NCBI GenBank assembly: GCA_002868905.1
Contig: PKUA01000028.1
Location: forward strand, 1-64,000
Origin: Desulfuromonas sp.
GTDB taxonomy: Bacteria > Desulfobacterota > Desulfuromonadia > Desulfuromonadales > Geothermobacteraceae
Length of the DNA: 64,000 nucleotides
Direction of reading: 5' to 3'
Both the position numbers and the translations under genes were made by a program. The notes below the pieces were generated by a model that was not told the origin of the DNA, searched no databases, and saw only the letters and a list, made by a program, of their open reading frames with translations. Positions 1 to 64,000 of this stretch are shown piece by piece (position 1 is the first letter of the stretch; each line of letters opens with the position of its first letter).

Positions 1-44
1 GTTTCTCCATTTATGACCCGGCTTCACTCATCCCAGCCTAGAAA

Positions 45-605
45 TCACCCCAGGGACTGCTCCTCCTTCTGGGCTACGTTCATGGTCGAGGAACCGAGCA
101 AGCCCCCGACATTCAAAACCAGCATGATCCCTTCCGGGAGGACGACCTTCCCAGAAAGAAATTCCCTTTTATTCTCCCCCACTCCCCTCGCCACCTCTTC
201 GATCGCATCGGTGGCAATCGGCTCCAGGCCATCAACAGCTGTTGCAAGAATCGCCGTTTTCCGCCCGGCATTCTCGACCACCACCAGCCTCGCCGTCGCG
301 CCGGGCTCTTCGTTCGGCAAATCAAACAACGGCCGCAGATCGGTGACCGCCAGGATCTCACCGCGCAAATTGATGATCCCGCGGAAATGGCTCGGAAGCC
401 GCGGGACCCGGATAATTTTGGGGACTTTTATAATCTCGCGGCAATGTCGGGCATCCAGGGCGAACCTTTGGGGGCCGGCGTGAAACAACAGCATCTCATT
501 GCTGCTGTCGGCCTGCTCGACGACCTCCTCTTCGAGGCCCTGCCAATACTCGGCACGCATGTCCTGCAAGATTTTCTGAATGTCATAGCGTTCTTCCGCA
601 GACAT
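45..605 (-). CDS. cheW: CheW-like chemotaxis coupling protein
   Basis: 186-aa cytoplasmic protein with one CheW domain (about residues 35-170), preceded by a short acidic helical N-terminus. CheW domains couple chemoreceptors to the histidine kinase CheA. The segment FALDARHCREIIKVP and the following RGIINLRGEILAVTDL core are typical of CheW, including the INLRG turn that contacts receptor and kinase. The ATG start has an AAGGA ribosome-binding site 8 nt upstream and a good sigma-70-like promoter about 95 bp upstream. The next gene on the same strand (leftwards) is cut by the window edge. The family is confident; which chemosensory pathway it serves is not visible, although the CheR upstream suggests a cluster. 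Confidence 0.92.
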   Translation of the reverse strand: MSAEERYDIQKILQDMRAEYWQGLEEEVVEQADSSNEMLLFHAGPQRFALDARHCREIIKVPKIIRVPRLPSHFRGIINLRGEILAVTDLRPLFDLPNEEPGATARLVVVENAGRKTAILATAVDGLEPIATDAIEEVARGVGENKREFLSGKVVLPEGIMLVLNVGGLLGSSTMNVAQKEEQSLG

Positions 606-697
606 GGCACATTCCTTGGGAATAGGTTGCTGTCACCTTGAACCTATCGATGAGAAACTATCTTATCACGCATCCGAAATACCGAAACCGAACCGAC

Positions 698-726
698 AGG
701 ATATAACGGCGTTTTAGCAATGTCAA
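698..726 (-). promoter_or_regulatory. Sigma-70-like promoter upstream of cheW
   Basis: On the minus strand, TTGACA (726-721) and TATCCT (703-698) are separated by 17 nt. This lies between the CheR stop and the CheW start, so CheW may have its own transcript. Seen by pattern only. Confidence 0.45.
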
Positions 727-766
727 ACCAATCATGTTTTTCCAGGTTCTGCCGCCCGAACCGGGC

Positions 767-2581
767 TCATCTGGTGCTGACGCCAGCCTGTTCTTCCATA
801 TCCCTGCGACAGATCTCCATGAAGACCGAACGGGAGATCCCCCCTGACCAGGGGATGGTGTTCTCTTCGTCACTCTTTTCCAGCTGAATCAGGGCATTTC
901 TCAACGAACGCCGGGCCTGATCATCCTTGCCAAGGCGCAGGTGTACCTTGGACAAAAGGTAATGGGCGACCACGAACCCGGAATCGAGCCAAAGCACCTT
1001 TTGGAATTCGACCACGGCCCGTTCCAGCTGCTCTTCGGCATCGAGAATCACACCGCGCAGCAAATATGCATCGGGACAGAGGTCATCACATCCGATCGCC
1101 CTGGCGCACCAGCTTCGCGCCGAGTCGAACTCTCCCCGGTTAACGCAGATCATACCGAGCCCGACCATGGCAAGGACGCTATCCTGCCGTTCGGCCAGGA
1201 TTTCTTTGAAAAGCCGTTCTGATTCAGGAAAGTCCTCACCGTCAAACGCTTGCAGAGCCCGCGCCAGGGTCTCGTTAAAATCAAAAGAAGGCTCGGGCTC
1301 AACCGGGACCTCTGCAACCACTGGCTTTGCCGGCGGAGGGGACGGGGCAGGCGACTGCTCCACCGGTTTATCAACCTTCGGCCGGTAAAAGTAGGCACCG
1401 TGACACTGGTGTCGCTGAAATTCCTCGGACACATTCTGCAGCGTTTCGGAATGGCCGAGGAACAGGTAGCCATCAGGCTTGAGGCATTGGCGGAACCTGG
1501 CAATGATGCTGCGCATCGTCTCCAGATTGAAGTAGATCATTACGTTGCGGCAAAGGATCAGGTCGAGGTTCGCGGTCCCGTTCCCCTCCGCCGGGTAGGT
1601 ATTGGATTGCAGGTTGAGATAATCGAACTCGACCCATTGTCTCACCAGCGGCTTGACGAGGTAATGTTGTTCGAACTGGCGAAAATAGCGCTGTCGGTAA
1701 TCATCCCGCAGATAACGAAGGGCATGGGGACGATAAACCCCCTCGCGGGCACGCCGTAGAGACCGTTTGTTGATATCGGTCGCCAGAATTTTAATATCCC
1801 AATCGAGCAGGCCGGGGAACTTTTCCAGCATCAACATCGCCAGGGAATACGGTTCTTCTCCGGTTGAACACCCTGCAGACCAGATTCGAAGGCGCTTCTC
1901 GGCCTGACGCTCCCTGATCAGTTCGGGCAGGACGTGGGTCGCGAGGGCCTCCTTGTGGGCGCGATAGCGGAAAAAACTGGTCTCGCCGACGGTCAGCATG
2001 CCGACCAGCTTGTTCAATTCATCACGGGCCTCATGATACTTTTCCAGGTAGGTAAAGTATTCCCGGTAATCGTTGATGAGCAGCGCCTGCATCCGTCTTT
2101 GCAGGCCCCTTTCCAGCAAGCGGAGATTGCGCGGAGAAAAATGGAGGCCGCTATGCTCCAACAGATGGTCCTTGATCGGGGCGAGCTCGACGGGGGTTGG
2201 CGGGGTAAAGAGCATCTCCGTGCTCTCCTTGACCCGCTTGATCGCCCCCCGCAACCGCTCCTGGTTGACCGGAAGGGGCAAGAAATCGAGGACGTCGGGG
2301 AGATCGTATTCCATCTCGGGATGAGCGGAAACTACGACCAGGGGAATTTTTCGAAGCTGTTGACGCGTTTCGAGAAAGTCGAGGACGACAAGACCATCGC
2401 CATCCGGCAGGGAAACTTCGAGCAGAATCAACTGAGCCCTGAGGTCACGGACCATCATCGGCGTGACCTGTCGCGCCCTGAAGCAGAGCGGGGCGCACCC
2501 CAAACCGCGAACCATCTGTGACAGCTCCAACCGGCGCGGTTCCCCCTCGGCAATGATGAGTACCGAAAACATCGAACCCAT
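767..2581 (-). CDS. cheR: CheR methyltransferase with degenerate N-terminal receiver and C-terminal TPRs
   Basis: 604 aa. Residues about 4-118 fold as a response-regulator receiver by sequence, but the usual phospho-acceptor Asp is Glu55 (LLEVSLPDGDG) and the conserved Lys before Pro is Leu103, so it should not be phosphorylated normally. Residues about 135-402 are a CheR SAM-dependent glutamate methyltransferase: TVGETSFFR (197-205), the SAM loop WSAGCSTGEEPYS (234-246), CRNVMIYF (344-351) and GHSE (376-379). After a Pro-rich linker, about 430-570 look like TPR helices. CheR methylates chemoreceptor glutamates in adaptation; TPR-bearing versions are known in alternative chemosensory systems. 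The start is uncertain: the AGGAG motif is about 15 nt from this ATG, and a second ATG lies three codons in. Confidence 0.9.
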   Translation of the reverse strand: MGSMFSVLIIAEGEPRRLELSQMVRGLGCAPLCFRARQVTPMMVRDLRAQLILLEVSLPDGDGLVVLDFLETRQQLRKIPLVVVSAHPEMEYDLPDVLDFLPLPVNQERLRGAIKRVKESTEMLFTPPTPVELAPIKDHLLEHSGLHFSPRNLRLLERGLQRRMQALLINDYREYFTYLEKYHEARDELNKLVGMLTVGETSFFRYRAHKEALATHVLPELIRERQAEKRLRIWSAGCSTGEEPYSLAMLMLEKFPGLLDWDIKILATDINKRSLRRAREGVYRPHALRYLRDDYRQRYFRQFEQHYLVKPLVRQWVEFDYLNLQSNTYPAEGNGTANLDLILCRNVMIYFNLETMRSIIARFRQCLKPDGYLFLGHSETLQNVSEEFQRHQCHGAYFYRPKVDKPVEQSPAPSPPPAKPVVAEVPVEPEPSFDFNETLARALQAFDGEDFPESERLFKEILAERQDSVLAMVGLGMICVNRGEFDSARSWCARAIGCDDLCPDAYLLRGVILDAEEQLERAVVEFQKVLWLDSGFVVAHYLLSKVHLRLGKDDQARRSLRNALIQLEKSDEENTIPWSGGISRSVFMEICRRDMEEQAGVSTR

Positions 2582-2628
2582 GGGTCTGGTTGTCAGCTCC
2601 TCTGGAGAAATGGTGCGGTAGCCAAGCT

Positions 2629-4293
2629 CTATTTCCCCTGCTGCTTGGCCCAGGTGTCACGCAGTGTGACCGTCCTTTGGAAAACCGGGGCATCAAGGGA
2701 CGAATCTTTGGTGTCCGGGGTGAAGTAGCCGATCCGCTCAAACTGATAGACCGTACCCGGCCGCGCTTGTCCGAGTTCAGGCTCAACCCAGGCCCGAACT
2801 TCCTGAAGTGACTCGGGATTGAGACACTGGCGGAAATCCTCGGCGCGCTCCGGGGTGGGCTCGACGAACAATCGATCAAACAGGCGAACCGGCACCTGCT
2901 GTCCGAATTCGGTCGAAACCCATTGAATCGTCCCCTTCACCTTACGGCCATCGGCCGGGTTGGCACCGAACGTCTCCGGATCACAACTGCAGCGCAGCTC
3001 GACAACTTCACCCGAATCGTCCTTGATCACCTCGTCGCAACGGATGATGCAGGCATGCCGCAGACGGACCTCTTTGCCGGGGGCAAGCCGAAAAAACTTC
3101 CGTGGAGGATCCTCGAGGAAATCGCTGCGGTCGATGACGATTTCCGGTGTCAACGACATGGTTCGCGTCCCCATCTCCGGACGTTGAGGATGATTGGCCG
3201 CCCTGGTGTCGATACGCTGCTCGGGTAGATTGGTGATCACCACTTTTAACGGATCAAGTACCGCCAGACGGCGCGGCGCGGTTTCGTTCAGTTCCTCCCG
3301 CACGCAATCTTCGAGGGTTGAGAGGTCGATCCAGGAGTCCGACTTGCCGACGCCGATCCGCTCACAAAAGCGCCGGATCGCCTGGGGCGGGTAGCCGCGG
3401 CGGCGCATCCCGGAAATGGTCGGCATGCGCGGGTCATCCCACCCTCTGACATGCTCTTCCTGCACCAACTGCAGCAGTTTGCGCTTGCTCATAACAGTAT
3501 AACTTAAATTGAGTCGGGCAAACTCGATCTGCTGCGGGTTGTGGATTTCGAGAGAGCGGATGAACCAGTCATACAACGGACGATGGTCCTCGAATTCCAG
3601 GGTGCAGATCGAGTGAGTGACGCCCTCGATCGAGTCGGACTGACCATGGGCGAAATCGTACATCGGGTAGATGCACCAGCTATCCCCGGTCCGGTGGTGA
3701 GCCGCGTGCAGAATACGGTACATGACCGGGTCACGCAGGTTCATATTGGAAGCGGCCATGTCGATCTTGGCTCGCAGAACATGGGCCCCGTCGGGGAATT
3801 CGCCATTTTTCATGGCGGTGAACAGGGCCAGGTTCTCCTCGACCGCTCGATTTCGGAACGGACTTTCGGTCCCAGGTGTCGTCAGAGTTCCGCGGCCTTC
3901 CCTGATCTGCTCCGGCGTCTGGCTGTCGACGTAAGCGAGGCCTTTGCCGATGAGCTCAACCGCCCAGGCATACAACTGTTCGAAGTAGTCGGAGGCAAAA
4001 TACTGGTGCTCACCCCAGTCGAAGCCGAGCCAACCCACATCCTCCCGGATAGCGTTGACATACTCATCTTCTTCCTTCACCGGGTTGGTATCGTCAAAAC
4101 GGAGATGACAACGTCCGTTAAACTCCTGGGCGAGGCCGAAATTGAGGCAGATGCTCTTGGCATGCCCGATATGAAGATACCCGTTCGGCTCAGGCGGAAA
4201 ACGGGTAATAACCTCCTCCCGTTTTCCGGCCCGGAGGTCCTCTTCAATCTGATTACGAATGAAATTGGTTCCTGATTGTGCGGATGTGTCCAT
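2629..4293 (-). CDS. glnS: Glutaminyl-tRNA synthetase
   Basis: 554 aa, the full bacterial GlnRS length. Class I signature HIGH is at residues 41-44, preceded by FPPEPNGYL, which is diagnostic of GlnRS/GluRS. The second class I motif appears as VMSKRK near residue 270 and the anticodon-binding beta-barrels follow. It charges tRNA-Gln with glutamine in the cytoplasm. Direct GlnRS is typical of gammaproteobacteria and some Desulfuromonadota, whereas many bacteria use GatCAB instead. ATG start with GAGGT just upstream. It lies downstream of ispF on the same strand across a 187-bp gap containing its own promoter. Confidence 0.97.
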
Positions 4294-4381
4294 GAGTACC
4301 TCAAATCAATCGACCGAAACCCGGCGTTGCCGAACTTCGGCAGGAATTTTCGTTTCACCCGAGAAGGCAAGACGAACGTCT

Positions 4382-4410
4382 ATTGTATAAGTCAAAATAG
4401 GGAGTTGCAA
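4382..4410 (-). promoter_or_regulatory. Sigma-70-like promoter of glnS
   Basis: On the minus strand TTGCAA (4410-4405) and TACAAT (4387-4382) are 17 nt apart, about 90 bp before the glnS start. A weaker alternative (TTGACA with CATCCT) lies about 70 bp further upstream. Confidence 0.5.
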
Positions 4411-4480
4411 GAAAACAACTTGAATACCCGATATGGCGACTTCAAGGAAACGGGCAGGATGAGAGAAATCAGGAAAATTG

Positions 4481-4957
4481 TCAAGATCGCGTCAGCAATA
4501 CAACCGCGTGAGCTGCGATCCCCTCGCCGCGCCCCGGGAACCCGAGCTGTTCGGTCGTTGTCGCCTTGACGTTGATTCGTCCGGCAGGCGCTTCACAAAC
4601 CGAGGCAATGTGCCCCACCATTGCCTCAAGATAGGGAGCGAGCTTCGGCTGTTGCGCGATGATGGTGGCATCGAGGTTGCCGACGACGTAACCGTTCTCC
4701 CTGGCCAAGTCGACTGTTCTGGTCAAGAGCTTGCTGCTGGCGATTCCCGCAAACGCCGGATCGTTGTCCGGAAAATGCTGGCCGATATCGCCGCAGCCAA
4801 GCGCCCCGAGAATGGCGTCACAGATGGCATGCAGCAACACGTCGGCATCCGAATGTCCGAGTAGACCGAGACGATAAGGGACCTCAACTCCGCCGAGAAT
4901 GAGACGACGCCCTTCGACCAGCCGGTGAACATCGTAGCCATGTCCGATACGCATCAT
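4481..4957 (-). CDS. ispF: 2-C-methyl-D-erythritol 2,4-cyclodiphosphate synthase
   Basis: 158 aa, normal for IspF. The N-terminus RIGHGYDVHRL carries the metal-binding Asp and His residues (DxH), and LLGHSDADVLLHAICDA is the second family signature. The enzyme cyclises CDP-methylerythritol phosphate to the cyclodiphosphate with loss of CMP in the non-mevalonate isoprenoid pathway. The gene overlaps the ispD stop by ATGA (4 bp), with GAGGAG just upstream, so the two are translationally coupled. ATG-ATG at the start leaves a one-codon ambiguity. Confidence 0.97.
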   Translation of the reverse strand: MMRIGHGYDVHRLVEGRRLILGGVEVPYRLGLLGHSDADVLLHAICDAILGALGCGDIGQHFPDNDPAFAGIASSKLLTRTVDLARENGYVVGNLDATIIAQQPKLAPYLEAMVGHIASVCEAPAGRINVKATTTEQLGFPGRGEGIAAHAVVLLTRS

Positions 4958-5655
4958 AATTCACTCCTCTGCCTGCAGGCTATCAGGGCTTCGGCGACCG
5001 GCATGTCTTCCGGTGTGGTTATCTTCAGGTTGCTCCCGTCCCCCTCCAAAACCGACACCGGTACCCCGTCGCGCTCGAGCAATGAGGCATCATCGGTACC
5101 GAGATAACCGTCGCGCTCAGCCGTCTGGTGAGCCTGAAGAATCAGATCGTAGCGAAACCCCTGCGGAGTCTGGGCCTGCCAGAGCCGGCCGCGCGGTGGG
5201 GTCGCGACAATTTTCCCGTCAACGACCTCTTTGATCGTGTCCTTGACCGGGACTCCGATGATGGCCGCCCCGGCCTCCCGCACCAGGGTGAGCAGAGGCG
5301 GAATCAACGCAGCATCGAACAGGGGACGAACGCCGTCGTGGATCAAGACGATATCATCTGCCTTCGCCCGGCAACCAAGCAGTCCATTTCGGACCGAATC
5401 CTGGCGCTCCCGACCTCCGGCGACAATATCGACGACCTTGCCGAAGCCGTAAAGGTCCATGACCTGGTGGCGGCAGTCCTCGACTTCGGCAGCCGGAACC
5501 ACCAGGCAGATGCGATCAATGGCTGGATGCTGTTCGAAAATTTGCAGGGTATGATACAAAACCGGCCGGCCGGCCAGATCGAGGTGCTGCTTGCTGATAT
5601 CGCTCCCCATACGACGCCCGAAACCGGCAGCGGGGATCACTGCAATAACGCTCAT
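4954..5655 (-). CDS. ispD: 2-C-methyl-D-erythritol 4-phosphate cytidylyltransferase
   Basis: About 233 aa. The nucleotidyltransferase loop VIPAAGFGRRMG sits at the N-terminus, and VLIHDGVRPLF and the GTDDASLLE segment are typical of IspD. It makes CDP-methylerythritol from CTP and MEP, the step two before IspF. The reading frame stays open upstream to about 5730, but that would start inside the carD terminator hairpin, so the ATG at 5655 (MSVIAVIPAAG) is chosen. An ATG at 5679 (MPSLIG) is the alternative. Coupled to ispF by a 4-bp overlap. Confidence 0.95.
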   Translation of the reverse strand: MSVIAVIPAAGFGRRMGSDISKQHLDLAGRPVLYHTLQIFEQHPAIDRICLVVPAAEVEDCRHQVMDLYGFGKVVDIVAGGRERQDSVRNGLLGCRAKADDIVLIHDGVRPLFDAALIPPLLTLVREAGAAIIGVPVKDTIKEVVDGKIVATPPRGRLWQAQTPQGFRYDLILQAHQTAERDGYLGTDDASLLERDGVPVSVLEGDGSNLKITTPEDMPVAEALIACRQRSEL

Positions 5656-5708
5656 ATCGTTACCAATAAGAGATGGCATGACAAGCCGCCAGTCGATGAC
5701 CAGGGCAC

Positions 5709-5740
5709 AAAAATAAAAACCGGGCTGCAAAAGCCCGGCT
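5709..5740 (-). terminator. Rho-independent terminator after carD
   Basis: Stem CCGGGCT/AGCCCGG (5720-5726 with 5732-5738) with a 5-nt loop, followed on the minus strand by TTTTTATTTTTG. It ends the carD transcript and rules out the longest possible start for ispD. Confidence 0.85.
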
Positions 5741-5760
5741 GAAGACGGTTGAAAATTCGG

Positions 5761-6267
5761 TTAGTTGACCAGGATATTGTCGAGTTTCTCGAGGATTGCC
5801 TCTTCGGCTTTCCCTTCGGCATGGGCAATTTCAGAGACGAGCAATCGCTTGGCCAGTTCCAGGACTTTTTTCTCTCCGTAGGAAAGTTCCTTGTCTCCCC
5901 GGATGCGGTACAACTCCTTGAGAACCGAGGCAACTTCACACGGATCACCGGAGCGAATCTTTTCATTGTATTCACGTTGCCGGCGACTCCACGATGCAAC
6001 CGCACCGAGATCACCGTTTCCCTCTTCGAGGACATCGAAGATCTCCGTGATCTCCTGCTTGCCGACAAGGGAACGGAGGCCGACCTGGGTGACATTGTTG
6101 ATCGGAACCATGATGGTCATGTCACTGTCAACAATTCGCAGCACGTAAAATTCACTCTTGACACCAGAGAACTCACGCGATTCAATAGCTTCGATGATAC
6201 CGACACCTTGGGAGGGATAAACGGCCATCTCGCCAACACTGAAACTGGTTTCCACTTTTCCTTGCAT
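5761..6267 (-). CDS. carD: CarD/CdnL-family RNA polymerase-binding regulator
   Basis: 168 aa, standard size for CdnL. The N-terminal RNA-polymerase-interacting Tudor-like domain includes FSVGEMAVYPSQGVG and DSDMTIMVPINNV; the C-terminal helical DNA-binding part contains WSRRQREYNEKIRSGDP. Members bind the RNAP beta subunit and stabilise open complexes at housekeeping promoters such as rRNA promoters. It is monocistronic: strong promoter 7 bp upstream of the start codon and terminator 20 bp downstream of the stop. ATG start. Confidence 0.93.
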   Translation of the reverse strand: MQGKVETSFSVGEMAVYPSQGVGIIEAIESREFSGVKSEFYVLRIVDSDMTIMVPINNVTQVGLRSLVGKQEITEIFDVLEEGNGDLGAVASWSRRQREYNEKIRSGDPCEVASVLKELYRIRGDKELSYGEKKVLELAKRLLVSEIAHAEGKAEEAILEKLDNILVN

Positions 6268-6273
6268 TCAAAC

Positions 6274-6302
6274 ACTATACCACAGAGCAATTGCCTCGTC
6301 AA
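6274..6302 (-). promoter_or_regulatory. Strong sigma-70-like promoter of carD
   Basis: On the minus strand TTGACG (6302-6297) and TATAGT (6279-6274) with 17-nt spacing. The -10 ends only 6 bp before the ATG, which implies a leaderless or nearly leaderless message, or a downstream start. Confidence 0.55.
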
Positions 6303-6342
6303 GACAAACCTTCCTAGAAACAGGAACTTAGGCCACAGACCT

Positions 6343-7257
6343 ATTTCCCGCGGAAACAACTACGCCCGCCATTTCCTGATCCTGTTCTGTTTGACGAGCA
6401 TTCTTCTGCTTGCCTTAGCTCTCCCGGCTCGAGCTGAACCCCCGCATCCGTTATCTTTCGCCAAGGACCTCGAGACCAACGACGAATACCGGCTTGCCCT
6501 TCTTGAGTACAAACGAACCCTGCGCACTTCACTGCCTGAGCCGATGATCGCTGCGGCACAGCTCGGCATCGCACGTTGCTATCTTGAACTTGGAGATTGG
6601 AAACGGGGCGAGGATGCCCTGCAAAAACTGCTCGAGGATCACCCGACCGCCCCCGAATCGGTTCCCGCCACGCTACTTCTGGCTGATATCCCCTTTTTCC
6701 GTGGTGATTTCTCCCGGGCCCGCGCCAACTACCGACAGTTGCAGCACTCCTGGAGCGAGACCGTAGAGCTGAAAGACCAGATCAATTGGAGAATCGCCTG
6801 GTCCTACATCGAGCAAGGAGATCTGGCGCCGGCACGTCATACCCTGGGCCGCCTCCAGGACCCCGCGGCCCGGCTTCTGAGCGACGAGCTTCTCCAACTG
6901 GATCAGCGCCCCCACTACTCGCCAGGACTTGCAGGAACCCTTTCCGCGGTCCTGCCCGGCGCAGGTCAGCTTTATACCGGTCATCCACGCTCCGCCTGCC
7001 TCGCGCTGCTGCTCAATGTCGCCTTCCTCGCTGCCAGCCTGGAGGCGTTTGACCAGGAGATGCCGGTTCTCGGCGGGATACTGCTCGCCGTTGAAATCGG
7101 CTGGTACGGCGGCAATATCTACAACGCCCTCAACCTGGCCGAAAGGAACAACCATGTCAGCCTGGAAAAAGGGCGCCGGGACCTGCGCAACCGGTTCGGC
7201 CTTAGCTTCGGGGTCGACAAACGTTCCGGCTGGCTGCAACTGGAAGGTCATTTTTAA
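6343..7257 (+). CDS. TPR-containing membrane-associated protein (start uncertain)
   Basis: About 300 aa. A signal-like hydrophobic stretch FLILFCLTSILLLALALPARA begins the protein, followed by TPR-like helices (about 30-190) and then a C-terminal segment with PGAGQLYTGHPRSA and one or two membrane helices, resembling the PGxGqxYxG motif of TM2/DUF5683-type proteins. No canonical start codon precedes the signal sequence: the frame is open far upstream, ATG is absent, and the given start is a rare ATT. A TTG at 6391 would remove the positively charged n-region. The stop overlaps the start of the next gene (TAATG). Function unknown; envelope role inferred. Confidence 0.6.
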   Translation: MSRGNNYARHFLILFCLTSILLLALALPARAEPPHPLSFAKDLETNDEYRLALLEYKRTLRTSLPEPMIAAAQLGIARCYLELGDWKRGEDALQKLLEDHPTAPESVPATLLLADIPFFRGDFSRARANYRQLQHSWSETVELKDQINWRIAWSYIEQGDLAPARHTLGRLQDPAARLLSDELLQLDQRPHYSPGLAGTLSAVLPGAGQLYTGHPRSACLALLLNVAFLAASLEAFDQEMPVLGGILLAVEIGWYGGNIYNALNLAERNNHVSLEKGRRDLRNRFGLSFGVDKRSGWLQLEGHF

Positions 7258-8174
7258 TGATGCGCATAGCGATTGTCGGAGCCGGCGCCCTCGGACTCTA
7301 CTACGGGTCGATGCTGCAACGTGCGGGCATGGAGGTTCACTTTCTAGCAAGACGTGATTTCGAAGCGATCCGACAATCAGGGCTGCAGGTCTTCAGCATC
7401 AATGGCGATTTTCACCTCGACCGGGTCGCCGTACATCAACGACCTGAATCAATCGGTCCGGTTGACCTGGTCCTGGTCGGGCTGAAAACCTTTGCCAACA
7501 GGGCGATGCCCGAACTGATCCAACCGCTGCTCGGAGCAGATACCGCCATCCTCACCCTGCAAAACGGTCTCGGCAACGAGGATTTCCTGGCGAGCTGTTT
7601 CGGACGGGACCGGATCCTCGGCGGCATCGCCTTTCTCTGCTCCAACCGTGGCGAACCCGGAACAGTTCATCACCTTGGCGAAGGAAGAATCCGCCTGGGC
7701 GAGATAACGCCGGGGCTGTCGGATCGGGCCGTCCGAATCGCCGCGTGTTTCGAAAAGGCCGGGGTTCCCTGTGACGCGGTCGCCGACCTGCTCCGCACCC
7801 GCTGGGAAAAACTGGTCTGGAACATCCCGTTCAATGGCCTCTGCGCCCTGACCAACCGCGATGTCACAGAACTTCTGGCAGACACGGGTTGCCGTTCACT
7901 GGTCAGGGACATCATGACGGAAGTAATAAACGGGGCCAACAGCCAGGAGTTGCAAAATCCGATCAATGGTAAGGAATTTATTCAGAACATGATCGAGGCG
8001 ACAGACCGGATGGATCATTACCAGCCGAGCATGATGATCGACCGGCAACAACAGCGTCCACTTGAACTGGAGGCCATTTACTCCATCCCCCTTGAAAACG
8101 CCCGGGGGAAGGGTGTGAAGATGGATCGAGTTGAGATGCTTTACCGGCTGCTCAAGCTGAACGAACCGCGTTAA
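7257..8174 (+). CDS. panE: 2-dehydropantoate 2-reductase (ketopantoate reductase family)
   Basis: 305 aa. An N-terminal Rossmann motif AIVGAGALGLYYG and a C-terminal helical domain with KLVWNIPFNGLCALT match ketopantoate reductases, which reduce ketopantoate to pantoate with NADPH in coenzyme A synthesis. The conserved catalytic Lys is in the KLVWN segment. The start overlaps the upstream stop by one base, with GGAAGG about 8 nt upstream. Many genomes carry several ApbA/PanE paralogues, so the exact substrate is inferred. It converges with the lipoprotein gene, with only 2 bp between the stops. Confidence 0.88.
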   Translation: MMRIAIVGAGALGLYYGSMLQRAGMEVHFLARRDFEAIRQSGLQVFSINGDFHLDRVAVHQRPESIGPVDLVLVGLKTFANRAMPELIQPLLGADTAILTLQNGLGNEDFLASCFGRDRILGGIAFLCSNRGEPGTVHHLGEGRIRLGEITPGLSDRAVRIAACFEKAGVPCDAVADLLRTRWEKLVWNIPFNGLCALTNRDVTELLADTGCRSLVRDIMTEVINGANSQELQNPINGKEFIQNMIEATDRMDHYQPSMMIDRQQQRPLELEAIYSIPLENARGKGVKMDRVEMLYRLLKLNEPR

Positions 8175-8176
8175 CC

Positions 8177-8956
8177 TCAGGGTCGAAACGGCCGCAGGAC
8201 CAGGTCCCCGACCTCCCGAATCTCACCCTGTTCAAGCATCAGGCATCCCTTGTTGCCATTTTCCAGGCGTCCGAACGGTTCCCCCGCTACCGGCTGACCG
8301 CGAGTCCGCAACCGACCTGCCAGACAAAAGTTTCCGCCCGCATCGACAAAGAGTTGGAATCGGCCATCGGTACCGACTGGCTGCGAGGTAAAGGCAGGCA
8401 TGCCGTTCTGCTCCGCGAGGCGATGGACGAAAGCAAAACCGCCCGACAATGGCTCACCCGCGCTATCGACCAGACGTCCGCTGAAACCGGTCTGACCATC
8501 GGCCTGCGTTCCGAGATGCATCACCTGAGGGGAGACAACCGTCTGCAACCTGAAGTCAGCCCGGAGTCCCTGACCTTCACTCACCCGAACCGGATTGCGG
8601 CGATAGGGAGCCCAACTGTCTCCGGCCCGCGGAGGACCGGAATCGGCTCGTCCCTGCCGGTAGCGTGCGACCAGCCAGTATTCCCCGTCAACCAGATCGA
8701 GGACATATCCACCGTCAGAGTCGACAATGGCTGCAAAGTCAGCTGGCCCGCGCAACCCGGAACGCGCGCTTCGGTAGGCATAAACCCAGGCTCCGACAGC
8801 GGGGACTCCGGCCTGATCGACCACCCTGCCGTAGACCCCGGTCAGCTCAACGGGCTTTGCCTGTGATAGATCGGAAATCGGTGAGACCCCGGTCGTGCAA
8901 CCGACCAGGAGAAGGAACAGACAGAATAGAATCGCTGGAAAAACTTTGGAGGTCAT
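8177..8956 (-). CDS. Lipoprotein with two carboxypeptidase-regulatory-like domains
   Basis: 259 aa. A signal peptide ends in the lipobox LLVGC (Cys20). Two repeats that read as beta-sandwich carboxypeptidase-regulatory-like domains follow (GRVVDQAGVPAVGAWVYAY near 44-62 and GRLVDSAGEPLSGGFAFVH near 160-178). The same fold is used as an extracellular adaptor in many envelope proteins. It is probably the last gene of the dnaJ transcript, 33 bp after the binding-protein gene. Function unknown. Confidence 0.8.
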   Translation of the reverse strand: MTSKVFPAILFCLFLLLVGCTTGVSPISDLSQAKPVELTGVYGRVVDQAGVPAVGAWVYAYRSARSGLRGPADFAAIVDSDGGYVLDLVDGEYWLVARYRQGRADSGPPRAGDSWAPYRRNPVRVSEGQGLRADFRLQTVVSPQVMHLGTQADGQTGFSGRLVDSAGEPLSGGFAFVHRLAEQNGMPAFTSQPVGTDGRFQLFVDAGGNFCLAGRLRTRGQPVAGEPFGRLENGNKGCLMLEQGEIREVGDLVLRPFRP

Positions 8957-8989
8957 CGCTCCATCCGAACAGGCTCGATGATCCGAAGA

Positions 8990-10861
8990 TCAGTTGAGCT
9001 GTTGAACGCTCCCTCGATGTACCTGCAGGATATAGAGCTGCTTCTCGGCATCGCCGACGGCATTGAAACTGGTGGCACCGGTCACCCCGGGATAATCCCG
9101 ATAACGCGACAGGGCTTCCCGCAGCGAGTCACGATCGGCGATCCAGGCCTGGTCGAGAAGTGAGAACAGGATGTTGGCCGCATCAAACCCTTGCGCCTCC
9201 AGAATGGTCGGTTCTTCGCCGTAAGTCGCAAAATAGAGATCGACGAAATCCCGCACGAACGGGTAGCTGCTATGCCGGAAAAACCCGTCGACGAAGATCG
9301 CTCCCTCAACGGCGCGACCGGCATTTCTGACCAACTCCGGCTGATTCCAGCCATTGATCCCCAAAAGCGGCACCTTTTCCATGCCATAGAATGGCAGCTG
9401 CGGCGCGATCAGCGCGACCCTGTCCGCGTAATCGGGAATCAGGAGCGCATCAAAACAGACGGGTGGGAACTCCGGCTCGAACAACGCTTCAAGCTGTTCC
9501 TCTTCGGGCAGATCATCAAAATCGACCGGCTGATTCGGATCCTCACCCATGAGCAGGCGAATCTGGCTCCTGAAGTCTGTCGCATCGTTCGGATATGACT
9601 CGCTGTCAACCACCAGGCCGTTACGTTTCAAAACTTCCTGGCTGAATAACGCCAACATTTCATGACCGAAGGCGGTTTCGGGATAAAGCACGCCGAAGGA
9701 GTCCATGCCGAGTTCGTCGATAGCATAACGGGCCAATTCCGCCGCCTGGTTCCGGTCGGTCAGGGAGACGCGGAACACCTGCGGGCCGATTTCCGGGATT
9801 CCGTCCCGCTGGGAGAGACTGAGCATCGGCACCCCCTCGACCTCCGCCTGATGTGCGGCAGACTCTGCGGCGGCCCCTGAAATAGGACCAAGAATCGCCA
9901 TGACCCGGTCCTCGTTGGCAAGTTTACGGACCGCCTCTTCGGCCAGACCGGGATCACCCCCGGTGTCCCGGTAAATCAGCTTCACGGGTTCCGATTCCTG
10001 GTCGTGCAGCTCACGCGCCAACTCCACACCCCGCTTGAGCAGTTCTCCGAAGGCGGCCAAACGACCCGACTCAGGCAGCAAAACCCCGATCGCCCGCTGA
10101 ATCCAGGGACGGCCCCGCAACCGATCGTAAAGAAGTGCCGCTTCCTGACGATAAAGAAATGGTTGCCGACTGGCAATAATCCTCTCGGTTCTCCGCAAGG
10201 CGTCATCGCTGTTGCCCGAAGCAAACTCCGCCCGGGCGAGATAGAGCTCAAGATCGAGCCCGACAGGCCCGCCCTGCAGCATGAAGGCCCCTTCCGCCAA
10301 GACCTCCCCACTGAGCCCTGCGCCAATCTGATGGGCCAATTTAAGCAGAGTCCGAGAGGAGGCGGCGCCATGGAGTTGAACACCGGAATTCAGAATCGCC
10401 AGGGCCTGCAACTCCCGACCGGTCTGGAATAATGCCTGAGCGGTCGCCAGATACCAATCGATCCGGTCGTCTCCCGGCAGTTCTTCTGGCGAAAGTTGCA
10501 TCAGGGAGGCCAGCGCCTGCTCCGACGCTCCTTCCCCCAACAGAAGTTGGGCTTCGATGAACCGGACCGGGGCGGTGCGCTCATCGGCCGGAATCCGCTC
10601 GAAGTAGAGCCTGGCCGACGGCAACTCGTCCCCGGCGAGAAAAATCTTGGCCAGGAAATAGTAGGCCTGGGTCAGGTCTTTCGCCTGGGGATTGCGGATC
10701 ACGTAACCCCGGAACAGAGAGAGGGCCTCTTCATATTGCCCCTGCTCGAAAGCGAAGATCCCTTCCTGCAACAATCCGACACCCGGGGAAGGCGCTGCGG
10801 CGGCGGCCCCCCCTGAAAAAAACAGCCAGATTGTCAGAATAATTGCCAGTGACAGTCGCAT
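8990..10861 (-). CDS. LpoA-like TPR / periplasmic leucine-binding-fold protein
   Basis: About 623 aa. A signal sequence (MRLSLAIILTIWLFFSGGAAAAA) is followed by TPR-like helices (about 25-230) and then a type I periplasmic-binding fold (about 255-620) with VMAILGPISGAAAESAAHQAE and LVVDSESYPNDATDFRSQI. This layout matches LpoA-type activators of penicillin-binding proteins and branched-chain amino-acid-binding proteins. The ATG at 10861 is chosen because the longer frame overlaps dnaJ and buries the signal peptide. It sits 22 bp after dnaJ, probably co-transcribed. Role in peptidoglycan synthesis is inferred, not shown. Confidence 0.8.
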   Translation of the reverse strand: MRLSLAIILTIWLFFSGGAAAAAPSPGVGLLQEGIFAFEQGQYEEALSLFRGYVIRNPQAKDLTQAYYFLAKIFLAGDELPSARLYFERIPADERTAPVRFIEAQLLLGEGASEQALASLMQLSPEELPGDDRIDWYLATAQALFQTGRELQALAILNSGVQLHGAASSRTLLKLAHQIGAGLSGEVLAEGAFMLQGGPVGLDLELYLARAEFASGNSDDALRRTERIIASRQPFLYRQEAALLYDRLRGRPWIQRAIGVLLPESGRLAAFGELLKRGVELARELHDQESEPVKLIYRDTGGDPGLAEEAVRKLANEDRVMAILGPISGAAAESAAHQAEVEGVPMLSLSQRDGIPEIGPQVFRVSLTDRNQAAELARYAIDELGMDSFGVLYPETAFGHEMLALFSQEVLKRNGLVVDSESYPNDATDFRSQIRLLMGEDPNQPVDFDDLPEEEQLEALFEPEFPPVCFDALLIPDYADRVALIAPQLPFYGMEKVPLLGINGWNQPELVRNAGRAVEGAIFVDGFFRHSSYPFVRDFVDLYFATYGEEPTILEAQGFDAANILFSLLDQAWIADRDSLREALSRYRDYPGVTGATSFNAVGDAEKQLYILQVHRGSVQQLN

Positions 10862-10883
10862 GACCCATCCAGACCGGTTCAAA

Positions 10884-11990
10884 TCAACCGAACATCTCCT
10901 TGACTTTGTCGAAAAATCCTTTGCCCAGAGGGTGGACATCTTCTCCTCCCTCCCGGGCGAACTCCTCCAACAGTTCCCGCTGCCGCTGGCTCAGTTTGGT
11001 CGGTGTTTCAACCCGAACGACCGCCAACTGATCACCACGACCATAACCATTTAACACGGGAATCCCTTTACCGGAAAGCTTAAAAACCTTACCCGACTGA
11101 GCCCCACCCGGAACTTTCATCTTCACTTTACCGTCGAGAGTCGGGACGTCGAGTTCGCAACCGAGTGCAGCCTGACTGAAGGAGATCGGCACCTCGCAGA
11201 TGACATCGTTCCCTTCACGCTTGAACAGCGGGTGCTCTTCGACCGTGATGACGACATAGAGATCGCCGGGCCCTCCCCCGCTGCTACCGGGCTCTCCTTC
11301 GCCACTGAGCTTGAGTCGGTTCCCGGACTCGACCCCTGCCGGGATTTTGAGGGAAAGCGATTTCTTTCCGCGAACCTTCCCTTTGCCTCGACAACTGGGA
11401 CAAGGATCCTTGATGACGCTGCCGGCACCTGAGCAATCGGGGCAAGGCCGGGTCAATGAGAAGAATCCCTGCTGGTACCGGACCTGCCCTGCTCCACGAC
11501 AGGTTGCACAGGTCTGGGGGGATGTCCCCTTGCGGGCACCGGACCCCCCGCACTCCTCGCAGGGGTGGTGACGAGGGATCTGTACCTTGGTCTCAACGCC
11601 GAAGGCCGCTTCCTCGAAGGAAATAGTCAAATTATAGCGAAGATCGTCACCCCGCTGACCTCGGCCCCGACGGGCGCCGCCGCCGAAGATGTCGCCAAAG
11701 ATATCGCCGAAGATGTCCTCAAACGGGCCCCCGCCAAAACCGCCGGAGGAGAAACCACCCATCCCCTCGACTCCGGCATGACCGAACTGGTCGTAATTGG
11801 CGCGCTTTTGCCCGTCGGACAAAACGGCATACGCTTCGGACAACTCCTTGAACTGCTCTTCGGCCTCTTTGTCGCCCGGGTTCTTATCCGGATGACATTT
11901 GACCGCCAGGCGACGGTAGGCCTTTTTCATCTCGGCCTCGCTCGCATTCCGGTTAACGCCCAGCACTTCGTAGTAATCTCGTTTGGCCAA
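10884..11990 (-). CDS. dnaJ: Chaperone DnaJ (type I J-protein)
   Basis: 368 aa. J domain (1-70) with HPD at 33-35, a Gly/Phe-rich region with a GGFGGG stretch, four CxxCxGxG zinc motifs ([32 protein letters not shown]) and the C-terminal substrate-binding beta domains. It delivers clients to DnaK and stimulates its ATPase. The start is TTG (TTG GCC AAA CGA) with GAGG 8 nt upstream. It follows dnaK after a terminator-like hairpin, so its level may be set separately. Confidence 0.97.
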
Positions 11991-12016
11991 AATCAGATCC
12001 TCATGTCAGCAACGAA

Positions 12017-12055
12017 AAATGGCAAAAGCCAGGGAGGCGATACGCCCCCCTGGCT
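12017..12055 (-). terminator. Hairpin terminator or attenuator between dnaK and dnaJ
   Basis: Long stem AGCCAGGG-GGCG (12027-12055, one mismatch) followed on the minus strand by TTTTGCCATTTTT. It is strong enough to reduce read-through from dnaK into dnaJ. Confidence 0.7.
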
Positions 12056-12082
12056 CGGTTCCGGCAAGCACCGGCTGCCCGG

Positions 12083-13984
12083 TTATTTCTTGGAATCGTC
12101 AACCTCTTCGAACTCGGCGTCAACCACGTCGTCATCAGGCTTCTCTGCCGAGGGCTCACCCTCCGACTCGTCCTGCTGCTGCGCCTCTTTATACATCTCT
12201 TCGGCCAGCTTGTGCGACGCCTGCGCAACCGCCTCGGTCTTCTGCTTGATCTCATCGAGGTCTTCTCCCTCCATGCTCTTTTTCAGAGCCTCGAGGGCCG
12301 ACTCGATATTCCCTTTGGTCTCGGCATCAACTTTCTCACCGTGGTCCGTCAGGGCCTTCTCGGTCGAATAGATCAGACCGTCCGCCTGGTTGCGGGCTTC
12401 AATCATCTCACGCTTTTTCTTGTCTTCGTCGGCATGGCTCTCGGCGTCCTGGACCATCTTCTCGATCTCTTCCTCGGACAGCCCCGACGAGGCGGTGATT
12501 TTGATCGACTGCTCCTTGCCGGTACCGAGATCCTTGGCCGACACGTTCAGAATACCGTTCGCGTCGATATCGAAGGTGACCTCAATTTGCGGCACACCGC
12601 GCGGCGCCGGAGGGATATCGGTCAGCTCGAAACGACCGATGGTCTTGTTGTCGGCGGCCATTTCTCTTTCGCCCTGAAGGACATGCACCGACACGGCGGG
12701 CTGGTTGTCCGCAGCCGTTGAAAAGACCTGGCTCTTCTTGCACGGGATGGTGCTGTTTTTATCGATCAGTTTGGTCATCACGCTGCCGAGTGTCTCGATA
12801 CCGAGTGAAAGCGGCGTTACGTCAAGCAACAGGACATCCTTGACTTCGCCCTTGAGCACCCCGCCCTGGATCGCCGCACCGATCGCAACGACCTCGTCAG
12901 GGTTGACTCCTTTGCTCGGGGTCTTGCCAAAAATCGACTTGACCCGCTCCTGCGCCGCAGGCATCCGGGTCATCCCGCCGACCAGGATCACTTCGTCGAT
13001 GTCAGAAGCAGAAAGGCCGGCATCCTGCAGCGCCGTCTTGCAGGGCCCGTTAAGGCGGTCGAGCAGATCGCCGCAGATGCTCTCCAACTTGGAACGGGAG
13101 AGTTTGATGTTGAGATGTTTCGGCCCGTTCTGGTCAGCGGTGATGAAAGGGAGATTGATATCGGTCTCCATGGAGCTGGAGAGTTCGATCTTCGCCTTCT
13201 CTGCCGCTTCCTTCAGACGTTGCAGCGCCATCTTGTCGTTGCGCAGGTTAACCCCCTGCTCCTTCTTGAATTCATCGGCAACGTAGTCAATAATCCGCTG
13301 ATCGAAATCCTCCCCGCCAAGGAAGGTATCGCCATTGGTCGACTTGACCTCGAACACGCCGTCCCCAAGTTCGAGGATCGACACGTCGAAGGTGCCGCCG
13401 CCGAGGTCGAAAACCGCAATTTTCTCATCCTCTTTCTTGTCCAGTCCGTAGGCAAGAGCAGCAGCGGTCGGCTCGTTGATGATACGCAGGACGTTCAACC
13501 CGGAAATTTTTCCGGCATCCTTGGTCGCCTGACGCTGGGAATCGTTGAAATAGGCCGGAACGGTGATGACGGCATCGGTCACTTCCTCGCCGAGGTAGTC
13601 TTCCGCGGTCTGCTTCATTTTTTGCAGCACCATGGCCGAAATCTCCGGCGCACTGTACTTCTTGTCCCGCACTTCAACCCAGGCGTCGCCATTGTCGGCC
13701 TTGACGATATGAAACGGGCTGATTTCGATATCCTTGCGTACCGCCTCGGAATCGAATTTCCGCCCGATCAGGCGCTTGATGGCGAACAGGGTGTTTTCGG
13801 GGTTGGTCACCGCCTGCCGCTTGGCCTGCTGCCCGACCAGACGCTCACCGTTGTCGGAGAAGCCGACCATCGATGGAGTGGTCCTTGCCCCTTCCGAGTT
13901 GGCAATAACAATAGGTTCGCCACCTTCCATAACAGCAACGCAGGAGTTGGTGGTACCCAGGTCGATACCTATGACTTTTCCCAT
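12083..13984 (-). CDS. dnaK: Chaperone DnaK (Hsp70)
   Basis: 633 aa, full length. ATPase signatures [14 protein letters not shown] (N-terminus), [14 protein letters not shown] (about 193) and [14 protein letters not shown] (about 335) are all present, followed by the peptide-binding domain and lid, ending in the acidic EEVDD-type tail. It is the ATP-driven cytoplasmic chaperone working with GrpE and DnaJ. ATG start with GGGAGG. It belongs to the CIRCE-controlled hrcA operon. Confidence 0.99.
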
Positions 13985-14032
13985 GACTATATCCTCCCTT
14001 TTCTTGGTTCGTCGTTCGATTTTTTTAACTGG

Positions 14033-14659
14033 TTATTCCGTAGATTCGTTCTCTTCGCCACTGGCAGCGGGTGCCTTGGCAATCATGACCAGGGCCGGCC
14101 GCAGGAGCCTGTCGTGTAAGCGATACCCCTTCTGAAACTGCTGGGCGACGGTATTCGGCAGATGCTCGGTCGACTCGACCTGTCCCATCGCCTCATGCTC
14201 TGCGGGGTTAAACGGCAAGCCAACGGCGGCTACCGGTTGAACACCAAACTTCTCCAAAGCCTTGTCGAACTGTCCGAGAGTCATCTCGATCCCCTCCAGA
14301 AGGCCCTGGACCGTCTCGTCTCCCTGTTCCTTCGCATGCTGCAAGGCACGCTCGAGGTTATCGACAACCGGCAGAATCTCACGCAGGATATTCTCATTGG
14401 CAAACTTTGCCGTCTCCTGCTTTTCCCGTTGCATCCGCTTGCGGAAATTCTCCATTTCCGCCTGGGAACGGAGATAGAGATCCCAGTTCTTGGACGCCTC
14501 TGCCTTGGCGGCGGCAAGCTCCTCAGCCGGCTGGTCGACCGGTTCCTCCCCGGCCTCGCCTGCCTGATCGTCGGCCTCTATGCCCTTCGCTTCGTCAGGG
14601 GTTTCGGTCGGCTCTGCTGTTTCCTGCTCGTCAATCTGCTTGTCTGAATTCTTTGCCAC
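14033..14659 (-). CDS. grpE: Nucleotide exchange factor GrpE
   Basis: About 208 aa. A long acidic, low-complexity N-terminus (about 1-65) leads into the coiled-coil dimerisation helix (LYLRSQAEMENFRKRMQRE) and the C-terminal beta domain (VQPVAAVGLPFNPAEHEAM). It releases ADP from DnaK. The GTG at 14659 (MAKNSDKQ) has GGAG 9 nt upstream and is preferred over the TTG three codons earlier. Confidence 0.97.
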   Translation of the reverse strand: MAKNSDKQIDEQETAEPTETPDEAKGIEADDQAGEAGEEPVDQPAEELAAAKAEASKNWDLYLRSQAEMENFRKRMQREKQETAKFANENILREILPVVDNLERALQHAKEQGDETVQGLLEGIEMTLGQFDKALEKFGVQPVAAVGLPFNPAEHEAMGQVESTEHLPNTVAQQFQKGYRLHDRLLRPALVMIAKAPAASGEENESTE

Positions 14660-14679
14660 GCTTAACAACTCCGTATAAA

Positions 14680-15720
14680 TTATTCGGTTTCTATATCGAG
14701 AATCTGGCTAACCAGCTTCGCGGTGTAATCAACCACAGGGATAACCTGCGAATAGTTCATGCGGCTCGGACCGATCACACCGAGTGCACCGATGGTGCCA
14801 CGCCGGCTGGCGTAGTGAGTGGTAATCAGGCTGCAGCCGTCTATATCAGAAAATTCCGACTCGCTACCGATGAAAATTTGCATTCCATCGGCCTTCTGGC
14901 TCCGGTCGAGCAGGTCGATCAACAGGCTTTTCTGCTCAAACGTCTTGAACAGTTGCTTCATTTTGGCAACATTTGAAAACTCGGGCTGGTCGAGGATGTT
15001 GGATGTCCCCTCGATAAAAACCTCCCCACCGATGTTGTCCTTGAGAGCCTCCTGCGACAGCATCAGGGTCTTGCGCAACAACTGATCGTACCGAGACCGG
15101 TCGCGCTCCATCTCGCTGAACAGCTGTTCCTTGACCTCCTGGATCGAGAGCCCCTTGAGGCGCCGGTTCAGGTGGTTGGCGATGGTCTCAAGTTCCCGGG
15201 ACGAAAGCGGCTCGCGCGGCTGGATGATTTTGTTCTGCACCAACCCGGAACGGGTCACAAAGACCACCAGCACCCGCCCCTCTGAGAGCGGAACAAAATC
15301 GATATGGCGAAACACCGTAGTCTCAAGACGCGGCGCCATGACGATCCCGGTGTAGTTACTGATCGCGGAGAGAGCCTTCCCCGCTTCCCGCAGGACCTCC
15401 TCAGCCCTTAACCCCTCCAGGTGATAGCGGTTGGAGATCCGTTTTCTCTCCCCGCTGCTAAGAGGTCGTACCTGAAGGATCGAATCGACATAAAACCGGT
15501 ACCCTTTCCCGGTTGGAATCCGTCCCGCCGAGGTATGCGGCTGTGTCAGGTAACCGAGCTCCTCCAGGTCAGCCATGACATTCCGCACGGTGGCCGGCGA
15601 GAGGGCAAGCTGGTGGCGGCGCGTCACAGTACGCGACCCGACCGGCTCGGCCGTGTCGATGTACTCCTCGACAATCGCTTCCAGTATCCGTCGGTTGCGC
15701 TCAGTCAGTTCCTGGGTCAT
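14680..15720 (-). CDS. hrcA: Heat-inducible transcription repressor HrcA
   Basis: 346 aa. An N-terminal winged helix (ILEAIVEEYIDTAEPVGSR, SPATVRNVMADLEELGYL) is followed by the GAF-like HrcA domain. It binds the CIRCE operator upstream of its own operon and represses chaperone genes until GroEL becomes limiting. The frame is open to 15960, but that would cover the CIRCE element and promoter; ATG 15720 gives the family N-terminus (MTQELTERNRRIL). ATG 15750 is possible. First gene of hrcA-grpE-dnaK(-dnaJ). Confidence 0.97.
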   Translation of the reverse strand: MTQELTERNRRILEAIVEEYIDTAEPVGSRTVTRRHQLALSPATVRNVMADLEELGYLTQPHTSAGRIPTGKGYRFYVDSILQVRPLSSGERKRISNRYHLEGLRAEEVLREAGKALSAISNYTGIVMAPRLETTVFRHIDFVPLSEGRVLVVFVTRSGLVQNKIIQPREPLSSRELETIANHLNRRLKGLSIQEVKEQLFSEMERDRSRYDQLLRKTLMLSQEALKDNIGGEVFIEGTSNILDQPEFSNVAKMKQLFKTFEQKSLLIDLLDRSQKADGMQIFIGSESEFSDIDGCSLITTHYASRRGTIGALGVIGPSRMNYSQVIPVVDYTAKLVSQILDIETE

Positions 15721-15824
15721 CCCGATTCCGCCAATCCGGCTCCGTGCCATCCTGTAGGCCGAAAAAATCAAGCCGGACAACCGGCCTGACTTTCCACTTT
15801 CATATCCGGTTTCCACCAGACGCA

Positions 15825-15851
15825 TTAGCACTCTCGGCAGGAGAGTGCTAG
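15825..15851. promoter_or_regulatory. CIRCE operator (HrcA-binding site)
   Basis: TTAGCACTC-N9-GAGTGCTAG, matching the CIRCE consensus TTAGCACTC-N9-GAGTGCTAA except for the last base. It lies just downstream of the hrcA -10 box, where bound HrcA would block transcription. Confidence 0.95.
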
Positions 15852-15859
15852 CGGTTGAC

Positions 15860-15888
15860 AAAATAACAACCGACCTTACGGTTGTCAA
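15860..15888 (-). promoter_or_regulatory. Sigma-70-like promoter of the hrcA-grpE-dnaK operon
   Basis: On the minus strand TTGACA (15888-15883) and TATTTT (15865-15860) with exactly 17-nt spacing; CIRCE begins 9 bp further downstream. No separate sigma-32 promoter was recognised. Confidence 0.75.
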
Positions 15889-15969
15889 GGTCGAGGGGGG
15901 GAGGAAAATGATCTTCTGCATCGAAAAGTTGCACGGTCTGATCAAAGGGGGACAGCGCATGGAAACGGA

Positions 15970-17100
15970 TCAGAGAAACCTGCTGATCAAATGATCGAAA
16001 ATAAGCCATCCACCGACCTGCAGACGCCAGTGACTCTCCTCACGGGAAAGCCAGGGGGCGGACTTGAGAATTTCATCAGCGAACATTTGGTCAAAGCTCT
16101 CGCCGAAACGGTCGAGAAACGCCTCGGCATCCAACCCGTCAGCCGAGCGTAGCGCAAGATAAACCGTCTCTCTGGTGGCGCCTTCCCGGTCAAAGCGCTC
16201 CAGCAACTCAGCCGGGTCGTGGCCACCGGCGAGAAGGCGGGAATATCTCTCAAGGTCGGGGGGGACCGCCTCACGAACGCCCCACTCACGCAATGAGAAA
16301 GAATGGGCGCCGGCGCCGATTCCAAGAAATGATCGGCGTTGCCAATAGTTCAAATTATGCTGGCACTCGAAGCCAGGCTGACAGTAGTTGGCAATTTCGT
16401 AGTGTCGGTAACCAACCGAAGAGAGCCGATCGTGCAGGTGTTGGTACTGGTCGGCATACCTGTCTTCATCCGGCAAAGCAAACTCGCCCTTGTCCCGGCG
16501 TGCGGCAAACTCCGTGCCCGGCTCGATCGTCAGGCCGTAACAGGAGAGGTGCTCGGCCTCCAGACGCAGGAACCTGTCGAGGTCACGCTCCAGATCGGAT
16601 AACGACTCCCCCGGAAGTGCGAACATCAGATCCGCACCAAGGTTGTCAAATCCCGCCTTGCGCGCCTGACAAAAAACCTTTTCGGCCTGCCCGGCCGTGT
16701 GTTGCCGGCCCAGTAACGTCAGATGCGTTTCATCGAGACTCTGCACTCCGATGGATAACCGGTTGACCCCGGCATTGCGGAACCCCGACAGGTTTTCATG
16801 GTTCAGGCTGGACGGGTTCCCTTCCATGGTGATTTCCGCACCCGGAGCAAAACCGAACTGTTGATCAACCGCGTCGACCAGCAAAGCCACTTGGTTTGGC
16901 GTCAACAGGGATGGAGTCCCTCCGCCGAAAAACAGGGTCTTTACCGGCCCTTTCCACCCACCCAGACGTGCAACCTGGAGGTGTTTGATCAGGTCGTGGT
17001 GGTAATGGTCGAGAATGTCGAGGTTGGTATCGCTGGAGTAGAAGTCGCAGTAGGGGCACTTACGGCGGCAAAACGGGACGTGGACATAAAGAGAAATCAT
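15970..17100 (-). CDS. hemW: Radical SAM heme chaperone HemW (coproporphyrinogen-oxidase-like)
   Basis: 376 aa. The radical-SAM cluster motif CxxxCxxC is at C11, C15 and C18 (PFCRRKCPYCDF), then FFGGGTPSLL and GVQSLDETHLTLLGR. Length, and absence of the extra Cys of true HemN in the CxxxCxxCxC position (Phe here), favour HemW, a heme-binding chaperone that inserts heme into respiratory enzymes, rather than an oxygen-independent coproporphyrinogen oxidase. ATG start. It follows the universal stress gene by 32 bp and precedes the hrcA promoter. Confidence 0.88.
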   Translation of the reverse strand: MISLYVHVPFCRRKCPYCDFYSSDTNLDILDHYHHDLIKHLQVARLGGWKGPVKTLFFGGGTPSLLTPNQVALLVDAVDQQFGFAPGAEITMEGNPSSLNHENLSGFRNAGVNRLSIGVQSLDETHLTLLGRQHTAGQAEKVFCQARKAGFDNLGADLMFALPGESLSDLERDLDRFLRLEAEHLSCYGLTIEPGTEFAARRDKGEFALPDEDRYADQYQHLHDRLSSVGYRHYEIANYCQPGFECQHNLNYWQRRSFLGIGAGAHSFSLREWGVREAVPPDLERYSRLLAGGHDPAELLERFDREGATRETVYLALRSADGLDAEAFLDRFGESFDQMFADEILKSAPWLSREESHWRLQVGGWLIFDHLISRFL

Positions 17101-17132
17101 CGACTGCCAAGGGTATCCCGAGATGTCGGGGT

Positions 17133-17606
17133 TTAGGCGACAACCCAGATTGTCACCCCGGAAGCCTTCTCGATCAGACTGGAGGAAACACTCCCCAGCA
17201 ACAGGTGGTGCAAATGGGCATCCTCACGGCGTCCGACCACCAACGTATCACATCCGGCGCTGTGAGCCTCATCCAACAGGGACTGAGGGACTCCCCCGCA
17301 ATCCGGCAGGATCACACTGCTGATCTGGGACGCTTCCAGTCCGCACCCAAGCAGCCTTGCCGCTGCACGCTGAATCAATTCCTGGGCCGAGACAAGCTCT
17401 TTGCTGCAGTCGGCGTCGCCGTGCAATTCAGGTTCCGGAACTGCTCCTTCCAGCGCCCGGAGAGCCGAACTGCCGGAAGGAAGGCCTTTGGCAACCATGG
17501 CAATCAGGACGCGACCAGCAGACCGGCCATCGAGCATCCGGCCAACGTAGTCAACCGCCCGAATTGATGCGTCGTTAAAATCGATCGCAAGCATGAGATA
17601 TGACAC
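17133..17606 (-). CDS. Universal stress protein (UspA family)
   Basis: 157 aa, one UspA domain. The nucleotide-binding segment DTLVVGRREDAHLHHLLLGS followed by VSSSL fits the G-2x-G-9x-G(S/T) pattern, so ATP-binding is likely. It starts with GTG, with GGGAG 7 nt upstream. It sits 30 bp downstream of the antiporter operon and 32 bp upstream of hemW, so it may be the tail of that operon. The stress it responds to is not visible. Confidence 0.88.
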   Translation of the reverse strand: MSYLMLAIDFNDASIRAVDYVGRMLDGRSAGRVLIAMVAKGLPSGSSALRALEGAVPEPELHGDADCSKELVSAQELIQRAAARLLGCGLEASQISSVILPDCGGVPQSLLDEAHSAGCDTLVVGRREDAHLHHLLLGSVSSSLIEKASGVTIWVVA

Positions 17607-17636
17607 CGCTCTTCTCCCTCAAGTCCCGATTGGAAA

Positions 17637-19409
17637 TCAGTGAAAACAGAAAAAGGAGAGGGCCGCCACGGCGAGAACCGCGAGCAGAACCCCGCCGCCG
17701 ACCGGATAGGCGCCAAACCGACTCCGCCGTTCAACCGAAGCTTTTCGATCCGTCAACAGACTCTCGTCCCCGGACAACTCTGAGATAAGCTGCAAAGCAT
17801 GTTTTTGCAGATTGCCGCCCGGCTCGTCGAAGAAGCGGGCAAGCTGGCCGGGAAATCGCTTGGCGAAGATCTCATTGGCCCAGCTGTTGATTCCATTGAA
17901 CACCTGATCGACAAAAGAGACGAAAAGCTTCCCACCCTTGCGATAGAACCAGTCGGTATCGATCGAAATCGTTTCCGTACGCTTGAGCAGCGGCAGGAGC
18001 ATGAAAAATGCCAAGGCTGAGAACATCAGCAACTGGAACTGGTTGAGAGTGTGCTCAAAGGTGTAAGCATGGAACTCGACCGATCCAAACGGCAGGATAT
18101 TGTACAGGGGCTGCGGGAACACCCCGATGAAGATACAGACGAAGGACATGAACGCCATGGCCAGCAGCATGTGCTTCGGCGGCTCCCCGGGACGCAGTCC
18201 CTTGTCTTTGGCGAAGAAGACGAAATAGGGGAACTTGATTCCGGCATGCAGGAAAACCCCGGCCGAGGCGATCTCGAGGACCAGCCAGACCCAGAAGAAC
18301 CCTTCGTGAACCCCCGCCTCGATGATCATCGGCTTGGTGGTGTAGCCGGAGAGGAACGGGAAGCTCGAAATCGCCAAAGCCCCGATCGTCCCGAAAATCA
18401 TGGTCAACGGCATGGTCTTGTAGAGACCGCCGAGATCGGTACACTTGCTCTTGCCGGTCATGTACAGGACCGAGCCGGCGCTCATCCAGAGCAGGGCCTT
18501 GTAAACGATATGGGCGAAGGCGTGGGCAACGGCGCCGTTGAGCGCCATCGCGGTGCCGATGCCGATACCGCATATCATGAATCCGACCTGATTCATGATC
18601 GAGTAAGCGAGAATCCGCCGCATGTCATTTTCCAGGATGGCCCAGATGATGCCGTAGATCGCCATGACACAACCGACCACCATCAAAACCTCCCAGCCGG
18701 CGAAGCCCCGGATCAGGGTGTAGACCGCGGTCTTGGTGGTGTAGGCGGTCATGATCACCCCACCGGTCACGGTCGCTTCCGGATAGGCGTCGGAGAGCCA
18801 GGCGTTCATCGGAGGCGCGGCGGCGTTGACCAGGAATCCGATCAGGATCAGGTAGGTCGGCAGGCCGTGCAGTGAGAACCCGTCGAAGGCGACGGACCCG
18901 GTGGCGTTCACCTGGAGCAGAATTCCCGCCAGCAGACAGAGTCCGCCGAAGATGTGGACCATTACATAGCGAAACGCCGCCCGGTAGGAGCGTTCGGTCT
19001 TGCGCGCAAGGACCAGGAAAGTCGACGTCACCGCCATCACTTCCCAGAACATGTAAAGCGAGATCAGATCGGCCGCGAAGACCGCACCGAGCGCCGCACC
19101 GATGTAGGCGAGCGAGGCAGTGTGCTCGTAACGTTCTTTCAGGTGTTGGCCGAACAGGAAGCAGGCAAAGGCATTGAGCGTGAAAACATATCCGAACACT
19201 TTGCTCAGTTTGTCAACGCGCAGCAGGTTGAGATCGAACCCGAACATCTGGTAGTTGTAGGCGGTACCCGCCTCCAACTGGGAAATCAGGAAAAAGGCGG
19301 CCGCCGGAACCAGCAGGATCAGGACACGACGCCCGGCCAGCGGCAGAAACCAGAGCAGCAGGGCCCCGGCAAAGAACAACAGCGAGGGATGCAGGCTACT
19401 GGCGATCAT
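17637..19409 (-). CDS. Antiporter-like (NuoL/MrpD-family) proton-conducting subunit, long form
   Basis: 590 aa, about 14 membrane helices plus a C-terminal amphipathic region of about 110 aa ending in one more helix. It has the TM5 Glu (MFWEVMAVTS) and conserved Lys/His positions in HAFAHIVYKALLWMS, but at the TM7 pump position, where Mrp/complex I subunits usually have Lys, it reads FLVNAAAPPMNAWL, i.e. Asn. MTAYTTKTAVYTLIR is the next helix. It is the last subunit gene of the Mrp-like operon and overlaps the preceding 92-aa gene by 14 bp. Probably stands in for the antiporter module of MrpA. Confidence 0.88.
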   Translation of the reverse strand: MIASSLHPSLLFFAGALLLWFLPLAGRRVLILLVPAAAFFLISQLEAGTAYNYQMFGFDLNLLRVDKLSKVFGYVFTLNAFACFLFGQHLKERYEHTASLAYIGAALGAVFAADLISLYMFWEVMAVTSTFLVLARKTERSYRAAFRYVMVHIFGGLCLLAGILLQVNATGSVAFDGFSLHGLPTYLILIGFLVNAAAPPMNAWLSDAYPEATVTGGVIMTAYTTKTAVYTLIRGFAGWEVLMVVGCVMAIYGIIWAILENDMRRILAYSIMNQVGFMICGIGIGTAMALNGAVAHAFAHIVYKALLWMSAGSVLYMTGKSKCTDLGGLYKTMPLTMIFGTIGALAISSFPFLSGYTTKPMIIEAGVHEGFFWVWLVLEIASAGVFLHAGIKFPYFVFFAKDKGLRPGEPPKHMLLAMAFMSFVCIFIGVFPQPLYNILPFGSVEFHAYTFEHTLNQFQLLMFSALAFFMLLPLLKRTETISIDTDWFYRKGGKLFVSFVDQVFNGINSWANEIFAKRFPGQLARFFDEPGGNLQKHALQLISELSGDESLLTDRKASVERRSRFGAYPVGGGVLLAVLAVAALSFFCFH

Positions 19410-19674
19410 AGTAGTCCTCTTTTTGTTTCAGTCCAAATCCGACCAGTTTGGACACCAGAATGATCACGACGCAAGAGACGAAACCGAACACGGCGTAAAA
19501 TCCTGGCCAGGCCTCGACGGAGGAGAACAGGGTGTGCTTGTGCATGAAAAGATCGGGGAGCACCAAAAGGACAAGCACCAGGTAGAAACCGATCTTCAGG
19601 CGTTTGATATTCTGCGGATGGTCGAACCAGTCGGTAACAACCTTCGCATCCTTCTTGTTTTCATTCATAGCCAT
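19396..19674 (-). CDS. Small two-helix membrane protein of the Mrp-like operon
   Basis: 92 aa. A charged N-terminus (MNENKKDAKVVTDWFDHPQNIKR) is followed by two hydrophobic helices (about 27-45 and 58-80) and a charged tail. No family recognised. It lies between two antiporter-like subunit genes, 18 bp after the first and overlapping the second by 14 bp, so it is almost certainly co-translated with them and may be an accessory subunit. ATG at 19674 or 19668. Confidence 0.75.
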   Translation of the reverse strand: MAMNENKKDAKVVTDWFDHPQNIKRLKIGFYLVLVLLVLPDLFMHKHTLFSSVEAWPGFYAVFGFVSCVVIILVSKLVGFGLKQKEDYYDRQ

Positions 19675-19692
19675 TATCCCACCCCGGAAACA

Positions 19693-21162
19693 CTACGGAA
19701 ACAGGGTCAACCGGACCAACTGCAGGAACGTGTCCGGGAAGAAAAACAGGGCCAGCGAACCGAGGGCGGTCACCGACAGCGGGATCACACAGAGCAGCGG
19801 CGCCTCCTTGATCCCCTCTGCCTCTGCCCCCTCCGGCGAGGCGGCAAAAAACCCGCGGTAGACGATCGGCAGAAAATAGGCTGCGTTGAGCAGTGAGCTG
19901 ACCAGGAGCACCAGCAGCAACAACAAAGAGCCACCATCCACCGCCCCGATCACCAGGTTCCACTTGCTGATGAACCCGCCGAGCGGCGGCATACCGATGA
20001 TACTCAGTGAGCCGAGAAGGAAGGCGGTGTAAGTGACCGGCATCTTCCGGCCGAGCCCGTCCATCTGACTGATGTATTTTTTGTGGCTTGCGACGTAAAT
20101 CGCCCCGGCGCAAAGGAACAGGGTGATTTTGCCGAATGCGTGCATGGCGATGTGCAACATTCCGCCGGTCATGCCGGCGGCGGTCAGCATACCGGCCCCG
20201 AGCACCATGTAGGAGAGCTGACCGATGGTCGAATAGGCGAGCCTCCGCTTAAGGTTGTCCTGCGTCAAGGCCACCAACGAGGCGACGATAATGGTGATCG
20301 AGGCGAGGACCGTCAGAGCGGTGCCGAGGTGAAACTCGCCGAGCAGATCGGGCCCGAAGATGTGAAACACCACGCGGAGGATGGAGAACACGCCGACCTT
20401 GACGACCGCCACACCGTGCAGGAAGCTCGAAACCGGTGTCGGCGCGACCATCGCCGCAGGGAGCCACCCATGGAACGGCATGATGCCGGCCTTGGCGAAG
20501 CCGAAGACGAACAGGATCAGCAGCAGGGTCAAGGTTGCGGCGTCGGCCTTGCCGACCAGGATACCACCGCTGGTGAAATCGAGGGTTCCCGCGAGGCTGT
20601 AGGTCAGCAACATCGCCGGCAGGGCGAAACCGATCGAGGTGCCAAGAATGTAAGTCAGGTACTTGCGGCCCGAAGCGCGTGCCTCGGCGTTCTGTTCATG
20701 CGTGACCAGTGGGTAGGTCGACAGCGACAGCATCTCGTAGAACAGGTAAAGGGTAAACAGGTTGGCGGAGAACGCCACACCGATCGTGGCCGAAATCGCC
20801 ACGGCAAACGAGGCAAAATATCGGGTCTGACCGTGCTCCTCCAGCGACCGCATGTAACCGATGGAATAGATCGAGGTGAAAATCCAGAGAAACGATGCGA
20901 CCAGGGCGAAAAACATCCCCATCGCATCGACCCGCAGCTGGATCGGCACACCGGGGAGAACCTCGGCCAACGTGAAAACGAACCCGCCACCGGCCAGCAC
21001 CGCCGGAAGCATGGACGCAATCAGCAGGAACTTGCCGACTGCAATCACCAGGGTCCAACCCTCGCGCAGATTCGGCTGGCGACCCGACAGCAGGATCGGG
21101 ATCGCTCCGAGCAGAGAGATCATCACTGCGGCTATCGGCCATATTGAAGTTTGATATGCCAT
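19693..21162 (-). CDS. Antiporter-like proton-conducting membrane transporter (NuoN/MrpD family)
   Basis: 489 aa, about 14 membrane helices. TM5 Glu in LFYEMLSLSTYP, TM7 Lys in GFAKAGIMPFHGWLPAAM, and a second Lys in HGVAVVKVGVF are the proton-path residues of the family; MHAFGKITLFLCAGAIY is the TM12-region motif. It is one of three antiporter-like subunits in the operon. With all pump residues present it is expected to be active. Separated from the upstream MrpD gene by 67 bp. Confidence 0.9.
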   Translation of the reverse strand: MAYQTSIWPIAAVMISLLGAIPILLSGRQPNLREGWTLVIAVGKFLLIASMLPAVLAGGGFVFTLAEVLPGVPIQLRVDAMGMFFALVASFLWIFTSIYSIGYMRSLEEHGQTRYFASFAVAISATIGVAFSANLFTLYLFYEMLSLSTYPLVTHEQNAEARASGRKYLTYILGTSIGFALPAMLLTYSLAGTLDFTSGGILVGKADAATLTLLLILFVFGFAKAGIMPFHGWLPAAMVAPTPVSSFLHGVAVVKVGVFSILRVVFHIFGPDLLGEFHLGTALTVLASITIIVASLVALTQDNLKRRLAYSTIGQLSYMVLGAGMLTAAGMTGGMLHIAMHAFGKITLFLCAGAIYVASHKKYISQMDGLGRKMPVTYTAFLLGSLSIIGMPPLGGFISKWNLVIGAVDGGSLLLLLVLLVSSLLNAAYFLPIVYRGFFAASPEGAEAEGIKEAPLLCVIPLSVTALGSLALFFFPDTFLQLVRLTLFP

Positions 21163-21229
21163 CTTGATCCAGACGTCTTAAAAATGAATTACAGTCACCC
21201 TGCCCCTCAACCGGGCAGGTGTCAAAGGG

Positions 21230-22714
21230 TCAAAATACTCCCGGCAATGTGAAGCGGATCACATGATCGATCAAGGGACCGGTCCCGAAACCGACTGCCA
21301 GCAGCAGGATGGCCACGACCACCAAAGGCTGCAGCATCATCATCGGCGCCTCCTCCACTTTGACCGGGGCATGATCATGCCCGTTACCATCAAGCCGGAA
21401 ATAGGCGATCTCGATGATCCGGAAGAACAGCACCGCATTGACCAGACTGCTGAACACCAGGGCAACGACGAAACTGTACTGTCCCGCCTCGATCCCGCCG
21501 AGAATCAGGTACCACTTGCTGAAGAACCCGCAGGTCGGGGGTACGCCGATCATGGAAAACGCCCCCAGGGTAAACGCCGCCATGGTAATCGGCATCTTGC
21601 GGTAAAGGCCGGTCATCCGCTCGAGGCCGAGTCCGCCGATGCGGTAACTGATGGCAGCCGCCGCCAGGAAGAGGCAGAGGGTCATCAAGGCATCGTTGAC
21701 AATGTGCAGAATCGTCCCGGTCAGTCCCTGAGCATTGGCGAGCCAGGCCCCGCCGACCATGTAGCCGACTTCGGCGACAATGATATAGGTCAGCATTCGG
21801 CGGAAGTCCTTTTGCCCGAGGGCGAGGACCGAAGCGATAATGATAGCGAACGAGGCAACCCAGACTATCAGGTTCTGTACGCCAGCATCCTGGATCAAGG
21901 GGCTGTCAACGGTGAAGATCGAGAACATGACCCGAATCATCAGGTAGACAGTCACCTTGGTCATCAACGGTGCGGCGAGGACGCCCGCCCCGGTCGGGGC
22001 ATCCGAGTATGCGTGGGGCAACCAGCCGTGAAGCGGGAAGAACGCCATCTTGATCAGCAGTCCGACCAGCATGAACCCGAAAGCTGTGGCCGTCGCTACC
22101 TCACCGGTCACCGTCGGCAGGATCCGGGCGATATCGGCCATGTTAAGGGTGCCGGTCAGAATATAGAGATAGCCGACGCCGAGCAGATAGAAGCAGGCCC
22201 CGAGCGATCCCATGATGATGTAGTTGAAGCTCGAAAGTGGTGCCCGCCCGCGCCCCATGGCGATCAGGCCATAGGTGGTAATCGAAGTGATCTCCAGCAG
22301 AACGTAAAGATTAAAGGCGTCGCCGGTCAGCACCAGGCCGTGCAGCCCGGCGATCAGGATCAGATAGAGGGTGAAAAACTGGTATTCACGGCCTTCAAGA
22401 TCCCTGGCCACCGATTTGAGCGAGGAGAATGTCGCCAGCAGCGCCACCCAGGAGATCAACACCAGCATCATCGCGCTGAGGTGATCCACCACCAGTTCGA
22501 TACCGAAGGGAGGTTGCCAATTCCCCACCGTGTAACTGAAGGAACCGTGCTGCAGAACCGACTGCATCACACCGAGCGACGCGAGGGCCGAGAGAGCCAG
22601 GGAAACAAGGGTCAACGGCAGTATCGCTCTACGGTTGATCCGCCCGAACAGGCTGACGAGCAGAGCCCCGAACAAAGGGAGCACCATGACGTACATGTGG
22701 AGGTTGGAGGTCAT
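21230..22714 (-). CDS. mrpD: Na+/H+ antiporter subunit D (MrpD/MnhD)
   Basis: 494 aa, about 14 helices. It keeps TM5 Glu (YVLLEITSITTYG), TM7 Lys (LLIKMAFFPLHGWLPHAY) and MTKVTVYLMIR. In Mrp complexes MrpD is one of two antiporter-like subunits that exchange cytoplasmic Na+ for H+. The start overlaps the mrpC stop by ATGA, as is usual in mrp operons. Confidence 0.92.
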   Translation of the reverse strand: MTSNLHMYVMVLPLFGALLVSLFGRINRRAILPLTLVSLALSALASLGVMQSVLQHGSFSYTVGNWQPPFGIELVVDHLSAMMLVLISWVALLATFSSLKSVARDLEGREYQFFTLYLILIAGLHGLVLTGDAFNLYVLLEITSITTYGLIAMGRGRAPLSSFNYIIMGSLGACFYLLGVGYLYILTGTLNMADIARILPTVTGEVATATAFGFMLVGLLIKMAFFPLHGWLPHAYSDAPTGAGVLAAPLMTKVTVYLMIRVMFSIFTVDSPLIQDAGVQNLIVWVASFAIIIASVLALGQKDFRRMLTYIIVAEVGYMVGGAWLANAQGLTGTILHIVNDALMTLCLFLAAAAISYRIGGLGLERMTGLYRKMPITMAAFTLGAFSMIGVPPTCGFFSKWYLILGGIEAGQYSFVVALVFSSLVNAVLFFRIIEIAYFRLDGNGHDHAPVKVEEAPMMMLQPLVVVAILLLAVGFGTGPLIDHVIRFTLPGVF

Positions 22715-23100
22715 TGGCTGAGCTTCTCCAGAATTTCATCCTCTTCCAGGGTGCCGTACTCCCGCCAGATCCGGAGCAGGACCGCCAGCGCCACCCCGGT
22801 GACGGAGACAGAGACGACGATCGCTGTCAGCATCAGGACATGCGGAAGCGGGTTGACCGTCTGAGCCGCATGCACACCGTGCTCCAATGCCGCGTGCTTA
22901 TCGACGATCGGAATGCCGCCGCCCCGCTTCACTCCGGCGGAGATGAACAACAGGATGATAGCTGTCTGAAAGATATTAAGTCCGAGCAGTTTCTTGACCA
23001 GGTTCCGCTTGCCGATCATGGCATAGAACCCGATCATCATCAGGATGACATAGATCCAGTAGTTATACTTGGCGACCACTTCGGTCATGAACGCGTCCAT
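22711..23100 (-). CDS. mrpC: Na+/H+ antiporter subunit C (MrpC/NuoK-like)
   Basis: 129 aa, three helices, NuoK fold. VKKLLGLNIFQTAIILLFIS and NPLPHVLMLTAIVVSVSVTG are family signatures (the PLPHALVLTAIVI motif). It forms part of the membrane arm between antiporter subunits. One base separates it from the upstream mrpB stop. Confidence 0.93.
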   Translation of the reverse strand: MDAFMTEVVAKYNYWIYVILMMIGFYAMIGKRNLVKKLLGLNIFQTAIILLFISAGVKRGGGIPIVDKHAALEHGVHAAQTVNPLPHVLMLTAIVVSVSVTGVALAVLLRIWREYGTLEEDEILEKLSQ

Positions 23101-23101
23101 C

Positions 23102-23563
23102 TTACAGTCCCTCTTCCATCTCTCCGTTGGATGCGAGATCCCAGTAGAGAGAGAGCATGATGTTCATGACCGCCAGGCCGACCCCGACCTCGACCAGAAA
23201 GATCCCCATGGAGCGCCACTCGATCGGTCCGAGTGGGATGATTTTGTCGAGTGCACTGTAATCGAGGAACAGGCCTCCGACCAGGGCGCAGACGATGGCG
23301 ACACCGACGAAGATCATCGGGCCGATGCTCCCCATCACGGCGTTGGCCTTCTCCGACAGATACCGGGTCGAATCCTTCAGACCGAACGCGATGGAAAGCA
23401 TGATGTAGGCAGCACCGAGGATGACACCTCCCTGGAACCCGCCACCGGGGCTGTAATGACCATGCACGATGACATATAGTCCGAACAGCTGAATGAACGG
23501 CATCATGATCCGCACCGTCATCCGGATGATGATGTCGCAACTTTCCGTTCGCTGGTCCATCAT
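23102..23563 (-). CDS. mrpB: Na+/H+ antiporter subunit B (MrpB/MnhB domain)
   Basis: 153 aa, four helices. The hallmark GHYSPGGGFQGGVILGAAYI is clear. MrpB is a NuoJ-like membrane subunit. It overlaps the upstream MbhE-like gene by ATGA (23560-23563). Confidence 0.93.
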   Translation of the reverse strand: MMDQRTESCDIIIRMTVRIMMPFIQLFGLYVIVHGHYSPGGGFQGGVILGAAYIMLSIAFGLKDSTRYLSEKANAVMGSIGPMIFVGVAIVCALVGGLFLDYSALDKIIPLGPIEWRSMGIFLVEVGVGLAVMNIMLSLYWDLASNGEMEEGL

Positions 23564-23832
23564 GACTTCGGCCTCCGCAGGACCGAAACCACCGCCATGC
23601 CGGCGCAGAAGATAACCACCGTCTCGAACATGGTGTCATAGCCCCGGTAATCGCCGAGGACGGCAGTTACGAGGTTCGGCACGTGGGTCTCCTCGACCGC
23701 CTTCTCAATGTAGTGCGGCGACAGGTGGCGCGAGGCCGGCGCATCGGGATCACCCCAGGGGGCGAAATCCTGCACACCGTAAATCAACAGGGCGCCGGTC
23801 ACTATGGTCGCCAACAGGGCAAGCTTCTTCAA
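23560..23832 (-). CDS. MbhE-like subunit (split MrpA C-terminal / MrpB N-terminal domain)
   Basis: 90 aa. It starts at TTG with a near-ideal GGAGGA site 7 nt upstream and overlaps the mbhD-like stop by TTGA; any longer frame would run through that gene. One N-terminal helix (LLATIVTGALLIYG), then a loop with HLSPHYIEKAVEETHVPNLVT and AVLGDYRGYDTMFETVVIF, the signature of MbhE/MrpA C-terminal domains, and a second helix. In canonical Mrp systems this domain is fused to the end of MrpA; here it is separate, as in Mbh hydrogenases. Confidence 0.85.
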   Translation of the reverse strand: MKKLALLATIVTGALLIYGVQDFAPWGDPDAPASRHLSPHYIEKAVEETHVPNLVTAVLGDYRGYDTMFETVVIFCAGMAVVSVLRRPKS

Positions 23833-24074
23833 TCTTTGCTCCTCCGGGTGGTGCGCAAGATCGCGGCAATAAACAAAACGGTGCTGACACCGGCACCGAC
23901 CGTCGCCTCGGTGAAGGCGACATCGACGGCCCCCATCTCGGCCCACAGCAGGCACATCATGAAACTGTAAACCCCGAAAATAACAGTCGCCGCCAGTAGG
24001 TCCTTCAGGTTGATGACAACAACCGCGCAGACAACCACCAGGGTTAAAATCAACAGATCGAGTTGCCAGATCAT
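23829..24074 (-). CDS. MbhD-like subunit (DUF4040, split MrpA domain)
   Basis: 81 aa, start ATG 24074 overlapping the mrpG stop (ATGA). Two to three helices, with the segment LKDLLAATVIFGVYSFMMCLLW and VAFTEATVGAGVSTVLFIAA typical of MbhD/DUF4040, the NuoJ-like module usually fused in MrpA. A longer Glu-rich N-terminus is possible in the frame but overlaps the mrpG tail and is not credible. Confidence 0.88.
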   Translation of the reverse strand: MIWQLDLLILTLVVVCAVVVINLKDLLAATVIFGVYSFMMCLLWAEMGAVDVAFTEATVGAGVSTVLFIAAILRTTRRSKD

Positions 24075-24412
24075 GGCCGCTTCTTCTCCTTCTTCTCCTT
24101 CTTTTCTTTCTTCCACGGTTCCGCACCGAGGATCAGCGCCGTATCGACGATGGCATGGGTCGCAGTCGGGCTTGCCAGGAAGATGAACATGGCGATAAAA
24201 ACCATCTTCAGACTGACCAAAACATTGGTCAAGGAAGGATCGTGCAGATTGTAGAGGGCAAAACCGCAGATAATCAGGATCGACCCAAGGGAGTCGCTCT
24301 TGCCGGCGGCATGCAGACGCGAGTAAAAATCAGGCAACCGCAGGATGCCGACGATGCCGATGGCAAATATCAATATCCCTAAAACGATAAGGACTCCAAC
24401 GATCAGGTTCAC
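24071..24412 (-). CDS. mrpG: Na+/H+ antiporter subunit G (MrpG/MnhG)
   Basis: 113 aa, three helices. IGIVGILRLPDFYSRLHAAGKSDSLG is the MrpG motif. The C-terminus is an unusual run of Lys-Glu repeats (KKEKKEKKEKK). GTG start overlapping the mrpF stop (GTGA). A small structural subunit of the complex. Confidence 0.93.
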   Translation of the reverse strand: MNLIVGVLIVLGILIFAIGIVGILRLPDFYSRLHAAGKSDSLGSILIICGFALYNLHDPSLTNVLVSLKMVFIAMFIFLASPTATHAIVDTALILGAEPWKKEKKEKKEKKRP

Positions 24413-24720
24413 GAACGCCCCTCCTGTTCGCTGGCAGTAATTTCATCCTTGAAGAATAACCGCCTGCGGCGTAAGAAAAACTTGGTCGCGGCAAGGGTCG
24501 CAATGAAATTGAGCAGGGCGTAGGCGATGGCGATGTCGACGAACATCCCGATGTCGTCATACAGCGCCCCGATAAACAACAACAGGACGGTCGTCTTGGT
24601 GCCGATCATGTTGCCGCCCAGAATCCGGTCGAGGATCGTGGGGCCGACGATCATTCGATAGAGGGTCGGGATGACCAGGAGGGTCAGCGCAATCGACCCA
24701 GCTAACAGAAACTGATCCAT
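24409..24720 (-). CDS. mrpF: Na+/H+ antiporter subunit F (MrpF/MnhF)
   Basis: 103 aa, three helices. YRMIVGPTILDRILGGNMIG and DIGMFVDIAIAYALLNFIAT are the family signatures. Start overlaps the mrpE stop by one base. Confidence 0.93.
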   Translation of the reverse strand: MDQFLLAGSIALTLLVIPTLYRMIVGPTILDRILGGNMIGTKTTVLLLFIGALYDDIGMFVDIAIAYALLNFIATLAATKFFLRRRRLFFKDEITASEQEGRS

Positions 24721-25199
24721 TATCTATCCTCCAGGGCCTTGGCGATCCGGTCCTCCATGGAGCCGGGGCACCCTTCGGCAGCTTCTTTAGTCAGGGCGTA
24801 AATGGTAAATTCGCCGTCACGGATATCAACGGTGATGGTGCCGGGAGTGAGGGTGATCGACTGGGCGAGGGTGACCTGGCTGAGCGGTTTTTTTAGCTTG
24901 GTCTTGAAGCGGATTAGCTGTGGGTCGATCAGCTCCATCATCCGTGGATGAAGCACGATATAGGCAACATGAAGGTTGGCGAGGAGGATTTCCCACAGGA
25001 GCCAGGGGATATAGAGGATCAAGCCGATGACCCCGCGCACCCAGGAACGGCGGTCACCGCCGAAAAACAACAGGTCGTGGCTGAAGATCGCCACCAACGC
25101 ACAACAAACGACTCCCAAACTGAAGTGGAAACCGTCGAACATCCCCGACAAGACCACCCAAAAGGCAAGCATGACCACAAAAGTGGCAACTTTAGCCAT
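24720..25199 (-). CDS. mrpE: Na+/H+ antiporter subunit E (MrpE/MnhE)
   Basis: About 159 aa with two N-terminal helices and a soluble C-terminus; TLTPGTITVDIRDGEFTIYAL is the MnhE signature. First gene of the operon mrpE-F-G-mbhD-mbhE-mrpB-C-D-(NuoN-like)-(92 aa)-(antiporter-like). ATG 25199 has GGGAGAG 7 nt upstream and is preferred over GTG two codons earlier. Confidence 0.93.
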   Translation of the reverse strand: MAKVATFVVMLAFWVVLSGMFDGFHFSLGVVCCALVAIFSHDLLFFGGDRRSWVRGVIGLILYIPWLLWEILLANLHVAYIVLHPRMMELIDPQLIRFKTKLKKPLSQVTLAQSITLTPGTITVDIRDGEFTIYALTKEAAEGCPGSMEDRIAKALEDR

Positions 25200-25520
25200 A
25201 ACCACACTCTCCCTCTACCACATAAAAACCGGCACAAGCCCTGCAAACGCGCCGGATAAATACTTTTCGGAACCCCCCAATGCCAGTTCCGCAACCCGAA
25301 TGCAGCGCAAAATAAGCACCAAATTCCGGATCGGCCAAGCATGGCAGCCAAGCTTGGCGAAATTTCGCATATGTGTATCATGGACGAAAGCCCAGGGTCA
25401 AGGAGAACCAAACACCACCCCACGCCTTGTATCTTTTCTCGGAGGGACCTATAATCCGACCTCGATAAACCACAGTAGATTTGCAACTATGTGATTTCAA
25501 AACGCTGTTTGGAGAAAACC
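25200..25520. other. Divergent intergenic region between mrpE and the nitrilase-family gene
   Basis: No gene seen in about 320 bp. It contains the plus-strand promoter at 25427-25455. A weak minus-strand pair for the antiporter operon is TTGACC at 25401-25396 with GATACA about 16 nt on, which would leave a leader of about 165 nt. Confidence 0.5.
25427..25455 (+). promoter_or_regulatory. Sigma-70-like promoter of the nitrilase-family gene
   Basis: TTGTAT (25427-25432), 17-nt spacer, perfect TATAAT (25450-25455), about 65 bp before the ATG. Confidence 0.6.
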
Positions 25521-26315
25521 ATGGATAACGTTGTGAAAGCGAGCGCCGCCCAGTTCAACATCACCCTCGGCGATATCCCCGCCAACCAGGCCAAAGCGAT
25601 GGCAGCCCTCAACCGCCTGCGTGATCGTGGAGCCGAACTGGTGGTTCTTCCCGAGATGTGGAGCACAGGTTACGATTATCGGCAATTACCTCAATTGGCC
25701 GAGGAAACGCCGCGACTGGTGGAAGAGCTCTGCCGGTACAGTGCCACGGCCGGCCAGACCATCGTCGGCAGCATGGCGGAGAAAGAGGATGACAACATCT
25801 TCAACACCGCCTTCGTCATCGACCGGGGGGAACTGAAGGGGAAATATCGCAAGGTCCACCTGTTCTCCGTCATGCGTGAGGATCGCTACCTCGCTGCCGG
25901 TCACAAGAGTCTGGTGGTCCCGACCTCCATCGGCCGCCTCGGCATCGCCATCTGCTATGACCTCCGCTTTCCGGAACTGTTTCGCAAGCTTGCCCTGGAA
26001 GGGGCAGAAATCCTCTGCCTTCCGGCCGAATGGCCGAAACCACGCCAGGAGCACTGGCGCACCCTGCTGCGCGCCCGGGCAATCGAGAATCAGATGTTCG
26101 TCATCGCCGCCAACTGTTGCGGCATTCAGGCCAAGCTCGACTTCTTCGGCATGAGCCTGCTGATCGAACCAAGGGGGGAGATTCTGGCCGAAGGGGGCGA
26201 AACCGATACCGAACTGCTGGCCGAGTTCGACTTTGAGCAGATGAAGAACTACCGGTTCCAGATTCCTTGCTTCAAAGACCGGCGCCCCGACATTTACGGG
26301 ACGTTACCGGGATAG
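25521..26315 (+). CDS. Carbon-nitrogen hydrolase (nitrilase superfamily, omega-amidase-like)
   Basis: 264 aa. The catalytic triad is visible: Glu45 (VVLPEMWSTGY), Lys111 (GKYRKVHLF) and Cys145 (GIAICYDLRFPELFR). YDLRFPELFR and the overall length fit omega-amidase/Nit2-type amidases, which hydrolyse alpha-ketoglutaramate or similar amides. The start ATG 25521 has GGAG 6 nt upstream. Single-gene transcript. Substrate is inferred from family resemblance only. Confidence 0.88.
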   Translation: MDNVVKASAAQFNITLGDIPANQAKAMAALNRLRDRGAELVVLPEMWSTGYDYRQLPQLAEETPRLVEELCRYSATAGQTIVGSMAEKEDDNIFNTAFVIDRGELKGKYRKVHLFSVMREDRYLAAGHKSLVVPTSIGRLGIAICYDLRFPELFRKLALEGAEILCLPAEWPKPRQEHWRTLLRARAIENQMFVIAANCCGIQAKLDFFGMSLLIEPRGEILAEGGETDTELLAEFDFEQMKNYRFQIPCFKDRRPDIYGTLPG

Positions 26316-26335
26316 ATCTTCAATATTTAATCCCC

Positions 26336-26460
26336 CTCACCCCCACCCTCTCCCACGGCGGGGAGAGGGTGGGTGAAGTCAAATGCTGATCTCTGCTGCG
26401 GGCCATTGAGCTTTTTATCCCCTCTCCCCATTGTGGGAGAGGGCTAGGGAGAGGGAGCGG
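26336..26460. repeat. Intergenic palindromic CCCTCTCCC-type repeats
   Basis: Two imperfect palindromes: CACCCTCTCCC paired with GGGAGAGGGTG (26344-26371), and CCTCTCCC paired with GGGAGAGG (26421-26442). Such CTCTCCC/GGGAGAG palindromes recur between genes in many proteobacterial genomes. They lie downstream of the hydrolase gene and may act as transcript ends. Confidence 0.55.
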
Positions 26461-26542
26461 AAAAAACAAACAAGCCCTCATCCGCCCTTGCGGGCACCTT
26501 CCCCCCAGGAGAAGGAGAATAGAAACTTGGGCAAATTTCCAA

Positions 26543-26575
26543 GGGGAACGCAGCAGATGGGGGGTTTTCAGGCGC
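26543..26575. repeat. Partial copy of the GGGGAACGCAGCAGAT interspersed repeat
   Basis: GGGGAACGCAGCAGAT at 26543-26558 is identical to 52049-52064, where a longer element is present. Here it is followed by a G-run and TTTTCA. Confidence 0.5.
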
Positions 26576-26584
26576 CCTCGCACC

Positions 26585-26926
26585 CTACTCGATGAGGTTG
26601 AGGCATTGGTACACATGCCCCATAAACCGCCCCGCCTCCTCCATGCTGATAAAGCGTGAAAACGAGTTGAGGTAGTCGGTGATAATCACGACGCTCTTCT
26701 GGTCTTCCATCAGGTAAACATTTTTGACTTCCTTGAGCGGGATCATCATCTTCTCGACGCTGATCTTGGTTTCGTACTGGTTGATCCACGCCTCCGATTT
26801 GAAGTTGATGAAGATCATGCTGGAATTGCAGTCGTATTCAAACGATTGACCGCCTGCCTGGGCCATCACCATCGCAGGGGACACCAGCAATCCGAACAGG
26901 ACAAGACTCAAACAAAGGCGCTTCAT
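26585..26926 (-). CDS. Small secreted protein of unknown function
   Basis: 113 aa with a signal peptide (MKRLCLSLVLFGLLVSPAMVMA). The mature part has two Cys (one near the start, one in VYQCLNLIE) and alternating strands (SSMIFINFKSEAW, DQKSVVIITDYL), suggesting a small periplasmic domain with a possible disulfide. GGGAGG precedes the chosen ATG. No family recognised and no operon partner. Confidence 0.65.
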   Translation of the reverse strand: MKRLCLSLVLFGLLVSPAMVMAQAGGQSFEYDCNSSMIFINFKSEAWINQYETKISVEKMMIPLKEVKNVYLMEDQKSVVIITDYLNSFSRFISMEEAGRFMGHVYQCLNLIE

Positions 26927-26953
26927 GCACAACCTCCCGCATCGAGAAACCAA

Positions 26954-27292
26954 CGATCTGACTTGATCAACAAAGCGTTAAATGGCAGAATAACCGCTGT
27001 TTCGCCTATTCCACAACTTTTTTTCGTGTTCAGGGAGCCTCAGACCGCAAAGATCTTTGCAGCTCCAGACCTTTGAAAACCGGCTACCGCACAGCATTGA
27101 CAAGCGATCGCGAGCCGGACACGAGGGAGCCCGCTTCCCAAGAGACCTTCGGAATGTTTTTTGCAAAAATTTTAATAGTTTTCTTATTCACAAAAAATGC
27201 AACTTCGGCACGTCACTGAAGCAAGCCTGCCAAAAGGCTAATTTCACACTCTGAAGAGCGACACATTCTCAACGAGGAAAGCTATCGAACCA
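26954..27292. other. Gene-free spacer upstream of the autotransporter gene
   Basis: No gene seen. It is AT-rich at about 27158-27210, with a weak pair (TTGCAA, 17 nt, TTATTC) that could serve the autotransporter gene. Confidence 0.4.
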
Positions 27293-29863
27293 ATGAAGCT
27301 CCCTTCATTACGAACCAAAATCGTCTCGCTCATTGCGATCACCTGCCTGCTCGCTCCCCAGACCCTGATGGCGACCTCATTGGGCGGATTCAACGCCGAT
27401 GACAGCGGACAATCGACCAACACCGTCGGCGGGGATTCTTCAACCGCCACCAACACCCTCAGCACGGCACTTGGCTTCTTTAGCAACGCCGGCAGCGGCG
27501 GGACAGCCACCGGAACCCTTTCGAAAGCCACCGGGATTTTCTCCGTTGCGCTTGGAGGGGCTGACTCAGGGACTTCGGCACCGACCGCCACCGGCGACTA
27601 TTCCGTCGCTATCGGCTACGGATCCGACGCCACGGCGACCGGGGCCGTTTCGTTCGGTCAAAACTCCACCGCCGTCGGTGCAAACTCCACCGCCTTCGGC
27701 ACCTCCAGCTATGCCGAAGGAGTGAACAGTCTTGCTGTCGGATCAGGCAGCGAGTCAGATGGAGGCGCCAGCACGGCCATCGGTCCCAATGCCTGGACCA
27801 CTCCCGGCGCGCTGGGCGGAACCGCCGTCGGTTTCAACAGTTATGCAGCAGGTGCCGGTGCAGCCGCTGTCGGCGACACGGCTGAAGCCTATGGTGATGG
27901 GTCGGTCGCTCTCGGCCAATATTCAAGCGCCAATTACAACAGTGCCATTGCCATCGGCGTGAACAGCGTTGCGGACGGGACCTCAAGCGTTGCCATCGGC
28001 GACTCTGCCCAGGCCCAGTACAACAGCGCCGTAGCTTTGGGGCACAACTCCATCGCGACTGAGGCGAACACCGTGTCGGTTGGCGATTCGGGGACAGCCC
28101 TCTTCCGCCGTATCACCAACCTCGCCGACGGTATCGCCGATACAGATGCGGCCACGGTCGGCCAGGTCAATGTCGTTGATGCCAAGGTGGACGCCAACAC
28201 TTCAACCCTGGCGGCTTATAACACAGCCATTCTTAACAACACGGCCGCCATTGCGACCAACACCGGCAACATCGGCGCCAACACTTCGACCCTAGCGACC
28301 TACAACACCGCTATTCTCAACAACACGACCGCCATTGCGACCAACGCCGGCAACATCGCGGGCAACACTTCGACTCTGGCGGCCTACAACACAGCCATTC
28401 TCAACAACACGGCCGCCATCGGGAATAACACTGGCGACATTGCGACAAATACGGCAGCGATTGGAGTCAACACAGCCGCCATTACCACATACAATTCGGT
28501 CCTGCTCGATCACGAAACGCGTATCACCGACAACGAAGCAGCGATTGCCGCTTATGCAGCACTGGCAGTCGATCCCCTCCAGGTCGATGCCAACACAGCC
28601 GCCATCGCGCAATACAACACGGTCCTGCTCGATCACGACGCGCGGATCACCACAAATACCGGTAACATCGCGACCAATACCGCTGCTATAGGCGCACACA
28701 CCGCCACCCTGGCTGCTTACAACACCGCCATACTCAGCAATACGGCGGCAATCGGCACCAACGCGGGAAATATCGCGACCAACACTACGGCCATCGGTTT
28801 AAACACCGCCGCAATTACGGCAGAAGCTACGGCCCGTATCGCAGGCGACAACACCCTGCAGACCAATATCAACAACGAAGCCGCCGCCCGTATCGCGGGG
28901 GATCAGGCCCTGGCCCAGAACATGATGGACAATACCAACGCCATCAACCAGAACAGTCAGAACATCGCCAGCAATTCCACGGCGATTGAAGCGCTCGGCG
29001 GACAGGTTGAGGCAAACTCCGCCGACATCCAGTCCAACGCTGCAGGAATCGCTACCAACGCTGGCAACATCAGCCAACTCGACAACCGGGTCGGCGTCAA
29101 CGAGGATGACATCGCCTACCTGCTCGGGGGAGTCAGCTACACGAGTAACGGCAACTCCCAAGCGGCCAGCGCGAATGGCATTGCCAGCGTCGCACTCGGT
29201 TATGGATCAATGGCCTTCGGGCGGGATACGGCTGTTGGAGCAAATGCCCGGGTCGTGGCTGACGGCAGCGTCGCGGTCGGGGCCGACAGCAGTGTCAGCT
29301 CGGAAAATGCCGTGGCCATCGGCGCCGACGCCTCGGTGAGCACCAACGCGGCCGGCGCGATCGCCCTTGGTCAAAATGCAACCGTTGCAGACGGAGCTGC
29401 GGGGAGCGTCGCCATCGGACAAAATTCGGTCGCCAACGAAGCGAACACCGTCTCGGTCGGCTCGGTCGACCATGAGCGCCGGATCACCAACGTGGCGGAT
29501 GCCGCCTATGATACGGACGCTGTCAATCTCGGCCAGCTCCGGACCGTTGAACTCGGCCTGCGCAACGACTTCAGCCTGCTTGAAGACCGGGTTGATCGCC
29601 TCGACTACCGTCTCGAACAAGCCGATGAAAAAATCGACAGCGTCGCCGCCCTCTCCGCGGCGTTTGCCGGCCTCAAGCCGAATGCACGTGCCCAGGGCAA
29701 CACCCAGCTCGCTATCGGCCTCGGCCACTACAGTGGTTCCCAGGCTTTTGCTGCCGGTCTCTACCACTATCTTTCAGACGCCGTCCTGCTCAATGCTGCG
29801 ATCAGCACCACGTTCCACGAGGACAGGACGGCCGGTTCGGCCGGGATCACCATCGGCTGGTAA
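27293..29863 (+). CDS. YadA-like trimeric autotransporter adhesin
   Basis: 856 aa. A signal peptide (about 1-30) is followed by YadA-type head repeats of the SVAIG/AVGxxS form (about 100-270), a neck (RRITNLADGIADTDAATVGQ), a long coiled-coil stalk (about 295-600) built of Asn-rich heptads, a second head and neck (about 630-760, RRITNVADAAYDTDAVNLGQ) and the C-terminal YadA anchor (about 790-856) that forms a trimeric outer-membrane barrel. The stalk has 28-residue repeats. The last residue is Trp, an acceptable aromatic Bam signal. The gene is followed by a terminator. Likely surface adhesion or autoaggregation. Confidence 0.93.
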   Translation: MKLPSLRTKIVSLIAITCLLAPQTLMATSLGGFNADDSGQSTNTVGGDSSTATNTLSTALGFFSNAGSGGTATGTLSKATGIFSVALGGADSGTSAPTATGDYSVAIGYGSDATATGAVSFGQNSTAVGANSTAFGTSSYAEGVNSLAVGSGSESDGGASTAIGPNAWTTPGALGGTAVGFNSYAAGAGAAAVGDTAEAYGDGSVALGQYSSANYNSAIAIGVNSVADGTSSVAIGDSAQAQYNSAVALGHNSIATEANTVSVGDSGTALFRRITNLADGIADTDAATVGQVNVVDAKVDANTSTLAAYNTAILNNTAAIATNTGNIGANTSTLATYNTAILNNTTAIATNAGNIAGNTSTLAAYNTAILNNTAAIGNNTGDIATNTAAIGVNTAAITTYNSVLLDHETRITDNEAAIAAYAALAVDPLQVDANTAAIAQYNTVLLDHDARITTNTGNIATNTAAIGAHTATLAAYNTAILSNTAAIGTNAGNIATNTTAIGLNTAAITAEATARIAGDNTLQTNINNEAAARIAGDQALAQNMMDNTNAINQNSQNIASNSTAIEALGGQVEANSADIQSNAAGIATNAGNISQLDNRVGVNEDDIAYLLGGVSYTSNGNSQAASANGIASVALGYGSMAFGRDTAVGANARVVADGSVAVGADSSVSSENAVAIGADASVSTNAAGAIALGQNATVADGAAGSVAIGQNSVANEANTVSVGSVDHERRITNVADAAYDTDAVNLGQLRTVELGLRNDFSLLEDRVDRLDYRLEQADEKIDSVAALSAAFAGLKPNARAQGNTQLAIGLGHYSGSQAFAAGLYHYLSDAVLLNAAISTTFHEDRTAGSAGITIGW
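28190..28441 (+). repeat. Three tandem 84-bp (28-residue) stalk repeats in the autotransporter
   Basis: Three copies at 28190-28273, 28274-28357 and 28358-28441, each four heptads (xANTSTL AAYNTAI LNNTAAI xxNTGNI). A diverged fourth copy is at 28691-28774. The repeats are a likely site of length change by recombination. Confidence 0.85.
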
Positions 29864-29887
29864 ACTTTCTGAATCAGATCACGACAT

Positions 29888-29923
29888 AAAAACGCGGGCG
29901 CCAAACTGGCGACCCGCGTTTTT
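29888..29923 (+). terminator. Bidirectional rho-independent terminator
   Basis: Stem AACGCGGG-CGCC with GGCG-CCCGCGTT, flanked by A-run and T-run, between the convergent autotransporter and 142-aa membrane-protein genes. It can serve both strands. Confidence 0.85.
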
Positions 29924-29978
29924 ACATGCCTGGGGTTGGCCCGTAAAACAGCAATCATCCCACAACTTTTATTTGTCT

Positions 29979-30407
29979 TTATTCCTGCAGGGGCTGAGCT
30001 CCCTTGCGGAAAGCCTCGGGAACCTCTTCAAGGCTATCGGCAAAATGGATGGCTCCGGCCTCATCGGCATAAACATAGCGTTTCGGCGCCGGTTTTGCGG
30101 GAGGAGGAATCGGTATCTGGGGAAGGACGGATTCAACCTTTCGTTCAAGGTTCTCAATCTGCTTCTTAACCTCGACTGTCGAATCCGCCGCCTTCTTTTT
30201 CGACTTGTCGATCACCTGCCCGATGGTTTTCGGACTCTCCTCACCCATGACCATGGCGACAAGCCGGGTGCGAAAATCCTGATAGAAAACCTGGACCTGT
30301 TTGACAACTGGCGCCTCGAGAGGAACCTGCATCAAAACTTGATCTGCAACGAACAGCAGGAAAACAAAAACCAGGGTCCAGAGAATGAATCGACGAAAAT
30401 GCTTCAT
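29979..30407 (-). CDS. Membrane-anchored protein with DUF4124-like C-terminus
   Basis: 142 aa. One N-terminal helix (WTLVFVFLLFVADQVLM), a charged predicted coiled coil (about 60-95), a Pro-rich hinge (PQIPIPPPAKPAPK), and a C-terminal YVYADEAGAIHFADSLEEVP that resembles the small DUF4124 motif (Y-x-D-x-x-G-x-x-x-F-x-D). Probably periplasmic, anchored in the inner membrane. Function unknown. Confidence 0.7.
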   Translation of the reverse strand: MKHFRRFILWTLVFVFLLFVADQVLMQVPLEAPVVKQVQVFYQDFRTRLVAMVMGEESPKTIGQVIDKSKKKAADSTVEVKKQIENLERKVESVLPQIPIPPPAKPAPKRYVYADEAGAIHFADSLEEVPEAFRKGAQPLQE

Positions 30408-30592
30408 GGCGACAACCTAGCCATCCGTCCAATCCTTGGCAAGGATTTTTTTGAAGCAACCGATTATATACGGCACATCCGAATCGATAGTCTCGACTCA
30501 ACCCGGAACCATCCAGCCCCCTCCCGCGCTATACAGAACTCGGCGGTTTGTGCTAGAGTCGCCATCCAGTTTCCAACAAGGAGTCAGCAATC

Positions 30593-31525
30593 ATGTCTCA
30601 AACCGATTTCGATGTTGTTATCATCGGCGGCGGCCCGGCCGGCCTCACCGCCGGTCTCTATTCTAGCCGCGCCAAGCTCAGGACCCTGCTCGTCGAACGG
30701 ATGATCATGGGGGGCCAGGTCATGACTACGACCAAGGTCGAGAATTACCCCGGCTTCCCCGGCGGCATCGACGGACCCGATCTGATGATCCGCTTTCAGG
30801 AGCACTGCCAGGAATTCGGCCTCGAAACCACGACCGGTGAAGTCTCTGGCTTGCGGGATGAAGACGGCATTAAGGTCCTGACCGTGGATGATCGCGAGAT
30901 CAGGGGCCGGGCCGTCATCATCACCACCGGCGCCGAACCGGCTAAACTTAACATCCCGGGAGAGCAGGAGTTCACCGGACGCGGCGTCTCCTACTGCGCC
31001 ACCTGCGACGGAGCTTTTTTCCGGGAACAGGATGTCGCCATTGTCGGCGGAGGCGATACTGCCGTTGAAGAGGCGTTATTTCTGACCCGCTTCGCCCGCA
31101 AGGTCTACATCATCCACCGCCGTGACGAACTCCGCGCGACCAAGGTTCTGCAGGACCGCGCCCAGGCCAACGACAAAATCGAGTTCCTCTGGAACAGCTC
31201 AATTCAGGAAGTGGTTGGCGACAACAGCGGCATGACCTCGGTGACATTGGCAGACACCCAAAACGATTCAACCCGGGAATTGCCGTTACACGGCCTGTTC
31301 ATCGCCATCGGCGTCACCCCGAAAGCCCATTTCCTGACAGAGGTTCTCGACCTCGATCCGGACGGCCATATTCTGACTGACGCCGAGTGTCGCACCTCCA
31401 TGCCGGGTGTGTTTGCCGCCGGTGATGTCCGCAAGAAGATCCTCAAACAGATTGCGACCGCCGTCGGTGACGCAGCAGTCGCCGCCATTATGGCAGAGAA
31501 GTATCTCGACAACTTCGAGAACTGA
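30593..31525 (+). CDS. trxB: Thioredoxin-disulfide reductase
   Basis: 310 aa. FAD-binding motif [18 protein letters not shown], redox-active CATC (Cys135, Cys138) in [11 protein letters not shown], an NADPH-binding motif [14 protein letters not shown] and the C-terminal [13 protein letters not shown]. It reduces thioredoxin with NADPH. ATG start with AAGGAG upstream. A strong terminator follows, so it is probably monocistronic. Confidence 0.97.
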
Positions 31526-31549
31526 AAACCACCGACGCTCCAGCTTGCA

Positions 31550-31577
31550 GGGCGCCCAAACCGGGCGCCCTTTTCTT
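31550..31577 (+). terminator. Rho-independent terminator after trxB
   Basis: Perfect stem GGGCGCCC-AAACC-GGGCGCCC followed by TTTTCTTT. Confidence 0.9.
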
Positions 31578-31671
31578 TAGGCCACATCCTTTACTTGTCC
31601 CCCGCGCCAGCCTCCGCTATGATGGAGGATCTATTCATTGGTGTATTTTTCACAACTTGTCAGGGGGGGCC

Positions 31672-33201
31672 ATGCTTGCCAGAATCTGTTCCGGGGCACT
31701 GCTCGGAATCAACGCCTACCCGGTTGATGTCGAAGTCGACATCGCTCAGGGACTGCCGCAGTTCGCCACCGTCGGTCTTCCCGAAGGGGCTGTCAAGGAG
31801 AGTAAAGACCGGGTCAAGTCAGCTATCAAAAACTCCGGCTACGAATTCCCGCCGCGCCGGATCACAATCAACCTAGCTCCGGCCGACATAAAAAAAGACG
31901 GGGCCGCATTCGATTTGCCAATGGCTGTCGGTCTGCTCAAGGCGGGAGGACTGATCAAGGGAGATCGTGCCGGAAAATACGCTATGTTGGGCGAACTCTC
32001 CCTTGATGGGCGGATCAAGCCGGTACGTGGTGTGCTGCCAATCAGCGTCGCGGCCCGCCACTGGGATATCGAGGGGCTGATCCTGCCACAGGAAAACGCG
32101 GCGGAGGGAGCGATCGCCGCAGGACCGCCGGTCTTCGCCGCTGGCGATCTCGGAGAAGTTGTCGATTTTCTCAACGGGAGTTCTGACCTTGAGCCGCTGA
32201 GAGTCGATCCCCAGGACTTATTCGTCCATGCCGCGACCGATGCGAATGACTTCTCAGAAGTGGCTGGCCAGGAATTGGCCAAACGGGCCCTCGAGGTGGC
32301 GGCAGCCGGGGCGCACAACCTGCTGCTGGTCGGCCCGCCCGGTTCCGGTAAAACCATGCTCGCGCGCCGGCTGCCGACCATCCTGCCGGCGATGAATTTC
32401 GAGGAAGCCCTCGAGACATCGAAAATCCATTCGGTGGTCGGCCTGCTGCGCCAGGAGCAGGCGTTACTGACAACCCGGCCGTTCCGTCATCCACATCACA
32501 CCATTTCGGATGCCGGCCTGATCGGTGGGGGGACCCACCCCAAACCGGGTGAAGTGAGCCTGGCGCACAACGGTCTACTCTTTCTCGATGAATTGCCGGA
32601 GTTTAAGAAAAATGTCCTGGAAATGCTGCGCCAGCCGCTCGAAGACGGCAGCGTGACCATCAGCCGTGCCGCCAGCAGCCTGACCTATCCGGCCGACTTC
32701 ATGCTGGTCGCGGCGATGAACCCCTGCCCCTGCGGCTTTCTCGGCGATCCGCAACACCCTTGCGGCTGCACTCCCGCTATGATCCAACGCTATCGCAGTC
32801 GTCTTTCAGGTCCGTTGCTCGACAGAATCGACCTGCACATCGAAGCTCCCAGGGTGGCACACAAGGACCTGACCGCGACGACCCCGGCCGAAAGCTACGC
32901 CGTCATCCGGCAACGGGTCGAAACTGCTCGCTGTATTCAGATGGAGCGGCTGGCCCCATTCGGCCTGCACACCAACAGCCAGATGCAGGCCCGCCACCTG
33001 AAGAGATTCTGCCGTATCGACGCAAAAGGGGACGCCCTGATGGAACAGGTCGTCGACCGGCTTGGCCTCTCGGCCCGCAGCTATGCCAGGATTCTCAAAG
33101 TCGCACGAACCATCGCCGACCTGACGGAAGACAAGGAGATCAGCACCGGGCACCTGGCCGAGGCGATTCAATACCGGGGCCTGGATCGAAAACTCGGTTA
33201 G
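31672..33201 (+). CDS. comM: ComM / YifB-family Mg-chelatase-like AAA+ ATPase
   Basis: 509 aa. N-terminal ChlI-like domain with [21 protein letters not shown], then the AAA+ core: Walker [28 protein letters not shown], Walker [12 protein letters not shown], and a C-terminal Mg-chelatase domain ([18 protein letters not shown]). In competent bacteria ComM is a helicase promoting branch migration during transformation; it is also common in bacteria not known to be competent. The frame opens at TTG 31657, but ATG 31672 gives the usual [12 protein letters not shown] start. Confidence 0.93.
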
Positions 33202-33395
33202 CGGTCCGATTAGACCAGAAAGAAGACAGGCACTTTAATTGACCTGGGCAAACATTTCGCGTAATTATAAACGCGATTCCCCAGGGCAAGGACATTTGGT
33301 CAAACGTCTTCAACTCACGGGGAAAAACAGTCATTTCGGTTGAATCCGGCCGCCGAATACACGCCATAAAATTGATATTGAATCACCATAAAATC

Positions 33396-34934
33396 ATGCG
33401 TCTTTTTGAGTCTTTTTCTAAAAACTTTGCTTCCAGGTTTTGTCACGGCTGGGTCGCCGGCCTGATTCTATTCTTATATTGCCTCGCTCCGGTCAAGACG
33501 CCTGCAGAATCCATCACGGACCTCAAACAACCGCCACTCGGGCAATTACTGAAACCTCTGTTCAGGAACCATCCCGGAAAATCCGGTGCATATGTCCTGG
33601 AGCGGGGCGAGGAGTCCCTCCTCGCCAGGGCCTGGCTATGCGATCGAGCCGAGGAATCGATCGAAGTCCAGTATTTTATCTGGAGCACCGACAATATAGG
33701 GATTCTCGCCGCGGAAACATTACTGAGAGCCGCAGAGCGTGGTGTCAAGGTCCGGGTCATCGTTGATGACCTTTTGGTCGATGCCGACGAGAAAAGCCTG
33801 CGCGCCCTGAACGCCCACCCGAATATCGACATCCGGATCTACAATCCACGTCACTCGGTCGGAGTCTCACGCGTCCAGCAGATTTTTTACCTGGCGGAAG
33901 GTTTTCGCGCTTCCAACCAAAGGATGCATGACAAAACCCTGATCATCGATGGAAAAGCTGCGATTACCGGTGGCCGAAACATGGCGGACGAATACTTCGA
34001 TTACAACCAGGAGTATAATTTTCGCGATCGTGACATCCTACTGCTCGGGCCGGTCGCCCAGGATGTACGGGGCAGCTTCGAATTGTTCTGGAAGGATGAC
34101 CTTGCGGTGCCGATCAGGTCCCAACTGAAACCGAAGCAGACCCTGACCCGGGAGGAAATCAGCCAGGTCTACTCGGAGCTGCATGCCTATGCCTCCGCCC
34201 CAACCAACTTCGCCCCGGAAGTTCGCCGGACGCTGGAGGATCTGCCAAAACGATTTCCTGTACTGCTTGACCAGTTGGTCTGGGACAAACTCGATTTTCT
34301 GCACGACGCCCCGGGCAAGAACCCGGGCCAGGATGGGCTTCAGGGGGGAGGGGCGACCACTGAAGCCCTGATCGAGACCGTGCGAAAGGCCAAACACAGC
34401 ATCACTATCCAGTCACCCTATCTCGTCTTTCCGGAAGGAGGGCTTGAGCTGTTCGGTGAGCTGGCTTCACGCGGAGTCGACATCCGCATCAGCACCAACT
34501 CCCTCGCCGCCACCGACAACATCCAGGCCTTCAGCGGCTACCGGAAACAACGACGGAAGATTCTCAAAGCAGGCGTGAAGGTATTTGAATTCCGTCCTGA
34601 TCCGGCCATCCGGCAAGAGTTAATTGAGCGCTATCCGACCCTGGAGAAATCGTCACCGGTTTTCGCCCTGCACGCCAAGACCATGGTGCTCGATGGAGAG
34701 ACCCTGTTCATCGGCACCTTCAATTTCGATCCGCGCTCGGCCAACCTCAACACCGAGGTCGGTGTCCTGGTCCGCAATTCAAAGCTCGCCCGGCAGGTCG
34801 AAAGGGCGATTCAGCGGGACATGAGCCCGGAAAACAGCTGGGAAGCAGCGGATAACCCCGACTCTCATGCAAGCTGGTTGAAAAGGATACGACTACAATT
34901 CTGGAAACTGTTACCGATGAATGCAATTCTCTAA
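33396..34934 (+). CDS. Phospholipase D superfamily protein (cardiolipin-synthase-like)
   Basis: About 512 aa. An N-terminal signal or anchor (WVAGLILFLYCLAPV) and two HxKxxxxD motifs, HDKTLIIDGKAAITGGRN and HAKTMVLDGETLFIGTFN, define a two-HKD phosphatidyltransferase/phospholipase. This layout matches cardiolipin synthase C-type (ClsC) or secreted PLD enzymes. The start is uncertain: TTG 33372 and ATG 33396 both lack a clear ribosome-binding site. It converges on the RelA/SpoT-TPR gene with no clear terminator. Substrate inferred. Confidence 0.85.
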   Translation: MRLFESFSKNFASRFCHGWVAGLILFLYCLAPVKTPAESITDLKQPPLGQLLKPLFRNHPGKSGAYVLERGEESLLARAWLCDRAEESIEVQYFIWSTDNIGILAAETLLRAAERGVKVRVIVDDLLVDADEKSLRALNAHPNIDIRIYNPRHSVGVSRVQQIFYLAEGFRASNQRMHDKTLIIDGKAAITGGRNMADEYFDYNQEYNFRDRDILLLGPVAQDVRGSFELFWKDDLAVPIRSQLKPKQTLTREEISQVYSELHAYASAPTNFAPEVRRTLEDLPKRFPVLLDQLVWDKLDFLHDAPGKNPGQDGLQGGGATTEALIETVRKAKHSITIQSPYLVFPEGGLELFGELASRGVDIRISTNSLAATDNIQAFSGYRKQRRKILKAGVKVFEFRPDPAIRQELIERYPTLEKSSPVFALHAKTMVLDGETLFIGTFNFDPRSANLNTEVGVLVRNSKLARQVERAIQRDMSPENSWEAADNPDSHASWLKRIRLQFWKLLPMNAIL

Positions 34935-34993
34935 CGGACACAGGTGAAGGTAACTTTTTCAGACGTACACAACGAAAGTTGTCCCCGGCCGGC

Positions 34994-36223
34994 CTAGCCC
35001 CCACCGAACACCCCTCGGCGAATCGACTCCATAAGTTGCCGGGCCGGCAGATAATCGGGCTGCTGTCCCAGGACAAGCTCACAATCTTCCAGGGCCTTGG
35101 TGAAGAGGTGCATTTCGCAGTAGGTCTGCGCCCGCCCGAACAACCCTTCTCCATTGACCGGGTCGAGCGACAACGCCCGGTTGTAGTCTTCAATCGACTG
35201 CTTGTAAGCCCTCAGGACCCGGTTGGCCAGAGCACGGTTGCACCAACTGCGGGGATTGACCCCATCGAGGGCAGTGGATGCGGAAAAATCATCGAGGGCA
35301 CTTTCATAATTGCCTAAAGAGAAATGTGCCATGCCGCGATGATTCAATACCAGCGCCCGGACCGGTGCATCGAGCTCCATCTGCAACAGATCACCATATA
35401 ACTCGACGGCCGTCTCGAACTCGTTGTGGCTGTGGGCCTTCAGGGCATCCAACATGGTCCGCTCAAGGTCATTTGCCAGCGGACTCGGCAGCGGACCAAC
35501 CTCGTTTGCCGGTGCCGGCTGCCACCCCCCACCGTGAGAAATGGTGATGACCTCTTCCTGGTTCAACCGCTCGTCAAGGGAGGCGCGCCTCTTCTGCCCG
35601 CTATGCCTGACTTGCTTCTGGTAGTCACGCAACTCCTGGAAAATCAGGTCGGAGAGGGTGAGATTGGCATTCAAGGCGGCAAGCTTGCGTTTGATCGACT
35701 CGTTCGGCAGGGTGATATCGGACTTATAGACCAGTTCGTGTTCGACCTCGGCCCAGGCGTCCTGCAGGATGGTCCGGAGCTGGAATTCGCAGACGTCGGC
35801 TGTGTACGGAAGTTTATCGCCCTCCGGAGGGTTCTCCAGCTTGATCAGCAGGTGGACAGAATCGTAGGCGAATTCACGAAACGAATGCTGGGATCCCTTC
35901 CGCTGTGATTCGACGACCTGGAACTTCCGGGACAACAGGTCGACGACGATATCGATATCTTCGAGGAACGGGCAGATGATCCTCAACCCGAGCAGATCGG
36001 TAATCGTCCCGGATTCGCCTCCCTTTTCTCCCCTGCGAACCTTTTTTAATTTTTCATAGTAGGGATTGAAGCGTTTGATCCGGTATTTGATCGTCGGGGT
36101 AAAACCGTGGTTTTCCAGCAAACCCCGCACCTGTCGATAAAGCGTCGTCAAAACCGCTTCGTGCTTCGGCAACAGGGCATCATAACTCGACTTCAGTTCT
36201 CCCCGGTCATGGTCAATACGCAT
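34994..36223 (-). CDS. RelA/SpoT-domain (p)ppGpp synthetase-like protein fused to TPRs
   Basis: About 409 aa. Residues about 15-220 are a RelA/SpoT synthetase domain: IKYRIKRFNPYYEKLKK (substrate loop), ITDLLGLRIICPFLEDI (catalytic Asp) and DAWAEVEHELVYK (catalytic Glu region). There is no HD hydrolase domain, TGS or ACT, so it is like small alarmone synthetases. Residues about 260-405 are TPR helices (AVELYGDLLQMELDAPVRAL, YNRALSLDPVNGEGLFGRAQ). ATG 36223 has GGAGG 5 nt upstream. Activity needs testing; the residues look intact. It is possibly co-transcribed with the 57-aa gene. Confidence 0.88.
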   Translation of the reverse strand: MRIDHDRGELKSSYDALLPKHEAVLTTLYRQVRGLLENHGFTPTIKYRIKRFNPYYEKLKKVRRGEKGGESGTITDLLGLRIICPFLEDIDIVVDLLSRKFQVVESQRKGSQHSFREFAYDSVHLLIKLENPPEGDKLPYTADVCEFQLRTILQDAWAEVEHELVYKSDITLPNESIKRKLAALNANLTLSDLIFQELRDYQKQVRHSGQKRRASLDERLNQEEVITISHGGGWQPAPANEVGPLPSPLANDLERTMLDALKAHSHNEFETAVELYGDLLQMELDAPVRALVLNHRGMAHFSLGNYESALDDFSASTALDGVNPRSWCNRALANRVLRAYKQSIEDYNRALSLDPVNGEGLFGRAQTYCEMHLFTKALEDCELVLGQQPDYLPARQLMESIRRGVFGGG

Positions 36224-36321
36224 GGCACCTCCCGACAACAACCCTGATCGTCAAAGAGAATAGTATCAAATCTTCACGAAGATGGTGCCAGGCCGAAAAA
36301 ATCCGGAACGTCGGGAGACAG

Positions 36322-36495
36322 TTATTCGCTGGGTGGGAAGAGATCCATCTGTTCGAACTTCGGCTGGGAAATCTTGAAAGGACGCTTCAGAAAACGGGGA
36401 CACTCCAACAGTAAAACGTTCCCCGGCTGGTGACAATGCCGCAGGCATTTCGCGCAGAGACGGTTGATGTCGGTTTGTTCATTTTTCGACGGCAT
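36322..36495 (-). CDS. 57-aa Cys-containing small protein
   Basis: 57 aa, start ATG 36495 with GGGAG 5 nt upstream. Four Cys/His positions (LCAKCLRHCHQPGNVLLLEC) suggest a small zinc- or metal-binding knuckle; the tail is basic and then ends in FEQMDLFPPSE. No family recognised. It lies about 100 bp after mnmH and about 100 bp before the RelA/SpoT-TPR gene on the same strand. Confidence 0.55.
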   Translation of the reverse strand: MPSKNEQTDINRLCAKCLRHCHQPGNVLLLECPRFLKRPFKISQPKFEQMDLFPPSE

Positions 36496-36593
36496 GGAGG
36501 CTCCCGAACCCGAGATCACGTTAGCGCTATTATCACCGTGACCGAGCGGAAAAGTAAAGGGGCTGGGAACTTGCCAAACAGGCCAGTTCTCCA

Positions 36594-37655
36594 TCAAGCC
36601 GGGCTTTGTTCCTCGCCGAGGATCTCTCTGCAGGCGGCTTGAACAGCCACAACTCCGGCCTCATCGTCTGAGACTTCAAGCTCGACCCGGTCATCGGGTT
36701 TGAGATGATTGTACTGGGGGTCGTAATAATCGATCATCAAGCGGGCGGTCAACTCCTCCCATTCGCTCTTTTCCAAAAGATCCAGCATTTCCGCTACCCG
36801 CTCCTTGCCGAGACGCTCCTTGAGAGCCTGCAGCGGGCGGACAAACAGATCCTTGTGCTGCTCTCGTGCCGGGTAGTCATCGAGGATGATCTCGATACGG
36901 CGCTCCAGCGGGGCGTTGATCCAGATGCTGGTTTCTTCCTGCATCGCCGCATACAATCTGGGCGGAATACAGAGTCGACCGATCATCTTGCTCTCACCCT
37001 CGGTGATGACATACTCTCCGGGCGATATCTGTCGCAGACGGTCCCAGACCAACGCCTCGAACATCATCTGGCCCGGCTGCTTCGCCAGACCGAGGGCACC
37101 AAAGGCGCTCCCGCGATGATTCGCCAACCCTTCGAGATCGAGGACCGGCCAATCCTCGGCCGCCAACCGATGCAGCAACCGGGTCTTGCCGACACCGGTC
37201 AACCCACGCAGGACCAGGATACTTCCCCACTCTCCCTGCTCGAAAAAATCACGCACGACTTTTCGGAAAGCCTTGTGGCCGCCAACAATCTGGCGTGCGG
37301 GGATATCGTCCAGGCAGAGGAAGTTGGCGAGCGCCTGGCTGCGCAAACCGCCACGCCAGCAAAAAACCAGCACCGGTCGTTTTTTGGACCCGATGGCCTC
37401 TCGCACCGCCTCGACCATGGCAGGGATCTTGAAACTGACCAGGCTGATCCCCCTTTGGCGGGCGACATCCCTCCCCTGCTGCTTGTACATGGTCCCGATC
37501 TCGGCCCGCTCGGCATCATTGAGAATCGGCACGTTGATCGCCCCCGGAATGGTCGCCTTGGCAAACTCGGCCGGGCTTCGGGCGTCGACAAACAGCGCTC
37601 CCCGGTCACGCAACAGGAGCGCCTCTTCGATACTCATCGGGTCCTGGATTTTCAT
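36594..37655 (-). CDS. mnmH: tRNA 2-selenouridine synthase
   Basis: 353 aa. An N-terminal rhodanese domain with active Cys in VLVFCWRGGLRSQA (near residue 98) and a P-loop domain (GLTGVGKT, near 150) are the exact MnmH/SelU architecture. It replaces the sulfur of 2-thiouridine at the tRNA wobble position with selenium from selenophosphate via a geranylated intermediate. Its presence implies the cell makes selenophosphate (SelD, outside this window). ATG start. Confidence 0.95.
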   Translation of the reverse strand: MKIQDPMSIEEALLLRDRGALFVDARSPAEFAKATIPGAINVPILNDAERAEIGTMYKQQGRDVARQRGISLVSFKIPAMVEAVREAIGSKKRPVLVFCWRGGLRSQALANFLCLDDIPARQIVGGHKAFRKVVRDFFEQGEWGSILVLRGLTGVGKTRLLHRLAAEDWPVLDLEGLANHRGSAFGALGLAKQPGQMMFEALVWDRLRQISPGEYVITEGESKMIGRLCIPPRLYAAMQEETSIWINAPLERRIEIILDDYPAREQHKDLFVRPLQALKERLGKERVAEMLDLLEKSEWEELTARLMIDYYDPQYNHLKPDDRVELEVSDDEAGVVAVQAACREILGEEQSPA

Positions 37656-37734
37656 CGTGCAGACTCGGCAGGAAAAAACTGACCCGGGATCAGGGCCGGA
37701 ACGAAAACTTCACTTGCAAAAGGGTTGAAAAGCA

Positions 37735-38124
37735 TCAATCCGTTACAACCTCGAAATCCGGCGGATGATGAAGGACCTGCTTGACTGCGCACTGGTCCAT
37801 GGCCCGAATCACCGCGGGCCGGTACTTTTCGGGGAAATCATCCGGAAGGTGCAGGACGATCTTGACGCTATCAAGCTTCTTCTTTCCGGTGCCCGGCGTG
37901 GTGTCGAGAGAAAGAGACATACCCTCGGTCGGGAGATCGCGCTGCTGACAGAACCTGAGAGCAAAGAAGCCGGCGCAGGTTCCGAGCGAAGCGAGGAACA
38001 GGGCAAAAGGGGACGGGGCCTCGTTGCTGCCACCGTTCGCTTCCGGTTGATCGGACAGGATTTCAAATCCCTTGAAATCGGCCTTGACGGCGACGCCGCC
38101 TGGGAAAGTGACTTGCATGGACAC
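37735..38124 (-). CDS. OsmC/Ohr-family protein
   Basis: About 129 aa. An OsmC fold with the two conserved Cys regions: SLGTCAGFFALRFCQQRDLP and MDQCAVKQVL. OsmC proteins reduce organic peroxides through a Cys pair. The start is GTG 38124 with AAGGAG 6 nt upstream; ATG 38118 is an alternative. Downstream of the SUMF1 lipoprotein on the same strand across a 110-bp gap. Confidence 0.88.
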   Translation of the reverse strand: MSMQVTFPGGVAVKADFKGFEILSDQPEANGGSNEAPSPFALFLASLGTCAGFFALRFCQQRDLPTEGMSLSLDTTPGTGKKKLDSVKIVLHLPDDFPEKYRPAVIRAMDQCAVKQVLHHPPDFEVVTD

Positions 38125-38234
38125 GAGCAACTCCTTGACAGATGGGATGGGTTACCGTTTAACACACATTGACCGGGTTAAGCCAGAAAAACTCCGACCT
38201 GAAAAGCTGCCTCCCCGAAACCCCTGTCAAAACT

Positions 38235-40439
38235 TTATTCAGGGAAAAAGGCGAGCCGAAAACCGAGCCCTGGCCGCCGGGTCCCGGTCTGCACCGTCTG
38301 CGAGTTCATGACCCCGAGGTCGGCATTAAAATCTCCCCCCATGACCCCGGAGAGCCGGGCTGGGTCGTGCCAGGCGGTCACGAACTCCTGGACGTTGCCG
38401 AGCAGATCAAAAAAACCCTGGCCTGTCGGCAGTTTCAACCCGACTGGATGAGTCACCCCCTGACTGTTCAGCCTCCCCCAGCCATAGGCAACGCAAGCCC
38501 CCTCCTCGTCGGCAGCGCACGATTCATGGGCGTAATTGTAGAATTCGATCCATTCGATAAAATCCGGCAGCCGAAAATTTCGCCCCGCCTGACGATTCAA
38601 CTCTGTGACAAAATCCTGCACCTCGAACCAGTTGACATTCTCCACCGGGCAATTTGCACCGCAATCCTGATGATACGATGGATTGTTCCCCATCACCGCT
38701 TCCCACTGGCACTGGGTCACTTCGTAACGTCCGAGATAAAATCCGTCGATAAAGGGGAAGCGGCGAGGTGTCACGTAAAGGAAATCGGATTCGTCAAAAA
38801 CCCCTCCCGCGACGGTCACCGAGGTCTGCTTCGTTTCACCGTATGAGGTCCCGTCGTAAGGAGTCACACTGAAAGTGAGGACATCCCCGGCGACAAAATC
38901 GTCGGGTCGTATCGTGGAGCCTAAATATTGCTGATTAACGTACCAGCGCTGAATCGATAGGTCTGTATCACCATCGATATCTTCAAACTGATAATCGACC
39001 CCAGGCTGCTGACAGGGGCGGACCGTCCCTGGGGAGAGCCAAACATCAGAAACTTGTGGGGGACTATTCTGCACGATCGCTTCGAATGTATCGGTCACGC
39101 CACCGGCGGTGCACTGCAGGCTGAGTGTTTGACCTTTTATGAATTGTCTCGTGCGAAAACTTTCCAAGGCTAAGTCGTTATCAATATAAACCCCATCCAA
39201 AAAGAACCCGACTGTCAGCCATGACCCCCCATCTTCATCCTCAACTTTACAGCTTCCGAAAATAGTTGCTCCATCAGCAAAAATGGGTGTCGGGAAAAAT
39301 GCCTTAACTCTCGTAGGCGGGTCGTCGACCGGCATAATGTTTAAGGAAATGACTGTCTCAGCCACCATTGATTCTTGCAGCTCACCATAATTGTCGGTCC
39401 CGTCATCTTGGCAACCGAAGGTTATTTCGTGACCGGAACCAGACAACCCAAGTGCGTCCACATCGAGAACATAGCTCCCGCCAGCCGGAAGGTTGTCCGC
39501 CAGGAAAACTTCTGTGCCGTCGATCGCTAGGCTCAGGATCAGATTCTCCGGAACCGTTTCATTGTCCAGGCATCCCCAGGTTATCGCCCCACGGCCATGT
39601 TCTTCGATCTCAAAAGCGGTCGCCGGGTTCAGGTTGACCAGGCGGGGCGGAGAATTGACCGCTGCCGCCAGCAGTGTCCTGCTCATGGTATAAATGGTCG
39701 ACCCGAAAACATTGCTCACTTCAACGATAATGCTGTTCTCACCCGGCTCCAGGTTTTCGTTCCCGACAACCAGTGCAAGCCCCTCGCCCACCATCGAGCC
39801 GTTGACAAACCACCGGACAGTGGGAGCGGCCCCCCGTGGCTCAACCTGCAAGGTCTCAGTGACCTCCCAGGAGAGTTCTCCGGTGCTATCCGGGAAACTC
39901 CTCAGACGTGGCGGCAGACCCTCACCGATCACATCCTGGACGAACTCGGTCAGCGCCGCTTCATTGATGGCATCGCTGGAATAGAAATGACTGACCTTAC
40001 CAAGAGGGTTCTGGTTGTAGATTTCGAGCAGACTTTCCAACTCAACCGGCAATGACTGACTCAACGACCCTATCCGGCCCGTCAAGTTGAGTCTCTTTCC
40101 CCCCGTGGCCGCAGAGAGTGGCTCGACCAAGCCAGGCACAAAGATAATTGCCTTGATATCCTGGCCGCATTCCAGAACCGTATCGACCTGGAAAGTGATG
40201 ACCGCATCCGGTGTCTCCCCCTCCAGCGAGATCAGGTTTTCATCATGGCGGGTCAAGGAGTATGTCACTCCTTCGCCCACGACCTGGCAGGCGCTATCCC
40301 CTTGACTGTCCTGGTTTGCTCCAACCAGCTCCCTGGCCAGCTCACCTCCGGATAATTCCTGCTGGACATTGTCGCCTCTGTTCCCGTCACCGCAAGCAGC
40401 CAGCAGAAAAACAAAAAGAAGACAGACATATCGTTTCAT
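38235..40439 (-). CDS. Lipoprotein with Ig-like repeats and C-terminal SUMF1 domain
   Basis: About 734 aa. Signal with lipobox LLAAC (Cys15). The middle (about 180-550) reads as several beta-sandwich/Ig-like modules with repeated NSPPRLVNL / NSPPQVSDV linkers. The last 170 aa are a SUMF1/FGE-sulfatase-type domain: DGFYLGRYEVTQCQWEAVMG, ENVNWFEVQDFVTELNRQAG, FDLLGNVQEFVTAW, RPGLGFRLAF. The catalytic Cys motif of true formylglycine-generating enzymes (CxPSR) is absent (GTRRPGLGF), so it is probably a binding domain. ATG with GGGGGG 5 nt upstream. Outer-membrane or surface role inferred. Confidence 0.85.
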   Translation of the reverse strand: MKRYVCLLFVFLLAACGDGNRGDNVQQELSGGELARELVGANQDSQGDSACQVVGEGVTYSLTRHDENLISLEGETPDAVITFQVDTVLECGQDIKAIIFVPGLVEPLSAATGGKRLNLTGRIGSLSQSLPVELESLLEIYNQNPLGKVSHFYSSDAINEAALTEFVQDVIGEGLPPRLRSFPDSTGELSWEVTETLQVEPRGAAPTVRWFVNGSMVGEGLALVVGNENLEPGENSIIVEVSNVFGSTIYTMSRTLLAAAVNSPPRLVNLNPATAFEIEEHGRGAITWGCLDNETVPENLILSLAIDGTEVFLADNLPAGGSYVLDVDALGLSGSGHEITFGCQDDGTDNYGELQESMVAETVISLNIMPVDDPPTRVKAFFPTPIFADGATIFGSCKVEDEDGGSWLTVGFFLDGVYIDNDLALESFRTRQFIKGQTLSLQCTAGGVTDTFEAIVQNSPPQVSDVWLSPGTVRPCQQPGVDYQFEDIDGDTDLSIQRWYVNQQYLGSTIRPDDFVAGDVLTFSVTPYDGTSYGETKQTSVTVAGGVFDESDFLYVTPRRFPFIDGFYLGRYEVTQCQWEAVMGNNPSYHQDCGANCPVENVNWFEVQDFVTELNRQAGRNFRLPDFIEWIEFYNYAHESCAADEEGACVAYGWGRLNSQGVTHPVGLKLPTGQGFFDLLGNVQEFVTAWHDPARLSGVMGGDFNADLGVMNSQTVQTGTRRPGLGFRLAFFPE

Positions 40440-40601
40440 CAAGACCCCCCTGACTCTGCAACCTGCTTTTTCCAAAAAGCTTTAAAAACCAATTTAGTCC
40501 GTTTAAATGGCCAAGTCAAAGAACCTTTGCATCAACCCGAACCATTCAAAACTGATTAATTGCCGGGACCTTGCTAATTCATCCGTTTAGCGACAAGAGC
40601 T

Positions 40602-40629
40602 TTGAAACATCGGCTTCTCTTGGTATACT
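40602..40629 (+). promoter_or_regulatory. Sigma-70-like promoter of sucAB
   Basis: TTGAAA (40602-40607), 16-nt spacer, TATACT (40624-40629), about 60 bp before the sucA ATG. Confidence 0.55.
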
Positions 40630-40692
40630 TTGGCCTCAATTCAACCCGTTAAACTATACTGTCACGTCTTCCCCAGGACCGGACATTCGCCT

Positions 40693-43374
40693 ATGCCACC
40701 ACGTTTATCCAACTTCGATCCGGAATGGCTGGAACAACAATTCCTGCGCTGGCAAGCCGATCCGAACTGCGTTCCAACAGACCTGGACAACCTGTTCAGC
40801 GGCTTCGTCATCGGGGAAGACGGCCAGCCCGATCCGAGCGGTGAGCAGGCGGTCAAACAGGCCGGGGTTCAGTCACTGATTTACCGCTATCGGGACATCG
40901 GTCACCTGCAGGCCCATACCGACCCTCTCAATCCGCCACCGGGACCCCACCCGTTGCTGGCACTCGAAAATTTCGGTCTGGAGGAGGAAGATCTCGACCG
41001 CTCTTTCGTCACCCGCGACCTCTTCACGGAACCGGCCACCCTGCGCCAGATCCTGGACAAACTGCAGAATACCTATTGCCGGACAATGGCGATCGAGTTC
41101 ATGCATATCCAGGATCCGGCGGAAAGGGAGTGGCTGAAACAGCAGATGGAGCCGTTCGACAACCGCCCGGAGTTCAGCAGGGCCGAACGACTGAGCATCA
41201 TGCAGAAGTTGCAGGAAGCCTCTCTTTTCGAACTTTTTCTGCATCGGAAATTCCTCGGCCAGAAGCGCTTCTCCCTCGAGGGGGGGGAGGTGATGATTCC
41301 GCTGCTGGAACACCTGGTCCGGCAGGCCGCGGCCACCGGCATGCGCGATCTGGTCCTCGGCATGGCCCATCGCGGTCGGTTGAATGTTCTGGCCACCATT
41401 TTCGGCAAACCGTTTGCCACCATTTTCGCCGAATTCGCCGACAACATCGAGATGGCGTTCGTCGGCGACGGTGACGTCAAGTACCACAAGGGGTATTCGA
41501 GCGACCGGCAATTCCCCGGCGGACATAACCTGCATCTCTCCATCAGCCCCAACCCGAGTCACCTCGAGGCGGTCAACCCGGTCGTCCTCGGCAAATGCCG
41601 CGCCCGCCACAGCAACTACGGCCCGGGCGGCAAACAGAGAGTCGTGCCGGTGCTGATCCATGGCGACGCCGCCTTCGCCGGACAGGGGATGGTGACCGAG
41701 ACTCTCAACCTCTCGCAACTGGACGGCTACCAGGTCGGTGGCACCATTCATATCGTACTCAACAACCAGATCGGTTTTACCACCGCGCCGGCCCAGGCCC
41801 GCTCCACCCAGTATGCGACCGATGTCGCCAAAATGCTGATGGTGCCGATTTTCCACGTCAACGGCGAAGATCCGGAAGCAGCGGTCTTTGCTGCCACCCT
41901 CGCCCTGAACTATCGCCAGAAATTCGGCAAGGACGCGGTGATCGAAATTCTCTGCTTCCGCCGCCAGGGGCACAACGAAGGCGACGAACCGGCGTTTACC
42001 CAGCCGCTGATGTATGACAAGATCCGCCAGTGTCAGCCGGTCCACGAGGTCTATGCCGAGACCCTGCAACAGGCAGGGGTCAGCGCCGAAGAGATCGAGC
42101 GTCAGGCCGATGTCATCAATCAGCGCCTGGAAGCAGCCCTTGCCCACCCGGTCGCCGAACCGGAACACGGTTACCTCGGCAAGTGGCGTAACGTTGCAAG
42201 AGACTATGCTAGACCATCCGTGATGACCGGGACCGACGGCAAGACCCTGCAAAGCCTCGCAACTCGACTGACGTCTCTACCCGAAAATTTCAACGCGCAT
42301 CCCAAAATCGCCAAGTTGCTGGAGAAGAGACGGGAGACCGTCCTCTCCGGCAGTGAGATCGACTGGGGGACAGCCGAGGCTCTCGCCTTCGCAACCTTGC
42401 TGGTCGAAGGGGTCCCGATTCGGCTTTCCGGCGAGGACTCTCGACGTGGCACCTTCAATCATCGCCACGCAGTGCTGGTCGACCAGAAGAGCGGACGACT
42501 TCACATGCCGCTGGCGTTCCTGGCCAAGGGGCAGGCAACGATGCAGGTATTCGACAGCATGCTGTCGGAAAACGCCGTCCTCGGCTTCGATTTCGGTTTT
42601 TCCCTCGACATGCCGGCAGGTCTGACCATCTGGGAAGCCCAGTTCGGCGACTTCGCCAACGGCGCACAGGTGATTATCGACCAGTTCATCGCCAGCAGCG
42701 GCACCAAGTGGGACCGCACCAGCGGCCTGGTCATGTTCCTCCCCCACGGCTACGAGGGGCAGGGAGCGGAGCACTCCAGCGCCCGCATCGAACGTTACCT
42801 GCAGCTCTGCGCCGAGAACAACATGCAGGTCGCCTACCCGAGCACCCCGGCGCAGATGTTCCACCTGCTGCGACGCCAGGTCAAGGTTCCATGGCGCAGG
42901 CCCCTGGTTATTTTCACGCCGAAGAGCCTGCTCAGGCTGCCGGCCTGCCGCTCGCGCCTGTCCGACTTCTGCCACCACGGCTTCCGGGAGATCCTGCCGC
43001 TGGAGACCGAACCTGGCCGGGTGCGCACTGTGCTGCTCTGCAGCGGGAAAATCTATTATGAGCTGCTGGAGCGGAAGCAGGCGGATCAGCGTGAGGACGT
43101 GGCCATCGTCCGCATCGAACAACTCTACCCATTTGAAAAAGAGTCACTCAAGGAAGTGCTGGCACAGTATGCCAAAATGCGGGACGTGGTCTGGGTCCAG
43201 GAGGAACCTGCCAATGCCGGTGCCTGGAGCTTTCTCCGTACGCAGTTGGCCGACATCCTGGGGAAAGAACCCCTGTATGTCGGCAGGCCGGCCATGGCCA
43301 CGACCGCCGTCGGTAGCCATCGCCTGCATGGCCAGGAGCAGAAGAAACTGATCAGTAAAGCATTCGGCATTTAA
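40693..43374 (+). CDS. sucA: 2-oxoglutarate dehydrogenase E1 component
   Basis: About 893 aa. Thiamine-diphosphate-dependent E1o: GMAHRGRLNVL, the TPP/metal loop HGDAAFAGQGMVTETLNLSQ, VLNNQIGFTT, the transketolase-like Pyr domain RGTFNHRHAVLVDQ and FLPHGYEGQGAEHSS. It decarboxylates 2-oxoglutarate and loads succinyl on SucB in the TCA cycle. The frame opens at TTG 40630; ATG 40693 (MPPRLSNFDPEWLEQQF) is preferred. sucB starts 28 bp downstream; lpd (E3) is not next to it. Confidence 0.96.
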   Translation: MPPRLSNFDPEWLEQQFLRWQADPNCVPTDLDNLFSGFVIGEDGQPDPSGEQAVKQAGVQSLIYRYRDIGHLQAHTDPLNPPPGPHPLLALENFGLEEEDLDRSFVTRDLFTEPATLRQILDKLQNTYCRTMAIEFMHIQDPAEREWLKQQMEPFDNRPEFSRAERLSIMQKLQEASLFELFLHRKFLGQKRFSLEGGEVMIPLLEHLVRQAAATGMRDLVLGMAHRGRLNVLATIFGKPFATIFAEFADNIEMAFVGDGDVKYHKGYSSDRQFPGGHNLHLSISPNPSHLEAVNPVVLGKCRARHSNYGPGGKQRVVPVLIHGDAAFAGQGMVTETLNLSQLDGYQVGGTIHIVLNNQIGFTTAPAQARSTQYATDVAKMLMVPIFHVNGEDPEAAVFAATLALNYRQKFGKDAVIEILCFRRQGHNEGDEPAFTQPLMYDKIRQCQPVHEVYAETLQQAGVSAEEIERQADVINQRLEAALAHPVAEPEHGYLGKWRNVARDYARPSVMTGTDGKTLQSLATRLTSLPENFNAHPKIAKLLEKRRETVLSGSEIDWGTAEALAFATLLVEGVPIRLSGEDSRRGTFNHRHAVLVDQKSGRLHMPLAFLAKGQATMQVFDSMLSENAVLGFDFGFSLDMPAGLTIWEAQFGDFANGAQVIIDQFIASSGTKWDRTSGLVMFLPHGYEGQGAEHSSARIERYLQLCAENNMQVAYPSTPAQMFHLLRRQVKVPWRRPLVIFTPKSLLRLPACRSRLSDFCHHGFREILPLETEPGRVRTVLLCSGKIYYELLERKQADQREDVAIVRIEQLYPFEKESLKEVLAQYAKMRDVVWVQEEPANAGAWSFLRTQLADILGKEPLYVGRPAMATTAVGSHRLHGQEQKKLISKAFGI

Positions 43375-43402
43375 ACCTGCCGTCATCAACAAGGAATCTG
43401 CC

Positions 43403-44548
43403 ATGAAAGTCATTGTGCCGGAAGTCGGGGAGTCAATTTTCGAAGCAACCATCGCCAAGTGGCATGTCGGAAACGGCAGCCAGGTGGCCAAGGATGACCT
43501 GCTCTGCGAACTCGAGACCGACAAAATCTCCCTTGAAATTCATGCGGAAGCGGCCGGGGTCCTCACCCAACAAGCGAAAGAGGGGGAAACCGTGAAAATC
43601 GGCGACAAAATCGCCGAAATCGATGGCGACGAGGTCGAGGAGGCAAAGACGGAAGACCCGGCTGGGAAGAAAGAGGGAAAACCGGCCGAAACCTCCAAAA
43701 CGAAGTCGTTACCAAAAGACAAAAAAACGGTTGCTTCAAAACCGACCGAAAAAGAAACGCCAGTCCGAAGCAAGGCACAGACCGAAGAGGCCCCAAAGCC
43801 GATTCCGGATGCAAAAATCGACCTGCCGGAAGCTCCGGATGACGACCGGATCAGGAGAGTCCCCATGACCTCTCTGCGGCGCAAAGTCGCCGCCCACCTG
43901 CTGGCAGCCCGCCAGCAAACCGCCATGCTGACCACCTTCAACGAAGCGGACATGACCGCGCTGCAAGAGTTGCGGAAGTCCGAGCAGATGAACTTTCAAA
44001 AAAAATTCGACATCAAGCTCGGCCTGATGTCCCTGTTTGTCAAGGCGACCGTATCGGCACTGCAGGACTATCCCGAAGTCAATGCCCGAATCGACGGCAA
44101 CGACATCGTCTACCAGGACTTTTACGACATCGGTATCGCCATCGGCGCCGAGAAAGGGCTGGTGGTCCCGGTCCTTCGCTCGGTCGACCAGCTCTCATGC
44201 GCCGAGATCGAAAAGAACATTAAGGCATTCGCCGACAAGATCGCCGAAAACAAGCTGACCCTGGACGACCTGAAGGGGGGAACCTTCTCCATCAGCAACG
44301 GCGGGGTCTACGGCTCGGTCCTCAGCACGCCGATCCTGAATCCCCCGCAGACCGCAATCCTCGGCATGCACGCGATCAAGGACCGGCCTGTCGCCATCGA
44401 TGGCAAAGTCGTGATCCGACCCATCATGAACCTTGCTCTCTCATACGATCATCGCCTGGTCGACGGACGTCAAGCTGTCGGGTTCCTCCGTCACATCAAG
44501 GAATTCATCGAGGCGGTGGACAAATCCGCGCTCGACCTCAAAGGATAG
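43403..44548 (+). CDS. sucB: Dihydrolipoyl succinyltransferase (E2o) lacking a recognisable E3-binding domain
   Basis: 381 aa. Lipoyl domain 1-75 with the lipoyl Lys41 (ELETDKISLEI). A Lys/Glu/Pro-rich linker (about 76-148) follows directly into the acyltransferase core (about 150-381) with SYDHRLVDGRQAV carrying His350 and Asp354. The 35-residue peripheral subunit-binding domain that normally sits between them (SPAxRxLAxE ... GxGxxGRI) is not seen. In bacteria that domain holds E3. ATG with AAGGAA upstream. It forms an operon with sucA. Confidence 0.94.
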   Translation: MKVIVPEVGESIFEATIAKWHVGNGSQVAKDDLLCELETDKISLEIHAEAAGVLTQQAKEGETVKIGDKIAEIDGDEVEEAKTEDPAGKKEGKPAETSKTKSLPKDKKTVASKPTEKETPVRSKAQTEEAPKPIPDAKIDLPEAPDDDRIRRVPMTSLRRKVAAHLLAARQQTAMLTTFNEADMTALQELRKSEQMNFQKKFDIKLGLMSLFVKATVSALQDYPEVNARIDGNDIVYQDFYDIGIAIGAEKGLVVPVLRSVDQLSCAEIEKNIKAFADKIAENKLTLDDLKGGTFSISNGGVYGSVLSTPILNPPQTAILGMHAIKDRPVAIDGKVVIRPIMNLALSYDHRLVDGRQAVGFLRHIKEFIEAVDKSALDLKG

Positions 44549-44756
44549 CCCCTGACCGGGGGACAGCATCCAACAATCGTCGCCGTAAGATGCCTGGTGC
44601 CTCCCCGAACTGCAGGTTCAGAGGGTTGTTTCGGACAGGTACCTAGATAATAGGGAAAATGACCAAGAGAGGTAAAAAGAGTAGAAAGAAAGCCCCTGCG
44701 GTCGGTATCCAAAGGGATCGCTTAATCTGTGGGGAAAATGATTTATTGGGCTATAA

Positions 44757-44789
44757 TCCCCCTAGTCTTCGAGATTAGGGGGATTTTTT
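44757..44789 (+). terminator. Hairpin followed by T-run upstream of the transposase remnant
   Basis: ATCCCCCTAGTCT-TCG-AGATTAGGGGGAT with one mismatched pair, then TTTTT on the plus strand. It could end sucAB transcription, about 210 bp downstream. Confidence 0.6.
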
Positions 44790-44790
44790 C

Positions 44791-44919
44791 GTGCCTACCA
44801 CTAAGGAGCAGATTCGAGAAGCAGTGCATCGTTTAAATCATAGGCCGCGCAAATTCCTAAACTATCAAACTCCCCATGAGGTCTTCTGTCAAATCATGGG
44901 TGGTGCACTTGCAAATTGA
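44791..44919 (+). pseudogene. IS30-family transposase C-terminal remnant
   Basis: 42 codons and a stop: KEQIREAVHRLNHRPRK followed by FLNYQTPHEVF, the C-terminal end of IS30-type DDE transposases (the LNxRPRKxLxYxTPxEVF motif). The catalytic DDE region is missing and a stop lies in frame just upstream. A scar of an old insertion. Confidence 0.75.
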
Positions 44920-45101
44920 AACGACCAACCCTGCAATCCAAAGCATTGCCAGGATACGTCAAAGGTGCTGGAACGTCAAAATTAGGGTTATTCGAAATAT
45001 TATGTCCAAAAGTTTTGACCACCCAAAAAGGATTGATGTGGTCGATTCACGAAAAGCCCCTGACTGACACACCCAGAAAAATCGGTCTCAACAAAAACCC
45101 T

Positions 45102-45260
45102 TCACCGCTTGGCAATGATCCAAACCGCATGCACAATCCCCGGAATATATCCGAGCAATGTCAGCAGAATATTGATCCAGAAGGCGCCGCCGATCCCCAC
45201 CTGGAGAAACACCCCGAGCGGGGGAAGGATGATTGCTATGATAATGCGTAAAAAATCCAT
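45102..45260 (-). CDS. Pmp3/YqaE-family small hydrophobic protein
   Basis: 52 aa: starts MDFLRIIIAIILPPLGVFLQ, then VGIGGAFWINILLTLLGYIP and ends in VWIIAKR. Two membrane helices with the family core PPLGVFLQVG and LLTLLGYIPGIVHAVW. Pmp3 proteins are small inner-membrane proteins linked to membrane potential and salt or cold stress. ATG 45260 with AAAGGTG 6 nt upstream. Short but unmistakable. Confidence 0.92.
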   Translation of the reverse strand: MDFLRIIIAIILPPLGVFLQVGIGGAFWINILLTLLGYIPGIVHAVWIIAKR

Positions 45261-45351
45261 ATTCGCACCTTTCCCGGTTTTGATTTAATAATTATTTCCG
45301 TTCCCACATCTTACCAAAAAGGGCCTTCTCCGCGCTCTCCCGAGAGAAAAA

Positions 45352-45381
45352 CAAAAAAATGGCGGAGTCAAAGACTCCGCC
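45352..45381 (-). terminator. Rho-independent terminator after the beta-propeller lipoprotein gene
   Basis: Perfect stem GGCGGAGTC-TTT-GACTCCGCC followed on the minus strand by ATTTTTTTG. Confidence 0.9.
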
Positions 45382-45496
45382 TAAATAAAGACCTCGCAAC
45401 TGGCATATATTCGCCCGACATAGCGCCCTCCCAGGTGTTGCGAGGCCTTGAAATGCACCCACGGTTGTTTCGGAGAGGACTGTCTGTATAAAGAAC

Positions 45497-47503
45497 CTAA
45501 GGCAGTATCAACTCGTTCGTTGTGGTGGAGATCTGCTCCACCACCGCTGAACGAACCACCTCAGGAGTAATTGCGTGGATGTCATCACCGATGAACACCC
45601 CGCGTGCCCAAGGAACCGGGAAGGTCGGGACAGAACCGCCCAAGGTCGTGTCTATCCTCCCCTGCAATTCGAAACCGTTATCCGGTGTCACCCGGTAGAC
45701 ATAGAGTCCGCGGAAAGAGAACTCCCCATAGCTCCAGGGGGCCTCCGGCGGCGCCGTGTATTCCAGCAGTGTGACCGGCAGAGCCAACAGGTTCCGCTCC
45801 GTCCAGAATCCGAACGCCTTGTGGTCCTGCAACGCTTCCGACTCGGTGCCGCGATCGCCGATCTTGGCACTGTGCAAAAGGGTCGGTTGTGCGAAGTTGC
45901 TGACATCGAAGATCGAGAGTTGCAACCCCTGGTAGTAGACCACGTCACCCGAGAGTGCCGTGTCCTTGCCGATGGTCAGCAGGTGGTTCTCATCCAGTGG
46001 ATGGATGTAATCAGAATAGCCCGGCACCTTGAGTTCCCCGATGACCTTAGGGTCGCTCGGATCGGAAAGGTCGAGGGTGAGCAGCGGGTCGATCCGTTTG
46101 AAGGTCACCAGGAAACCGCGCTCGCCGATGAAGCGGGAGGCATAGATCTTCTCTCCCGGGGCGAGCCCTTCAAGCTTGCCGATCACCGCCAGGTCCGTAC
46201 CGTCTGCCTGCAGGCAGTAGACATTGTTGCTCCAGGAACTGCCCCAGTTGAATCCGGTCGTCGTGGCGACGCGCAACACGCCTTCGGCCTCGCCGAAAGA
46301 AAACTGGTTGAGCACCCAGCCGGGAACCGTACCGCTCGCCTCGTAACTGACAACCGGCTGACTCAGGTCGAACTTGTGAACCTTGACCGTCTCGTCCCGC
46401 CCGTCAAACAGCCCGGTGTACCCCTGAGATGCGAGGTAGAGCGACTCCTGCGAAGCATAGACCAGGTGCGCATCGAGAACCGCGCCCAGAGAAGCGAACG
46501 ACTGTCCGGGCTGGTCGAGGTCGAAGCTGACCAGGCTGATAATGCTGCCCCCTTCGGCAGCCTCCGGCGCGAGGAAGTCTTCGGTCGCGACGACACGACC
46601 GCTGCCGAGCAGCTGGCCGTTGCCGTCCCGATGCTCGAACATCGGCAGCAGGTTTTCAAGCGGGACGCCCTCAAGCTCGTTACGGTTGCTGGCAACCACC
46701 GCATCATAGCTCTCCCTGTTGCCGTCGAAGTTCTGCTGCAACGGTGGCAGATCGGGCCAGAACTGCTGGACCAGGTGCAAACGGTTGCCAATCCGGCGGG
46801 AGGAAACCAGGTTCCCATCGAAGATCCAGTCAGCCGTCACCTGCGGGGCAGCGCGGTCGGCAATGTTGACCATCAGCAGCCCGGTCTTCACCTCGACCGG
46901 CAGCCAGTAAGGCATGCCGACCCGGAGCGTCGGCTCCGGCAGGCCGATTCCTCCCGGCCAAGGATAACCGCCCCCGCCAACGGGGACGTACAGGACGACC
47001 AGGAGGTCGTCGTAGAGATAAAGAGATGAGACCGTCCCGGGAGCCTTCACCTGGGATACCAGTGTGGCCCCGGCTCCGGCCTCGGTCCTGGCGATGGCAA
47101 CCGTCTCACCGCGGGCGATGTAAATATGCTCACCGTCGGTCTTAACCTTGTCGGCCTCGTCGACGCCCGTTTCCTGAAGATTGGTTTCACTGTAGCCCGA
47201 CTCGGACGAACCGCCGTCGAGCCCGGAGGAATTGCCCGGCGCCTCGGCGGCGGCGACCGCCTGGAGAGCACCGTCGACATCGCTGGCCGGCAGAACGCTC
47301 GACGCGAGTCCGTCCTTGAGGTACTTCTCCAGGTCGCTATCGCTCGAGAAGGAGGATGACATTCCGGGGTTGCCGACCTCGGACCCACCCCCGCCGGAGC
47401 AGGCGGACAGCAAGACGAAGAGCAGCACCGGGATGACGCACCACATGAATTGGCCCATGGCGCTGCGAGCGGTCCGCAGAGATGATCTAAGCTCAACTCT
47501 CAT
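45497..47503 (-). CDS. Beta-propeller lipoprotein (COG4880-type)
   Basis: About 668 aa. Signal with lipobox LLSAC followed by SGGGG. The remainder is the secreted C-terminal beta-propeller family (NLQETGVDEADKVKTDGEHIYI is its diagnostic entry motif), with blade-like strands such as LYLYDDLLVVLYVP and SRFIGERGFLVTFKRIDPL. ATG 47503 has GGAG 6 nt upstream and overlaps the regulator stop by 11 bp, so the two are coupled. Probably surface or periplasmic; role unknown. Confidence 0.88.
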   Translation of the reverse strand: MRVELRSSLRTARSAMGQFMWCVIPVLLFVLLSACSGGGGSEVGNPGMSSSFSSDSDLEKYLKDGLASSVLPASDVDGALQAVAAAEAPGNSSGLDGGSSESGYSETNLQETGVDEADKVKTDGEHIYIARGETVAIARTEAGAGATLVSQVKAPGTVSSLYLYDDLLVVLYVPVGGGGYPWPGGIGLPEPTLRVGMPYWLPVEVKTGLLMVNIADRAAPQVTADWIFDGNLVSSRRIGNRLHLVQQFWPDLPPLQQNFDGNRESYDAVVASNRNELEGVPLENLLPMFEHRDGNGQLLGSGRVVATEDFLAPEAAEGGSIISLVSFDLDQPGQSFASLGAVLDAHLVYASQESLYLASQGYTGLFDGRDETVKVHKFDLSQPVVSYEASGTVPGWVLNQFSFGEAEGVLRVATTTGFNWGSSWSNNVYCLQADGTDLAVIGKLEGLAPGEKIYASRFIGERGFLVTFKRIDPLLTLDLSDPSDPKVIGELKVPGYSDYIHPLDENHLLTIGKDTALSGDVVYYQGLQLSIFDVSNFAQPTLLHSAKIGDRGTESEALQDHKAFGFWTERNLLALPVTLLEYTAPPEAPWSYGEFSFRGLYVYRVTPDNGFELQGRIDTTLGGSVPTFPVPWARGVFIGDDIHAITPEVVRSAVVEQISTTTNELILP

Positions 47504-48353
47504 CGGCAACTCCATCCGCCACGGCAAGAGCCCGGGCAAGTGGGAACGCCTGGATGTTAACCTGGACCACCTGGTCGACACCCTCTTCCGCACGCGCCAT
47601 CTCGAGCAGTTCTTTGCGAAAAGCCACAATCTTTTTCTTCAGGGCCGGCAGCCGGTCACGGCTGACGGTGAGAGTCAGGGCGCTGATGTCACGCTCTTCG
47701 GCATTGAACCGCTCAATCGCCTGGCTGCCGAGGGGAATCATCTCGCGGTGGAAATTCGCAACGCAAAGAGACTGGACCTCGGCTCCGGTGGTAACAACCG
47801 CATCTTTTTTCTGCCAGCGCCCCTGCTCGTCCTGCTCAATCAGGTTGAGTTCAACGAGGACGCCGAGCGCTTTTTCGGCCTGTTTGGAAGTAATCGCCGG
47901 GTCGAGGCGCTGCGCCATTTCGGACGGGGTCAGCCTCCCACCTTCCCAGACGGCGACCTCGCGGATCGCCGGCACGTACCAGTTGGAAAAATAATCGTAT
48001 TCGGCCTTGCGCAATTTCCGCACCGTCGCACCCTTTTTCAGCGACAGCAGCTTGCGGTAAAACTCGTCCCGTTCCCAGTGATTCTGGGCCTGGTTCATCA
48101 GCACCAGGCATTCGAGGTAGTCGCGCTCTTTGGCCGTCAGGCCAAAACCCTTGGCGACCTTCCTGACACTGGTCGGGGATAGGTTGCGCTTTCCTTCGAT
48201 GACAAGCTGGAGAAAATTCGGGGAGGAAAAACCGGCACGGCCGGCCAGGAAACGGTGGGAAAAATGGCTCTCGGTCGCCTTGCAGAAGGCGAACATATCC
48301 CGCAGGAACTCGCGGTAATCAAGATAATCAGCGATTTGCGGTCGGTCGGCCAT
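47493..48353 (-). CDS. TIGR02147-family regulator-like protein
   Basis: About 286 aa. The opening YLDYREFLRDMFAFCKATES, followed by a helix-turn-helix-like region (FLAGRAGFSSPNFLQLVIEGKRNLSP) and FGLTAKERDYLECLVLMNQA are diagnostic of TIGR02147 (DUF4423) proteins, best known from Fibrobacter and Bdellovibrio. These are putative DNA-binding regulators, often beside secreted-protein genes. ATG 48353 has GAGG 8 nt upstream. It overlaps the beta-propeller lipoprotein gene, which it may control. Confidence 0.85.
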   Translation of the reverse strand: MADRPQIADYLDYREFLRDMFAFCKATESHFSHRFLAGRAGFSSPNFLQLVIEGKRNLSPTSVRKVAKGFGLTAKERDYLECLVLMNQAQNHWERDEFYRKLLSLKKGATVRKLRKAEYDYFSNWYVPAIREVAVWEGGRLTPSEMAQRLDPAITSKQAEKALGVLVELNLIEQDEQGRWQKKDAVVTTGAEVQSLCVANFHREMIPLGSQAIERFNAEERDISALTLTVSRDRLPALKKKIVAFRKELLEMARAEEGVDQVVQVNIQAFPLARALAVADGVADES

Positions 48354-49025
48354 CAACGCATCCTCGAACAGCATCATGCCGCCCAACTGGGGCCAGCATG
48401 ACAACAATGTCTGCGTTTCTACCAAATCTCCCCTGAAAAGTAAAGGGCGAAATTAACTTTTTTGTATTCTATTGAATACATGCCACAATAGCAAATAACT
48501 GAAATATAGGTATTTTTTGATCTATTTAAAAAAATCAATAATCAGTGAGTCATTTTTTGAATACGATTTATTCGCCAATTTCTGCCCGCTCAAGCACAAG
48601 GGCCCCCACCTGGAAAGGTGCCGGCCCGGACATCTCTCAAATTTTCTAAAATCCTTGGCTTATCGCTTCAGATCTGCCAGATTTCTCTGCCGCGGCGATT
48701 TCTTCCTGCCCTCGCCGATCCAACCCAAAACATCACTGACCTTGAACGGCTATCGAATGAAATGCCAACCGAGCCCAACGATAGACTCCCTCTTTTTTGG
48801 CCCGAGACCAGCGCTCACGACCGCCTTGTGCGCATCCGGTATTTTGCAACCTCTTTTCGCATCAGCTGAAAAACTGGACTCCCGCAGTTTACGGTTGGCC
48901 GCATCACCCTCGATGACAATGATTCGTAGTTTCTTCAAGCCCCCACATCTGCCGATTAACACGAGCCCCCCCCTCAAAGGTGAAGGGCCGCCCACGCTCA
49001 CGGGCGGCCCTTCTTTTCCATTATC
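48354..49025. other. Gene-free region upstream of the TIGR02147 gene
   Basis: About 670 bp with no convincing gene on either strand. An AT-rich stretch at 48455-48560 probably carries the regulator promoter. A long GC-rich palindrome (GAAGGGCCGCC/GGCGGCCCTTC) is at about 48983-49014 and could end the hcp fragment transcript. Confidence 0.5.
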
Positions 49026-49541
49026 TCAACCCAGGATTTGCCCCAGGTCCTCATCAGCTGTTGTAATCGGGCCGATGTTGTAGTTCTCGACCAGGAAATT
49101 GAGCACGTTAGGCGTCACGAACGCCGGCAGACTCGGACCGATTTTGATGTTTTTGATCCCAAGGTGAAGCAGGGTCAGCAGGATTGCGACCGCTTTCTGC
49201 TCGTACCAGGAGAGAACCAAGGAGAGCGGCAAGTCGCTGACACCACACTCAAAGGCATCGGATAGGGGCAGGGCGACCTGGATGGCACTGTAGGCATCAT
49301 TACACTGACCAACATCGAGAAGACGTGGGATACCGTCGATATCACCGAGGTCCATCTTGTTGAAACGGAACTTGCCACAGGCCAGGGTCAAGATGACAGT
49401 GTCTTTCGGGGCCTTCTCGGCAAACTCGGTGTAGTAGTTGCGGCCCGACTTGGCGCCATCGCAACCACCACCCAGGAAGAAGGGCTTGATAGCACCTCCC
49501 TTCACACCCTCGAGCACGTTGTCGGCAACAAAAACAGTCAA
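49026..49541 (-). pseudogene. hcp: Hybrid-cluster protein (Hcp), C-terminal third only
   Basis: 171 codons homologous to the C-terminal part of Hcp/hydroxylamine reductase (normally about 540 aa). Hybrid-cluster ligand motifs are present: [48 protein letters not shown] and [15 protein letters not shown]. The N-terminal cubane Cys motif and the first two thirds are missing; a TGA lies in frame directly before the TTG at 49541. Most likely a 5'-deleted pseudogene. Hcp reduces NO or hydroxylamine. Confidence 0.85.
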
Positions 49542-49666
49542 TCATTTCCAGAGAAGTCATATCCCAGGTAATTTGTTGGCTAATTTGACGAACCAGAAAA
49601 CTTAGGTAGGTTTAACTTGGGTTTTGAATCGTTAAGACAAACATTTATCCAGCGAAGGAGGTTGAG

Positions 49667-50989
49667 ATGAAGACGTTAAGACTGTTGTCGATTCTGTTGC
49701 TAGGTGGTTTTTTGATTGCGAGCGCTTCATATGCAACGGACAAATGCCTCACATGCCACAAGAACAGCAACCCTGCTCTTTATTTACAGTGGAAGGATTC
49801 TGGGCATGGCAAAAATGGCATTGGCTGCCTGGACTGTCATGAGGCCAAGGAGAGCGATGTCGATGCCTTCAAGCACAATGGCGAAACCATTGCCACCCTG
49901 GTTACACCGAAAGATTGCGGCAAGTGCCATGAACAAATTGAAAAGGAAACCAGTGCCTCTTATCATGCCCATGCCGGGGAGATTCTGGCCTCAAAGGATG
50001 CCTACCTGGCGCACGCTGCAGGCGGGAACCCGATTGTCATTGTCGGTTGTGAGTCATGCCACGGTGCCAAGGTGATCATCGACCCCGACGCGCCCAACAA
50101 GCTCTCCCCCCTCACTTGGCCCAACAGCGGCATCGGGCGTCTGAATCCCGACGGCTCGAAGGGGGCCTGCAACGCCTGTCACTCGCGTCACTCGTTCTCC
50201 AAGTACCAGGCCCGCCAGCCCGAGAACTGCGGCAAATGCCACCTGGGCCCAGACCATCCGCAAAAAGAGATCTATGAAGAGTCGAAACACGGTATTGCCT
50301 ACTATGGCTACCGTGATCGCCTTAATCTGGATAGCGATAAATGGGTTGTCGGTGAAGACTATTATGAAGCACCAACCTGTTCGACATGCCACATGAGCGC
50401 CACAAAAAATCAACCTGTCACTCATGATGTCGGTATGCGGATCTCCTGGACCCTGCGTCCACCAGTATCCAAACACAAGGACAACTGGGAAAAGAAACGC
50501 GCCAACATGCAGGATGTCTGCTCGAATTGCCATCAAAAGCGTTTCGTGAACGGTCACTACTTCCAATACGACGCACTGGTGAATCTTTACAATGAGAAGT
50601 TCGCCAAACCAGCCGGTGAAATCATGAAGATAATCAAAGACGCCGGTGTTATGGAAAGTCCGGCCGCGTTTTCCAATCAAGTAGAATGGGAATATTGGGA
50701 GCTATGGCATCATGAAGGACGTCGCGCACGGATGGGCGCGGCGATGATGGGTCCGGACTATGCCTGGTGGCACGGCATCTATGATGTGGCGCACAACTTT
50801 TATTTCAAGTTCATCCCGGAAGCACGGCACTACAACAACAAAAAGGTTAATGCCTACATCGATAACCTGCTGACCAATGACCCAATGCACACCTGGTTGA
50901 GCAAGAACACCGGAGAAATCAAGAAGTCTATCAACGACGGCGAGTTCCAGAAAACCTATGAGCAGCTATTTGATAAAAAAATGATGTAG
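49667..50989 (+). CDS. Octaheme c-type cytochrome, HAO-family
   Basis: 440 aa, signal peptide 1-23. Eight CxxCH sites (first Cys at 27, 54, 84, 128, 168, 188, 238 and 285) give an octaheme protein. The heme spacing and the C-terminal helical segment WELWHHEGRRARMGAAMMGP plus DYAWWHGIYDV are typical of hydroxylamine-oxidoreductase-family octaheme cytochromes, some of which reduce nitrite to ammonium. It is periplasmic, with an AGGAGG site 5 nt before the ATG and its own terminator. Whether the catalytic heme is Tyr-cross-linked (hydroxylamine oxidation) or not (nitrite reduction) cannot be told by eye. Confidence 0.88.
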   Translation: MKTLRLLSILLLGGFLIASASYATDKCLTCHKNSNPALYLQWKDSGHGKNGIGCLDCHEAKESDVDAFKHNGETIATLVTPKDCGKCHEQIEKETSASYHAHAGEILASKDAYLAHAAGGNPIVIVGCESCHGAKVIIDPDAPNKLSPLTWPNSGIGRLNPDGSKGACNACHSRHSFSKYQARQPENCGKCHLGPDHPQKEIYEESKHGIAYYGYRDRLNLDSDKWVVGEDYYEAPTCSTCHMSATKNQPVTHDVGMRISWTLRPPVSKHKDNWEKKRANMQDVCSNCHQKRFVNGHYFQYDALVNLYNEKFAKPAGEIMKIIKDAGVMESPAAFSNQVEWEYWELWHHEGRRARMGAAMMGPDYAWWHGIYDVAHNFYFKFIPEARHYNNKKVNAYIDNLLTNDPMHTWLSKNTGEIKKSINDGEFQKTYEQLFDKKMM

Positions 50990-51008
50990 CCGATTTAATT
51001 GTCAATTC

Positions 51009-51044
51009 AAAAGGCCCCACTTTCTATAGAGGTGGGGCCTTTTG
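51009..51044 (+). terminator. Rho-independent terminator after the octaheme cytochrome gene
   Basis: AAAAGGCCCCAC ... GTGGGGCCTTTT, stem of 12 bp with an 11-nt loop and flanking A/T runs. Confidence 0.9.
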
Positions 51045-51091
51045 AATTAAGAGATGCGTCATCAACTCAATGCGGGAAAATCGCAAATAAT

Positions 51092-51229
51092 TTAATGGTC
51101 ATGCTTTCCTCCGGCAGGGCCGCCAGCCTCACCGTGATGGGCCGCATTCCCTTTGATTAGATTATGCAACCCTTCTACATAGTGTGTAAACACGACATAC
51201 AACTCGACAAATTCACGATCGTCTAACAC
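51092..51229 (-). pseudogene. 45-codon frame with His-rich tail, possible gene scrap
   Basis: Reads MLDDREFVELYVVFTHYVEG, then LHNLIKG and a Gly/His-rich end (AAHHGEAGGPAGGKHDH). A stop lies six codons upstream of the GTG. It looks like the C-terminal end of a larger lost gene or a very small protein. No family recognised. Confidence 0.3.
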
Positions 51230-51240
51230 ACTTTCGTCTT

Positions 51241-51330
51241 ACAGCCACCAACGCAATTCTCGCTGTGCCGGTCGGCATGGAAAACCTGGCAAAAGGCTCC
51301 GAAGTCGAGGTCTTGCTGCTTAATCCGTAA
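51241..51330 (+). pseudogene. Possible MoeA C-terminal fragment
   Basis: Frame TNAILAVPVGMENLAKGSEV then EVLLLNP and stop, resembling the last domain of molybdopterin molybdenumtransferase-type proteins (PxGxxxLxxGxxVxVLLL). Only 29 codons remain. Assignment is tentative. Confidence 0.35.
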
Positions 51331-51568
51331 TCCGTCAAACAGGGCATCTACGTTCGGCATTGACAACCTTATCCCCACCAAATCCACTAAAAACGCGAGG
51401 GATTAAATTGTTTTTACCAATTAAATTGAGCACAAAAATAGTAAACTTCTATAAAATCGAGTATAGTTGAGGAAAGTACAATGCGGTTTTGCACCATTTT
51501 TGCTGCGAATGGGTCGCCCCGAAAGGGATTGAATCCTGTAAAAAAAGGAGGAGAAAGGCCGCAAAACA

Positions 51569-51874
51569 ATGGCCGAAGTCTTACATCTTCGCTGTGAACA
51601 CTGTGGCGAGCCTCTCGCCGACAGATCTGAAGCTTACTGTCCTACCTGCAATCTCAATCTTTGTTACCGGGCCATGCCGATCCTGCTCGGCATGCTCTTC
51701 CCATGGACTCGAATGGCCCGGCCTGTACCCGCACGGGTAGCTCAACCTAGCTACTTTCAGGTTCACAGCTATGACGATGAGCCCTGTATTTTCGTTGATT
51801 ATCCGCGGGAGAAATCACAACGCATCCGGGTGGGCGCCTACGAAGAGGAACTCTGCATCATGGTGACCTACTGA
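51569..51874 (+). CDS. Small zinc-ribbon protein
   Basis: 101 aa. CEHC (9-12) and CPTC (24-27) form a plausible four-Cys zinc ribbon at the N-terminus, followed by a hydrophobic Pro-containing linker and a C-terminal beta-rich part (EPCIFVDYPREKSQRIRVGA). A GGAGGAG site lies somewhat far (about 17 nt) upstream, with AAAGG closer. Function unknown. Confidence 0.6.
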   Translation: MAEVLHLRCEHCGEPLADRSEAYCPTCNLNLCYRAMPILLGMLFPWTRMARPVPARVAQPSYFQVHSYDDEPCIFVDYPREKSQRIRVGAYEEELCIMVTY

Positions 51875-51906
51875 CACCCAGTGTGTCCAGCCTGATGGTT
51901 CAGTCA

Positions 51907-51943
51907 TAAAAAAAGAGGCGAAACCGCAAGCGGCTTCGCCTCT
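51907..51943 (-). terminator. Rho-independent terminator of the glutamate synthase operon
   Basis: Stem AGAGGCGAAGCCGC / GCGGTTTCGCCTCT followed on the minus strand by TTTTTTT. About 140 bp beyond the stop of the last glt gene. Confidence 0.85.
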
Positions 51944-51964
51944 CATTATTGCTGAACCTTCCAG

Positions 51965-52082
51965 ACTGATCAAAAAGCTTTAGATGCAAGGCGTCCGATG
52001 ATCGAGGAGAGAGGCCTAGCGATCGCTACGCCGCAATGACGAGATCGAGGGGAACGCAGCAGATAAAGTTTTTCCATCAACC
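51965..52082. repeat. Interspersed repeat ending in GGGGAACGCAGCAGAT
   Basis: About 115 bp between the glt terminator and the last glt gene. The edges are AGACTGATCAAAAAGCTTT and AAAGTTTTTCCATCA, an imperfect inverted pair. The inner GGGGAACGCAGCAGAT (52049-52064) recurs exactly at 26543-26558. Similar sequences are recalled from other Desulfuromonadales intergenic regions; this is from memory and was not searched. Confidence 0.55.
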
Positions 52083-54395
52083 TCAGACCACCTGCTCCAT
52101 CGCCCAGACCCCGCAGGGACAGATCCCGGCGCAGATGCTGCAACCGATACAGACGTCGTCATCCGAAACGTATTCGAAAGATCCGCCCTCCTTCTCGACC
52201 CGCCGAATCGCTCCCTCGGGACAGGCCTCGAGACACATGGAGCAGTCCCGGCAGGTACCGCAGGAAATACAGCGCAGAGACTCGTCCTTGGCGTCGGACA
52301 CGCAGAACTTGCCGCGGTTGCGCGGTTTGAACAGCTCCTTCGACAGGCAGGACTGGTTGATCATCTCCGGCTTCTGCACCGGAACGATCTCCTCGCCGGC
52401 GAAATAGGCATCGATATACTGCGCAACTTCCTGACCGTCGCCGATGGCGTGGGTCAGCAGGCCCGGCTTGACGGTGTCACCAATGGCGAAGACCTTTTCA
52501 TCTCGCACCGAGCGGTTACACCCGTCGACATCCATCATACCCCGATCGGTCAGCCATTCACGCGGCAGGAACGAGAGGTCCGGCCGCTCGCCGATAGCGA
52601 TGATGACGTCGTCAGCCTCGATCAGTTCGCCGTCCTTGGTCCAGAGCCCTTCCTCGGTCACCTTGTCGGTAAATACCGGCCAGCGGACCTCGCCACCGAG
52701 CGCCTTGACGTGATCGATCTCCTTCTTGAAGGCGGCCGGGCGCTGGATATCGATAGCGACGACTTTCTCCGCCCCCATGGCGTAGGCGCCGAGGCAGACG
52801 TCCATGCCGGCGTTACCGGCTCCGAGCACGACCACCCGTTTGCCGACCTTCGGGCGTTCACCGGCGTTGACCTGCTTGAGGAAATCAAGCCCCTTGACCA
52901 TCCGCTCATGGCCGGGGAACGGGATCACCACTGCGTTGTGAGCACCCGAGGCGATGGCGAGCGCGTCGAAGTCGGCCTGGATCTGCCCGAACATAGCGGG
53001 GTCAACCTTGGAATTAACCTTGACCTCAATACCGATATCCTTGATCCGCTTGATCTCGGAGGAGAGGCTCTCATCCGGCAAACGCTCGGTCGGAATGACC
53101 TGGCGCAACTTGCCGCCAACTTCGCTGTCCGCCTCGAACACGGTCACGTCGTGCCCGAGCAGCTTCAGCTGCCAGGCGGCGGAGAGCCCCCCTGGGCCAC
53201 CGCCGATCACCGCGACCTTCTTCCCACTGGCCGGCTTGGTCGGCGGGGCGCCCACATCACGGGAGAGCTGACCGAGTTCTTTCATGGCGACCGGCTTATC
53301 GACATAGCGTCGACTGCAGGCGTCCATGCAGAGATTGGGGCAGACCTCACCGCAGACGCTGGCGGGGAATGGCGAATACTTCAGCACCAGCTCCAGGGCT
53401 TCCTCGAATTTCCCCTGGCGCAGCAGGTTGATCCGATCCTGGGTCGGGATGTTGGAGGGGCAGGCGACCTGGCAGGGAGCACCGAAGCGCTTGTCCTGCC
53501 AATGGGGAATTTTCAGGCGGTTGGCACCGGCATTGACCAGACCGCCGACCGCATCGTAATCATCTTTGACCACATCGCCGAAGATGCTCCCTTCGACCCA
53601 CTTCTGCTCACGGAATTCACGCATGGTGATGCGACTGCGAACATTCCGTTCTTCGTAGGTCTTGGCGACGATCTTCTTCCACTGGGAAAAATCGGTCAGC
53701 TCCTCGGCCAGGCCGGGTCGCCCGATCTTCTCAAGAAAAAGAGGCATATTCTCCTTGAGGAAGGCCCGGTCGGCATCGTCGAGATCGAGTTGCCAGACTT
53801 CGTCGGAGAGGTTGGCGACGTTGCCGCGGACGTAGATCGTCCCGCCGACCATGCCGACACAGGCGCGGTCGCCGAGGACCGATTCGAGGTCCTCGCAGCC
53901 GTAGCCGCAGACCACTCCGATCCCCCCACCGACGAACTCGAAGGAGAAGGAGCCGGTGTTCTTCAGCACCCAGAACTCCGGTGGCTCGTAAGCCGGGTCG
54001 TGTTTCATCAATGAGCCGGAGCGGGTTCCGACCCGACCGGCGACGTAAATCTTGCCGCTCGCCGCGCAGTGGGCGGTGGTGTCGCCGCCGTCGCCGAGGA
54101 TCGTCACCTCACCGCCTGCCAGCAGCCAGCCGGCATCGGCCGGAGCCGAGCCGTCAACCACGATCTCGGTTCCATCGAGAGCGAAGGATCCGAGGCGCTG
54201 CCCCGGGTTTTTCACCCGGAACTTGAGTTGGCTTCCGTCTTCGTTCCAGAGCGGGCCACCTATATCGTGATGCCCCGAAGAGAGCACCTCGAACTCGGTC
54301 TCCCCCTGGTCGAGGGCCGCGTAGATCTGCTGCAGCAGTTTCTGGGTCGATATCCGTTGGTTATTCTGGTCAAAACCGATGATTTTGGCAGCCAT
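52083..54395 (-). CDS. Glutamate synthase fusion: GltB C-terminal domain, GltD-like NADPH oxidoreductase, ferredoxin
   Basis: About 770 aa. Residues about 1-250 are the GltB/GlxC GXGXG beta-helix domain (GGEVTILGDGGDTTAHCAASG, FVGGGIGVVCGYGCEDL). About 280-680 match the GltD small subunit: an N-terminal Cys cluster (CQVACPSNIPTQDRINLL, CGEVCPNLCMDACSRRY), FAD site VAVIGGGPGGLSAAWQLKLLG and NADPH site VVVLGAGNAGMDVC. The last 80 aa hold two 4Fe-4S motifs (CISCGTCRDCSMCLEACP, CIGCSICAGICPCG). It supplies electrons to the GltB FMN core. AAGGAG 6 nt before ATG 54395. Confidence 0.9.
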   Translation of the reverse strand: MAAKIIGFDQNNQRISTQKLLQQIYAALDQGETEFEVLSSGHHDIGGPLWNEDGSQLKFRVKNPGQRLGSFALDGTEIVVDGSAPADAGWLLAGGEVTILGDGGDTTAHCAASGKIYVAGRVGTRSGSLMKHDPAYEPPEFWVLKNTGSFSFEFVGGGIGVVCGYGCEDLESVLGDRACVGMVGGTIYVRGNVANLSDEVWQLDLDDADRAFLKENMPLFLEKIGRPGLAEELTDFSQWKKIVAKTYEERNVRSRITMREFREQKWVEGSIFGDVVKDDYDAVGGLVNAGANRLKIPHWQDKRFGAPCQVACPSNIPTQDRINLLRQGKFEEALELVLKYSPFPASVCGEVCPNLCMDACSRRYVDKPVAMKELGQLSRDVGAPPTKPASGKKVAVIGGGPGGLSAAWQLKLLGHDVTVFEADSEVGGKLRQVIPTERLPDESLSSEIKRIKDIGIEVKVNSKVDPAMFGQIQADFDALAIASGAHNAVVIPFPGHERMVKGLDFLKQVNAGERPKVGKRVVVLGAGNAGMDVCLGAYAMGAEKVVAIDIQRPAAFKKEIDHVKALGGEVRWPVFTDKVTEEGLWTKDGELIEADDVIIAIGERPDLSFLPREWLTDRGMMDVDGCNRSVRDEKVFAIGDTVKPGLLTHAIGDGQEVAQYIDAYFAGEEIVPVQKPEMINQSCLSKELFKPRNRGKFCVSDAKDESLRCISCGTCRDCSMCLEACPEGAIRRVEKEGGSFEYVSDDDVCIGCSICAGICPCGVWAMEQVV

Positions 54396-54405
54396 ATCGG
54401 TCTCC

Positions 54406-56049
54406 TTAACAGGCGTACTGAATCTGCAGCTTATCGGCAACCGCATGATCCGTGGCAATCAGGGCATCCGAACGCCCGACCGGCAGGGAGCTGTTGCCGA
54501 TCGGAGCCAGCAGCTTCTTGAATTCCTGATCCATGGCCAGGAAGTAATTGACGATATTCTGGGCCACCCTGTCGACATCGAGACGATGGACCAGCGGCCC
54601 TTCCTGAGTGGTGATGCCGACCGGGCAGAGCCCTGTGTTACAGGCGTTGCAGCGACCCTGGTCGTTGCCGACGCACCCGGCCATCTGCAGGATCAGTTTC
54701 CCGGTGAAGACCCCGTTGGCACCAAGGGCCATCATCTTGAACGCGTCGGCCGCCAGGTCCCCGGTCTTACCGAGGCCACCGGCCGCCCAGAGCGGAATCT
54801 GCCCCTGTCGCCCCTGGGCCACAGCCGCCAGGTAGCAGTCACGCAGCTTGGAGACGATCGGGTGCCCGGTATGGTCGAGGGAGACCTCGTGGGCCGCTCC
54901 GGTGCCGCCGTCTATGCCGTCGAGGAAAAAACCGCCGACGATGTTGTACGGGTCGCGAACCAGGTTGTTGAACACTGATACCGACGTCGCCGAAGCGGCG
55001 ACCTTGATCGCCACCGGCACGCGGAACTTGAACGCGGCATTAAAGGAGAGGAACATCTTCTGCACACTCTCCTCGATGGAGTAAAGCCCCTGGTGGTTCG
55101 GCGGCGAGAGCAGGTCAGCCTTCGGCACGCCGCGGATCGCCTGGATATGCTCGGCGACCTTGTTTGCCTGCAGCAGGCCGCCATCGCCGGGCTTCGCTCC
55201 CTGGCCGATCTTGATCAGCACGCCGGCCGGGTCTTCCACCATGTGCGGCATCGCCTTGGCGATCCGGTTCCAGCCGAAGTGCCCCGAAGCAATCTGCAGG
55301 ATCATGTACTTGAGATACCTGCTTTTGAGCAACCGCACCGGAACGCCACCCTCGCCGGAGCACATCCGCACCGGCAGACCGCACTCCTCGTTGAGGTAGG
55401 CGACCGCCATGGCGACCGCTTCCCACATCCGCCAGGAGAGGGCTCCGATCGACATGTCACCGACGATGACCGGGTAAATCCAATGAACCGGCGGCGTTTT
55501 CTCCTGTGACTGCAGCAAACCCTCAGGGCCGACCCCGAGGGGAAGTTTCTTCGGCGGGAGAATCCGGCCGAACGGCGCGAGCAGGTCGAAGGTATGACGC
55601 TGAGCATCGAGGCTCGGGTCGGTCATCTGGGAAATTCGCCCGACCCGGATCTTGTCGAGGGTCCGCTGTGCCCCCTCGAGATTCTTCCGCCCGCCACGTT
55701 TGATCGAATCCCCACCGAGACAGCGGGTCACCACCGGGTGCCGGTTGTCCGGGTTGCGCAGCGGCCCGATAGCGTCATTCGGGCAGACTTTTTCACAGAT
55801 GCCGCAACCGCGGCAGTAGTTCTTGATGGAGCGCGCCTGGCGAATCACCGGCACCGCCGAGAAGCGGGCCTTCGGCTCCGGGAACTCGCTTTCCGAGAAA
55901 ACCATGCGGCGCCGTTCGACCTTCGCCTCGATCGCCCTGAACGAGCAGGCCGAGACACAGGAACCGCACAGGGTACAGCGACTGGCGTCGTAGCGGATCT
56001 TCCAGGGGAGATCGTTCGGGGTGACGTTCTGAACTCTCATTGTTTCCAT
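54406..56049 (-). CDS. gltB: Glutamate synthase FMN-domain subunit with N-terminal ferredoxin motifs
   Basis: 547 aa. Two 4Fe-4S motifs at the N-terminus (CTLCGSCVSACSF, about 25-37; CRGCGICEKVCPND, about 79-92) precede the GOGAT FMN domain: VGDMSIGALSWRMWEA, VRMCSGEGGVPVRL, IKIGQGAKPGDGG, GVPKADLLSPPNHQGLYSIE, DGIDGGTGAAHEVSLDHTG, and the 3Fe-4S Cys region CNACNTGLCPVGITTQ. This is the archaeal-type split GltB. It makes glutamate from 2-oxoglutarate and ammonia released by the amidotransferase subunit. GGAGG before the ATG; overlaps the amidotransferase stop by 13 bp. Confidence 0.93.
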   Translation of the reverse strand: METMRVQNVTPNDLPWKIRYDASRCTLCGSCVSACSFRAIEAKVERRRMVFSESEFPEPKARFSAVPVIRQARSIKNYCRGCGICEKVCPNDAIGPLRNPDNRHPVVTRCLGGDSIKRGGRKNLEGAQRTLDKIRVGRISQMTDPSLDAQRHTFDLLAPFGRILPPKKLPLGVGPEGLLQSQEKTPPVHWIYPVIVGDMSIGALSWRMWEAVAMAVAYLNEECGLPVRMCSGEGGVPVRLLKSRYLKYMILQIASGHFGWNRIAKAMPHMVEDPAGVLIKIGQGAKPGDGGLLQANKVAEHIQAIRGVPKADLLSPPNHQGLYSIEESVQKMFLSFNAAFKFRVPVAIKVAASATSVSVFNNLVRDPYNIVGGFFLDGIDGGTGAAHEVSLDHTGHPIVSKLRDCYLAAVAQGRQGQIPLWAAGGLGKTGDLAADAFKMMALGANGVFTGKLILQMAGCVGNDQGRCNACNTGLCPVGITTQEGPLVHRLDVDRVAQNIVNYFLAMDQEFKKLLAPIGNSSLPVGRSDALIATDHAVADKLQIQYAC

Positions 56050-57143
56050 CGCTGCACCTCCAGTTCATTGGTCACGGCGACGATTTCACGTTCGTTCGGG
56101 TAAATGTCGGTCTCCCAGTCCCGCTGCGGCAACACTTCGTTGACACCGCAGACCTCGGACGAGACCACCACGGTGTCATCGGTGTGGCCGACGACCACCG
56201 GACGGAGTTTCTTGGCGTCGCAGCAGGTAAACAGGGTGTGGTCGGGCAAAACACCGATAATCGTGTTCGGCCCGTTGATTTCCAGGTGGGCCAGTGACTG
56301 GCGGATCGCCAGCAGCTGTTCCTTGTCCTCGCGCTGCCGGATATCGTCGAACGGCAGCGGGGTCACGACATGCTTGTAGTAGTGCAACGGCCAGTTCAAC
56401 TCACGATGCACGTAGTGCAGGGTATAGAGGAAACACTGCGAATCGGACTCGAAACCGATATAACCCCGGTGCAGCTTGCGCTGAAATTCGACGTTCTTCA
56501 GATAAAAGGTGTTTTCGCCGTTGGCCAGCGCGGTATACCCCTGCAGATGAAACGGGTGGGCCGCGTAACGAACGATGTCGTAGTTGGTATTCTGCCGGCA
56601 CTGGGCGGTAATCACCTTGGCGGTAAAATTCTCGTCCGGCTGCCAAAGATTGAAATAGGTGCCGATATCGCGCGGGTCACCGATCTCCTTGAGAGTGATG
56701 ACGTCGGGCCAGAAGGAATAGACGAATCCCTGCTCGTCCTCCTCCAGCAACCTGCGCAGCTTCAGGCGCATGTCGAGCAGCAGCTCCTCTTTCTCCTTCG
56801 CCTCGCCATTACGGTAATGCTTCGGAAAATCGAAGGTTTCGAAAACGTAATTCGGCATGGCGTTGATATCGAGGCCCGGCTGCGGATTGGTCTCCGGGAC
56901 CCACTGCATCACCCGTTGAAAGCCGGCCTCGTGCAGCATCTCCTCCGCCAACTTGATCCCCTCATCGGTGCACGCCATCGAGAGGGTCGGCAGATGCTTG
57001 TAATTCTCGAAGATTCCTCCAAGGTCATGCATGACCATGGCGAATCCGGAATTATCGTGTCCCTTCTGCTGGGACTGCATTAACTGCAGGGCCATGCTCG
57101 GGTGTACGTAATTCAGACTTTTAATCGCTCCTATGCGACACAT
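56037..57143 (-). CDS. Class II glutamine amidotransferase subunit (GltB N-terminal-like)
   Basis: 368 aa. It begins MCRIGAIKS, so Cys2 is the N-terminal nucleophile after Met removal, and QSQQKGHDNSGFAMVMHDLGG matches the Ntn-hydrolase glutaminase core; NTNYDIVRYAAHPFHLQG is further family sequence. Compare GlxB or the separate GATase of split glutamate synthases. It releases ammonia from glutamine for the FMN subunit encoded next, with which it overlaps. Operon: amidotransferase, gltB core, GltB-C/GltD/ferredoxin. Confidence 0.92.
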   Translation of the reverse strand: MCRIGAIKSLNYVHPSMALQLMQSQQKGHDNSGFAMVMHDLGGIFENYKHLPTLSMACTDEGIKLAEEMLHEAGFQRVMQWVPETNPQPGLDINAMPNYVFETFDFPKHYRNGEAKEKEELLLDMRLKLRRLLEEDEQGFVYSFWPDVITLKEIGDPRDIGTYFNLWQPDENFTAKVITAQCRQNTNYDIVRYAAHPFHLQGYTALANGENTFYLKNVEFQRKLHRGYIGFESDSQCFLYTLHYVHRELNWPLHYYKHVVTPLPFDDIRQREDKEQLLAIRQSLAHLEINGPNTIIGVLPDHTLFTCCDAKKLRPVVVGHTDDTVVVSSEVCGVNEVLPQRDWETDIYPNEREIVAVTNELEVQRWKQ

Positions 57144-57382
57144 CTAAACACCTCCAGCAATGTTTTATGAGTCATTGTCAAACGTCTCCGAATGGAGAGC
57201 TTAAACACTTAAGCAAAAACGAGGCCAAACCGTGCCAGACCAGTCACAATAAACAATTTCTGGATAAAGCCTTTGTTTTTAAGCAAGTTAAGTAGGGATT
57301 TTACGACGAATTCCAGGGAGATGTCTGCATGTCATGGCTGCGCCATCTGGCAAAACTACACACCTAGAGTTTTATACCTACA
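57144..57382. other. Leader region of the glutamate synthase operon
   Basis: No gene seen in about 240 bp between the amtB terminator and the amidotransferase start. No convincing -24/-12 or -35/-10 pair stands out; a TGGCAC at 57237-57232 lacks a correctly spaced GC. Confidence 0.4.
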
Positions 57383-57422
57383 CAAAAATGATGGCCGGCG
57401 CATGAACCTCGCGCCGGCCATC
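57383..57422 (-). terminator. Rho-independent terminator after amtB
   Basis: Perfect 12-bp stem GATGGCCGGCGC / GCGCCGGCCATC (57390-57422), then ATTTTTG on the minus strand. It separates amtB from the glt operon. Confidence 0.9.
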
Positions 57423-57478
57423 ATGACCGAACTTCAGCAAACCGCACTTGTTGCCGCGAGGCAGTCCTCGGTGCCGGC

Positions 57479-58747
57479 TCAGAAATTGTAACCGGTTTCC
57501 GAATGCGCCGCCTGGTCGAGGCCCATCCGTTCTTCGTCCTGCTCAACCCGCAACCCGATGGTCACCTTGAGCAGGAAAATGATACCGAGGGTTACCACGA
57601 CGGCATAAGCCCCGGCCGCGAGGACACCGACAATCTGAATCAGGAACTGGTGTCCGTTCCCGGCGATCAGACCGGTTGCGCCGACCGTGGCAAAAATACC
57701 GGTTGCGATCGCCCCCCAGGCCCCGCCGATACCGTGGACCCCGAAGGCGTCGAGGGAATCGTCATAGCCGAGCTTGTGCTTGAGCAGAACACCGCCGTAG
57801 CAGACCGGGCCGGCCGTCAAACCCATGACCAGGGCCCAGTGCGGCATGACAAAACCGGCAGCCGGAGTGATCACCACCAGACCCGCCACGATTCCCGAGG
57901 CCGCGCCGAGGGCGCTCGGCTTGCCGACATGCAGCCACTCCGCCACCATCCAGGAGAGGGCGCCGGCGGCCGCTGCCGTCTGGGTGGTGGTAAACGCCAG
58001 AGCGGCACTTGACCCTGCGGAGAGGGCGCTGCCGGCATTGAAACCGAACCAGCCAAACCAGAGCAGACCGGCGCCGAGCAGGGTCATCGGCAGATTGTGC
58101 GGGAACATCCGCTCCATCGGATAGCCCTTACGCTTGCCGAGGAACAGGGCGAGCACCAGAGCCGAGATGCCCGAGGAGAGATGCACCACAGTGCCGCCGG
58201 CGAAATCGAGGTCGCCATGCTCCAGCAACCAGCCACCCTCACCCCAAACCCAGTGACAGAGAGGATCGTAGACCAGGGTCCCCCAGAGCAGGATAAAGAT
58301 ACAGTAGGTTGAGAACTTCATTCGTTCCGCCACCGCGCCCGATATCAGGGCCGGGGTGATGATAGCGAACATCCCCTGGAACATGACGAAAACGTAAGTC
58401 GGAATGGTTCCGCTCAGGCTCTCGGGGGTGATCCCGAGCAAAAAGACATTTTCAAAGCCGCCGATAAATTTGCCGGATCCGCCAAAAGCGAGAGAGTATC
58501 CGACCACGACCCACTGTACGCCCATGATCCCCATGGCGGCGAAAGTGTGCATCGTGGTCGACAACACATTCTTGGAGCGGACCATGCCACCGTAAAACAG
58601 CGCCAATCCGGGGAGCATCGCCAGAACCAGGGCGGTGGAGATCAACATCCAGGCCGTATCGCCGGTGTCGAGAGTGTCGGCGGCAAGCAGCCGCGAGGGG
58701 AGCAACAGAAGCAGTGCGAGCAAAAATGCCGGGAAAGAACGGTTCAT
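57479..58747 (-). CDS. amtB: Ammonium transporter (AmtB)
   Basis: About 422 aa with a signal peptide (NRSFPAFLLALLLLLPSRLLAA) and 11 membrane helices. DTAWMLISTALVLAMLPGLALFYGG is the N-terminal signature; DFAGGTVVHLSSGISALVLALFLG contains the twin-His pore residue, and HGIGGAWGAIATGIFA the second. It imports ammonium; activity is usually gated by a PII protein, but no glnK is next to it here. ATG 58747 is 7 nt from GGAGG; ATG 58750 is adjacent. A sigma-54-like promoter lies about 65 bp upstream. Confidence 0.96.
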   Translation of the reverse strand: MNRSFPAFLLALLLLLPSRLLAADTLDTGDTAWMLISTALVLAMLPGLALFYGGMVRSKNVLSTTMHTFAAMGIMGVQWVVVGYSLAFGGSGKFIGGFENVFLLGITPESLSGTIPTYVFVMFQGMFAIITPALISGAVAERMKFSTYCIFILLWGTLVYDPLCHWVWGEGGWLLEHGDLDFAGGTVVHLSSGISALVLALFLGKRKGYPMERMFPHNLPMTLLGAGLLWFGWFGFNAGSALSAGSSAALAFTTTQTAAAAGALSWMVAEWLHVGKPSALGAASGIVAGLVVITPAAGFVMPHWALVMGLTAGPVCYGGVLLKHKLGYDDSLDAFGVHGIGGAWGAIATGIFATVGATGLIAGNGHQFLIQIVGVLAAGAYAVVVTLGIIFLLKVTIGLRVEQDEERMGLDQAAHSETGYNF

Positions 58748-58810
58748 CATTGAGCCTCCGCAAGACAACATTGTCTGTATTTGGGTTTACAACCTGTCCC
58801 GTCAACAAAC

Positions 58811-58826
58811 AGCAAGCAGCATGCCT
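58811..58826 (-). promoter_or_regulatory. Sigma-54 (-24/-12) promoter candidate of amtB
   Basis: On the minus strand AGGCAT-N5-TTGCT: both invariant doublets, GG and GC, are 10 nt apart, and 14-nt context differs from TGGCAC-N5-TTGCW at two positions. The distance to amtB and its nitrogen role fit NtrC/RpoN control. Confidence 0.5.
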
Positions 58827-58929
58827 AGAAGCTCACGTCTAGTATTTTCAATAAGTTACAAAGGTCTGCCCCGGGAGAGCCACCAAGCGTGCCTACTTTT
58901 TCAACAGCGGTGCCTGCTTCGCCAACAAC

Positions 58930-58957
58930 AAAGCCCCCCGGGGTCCGGAGGGCTTTG
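58930..58957 (-). terminator. Terminator-like hairpin after ilvE
   Basis: Stem AAAGCCCTCCGG / CCCGGGGGGCTTT region with GTTGTT following on the minus strand; weak T-run but strong stem. Confidence 0.6.
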
Positions 58958-58986
58958 CGTCAAACGGTGAAAAATGGCGGCGTCGA

Positions 58987-60054
58987 TCAGAGCGGGACAA
59001 TCCAGCCATGCCGGTCGGAAAGACGACCGTATTGCATTCCGGTCAACGTGTCATAAAGTTTCCGGGTGACCTCGCCCGTTGTTTTCCCGTCACCGAGCTT
59101 GGCAGTACGCCCCTGGTAGGTAAACTGTCCGACCGGAGAAACCACCACAGCGGTACCGGTTCCGAACGCTTCCTGCAGTTTGCCACTGTCAATCCCGTCG
59201 AAGATTTCGTCGACGCTCAAAGCCCGCTGTTCGATTTTTAGGCCCATCTCCTCGGCCAGGGTCAGGATGGAACGGCGGGTAATGCCATCAAGGATCGTCC
59301 CCGAGAGGGGCGAGGTGACCAGCTTGCCGTCGAAAACGAAGCACATGTTCATGCTACCGACCTCCTCGACGTAACGCTTGTCCTTGGCATCGAGCCATAG
59401 CACCTGATCGAAACCCTGCGCGGCAGCCTCTCTCGCCGCGAACAGACTTGCGGCATAATTGCCGCCGGTCTTAACCTCGCCGGTTCCCCCGTGGGCGGCC
59501 CTGACATAGTGATCCGATATCCAGATTTTAACCGGAGCGAGCCCCCCCCTGTAATAGGCTCCGACCGGGGAGAGGATAATGTAGCAGAGGTACTGATCCG
59601 CCGGACGCACACCGAGCATCGGTTCATTGGCGATCATGGTGGGACGGATATAGAGGCTCGTCCCCTCGCTGCGCGGAACCCAGGCCGCTTCCAGCTGCAC
59701 CAGTTGTTTCAACGCATCGAGAAAAAAACCTTCGTCCACCTCCGGCATACACATCCGCCGGGCGCTACGATTGAAGCGCGCGACATTATCGGCAGGGCGG
59801 AACAGAGCGACGGAACCGTCATCCCGACGAAACGCTTTCAGGCCCTCGAAAATCTCCTGGGCATAGTGCAGGACCATGGCCGCCGGATCCATGGAAAACG
59901 GCGCGTACGGCTGAATCCGGGCAGTATGCCATCCTCGGCCGCTGTCATATTCCATGACGAACATTCGATCAGTGAACCGTTTACCGAAAACCAGGTTCGA
60001 TTCGTCTTCGATGGGAGGTTTGGTTTTCTTCAGTGGAAGGATGTCGATCAACAT
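58987..60054 (-). CDS. ilvE: Branched-chain amino acid aminotransferase
   Basis: 355 aa, PLP fold type IV. YAQEIFEGLKAFRR, SLYIRPTMIANEPMLGV, the PLP Lys in EVKTGGNYAASL, and EEVGSMNMCFVFDGKLVTSPL match the larger class of IlvE. It transfers amino groups between glutamate and the keto acids of Leu, Ile and Val, so it fits the glutamate-making genes nearby. ATG start. It is divergent from the mini J-protein gene. Confidence 0.95.
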   Translation of the reverse strand: MLIDILPLKKTKPPIEDESNLVFGKRFTDRMFVMEYDSGRGWHTARIQPYAPFSMDPAAMVLHYAQEIFEGLKAFRRDDGSVALFRPADNVARFNRSARRMCMPEVDEGFFLDALKQLVQLEAAWVPRSEGTSLYIRPTMIANEPMLGVRPADQYLCYIILSPVGAYYRGGLAPVKIWISDHYVRAAHGGTGEVKTGGNYAASLFAAREAAAQGFDQVLWLDAKDKRYVEEVGSMNMCFVFDGKLVTSPLSGTILDGITRRSILTLAEEMGLKIEQRALSVDEIFDGIDSGKLQEAFGTGTAVVVSPVGQFTYQGRTAKLGDGKTTGEVTRKLYDTLTGMQYGRLSDRHGWIVPL

Positions 60055-60228
60055 GAGTTGCCTCCGAAATTGAATTCAAACCCGCCGGCCACAAGCACGG
60101 CGAAAGTTATTAATTAGCATATTTCGGTAATTTGCGGCAAGAAGAACCGGGAAACCGGTCGGCTCGGACTGGCCACCCCGGGGGAAATATGATACCCAGG
60201 GGATAGCCTTTCCACCAGGAGGACCCTC

Positions 60229-60540
60229 ATGACCTACCAGGATTTGCAGAATGCGCTTGCTACTTTCGGGCTCGGCGAGCGGGCCACCCTGCACGAGATC
60301 AAGTCACGTCACCGGCAACTGGTGAAAGAACACCACCCCGATCAAAGCCGGCAGTCCGACTCGGCCCGGATACAACAGATTAACGCCGCATGGCGAACCC
60401 TGAGCGATTATTGCCACAACTACCGCTTTGCCTTCGATGAACAGGAGTTCCTGGAACAGGTTCCCGAGGAACGGTTGCGTCGACAGTTCGCAGAGGATCC
60501 TAACTGGGGCGGCCTCTACGAAGAGGATGAACCCTCATAA
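60229..60540 (+). CDS. Mini J-domain protein
   Basis: 103 aa. Almost all of it is one J domain: KSRHRQLVKEHHPDQSRQSD has the HPD tripeptide that activates Hsp70 ATPase, followed by IQQINAAWRTLSDY. There is no Gly/Phe or zinc region; the acidic C-terminal 35 aa are unassigned. AGGAGG 5 nt before the ATG. Probably a specialised DnaK co-chaperone; partner unknown. It converges with metX, 8 bp between the stops. Confidence 0.88.
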   Translation: MTYQDLQNALATFGLGERATLHEIKSRHRQLVKEHHPDQSRQSDSARIQQINAAWRTLSDYCHNYRFAFDEQEFLEQVPEERLRRQFAEDPNWGGLYEEDEPS

Positions 60541-60548
60541 AAAGCAGG

Positions 60549-61661
60549 CTAGAGTAGTTTATCGAGAAAAGCCGACACCTTGGGGGTGAACTTCTCCGGC
60601 TCGACCAGGAAGGAGTCGTGTCCGTAGTCGGACTGAATCAGGTGGTACTCGACCGGCTTATCGAGCTGTTCGAGCACCCGGACGACCTCCTCGGTCTGAT
60701 CCGGCGGGTAGAGCCAGTCCGACGAAAAGGCAAACCAGAGAGACGGGCACTGCAGCTGCTGCATGGCTTCCTCGAGGCTTTCGAACCCCCAGGAGACATC
60801 GTAGAGATCGAGCGCCTTGGCGAGGTAGAGGAAGCTGTTGGTATCAAACTTGTCGATGAAGCTCCCGCCATTATACTCGAGGTAGCGCTCCACCTCGAAC
60901 TGACCGAAAAAATCGAACTGGCCGTCGCGGGCAGAAAATCTCCGACCGAACTTCAAATGCATCGAGGCGTCTGAGAGGAACGAGATGTGCCCGATCGCCC
61001 TCGCCAACGCAAGGCCGTCGGCCGGGGGATGCTCCGGGCGATAATTCCCCTTTTTCCAGAGCGGATCGTTGTAGATCGCCTGTCGTGCCACCGCGTTGAG
61101 GGAAATCGCCATCGGCGAGGTCCTCCCGGTCCCGGCGATCGGAATGATGGATCGAACCATCTCCGGGTAATGAATCCCCCACTCCAGTGCCTGCATCGCC
61201 CCCATGCTGCCACCGATAACGGTCAGCAGGTTGTCGATTTGCAGCCTCTCCAGCAACAGGCGCTGTGCCCGCACCATGTCACGCACCATCACCACGGGAA
61301 AATTGAGTTTGTAGCGCTTTCCGGTCCGTGGATTGATACTGGTCGGACCGGTGGACCCCTTGCACGAGCCGATGACGTTGGAACAGATGACAAAGTAGCG
61401 CTCGGTATCGAGCACCTTGCCCGGACCGATCATGCTGTCCCACCAGCCAGGCTTGCGGTCATCCGGATCATGACGACCCGCGGCGTGGGCATCGCCCGTC
61501 CAGGCATGCGCCACCAGGACCACGTTGCTCTTGTCCCGATTCAGCTCACCGTAGGTCTCGTAGGTAAGTGTGATCGGGCCGAGAACCCGCCCGCTTTCCA
61601 GGCGCAGTTCGAGATCAAATGTTGCCGATTGAGGAGTTACGATACCGACCGTCGATTCCAA
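60549..61661 (-). CDS. metX: Homoserine O-acetyltransferase
   Basis: 370 aa, alpha/beta hydrolase fold. Acyltransferase markers: [30 protein letters not shown], nucleophile Ser in [15 protein letters not shown], and C-terminal [31 protein letters not shown] with the Asp and His of the triad. It activates homoserine for methionine synthesis. Start is TTG 61661 with AAGGG 8 nt upstream. It is controlled by the SAM-I riboswitch in front of it. Confidence 0.95.
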
Positions 61662-61674
61662 ACGGACACCCTTT

Positions 61675-61715
61675 CAAAAACAAAAAACCCTTCCCAAACG
61701 AGTGATGGGAAGGGG
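61675..61715 (-). terminator. Riboswitch-controlled terminator upstream of metX
   Basis: Stem CCCTTCCCA / TGGGAAGGG (61688-61696 with 61706-61714) followed on the minus strand by TTTTTTG. It is the expression platform of the SAM-I riboswitch. Confidence 0.88.
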
Positions 61716-61755
61716 CCTGAAAGATTTTGAAGCTGTGACATCTTTCGGCTCCGTC

Positions 61756-61877
61756 CTCATCTCCCCCGGGCATCTCTATGCCGGAGCCGGAATTAGCACC
61801 TGTCACCTGTCGCGAACGTCGCATCAGGTCGGTTGCTGTGGCTTCGCAGGGCCTGTCCCTCCACCACTCTTGATAAG
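61756..61877 (-). ncRNA. SAM-I (S-box) riboswitch aptamer
   Basis: On the minus strand CTTATCAAGAGTGGTGGAGG, then GACAGGCCC, GAAGCC and CAGCAACC, the classic S-box core, ending with GGTGCTAATTCC and GATGAG. P1 pairs CTTATC (61877-61872) with GATGAG (61761-61756). It reads S-adenosylmethionine and controls metX through the terminator downstream. Confidence 0.95.
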
Positions 61878-61899
61878 AACGAAATCTATGTTGGCAAGG

Positions 61900-61928
61900 A
61901 CTCTAGCGAACTGTTATCAGCTTGTCAA
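61900..61928 (-). promoter_or_regulatory. Sigma-70-like promoter of the metX riboswitch transcript
   Basis: On the minus strand TTGACA (61928-61923) and TAGAGT (61905-61900) with 17-nt spacing, about 23 bp before the aptamer. Confidence 0.75.
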
Positions 61929-61975
61929 CCGGTACCATCCCAGCGCCGGAACCCTTGCGCCTGTCCTGGCCAGGC

Positions 61976-63133
61976 TCAACCGGTATCCCGGAGCCCCTCG
62001 GACAGGTCCTCCCAGAGATCTTCGACATCTTCGATTCCGGCGGAGATTCGCAGCAGGTTCTCCCCGATCCCCATCTGCTGCTTGGTCTCGGCCGGAATGG
62101 CGGCATGGGACATCGACCAGCAGTGCGTCAGAATGGTTTCGACCCCACCGAGGCTCGGTGCGATGATCGGCAACCTGACCCGCTGCAACAAGGGGGCAAC
62201 CCCTTCTTTCTCCTTCAGGGTGAACGAAAGCACCGCACCTGATCCGGTCGCCTGGGCGAAATGGACCTTTCGACCCCGCGCTTCCGGCAACCCGGGATAG
62301 TAGACATCGGCCACCGCCGGATGATCCTTGAGTCGCCCGGCCAGCAGCTGGGCGTTTTTCTCGGCCGCCGCCAACCGCACCTGCAACGTCTTGATCCCCC
62401 GGGCGAGCAAAAAAGAATCGAACGGGCCGAGAACGGCGCCGAAACCATTCTGAAACCGCTTCAGCCGCTTGGCCAGTTCGGGGTCGGCGGTGGTGGACAA
62501 CCCGGCGAGCAGGTCGCTGTGGCCACCGAGAAACTTGGTGGCGCTGTGAATGACGACGTCCACACCGAGCTGCAACGGTCGCTGCAGCAGGGGGGTCATG
62601 AATGTATTGTCGATGAGCGTCAGCAGGCCATGGCGCTTGGCGATCTCGACCATGACGCGAATATCGGTCACCTTGAACAGGGGGTTGGACGGGGTTTCCA
62701 GCAGGATCGCCCTGGTATTCGGGCGAATGGCATCCTCGACCCGTTGCGGATCGGTCTGGTCGACCAGGGAAACCTCGATCCCCTGCTCCGGCAGTATCAT
62801 GGTCAGGTAACGATAGGTTCCACCGTAGAGGTCGTCCGGCGCGATCAGGTGATCGCCGCTGCGCAACAGGGAGAGGGCCGAGCCAATGGCAGCCATGCCG
62901 CTGGCGTAGGCGAAACCGCGAACACCCCCCTCGAGCAGGGCGATGGCATCCTCAACCTGCTGACGGCTCGGATTACCACTGCGGGCGTAATCGAAATTTC
63001 CCGGCGCCCCCCCGGAATGATGGTAGGTCGAGGCCTGGTAAATCGGGATGGCAGCCGCTCCGGTCGCCGGATCACGATCCTCTCCCTGGTGGACCAGAAC
63101 AGTTGCCTTGCGATACTGTTTCAAGCTTTTCAA
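61976..63133 (-). CDS. Cystathionine gamma-synthase / beta-lyase-type PLP enzyme
   Basis: About 385 aa, Cys/Met-metabolism PLP family. ARSGNPSRQQVEDAIALLEGG, FAYASGMAAIGSALSLL, ETPSNPLFKVTDI and the PLP Lys in VIHSATKFLGGHSD are clear. It either joins O-acetylhomoserine with cysteine or cleaves cystathionine; with metX downstream the former (metB) is likely but not proven. The start TTG 63133 has AGGAG 5 nt upstream; TTG 63148 is worse. It ends before the metX promoter, so it has a separate transcript. Confidence 0.92.
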   Translation of the reverse strand: MKSLKQYRKATVLVHQGEDRDPATGAAAIPIYQASTYHHSGGAPGNFDYARSGNPSRQQVEDAIALLEGGVRGFAYASGMAAIGSALSLLRSGDHLIAPDDLYGGTYRYLTMILPEQGIEVSLVDQTDPQRVEDAIRPNTRAILLETPSNPLFKVTDIRVMVEIAKRHGLLTLIDNTFMTPLLQRPLQLGVDVVIHSATKFLGGHSDLLAGLSTTADPELAKRLKRFQNGFGAVLGPFDSFLLARGIKTLQVRLAAAEKNAQLLAGRLKDHPAVADVYYPGLPEARGRKVHFAQATGSGAVLSFTLKEKEGVAPLLQRVRLPIIAPSLGGVETILTHCWSMSHAAIPAETKQQMGIGENLLRISAGIEDVEDLWEDLSEGLRDTG

Positions 63134-63172
63134 AATGTCTCCTGCCAATTGATGACTCGCCGTCGAAGGTGC

Positions 63173-64000
63173 CTACTCATCGTCAACCTTGAATGCGCCG
63201 ATCTCCCGGCTGAACGCCGCCGTCTGCTCCGTCAACTTCTCCACCACCTGGTCGAGCTCACTGGTACGCAGCGTATTGTTCTCGGCGATTTCGCGAATCT
63301 GGCTGACCGCGGCGACAACCTGCCGTGTCTGCGCAGTCTGTTCGGTCGTTGCGCCATCGATCCGGTCGATCATCTCCCTGACCCGCTCAATACTCATCTG
63401 GATCTGGCGACTCCCCTTGGCCTGCTCTCCGGTCGAGAGCTTGCCGTGGGCGGCGATCTCCTTCATCTCCTCCGAAGCACGTGACAACTGGGTAACCCCT
63501 TCGGACTGCTGGCGGATTGCCGCAGTAATCTGGCCCAGCATTGAAGAGACCTGGTTGATGGAATCGGTGATCTGGCGACTTCCCCGGCTCTGCTCCTGGG
63601 TCGCCCGCACGATACTGCTGACCTGCTGATAGGCCTTCTCCGTGCTGGTTTGGATCATTTCCAGCGCCTGTTCCGCCTCTTCGCTCCGGGCGACCTCTTT
63701 GTGGACCCGTGTCATGTTCTCATGCATGACGGCGACCGCCTCGGTTGTTCCATCCTGCAAATCGGTAATGATGGTTCCGATTTCCCGGGTGGAGACCGCC
63801 GTGCGCTCGGCCAGCCCGCGGATCTCTTCGGCGACGACAGCGAAACCACGTCCATGTTCACCGGCCTGGGCGGCGATGATGGCGGCATTCAGGGCAAGCA
63901 GACTGGTCTGGTTGGCGATGTCGTCGATCACCGTGAGAATTTTGCCGATGTCCTGGGACCGACTGCCGAGAGATTCGATGACCTCACCGGCCCGGTCGAC
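63173..64000 (-). CDS. Methyl-accepting chemotaxis protein, C-terminal part (cut by window edge)
   Basis: 276 codons to the window end; the gene continues outside. The highly conserved hairpin tip [20 protein letters not shown] and [20 protein letters not shown] identify the signalling domain, and flanking heptads form the coiled coil. Such receptors work with CheW/CheA and CheR of the kind at the other end of the window. The sensor and membrane parts are not visible. GTG at 63931 is internal, not the start. Confidence 0.93.

Follow-up and report, generated by a model that had tools for sequence, protein, structure and literature searches.

In which direction does the octaheme cytochrome c encoded at 49667..50989 on the + strand work, and from which donor would it draw its electrons? 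The window, i.e. the whole stretch of 64,000 nucleotides that we analysed, contains the gene as a complete reading frame, assigned as an octaheme HAO-like cytochrome c from its ORF, its Pfam match and its count of CxxCH motifs. The frame opens with an ATG at 49667, its stop codon ends at 50989, and an AGGAGG directly 5' of the ATG makes a strong ribosome site. The N-terminus of the 440-aa product, read by eye, resembles a typical signal peptide of approximately residues 1-23, and the predicted cleavage about A23 keeps all eight CxxCH motifs (residues 27, 54, 84, 128, 168, 188, 238 and 285) in the mature cytochrome. All 16 cysteines lie inside these motifs, no CxxxCH is present in the 440 residues, and 20,000 shuffles of the sequence yielded 0.03 CxxCH on average and two at most, against the eight of the real protein. 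The first-pass annotation had described a short protein with eight CxxCH motifs, no membrane anchor and the WHHEGRRARMGAAMMGPDYAWWHG segment. This description is borne out: the segment occupies residues 347-370, and the heme count in the predicted mature protein is eight and no other number.

The gene appears to be a single-gene unit, because a perfect inverted repeat, 17 nt long with a loop of 11 nt, stands behind it at 51004..51048 (no strand assigned) as a likely transcription end, no other stretch of the 64-kb window holds two or more CxxCH motifs, and the genes just downstream look unrelated. The repeat is missing from a separate scan of the window in which loops were limited to 8. A promoter scan returned three matches where 1.7 were expected, none of them upstream of the cytochrome gene. 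Also downstream, at 51569-51874, there is an ORF of 101 aa with two CxxC pairs, resembling a zinc ribbon.

The cytochrome belongs to the HAO family. PF13447 scores 89.8 bits (Pfam cut-off 21.9), and the best sequence match in the PDB is IhOCC of Ignicoccus hospitalis (4qo5; 1e-38, or 2.7e-66 in a profile search), with chains of HAO, HOX, HAOr and HDH ranking next, so that the earlier placement in the HAO-like group stands. The NCBIfam models of hydrazine dehydrogenase (HDH; 67.2 bits, cut-off 900) and of NrfA (22.3 bits, cut-off 692.5) score the protein below their thresholds. The AlphaFold model has a mean pLDDT of 76.5 and is weak at 170-215; in a Foldseek search with it, the top five matches were all HAO-like, yet at a TM of 0.34. 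Five of the 15 listed structure matches reach E <=0.001, all HAO-like, although a family missing from the structural-alignment results is not thereby excluded. The C-terminal part of the model aligns with 4fas over 154 residues (Z 9.7, rmsd 2.6). We also considered an ONR of the Thioalkalivibrio type, described in passages of PMC8840924 as carrying seven CxxCH motifs and one heme on a non-CxxCH motif, and rejected it since all eight motifs of the cytochrome are CxxCH, with no cysteine to spare.

According to an excerpt of PMC8840924, heme 4 is the active site of HAO, and by alignment with HAO the catalytic heme of the cytochrome would be attached at GCESCHG (residues 127-133; 50045..50065, + strand). 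Asp196-His197 (50252..50257, + strand) align with Asp267-His268 of Nitrosomonas HAO (NeHAO) in sequence and profile alignments, and both residues are present in all 86 type-A and type-B rows among the matches listed. Nine histidines outside the CxxCH motifs (47, 70, 100, 175, 197, 208, 253, 348 and 349) are invariant in the type-A and type-B rows that have a residue at the position. If H197 is catalytic and the 348/349 pair supplies one ligand, seven distal ligands are left for eight hemes, and the nine histidines would thus fit a protein in which one heme is open and the other seven are six-coordinate. Between hemes 4 and 5 the protein carries the insertion PNSGIGRLNPDGSKG (residues 152-166; 50120..50164, + strand), which is found in IhOCC and not in the HAO references.

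The residue in the cross-link column bears on the direction of the reaction. Excerpts of PMC12758564 state that the tyrosine is present in oxidative HAOs, that HAOr is without it and reduces nitrite, and that a reductive role is predicted for the majority of HAO-like proteins in bacteria, which have His at the site. The first-pass annotation had taken Tyr365 as the counterpart of Tyr467 of Nitrosomonas HAO, which is the Y in GGWTYTEGW when counted from the alignment end. Our alignments contradict this. In the segment Tyr365-Ala-Trp367-Trp368-His369-Gly370 (50759..50776, + strand), a MAFFT alignment of 112 rows and an hhalign comparison of a 27-row family profile with the references agree in placing Trp367 in the Tyr467 column. 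Tyr365 instead shares a column with NeHAO Trp465 and is thereby ruled out as the cross-link residue. The cross-linking tyrosine of the oxidative HAO, HOX and HDH is thus missing from the cytochrome in both alignments. The structural alignment with NeHAO stops at 390/489 and would also allow Trp368, a doubt of one residue that arises because VIA-align reports range ends only; the residue is Trp either way. The phmmer and hmmsearch comparisons with the PDB stopped short of the cross-link region of the true HAOs, and we used as a bridge the Ruegeria HAO, whose gene lies beside haoB and which reads FTYSNGW in this region. The HOX row was misaligned by one or two residues in MAFFT, and its Tyr is visible in the bridging alignment. 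The corresponding motifs are QTYGNG in HOX (6t5e), VSWWWG in 6h5l and DYAWWHG in the window's protein; 6h5l, entitled 'reducing HAO-like protein complex Kustc0457/Kustc0458', is the sole solved reference aligned with Trp in the column.

Both positions are strongly conserved. Among the listed matches that have a residue at the position, Trp367 occurs in all 62 type-A rows and all 23 type-B rows (a gap accounts for the remaining one of 24 type-B rows), and Tyr365 in 61 of 62 and 23 of 23, respectively; Tyr365 is also found in 21 of 21 rows of more distant groups (11 + 10). Two distant octahemes, L028 and L029, have Tyr in the Tyr365 column as well as in the cross-link column, implying that Tyr365 is a separate conserved position and not the cross-link residue. 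These two proteins, which read NPDYAYWYG, might have gained an oxidative site independently; a gain of this kind within Desulfobacterota is suggested in a passage of PMC12758564. The cross-link column holds His in six of the ten rows of group D.

Since Trp367 occupies the cross-link column and Asp196-His197 is invariant, the reductive direction is most likely, as far as the alignments allow us to judge. The rule that reads direction from the tyrosine is a correlation drawn from the literature. The first-pass annotation had likewise held reduction to be likelier, on the supposition of an anaerobic metal or sulfur reducer; the direction is retained, and the reason for it is now Trp367.

Several known systems can be compared with the cytochrome. 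IhOCC too carries the heme 4-5 insertion (PNxGxGRxNPDGS) and likewise has no Tyr in the cross-link column, whereas it is longer, archaeal, and has Asp-Val in place of Asp-His. The Kuenenia HAOr Kustc0457/Kustc0458 (6h5l), which is reductive according to part of PMC12758564, has the Trp in the cross-link column, the Asp-His pair and probably the HAO fold in common with the cytochrome; however, it has no heme 4-5 insertion, is larger, forms a complex in anammox bacteria and shows only 21-22% identity in the structure search. Nitrosomonas HAO and Kuenenia HOX and HDH (4fas, 4n4j, 6hif) share the eight hemes, Asp-His and the C-terminal helices, but carry the cross-linking Tyr where the cytochrome has Trp. 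The N-terminus of HAO is also longer, with the first CxxCH at residue 103 of the Ruegeria HAO precursor versus 27 here. The epsilonproteobacterial Hao receives its electrons from a NapC-type partner, HaoC. Compared by description, this partner differs from the ImcH-like protein of clade A described below, and the window's copy has none. Excerpts of PMC5317091 and PMC8940962 present the epsilonproteobacterial Hao as a reductive octaheme without the Tyr.

To place the gene among its relatives, we scanned GTDB species genomes, which encode at least 584 relatives, and kept the best 80 of these. The tree of 107 rows was built by a quick method, has long branches at RpHAO and HOX, covers rows with at least seven motifs, apart from L011.3, L019.3 and C-terminal pieces, and was used solely for groups inside the 440-aa lineage. 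Among the matches listed, this lineage consists of two clades, A with 63 rows and B with 21, and the window's branch comprises 16 of the clade-A rows, mostly Desulfobacterota; L047 was assigned to this branch by 70% identity and not by tree position. In a survey of the order, 35 of 136 genomes have a relative at 1e-100, and five have type A when at least 73% identity is required (G000, G113, G102, G013 and G059, the last in duplicate). Type A is therefore not essential to these bacteria; its patchy occurrence in the order may mean that it moves between lineages. No shared nitrogen genes were recognised among the type-A neighbours in these five genomes, and no palindromes or Fnr-like sites common to the branch were found in 13 upstream regions. 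At the clade-B loci L107 and L108, tandem octaheme genes, coding for about 560 and for 447-463 aa, are separated by a gene for a small exported-looking protein.

The neighbourhood of the relatives offers a candidate electron donor. By tblastn and among the matches listed, an ImcH-type partner gene accompanies the octaheme at 45 of the 51 loci that clade A has beyond the window's branch. The same search found it at none of the 17 loci of that branch, which are the window itself, L047 and 15 further members placed by the tree, and at none of the 14 clade-B loci (L101-L114). The partner lies directly downstream of the octaheme gene at 40 of 47 callable clade-A loci, with most gaps at 3-17 bp. The octahemes of L047 and L091-L094, not called as ORFs, are outside both this count and the tree, and the partners at L082, L092 and L094, likewise not called, were counted by tblastn. 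The partner has approximately 500 aa, carries one CX3CH and five CX2CH in all 42 called copies, and is covered in part by matches to the NapC/NirT and NrfH models. ImcH homologues are described in passages of PMC6295460 as having three membrane helices, a CX3CH and five to nine CX2CH, and are linked there to extracellular electron transfer. Judged by its heme-motif layout, which matches that of ImcH of Geobacter sulfurreducens, the clade-A partner would be an ImcH-type membrane quinol oxidase; the Geobacter protein has been described for extracellular electron transfer, while the clade-A partner pairs with an octaheme.

Six clade-A loci outside the window's branch have no partner. The available sequence ends within 250 bases at L054, L080 and L099 and within 1,400 bases at L063, whereas L048 and L058 offer more than 2 kb and yet no partner. 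Some loci of the partnerless branch are short as well (L061, L006). In a more distant sister group (L017, L018, L116, L117 and the second octaheme of L043), a tetraheme NapC/NrfH-type gene stands immediately upstream. An ImcH relative was detected in 41 of 58 genomes searched (three weak), and none was detected at 1e-5 in the whole genome to which the window belongs. The window's gene is a partnerless member of an ImcH-paired group. We did not find the pairing of ImcH with an HAO-like octaheme in a literature search in which few of the retrieved papers were examined, and it may be new; part of PMC6896113 describes hao and hcp as neighbours of a decaheme membrane cytochrome.

As to nitrogen chemistry, the gene divergent to that of the cytochrome is a truncated hcp copy (49026..49541, - strand), identified by profile match and DNA comparison. 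Hcp is the hybrid cluster protein, also called 'hydroxylamine reductase'. The fragment is open over 171 codons, covers the C-terminal third and ends abruptly. Its DNA is 78% identical to that of the complete hcp gene that the genome carries on contig C74. The two copies differ mostly at third codon positions (22, 13 and 74 differences at the first, second and third), with 63 codons changed silently and 27 non-silently. This mostly silent pattern suggests that the gene was probably functional before it was cut. A full Hcp gene lies one or two genes upstream of the octaheme at L051, L062 and L097, i.e. at only three of the 51 clade-A loci that are not part of the window's branch, and NorR and a nitric-oxide reductase adjoin the octaheme of a Desulfosarcina plasmid. 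Over the clustered loci, with neighbour families named from one identified member each, NapH-like genes occur near 11, Crp/Fnr near 10, Rrf2 near 7 and Alginate_exp porins near 12.

No NrfA was found in the window's genome. The best model for its three molybdopterin enzymes is NuoG (two above the NuoG cut-off, one below), and none of the three comes near the cut-off of a nitrate reductase model, leaving no clear nitrate reductase. Given the lack of NrfA and the NuoG-like nature of these proteins, the candidates for reduction of nitrogen oxides are Hcp, the cytochrome and the two paralogues of the cytochrome. Two heme-copper oxidase large subunits imply that the bacterium may use oxygen. One paralogue is a second octaheme, of clade B, split over the end of contig C31 (L003) and the start of C72 (L002); the exact 99-base overlap of the two ends indicates that it is probably one intact gene. 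The third HAO-like multiheme gene of the genome (L004, C80:22078-22884) encodes 429 aa with nine CxxCH and His in the cross-link column, and is preceded in relatives by a lipoprotein-like gene. The genome's only NapC/NirT match is a 426-aa eight-heme protein (L120, C12:43806-44195) that adjoins an iron-sulfur protein and perhaps belongs to another quinol-linked complex.

We consider it fairly probable, on balance, that the cytochrome is a periplasmic HAO-family reductase of nitrite, NO or hydroxylamine. The soluble protein would be exported to the periplasm, where seven covalent hemes, each with two His ligands, would carry electrons to a five-coordinate heme 4, with the substrate bound beside Asp196-His197. 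As no tyrosine cross-link tunes heme 4 for oxidation, electrons would most likely be delivered to the nitrogen substrate, possibly nitrite, NO or hydroxylamine, giving ammonium or a partly reduced product, and the reaction might serve to detoxify the substrate or to respire at a low level. Outside the window's branch, the octaheme of most relatives would receive its electrons from the ImcH-type quinol oxidase of the adjacent gene; in the window's genome, which is without ImcH, free periplasmic cytochromes might be the donors. Against a nitrogen reductase, no working nitrogen gene adjoins the window's copy, which is flanked by the hcp fragment and unrelated genes only.

Other roles have to be weighed against this one. 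The ImcH layout of the partners (all 42 called ones, within the 45 of 51 loci) and the role of ImcH proteins in extracellular electron transfer given in parts of PMC6295460, together with the Alginate_exp porin-like genes near 12 loci, could also point to a non-enzymatic periplasmic relay, in which electrons would pass from an ImcH-like quinol oxidase through the octaheme to outer-membrane cytochromes for extracellular respiration. A relay would have no need of an Asp-His pair that is invariant in 86 of 86 rows, however, the window's genome has no ImcH relative, and passages of PMC6295460 describe imcH without adjoining mtrAB or mtoAB; we regard it as unlikely. We think it equally doubtful that the protein reduces sulfite, tetrathionate or another sulfur compound. 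Sulfur chemistry is known in the wider fold family, and many carriers of the window's branch are Desulfobacterota, but the neighbour families that recur included no conspicuous sulfur gene, and the neighbours that were identified point to nitrogen oxides or quinol oxidation. Such a function was proposed for HAO clade I of Tharpellota on the ground that oxidised nitrogen is scarce in sediment, in a proposal that its authors themselves term speculative (excerpts of PMC9213671).

The conservation of Tyr365 only two residues off the cross-link column might suggest a hydroxylamine or hydrazine oxidase in which this residue cross-links from a shifted position. In the proven oxidases, however, the Tyr365 column is filled by Trp or Phe and the Trp367 column by Tyr, the surroundings of the cytochrome gene showed no HaoB-like or ammonia-oxidation gene, and the protein falls far short of the HDH cut-off as given above, which makes an oxidase very improbable. 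Least probable of all seems a relict of horizontal transfer that is useless in the window's genome. The rarity of type A in the order, the missing partner and the broken hcp next door would be in keeping with a relict, but the frame, the heme motifs and the active site of the window's gene are all intact, and 16 other partnerless loci persist in the branch, one of which (L006) has seven motifs and a longer frame.

Returning to the nitrogen-reductase reading, we tentatively put forward, as a possibility that we hold with less confidence than the reductase itself, that the short Trp-type octaheme reductase and the ImcH-type quinol oxidase constitute a respiratory module of two genes that is widespread over about ten named phyla. 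ImcH would then serve a terminal reductase of nitrogen oxides, or of another acceptor, besides extracellular transfer, and the window's branch would have dropped the oxidase and drawn on shared periplasmic cytochromes. Proteins of this kind are already known in numbers, and parts of PMC9213671 give the function of HAO-family clades I and II, outside Campylobacterota, as unknown. The ImcH pairing, the invariant active site and the Trp column now make the function of the clade testable. The locus also carries a warning that direction should not be called from a conserved Tyr that lies two residues off the true position. For the organism, the consequence is that nitrite or hydroxylamine may be handled even where NrfA and a clear nitrate reductase are missing and, if the two-gene module proves true, a part of the HAO family whose role was previously unknown would gain a function.
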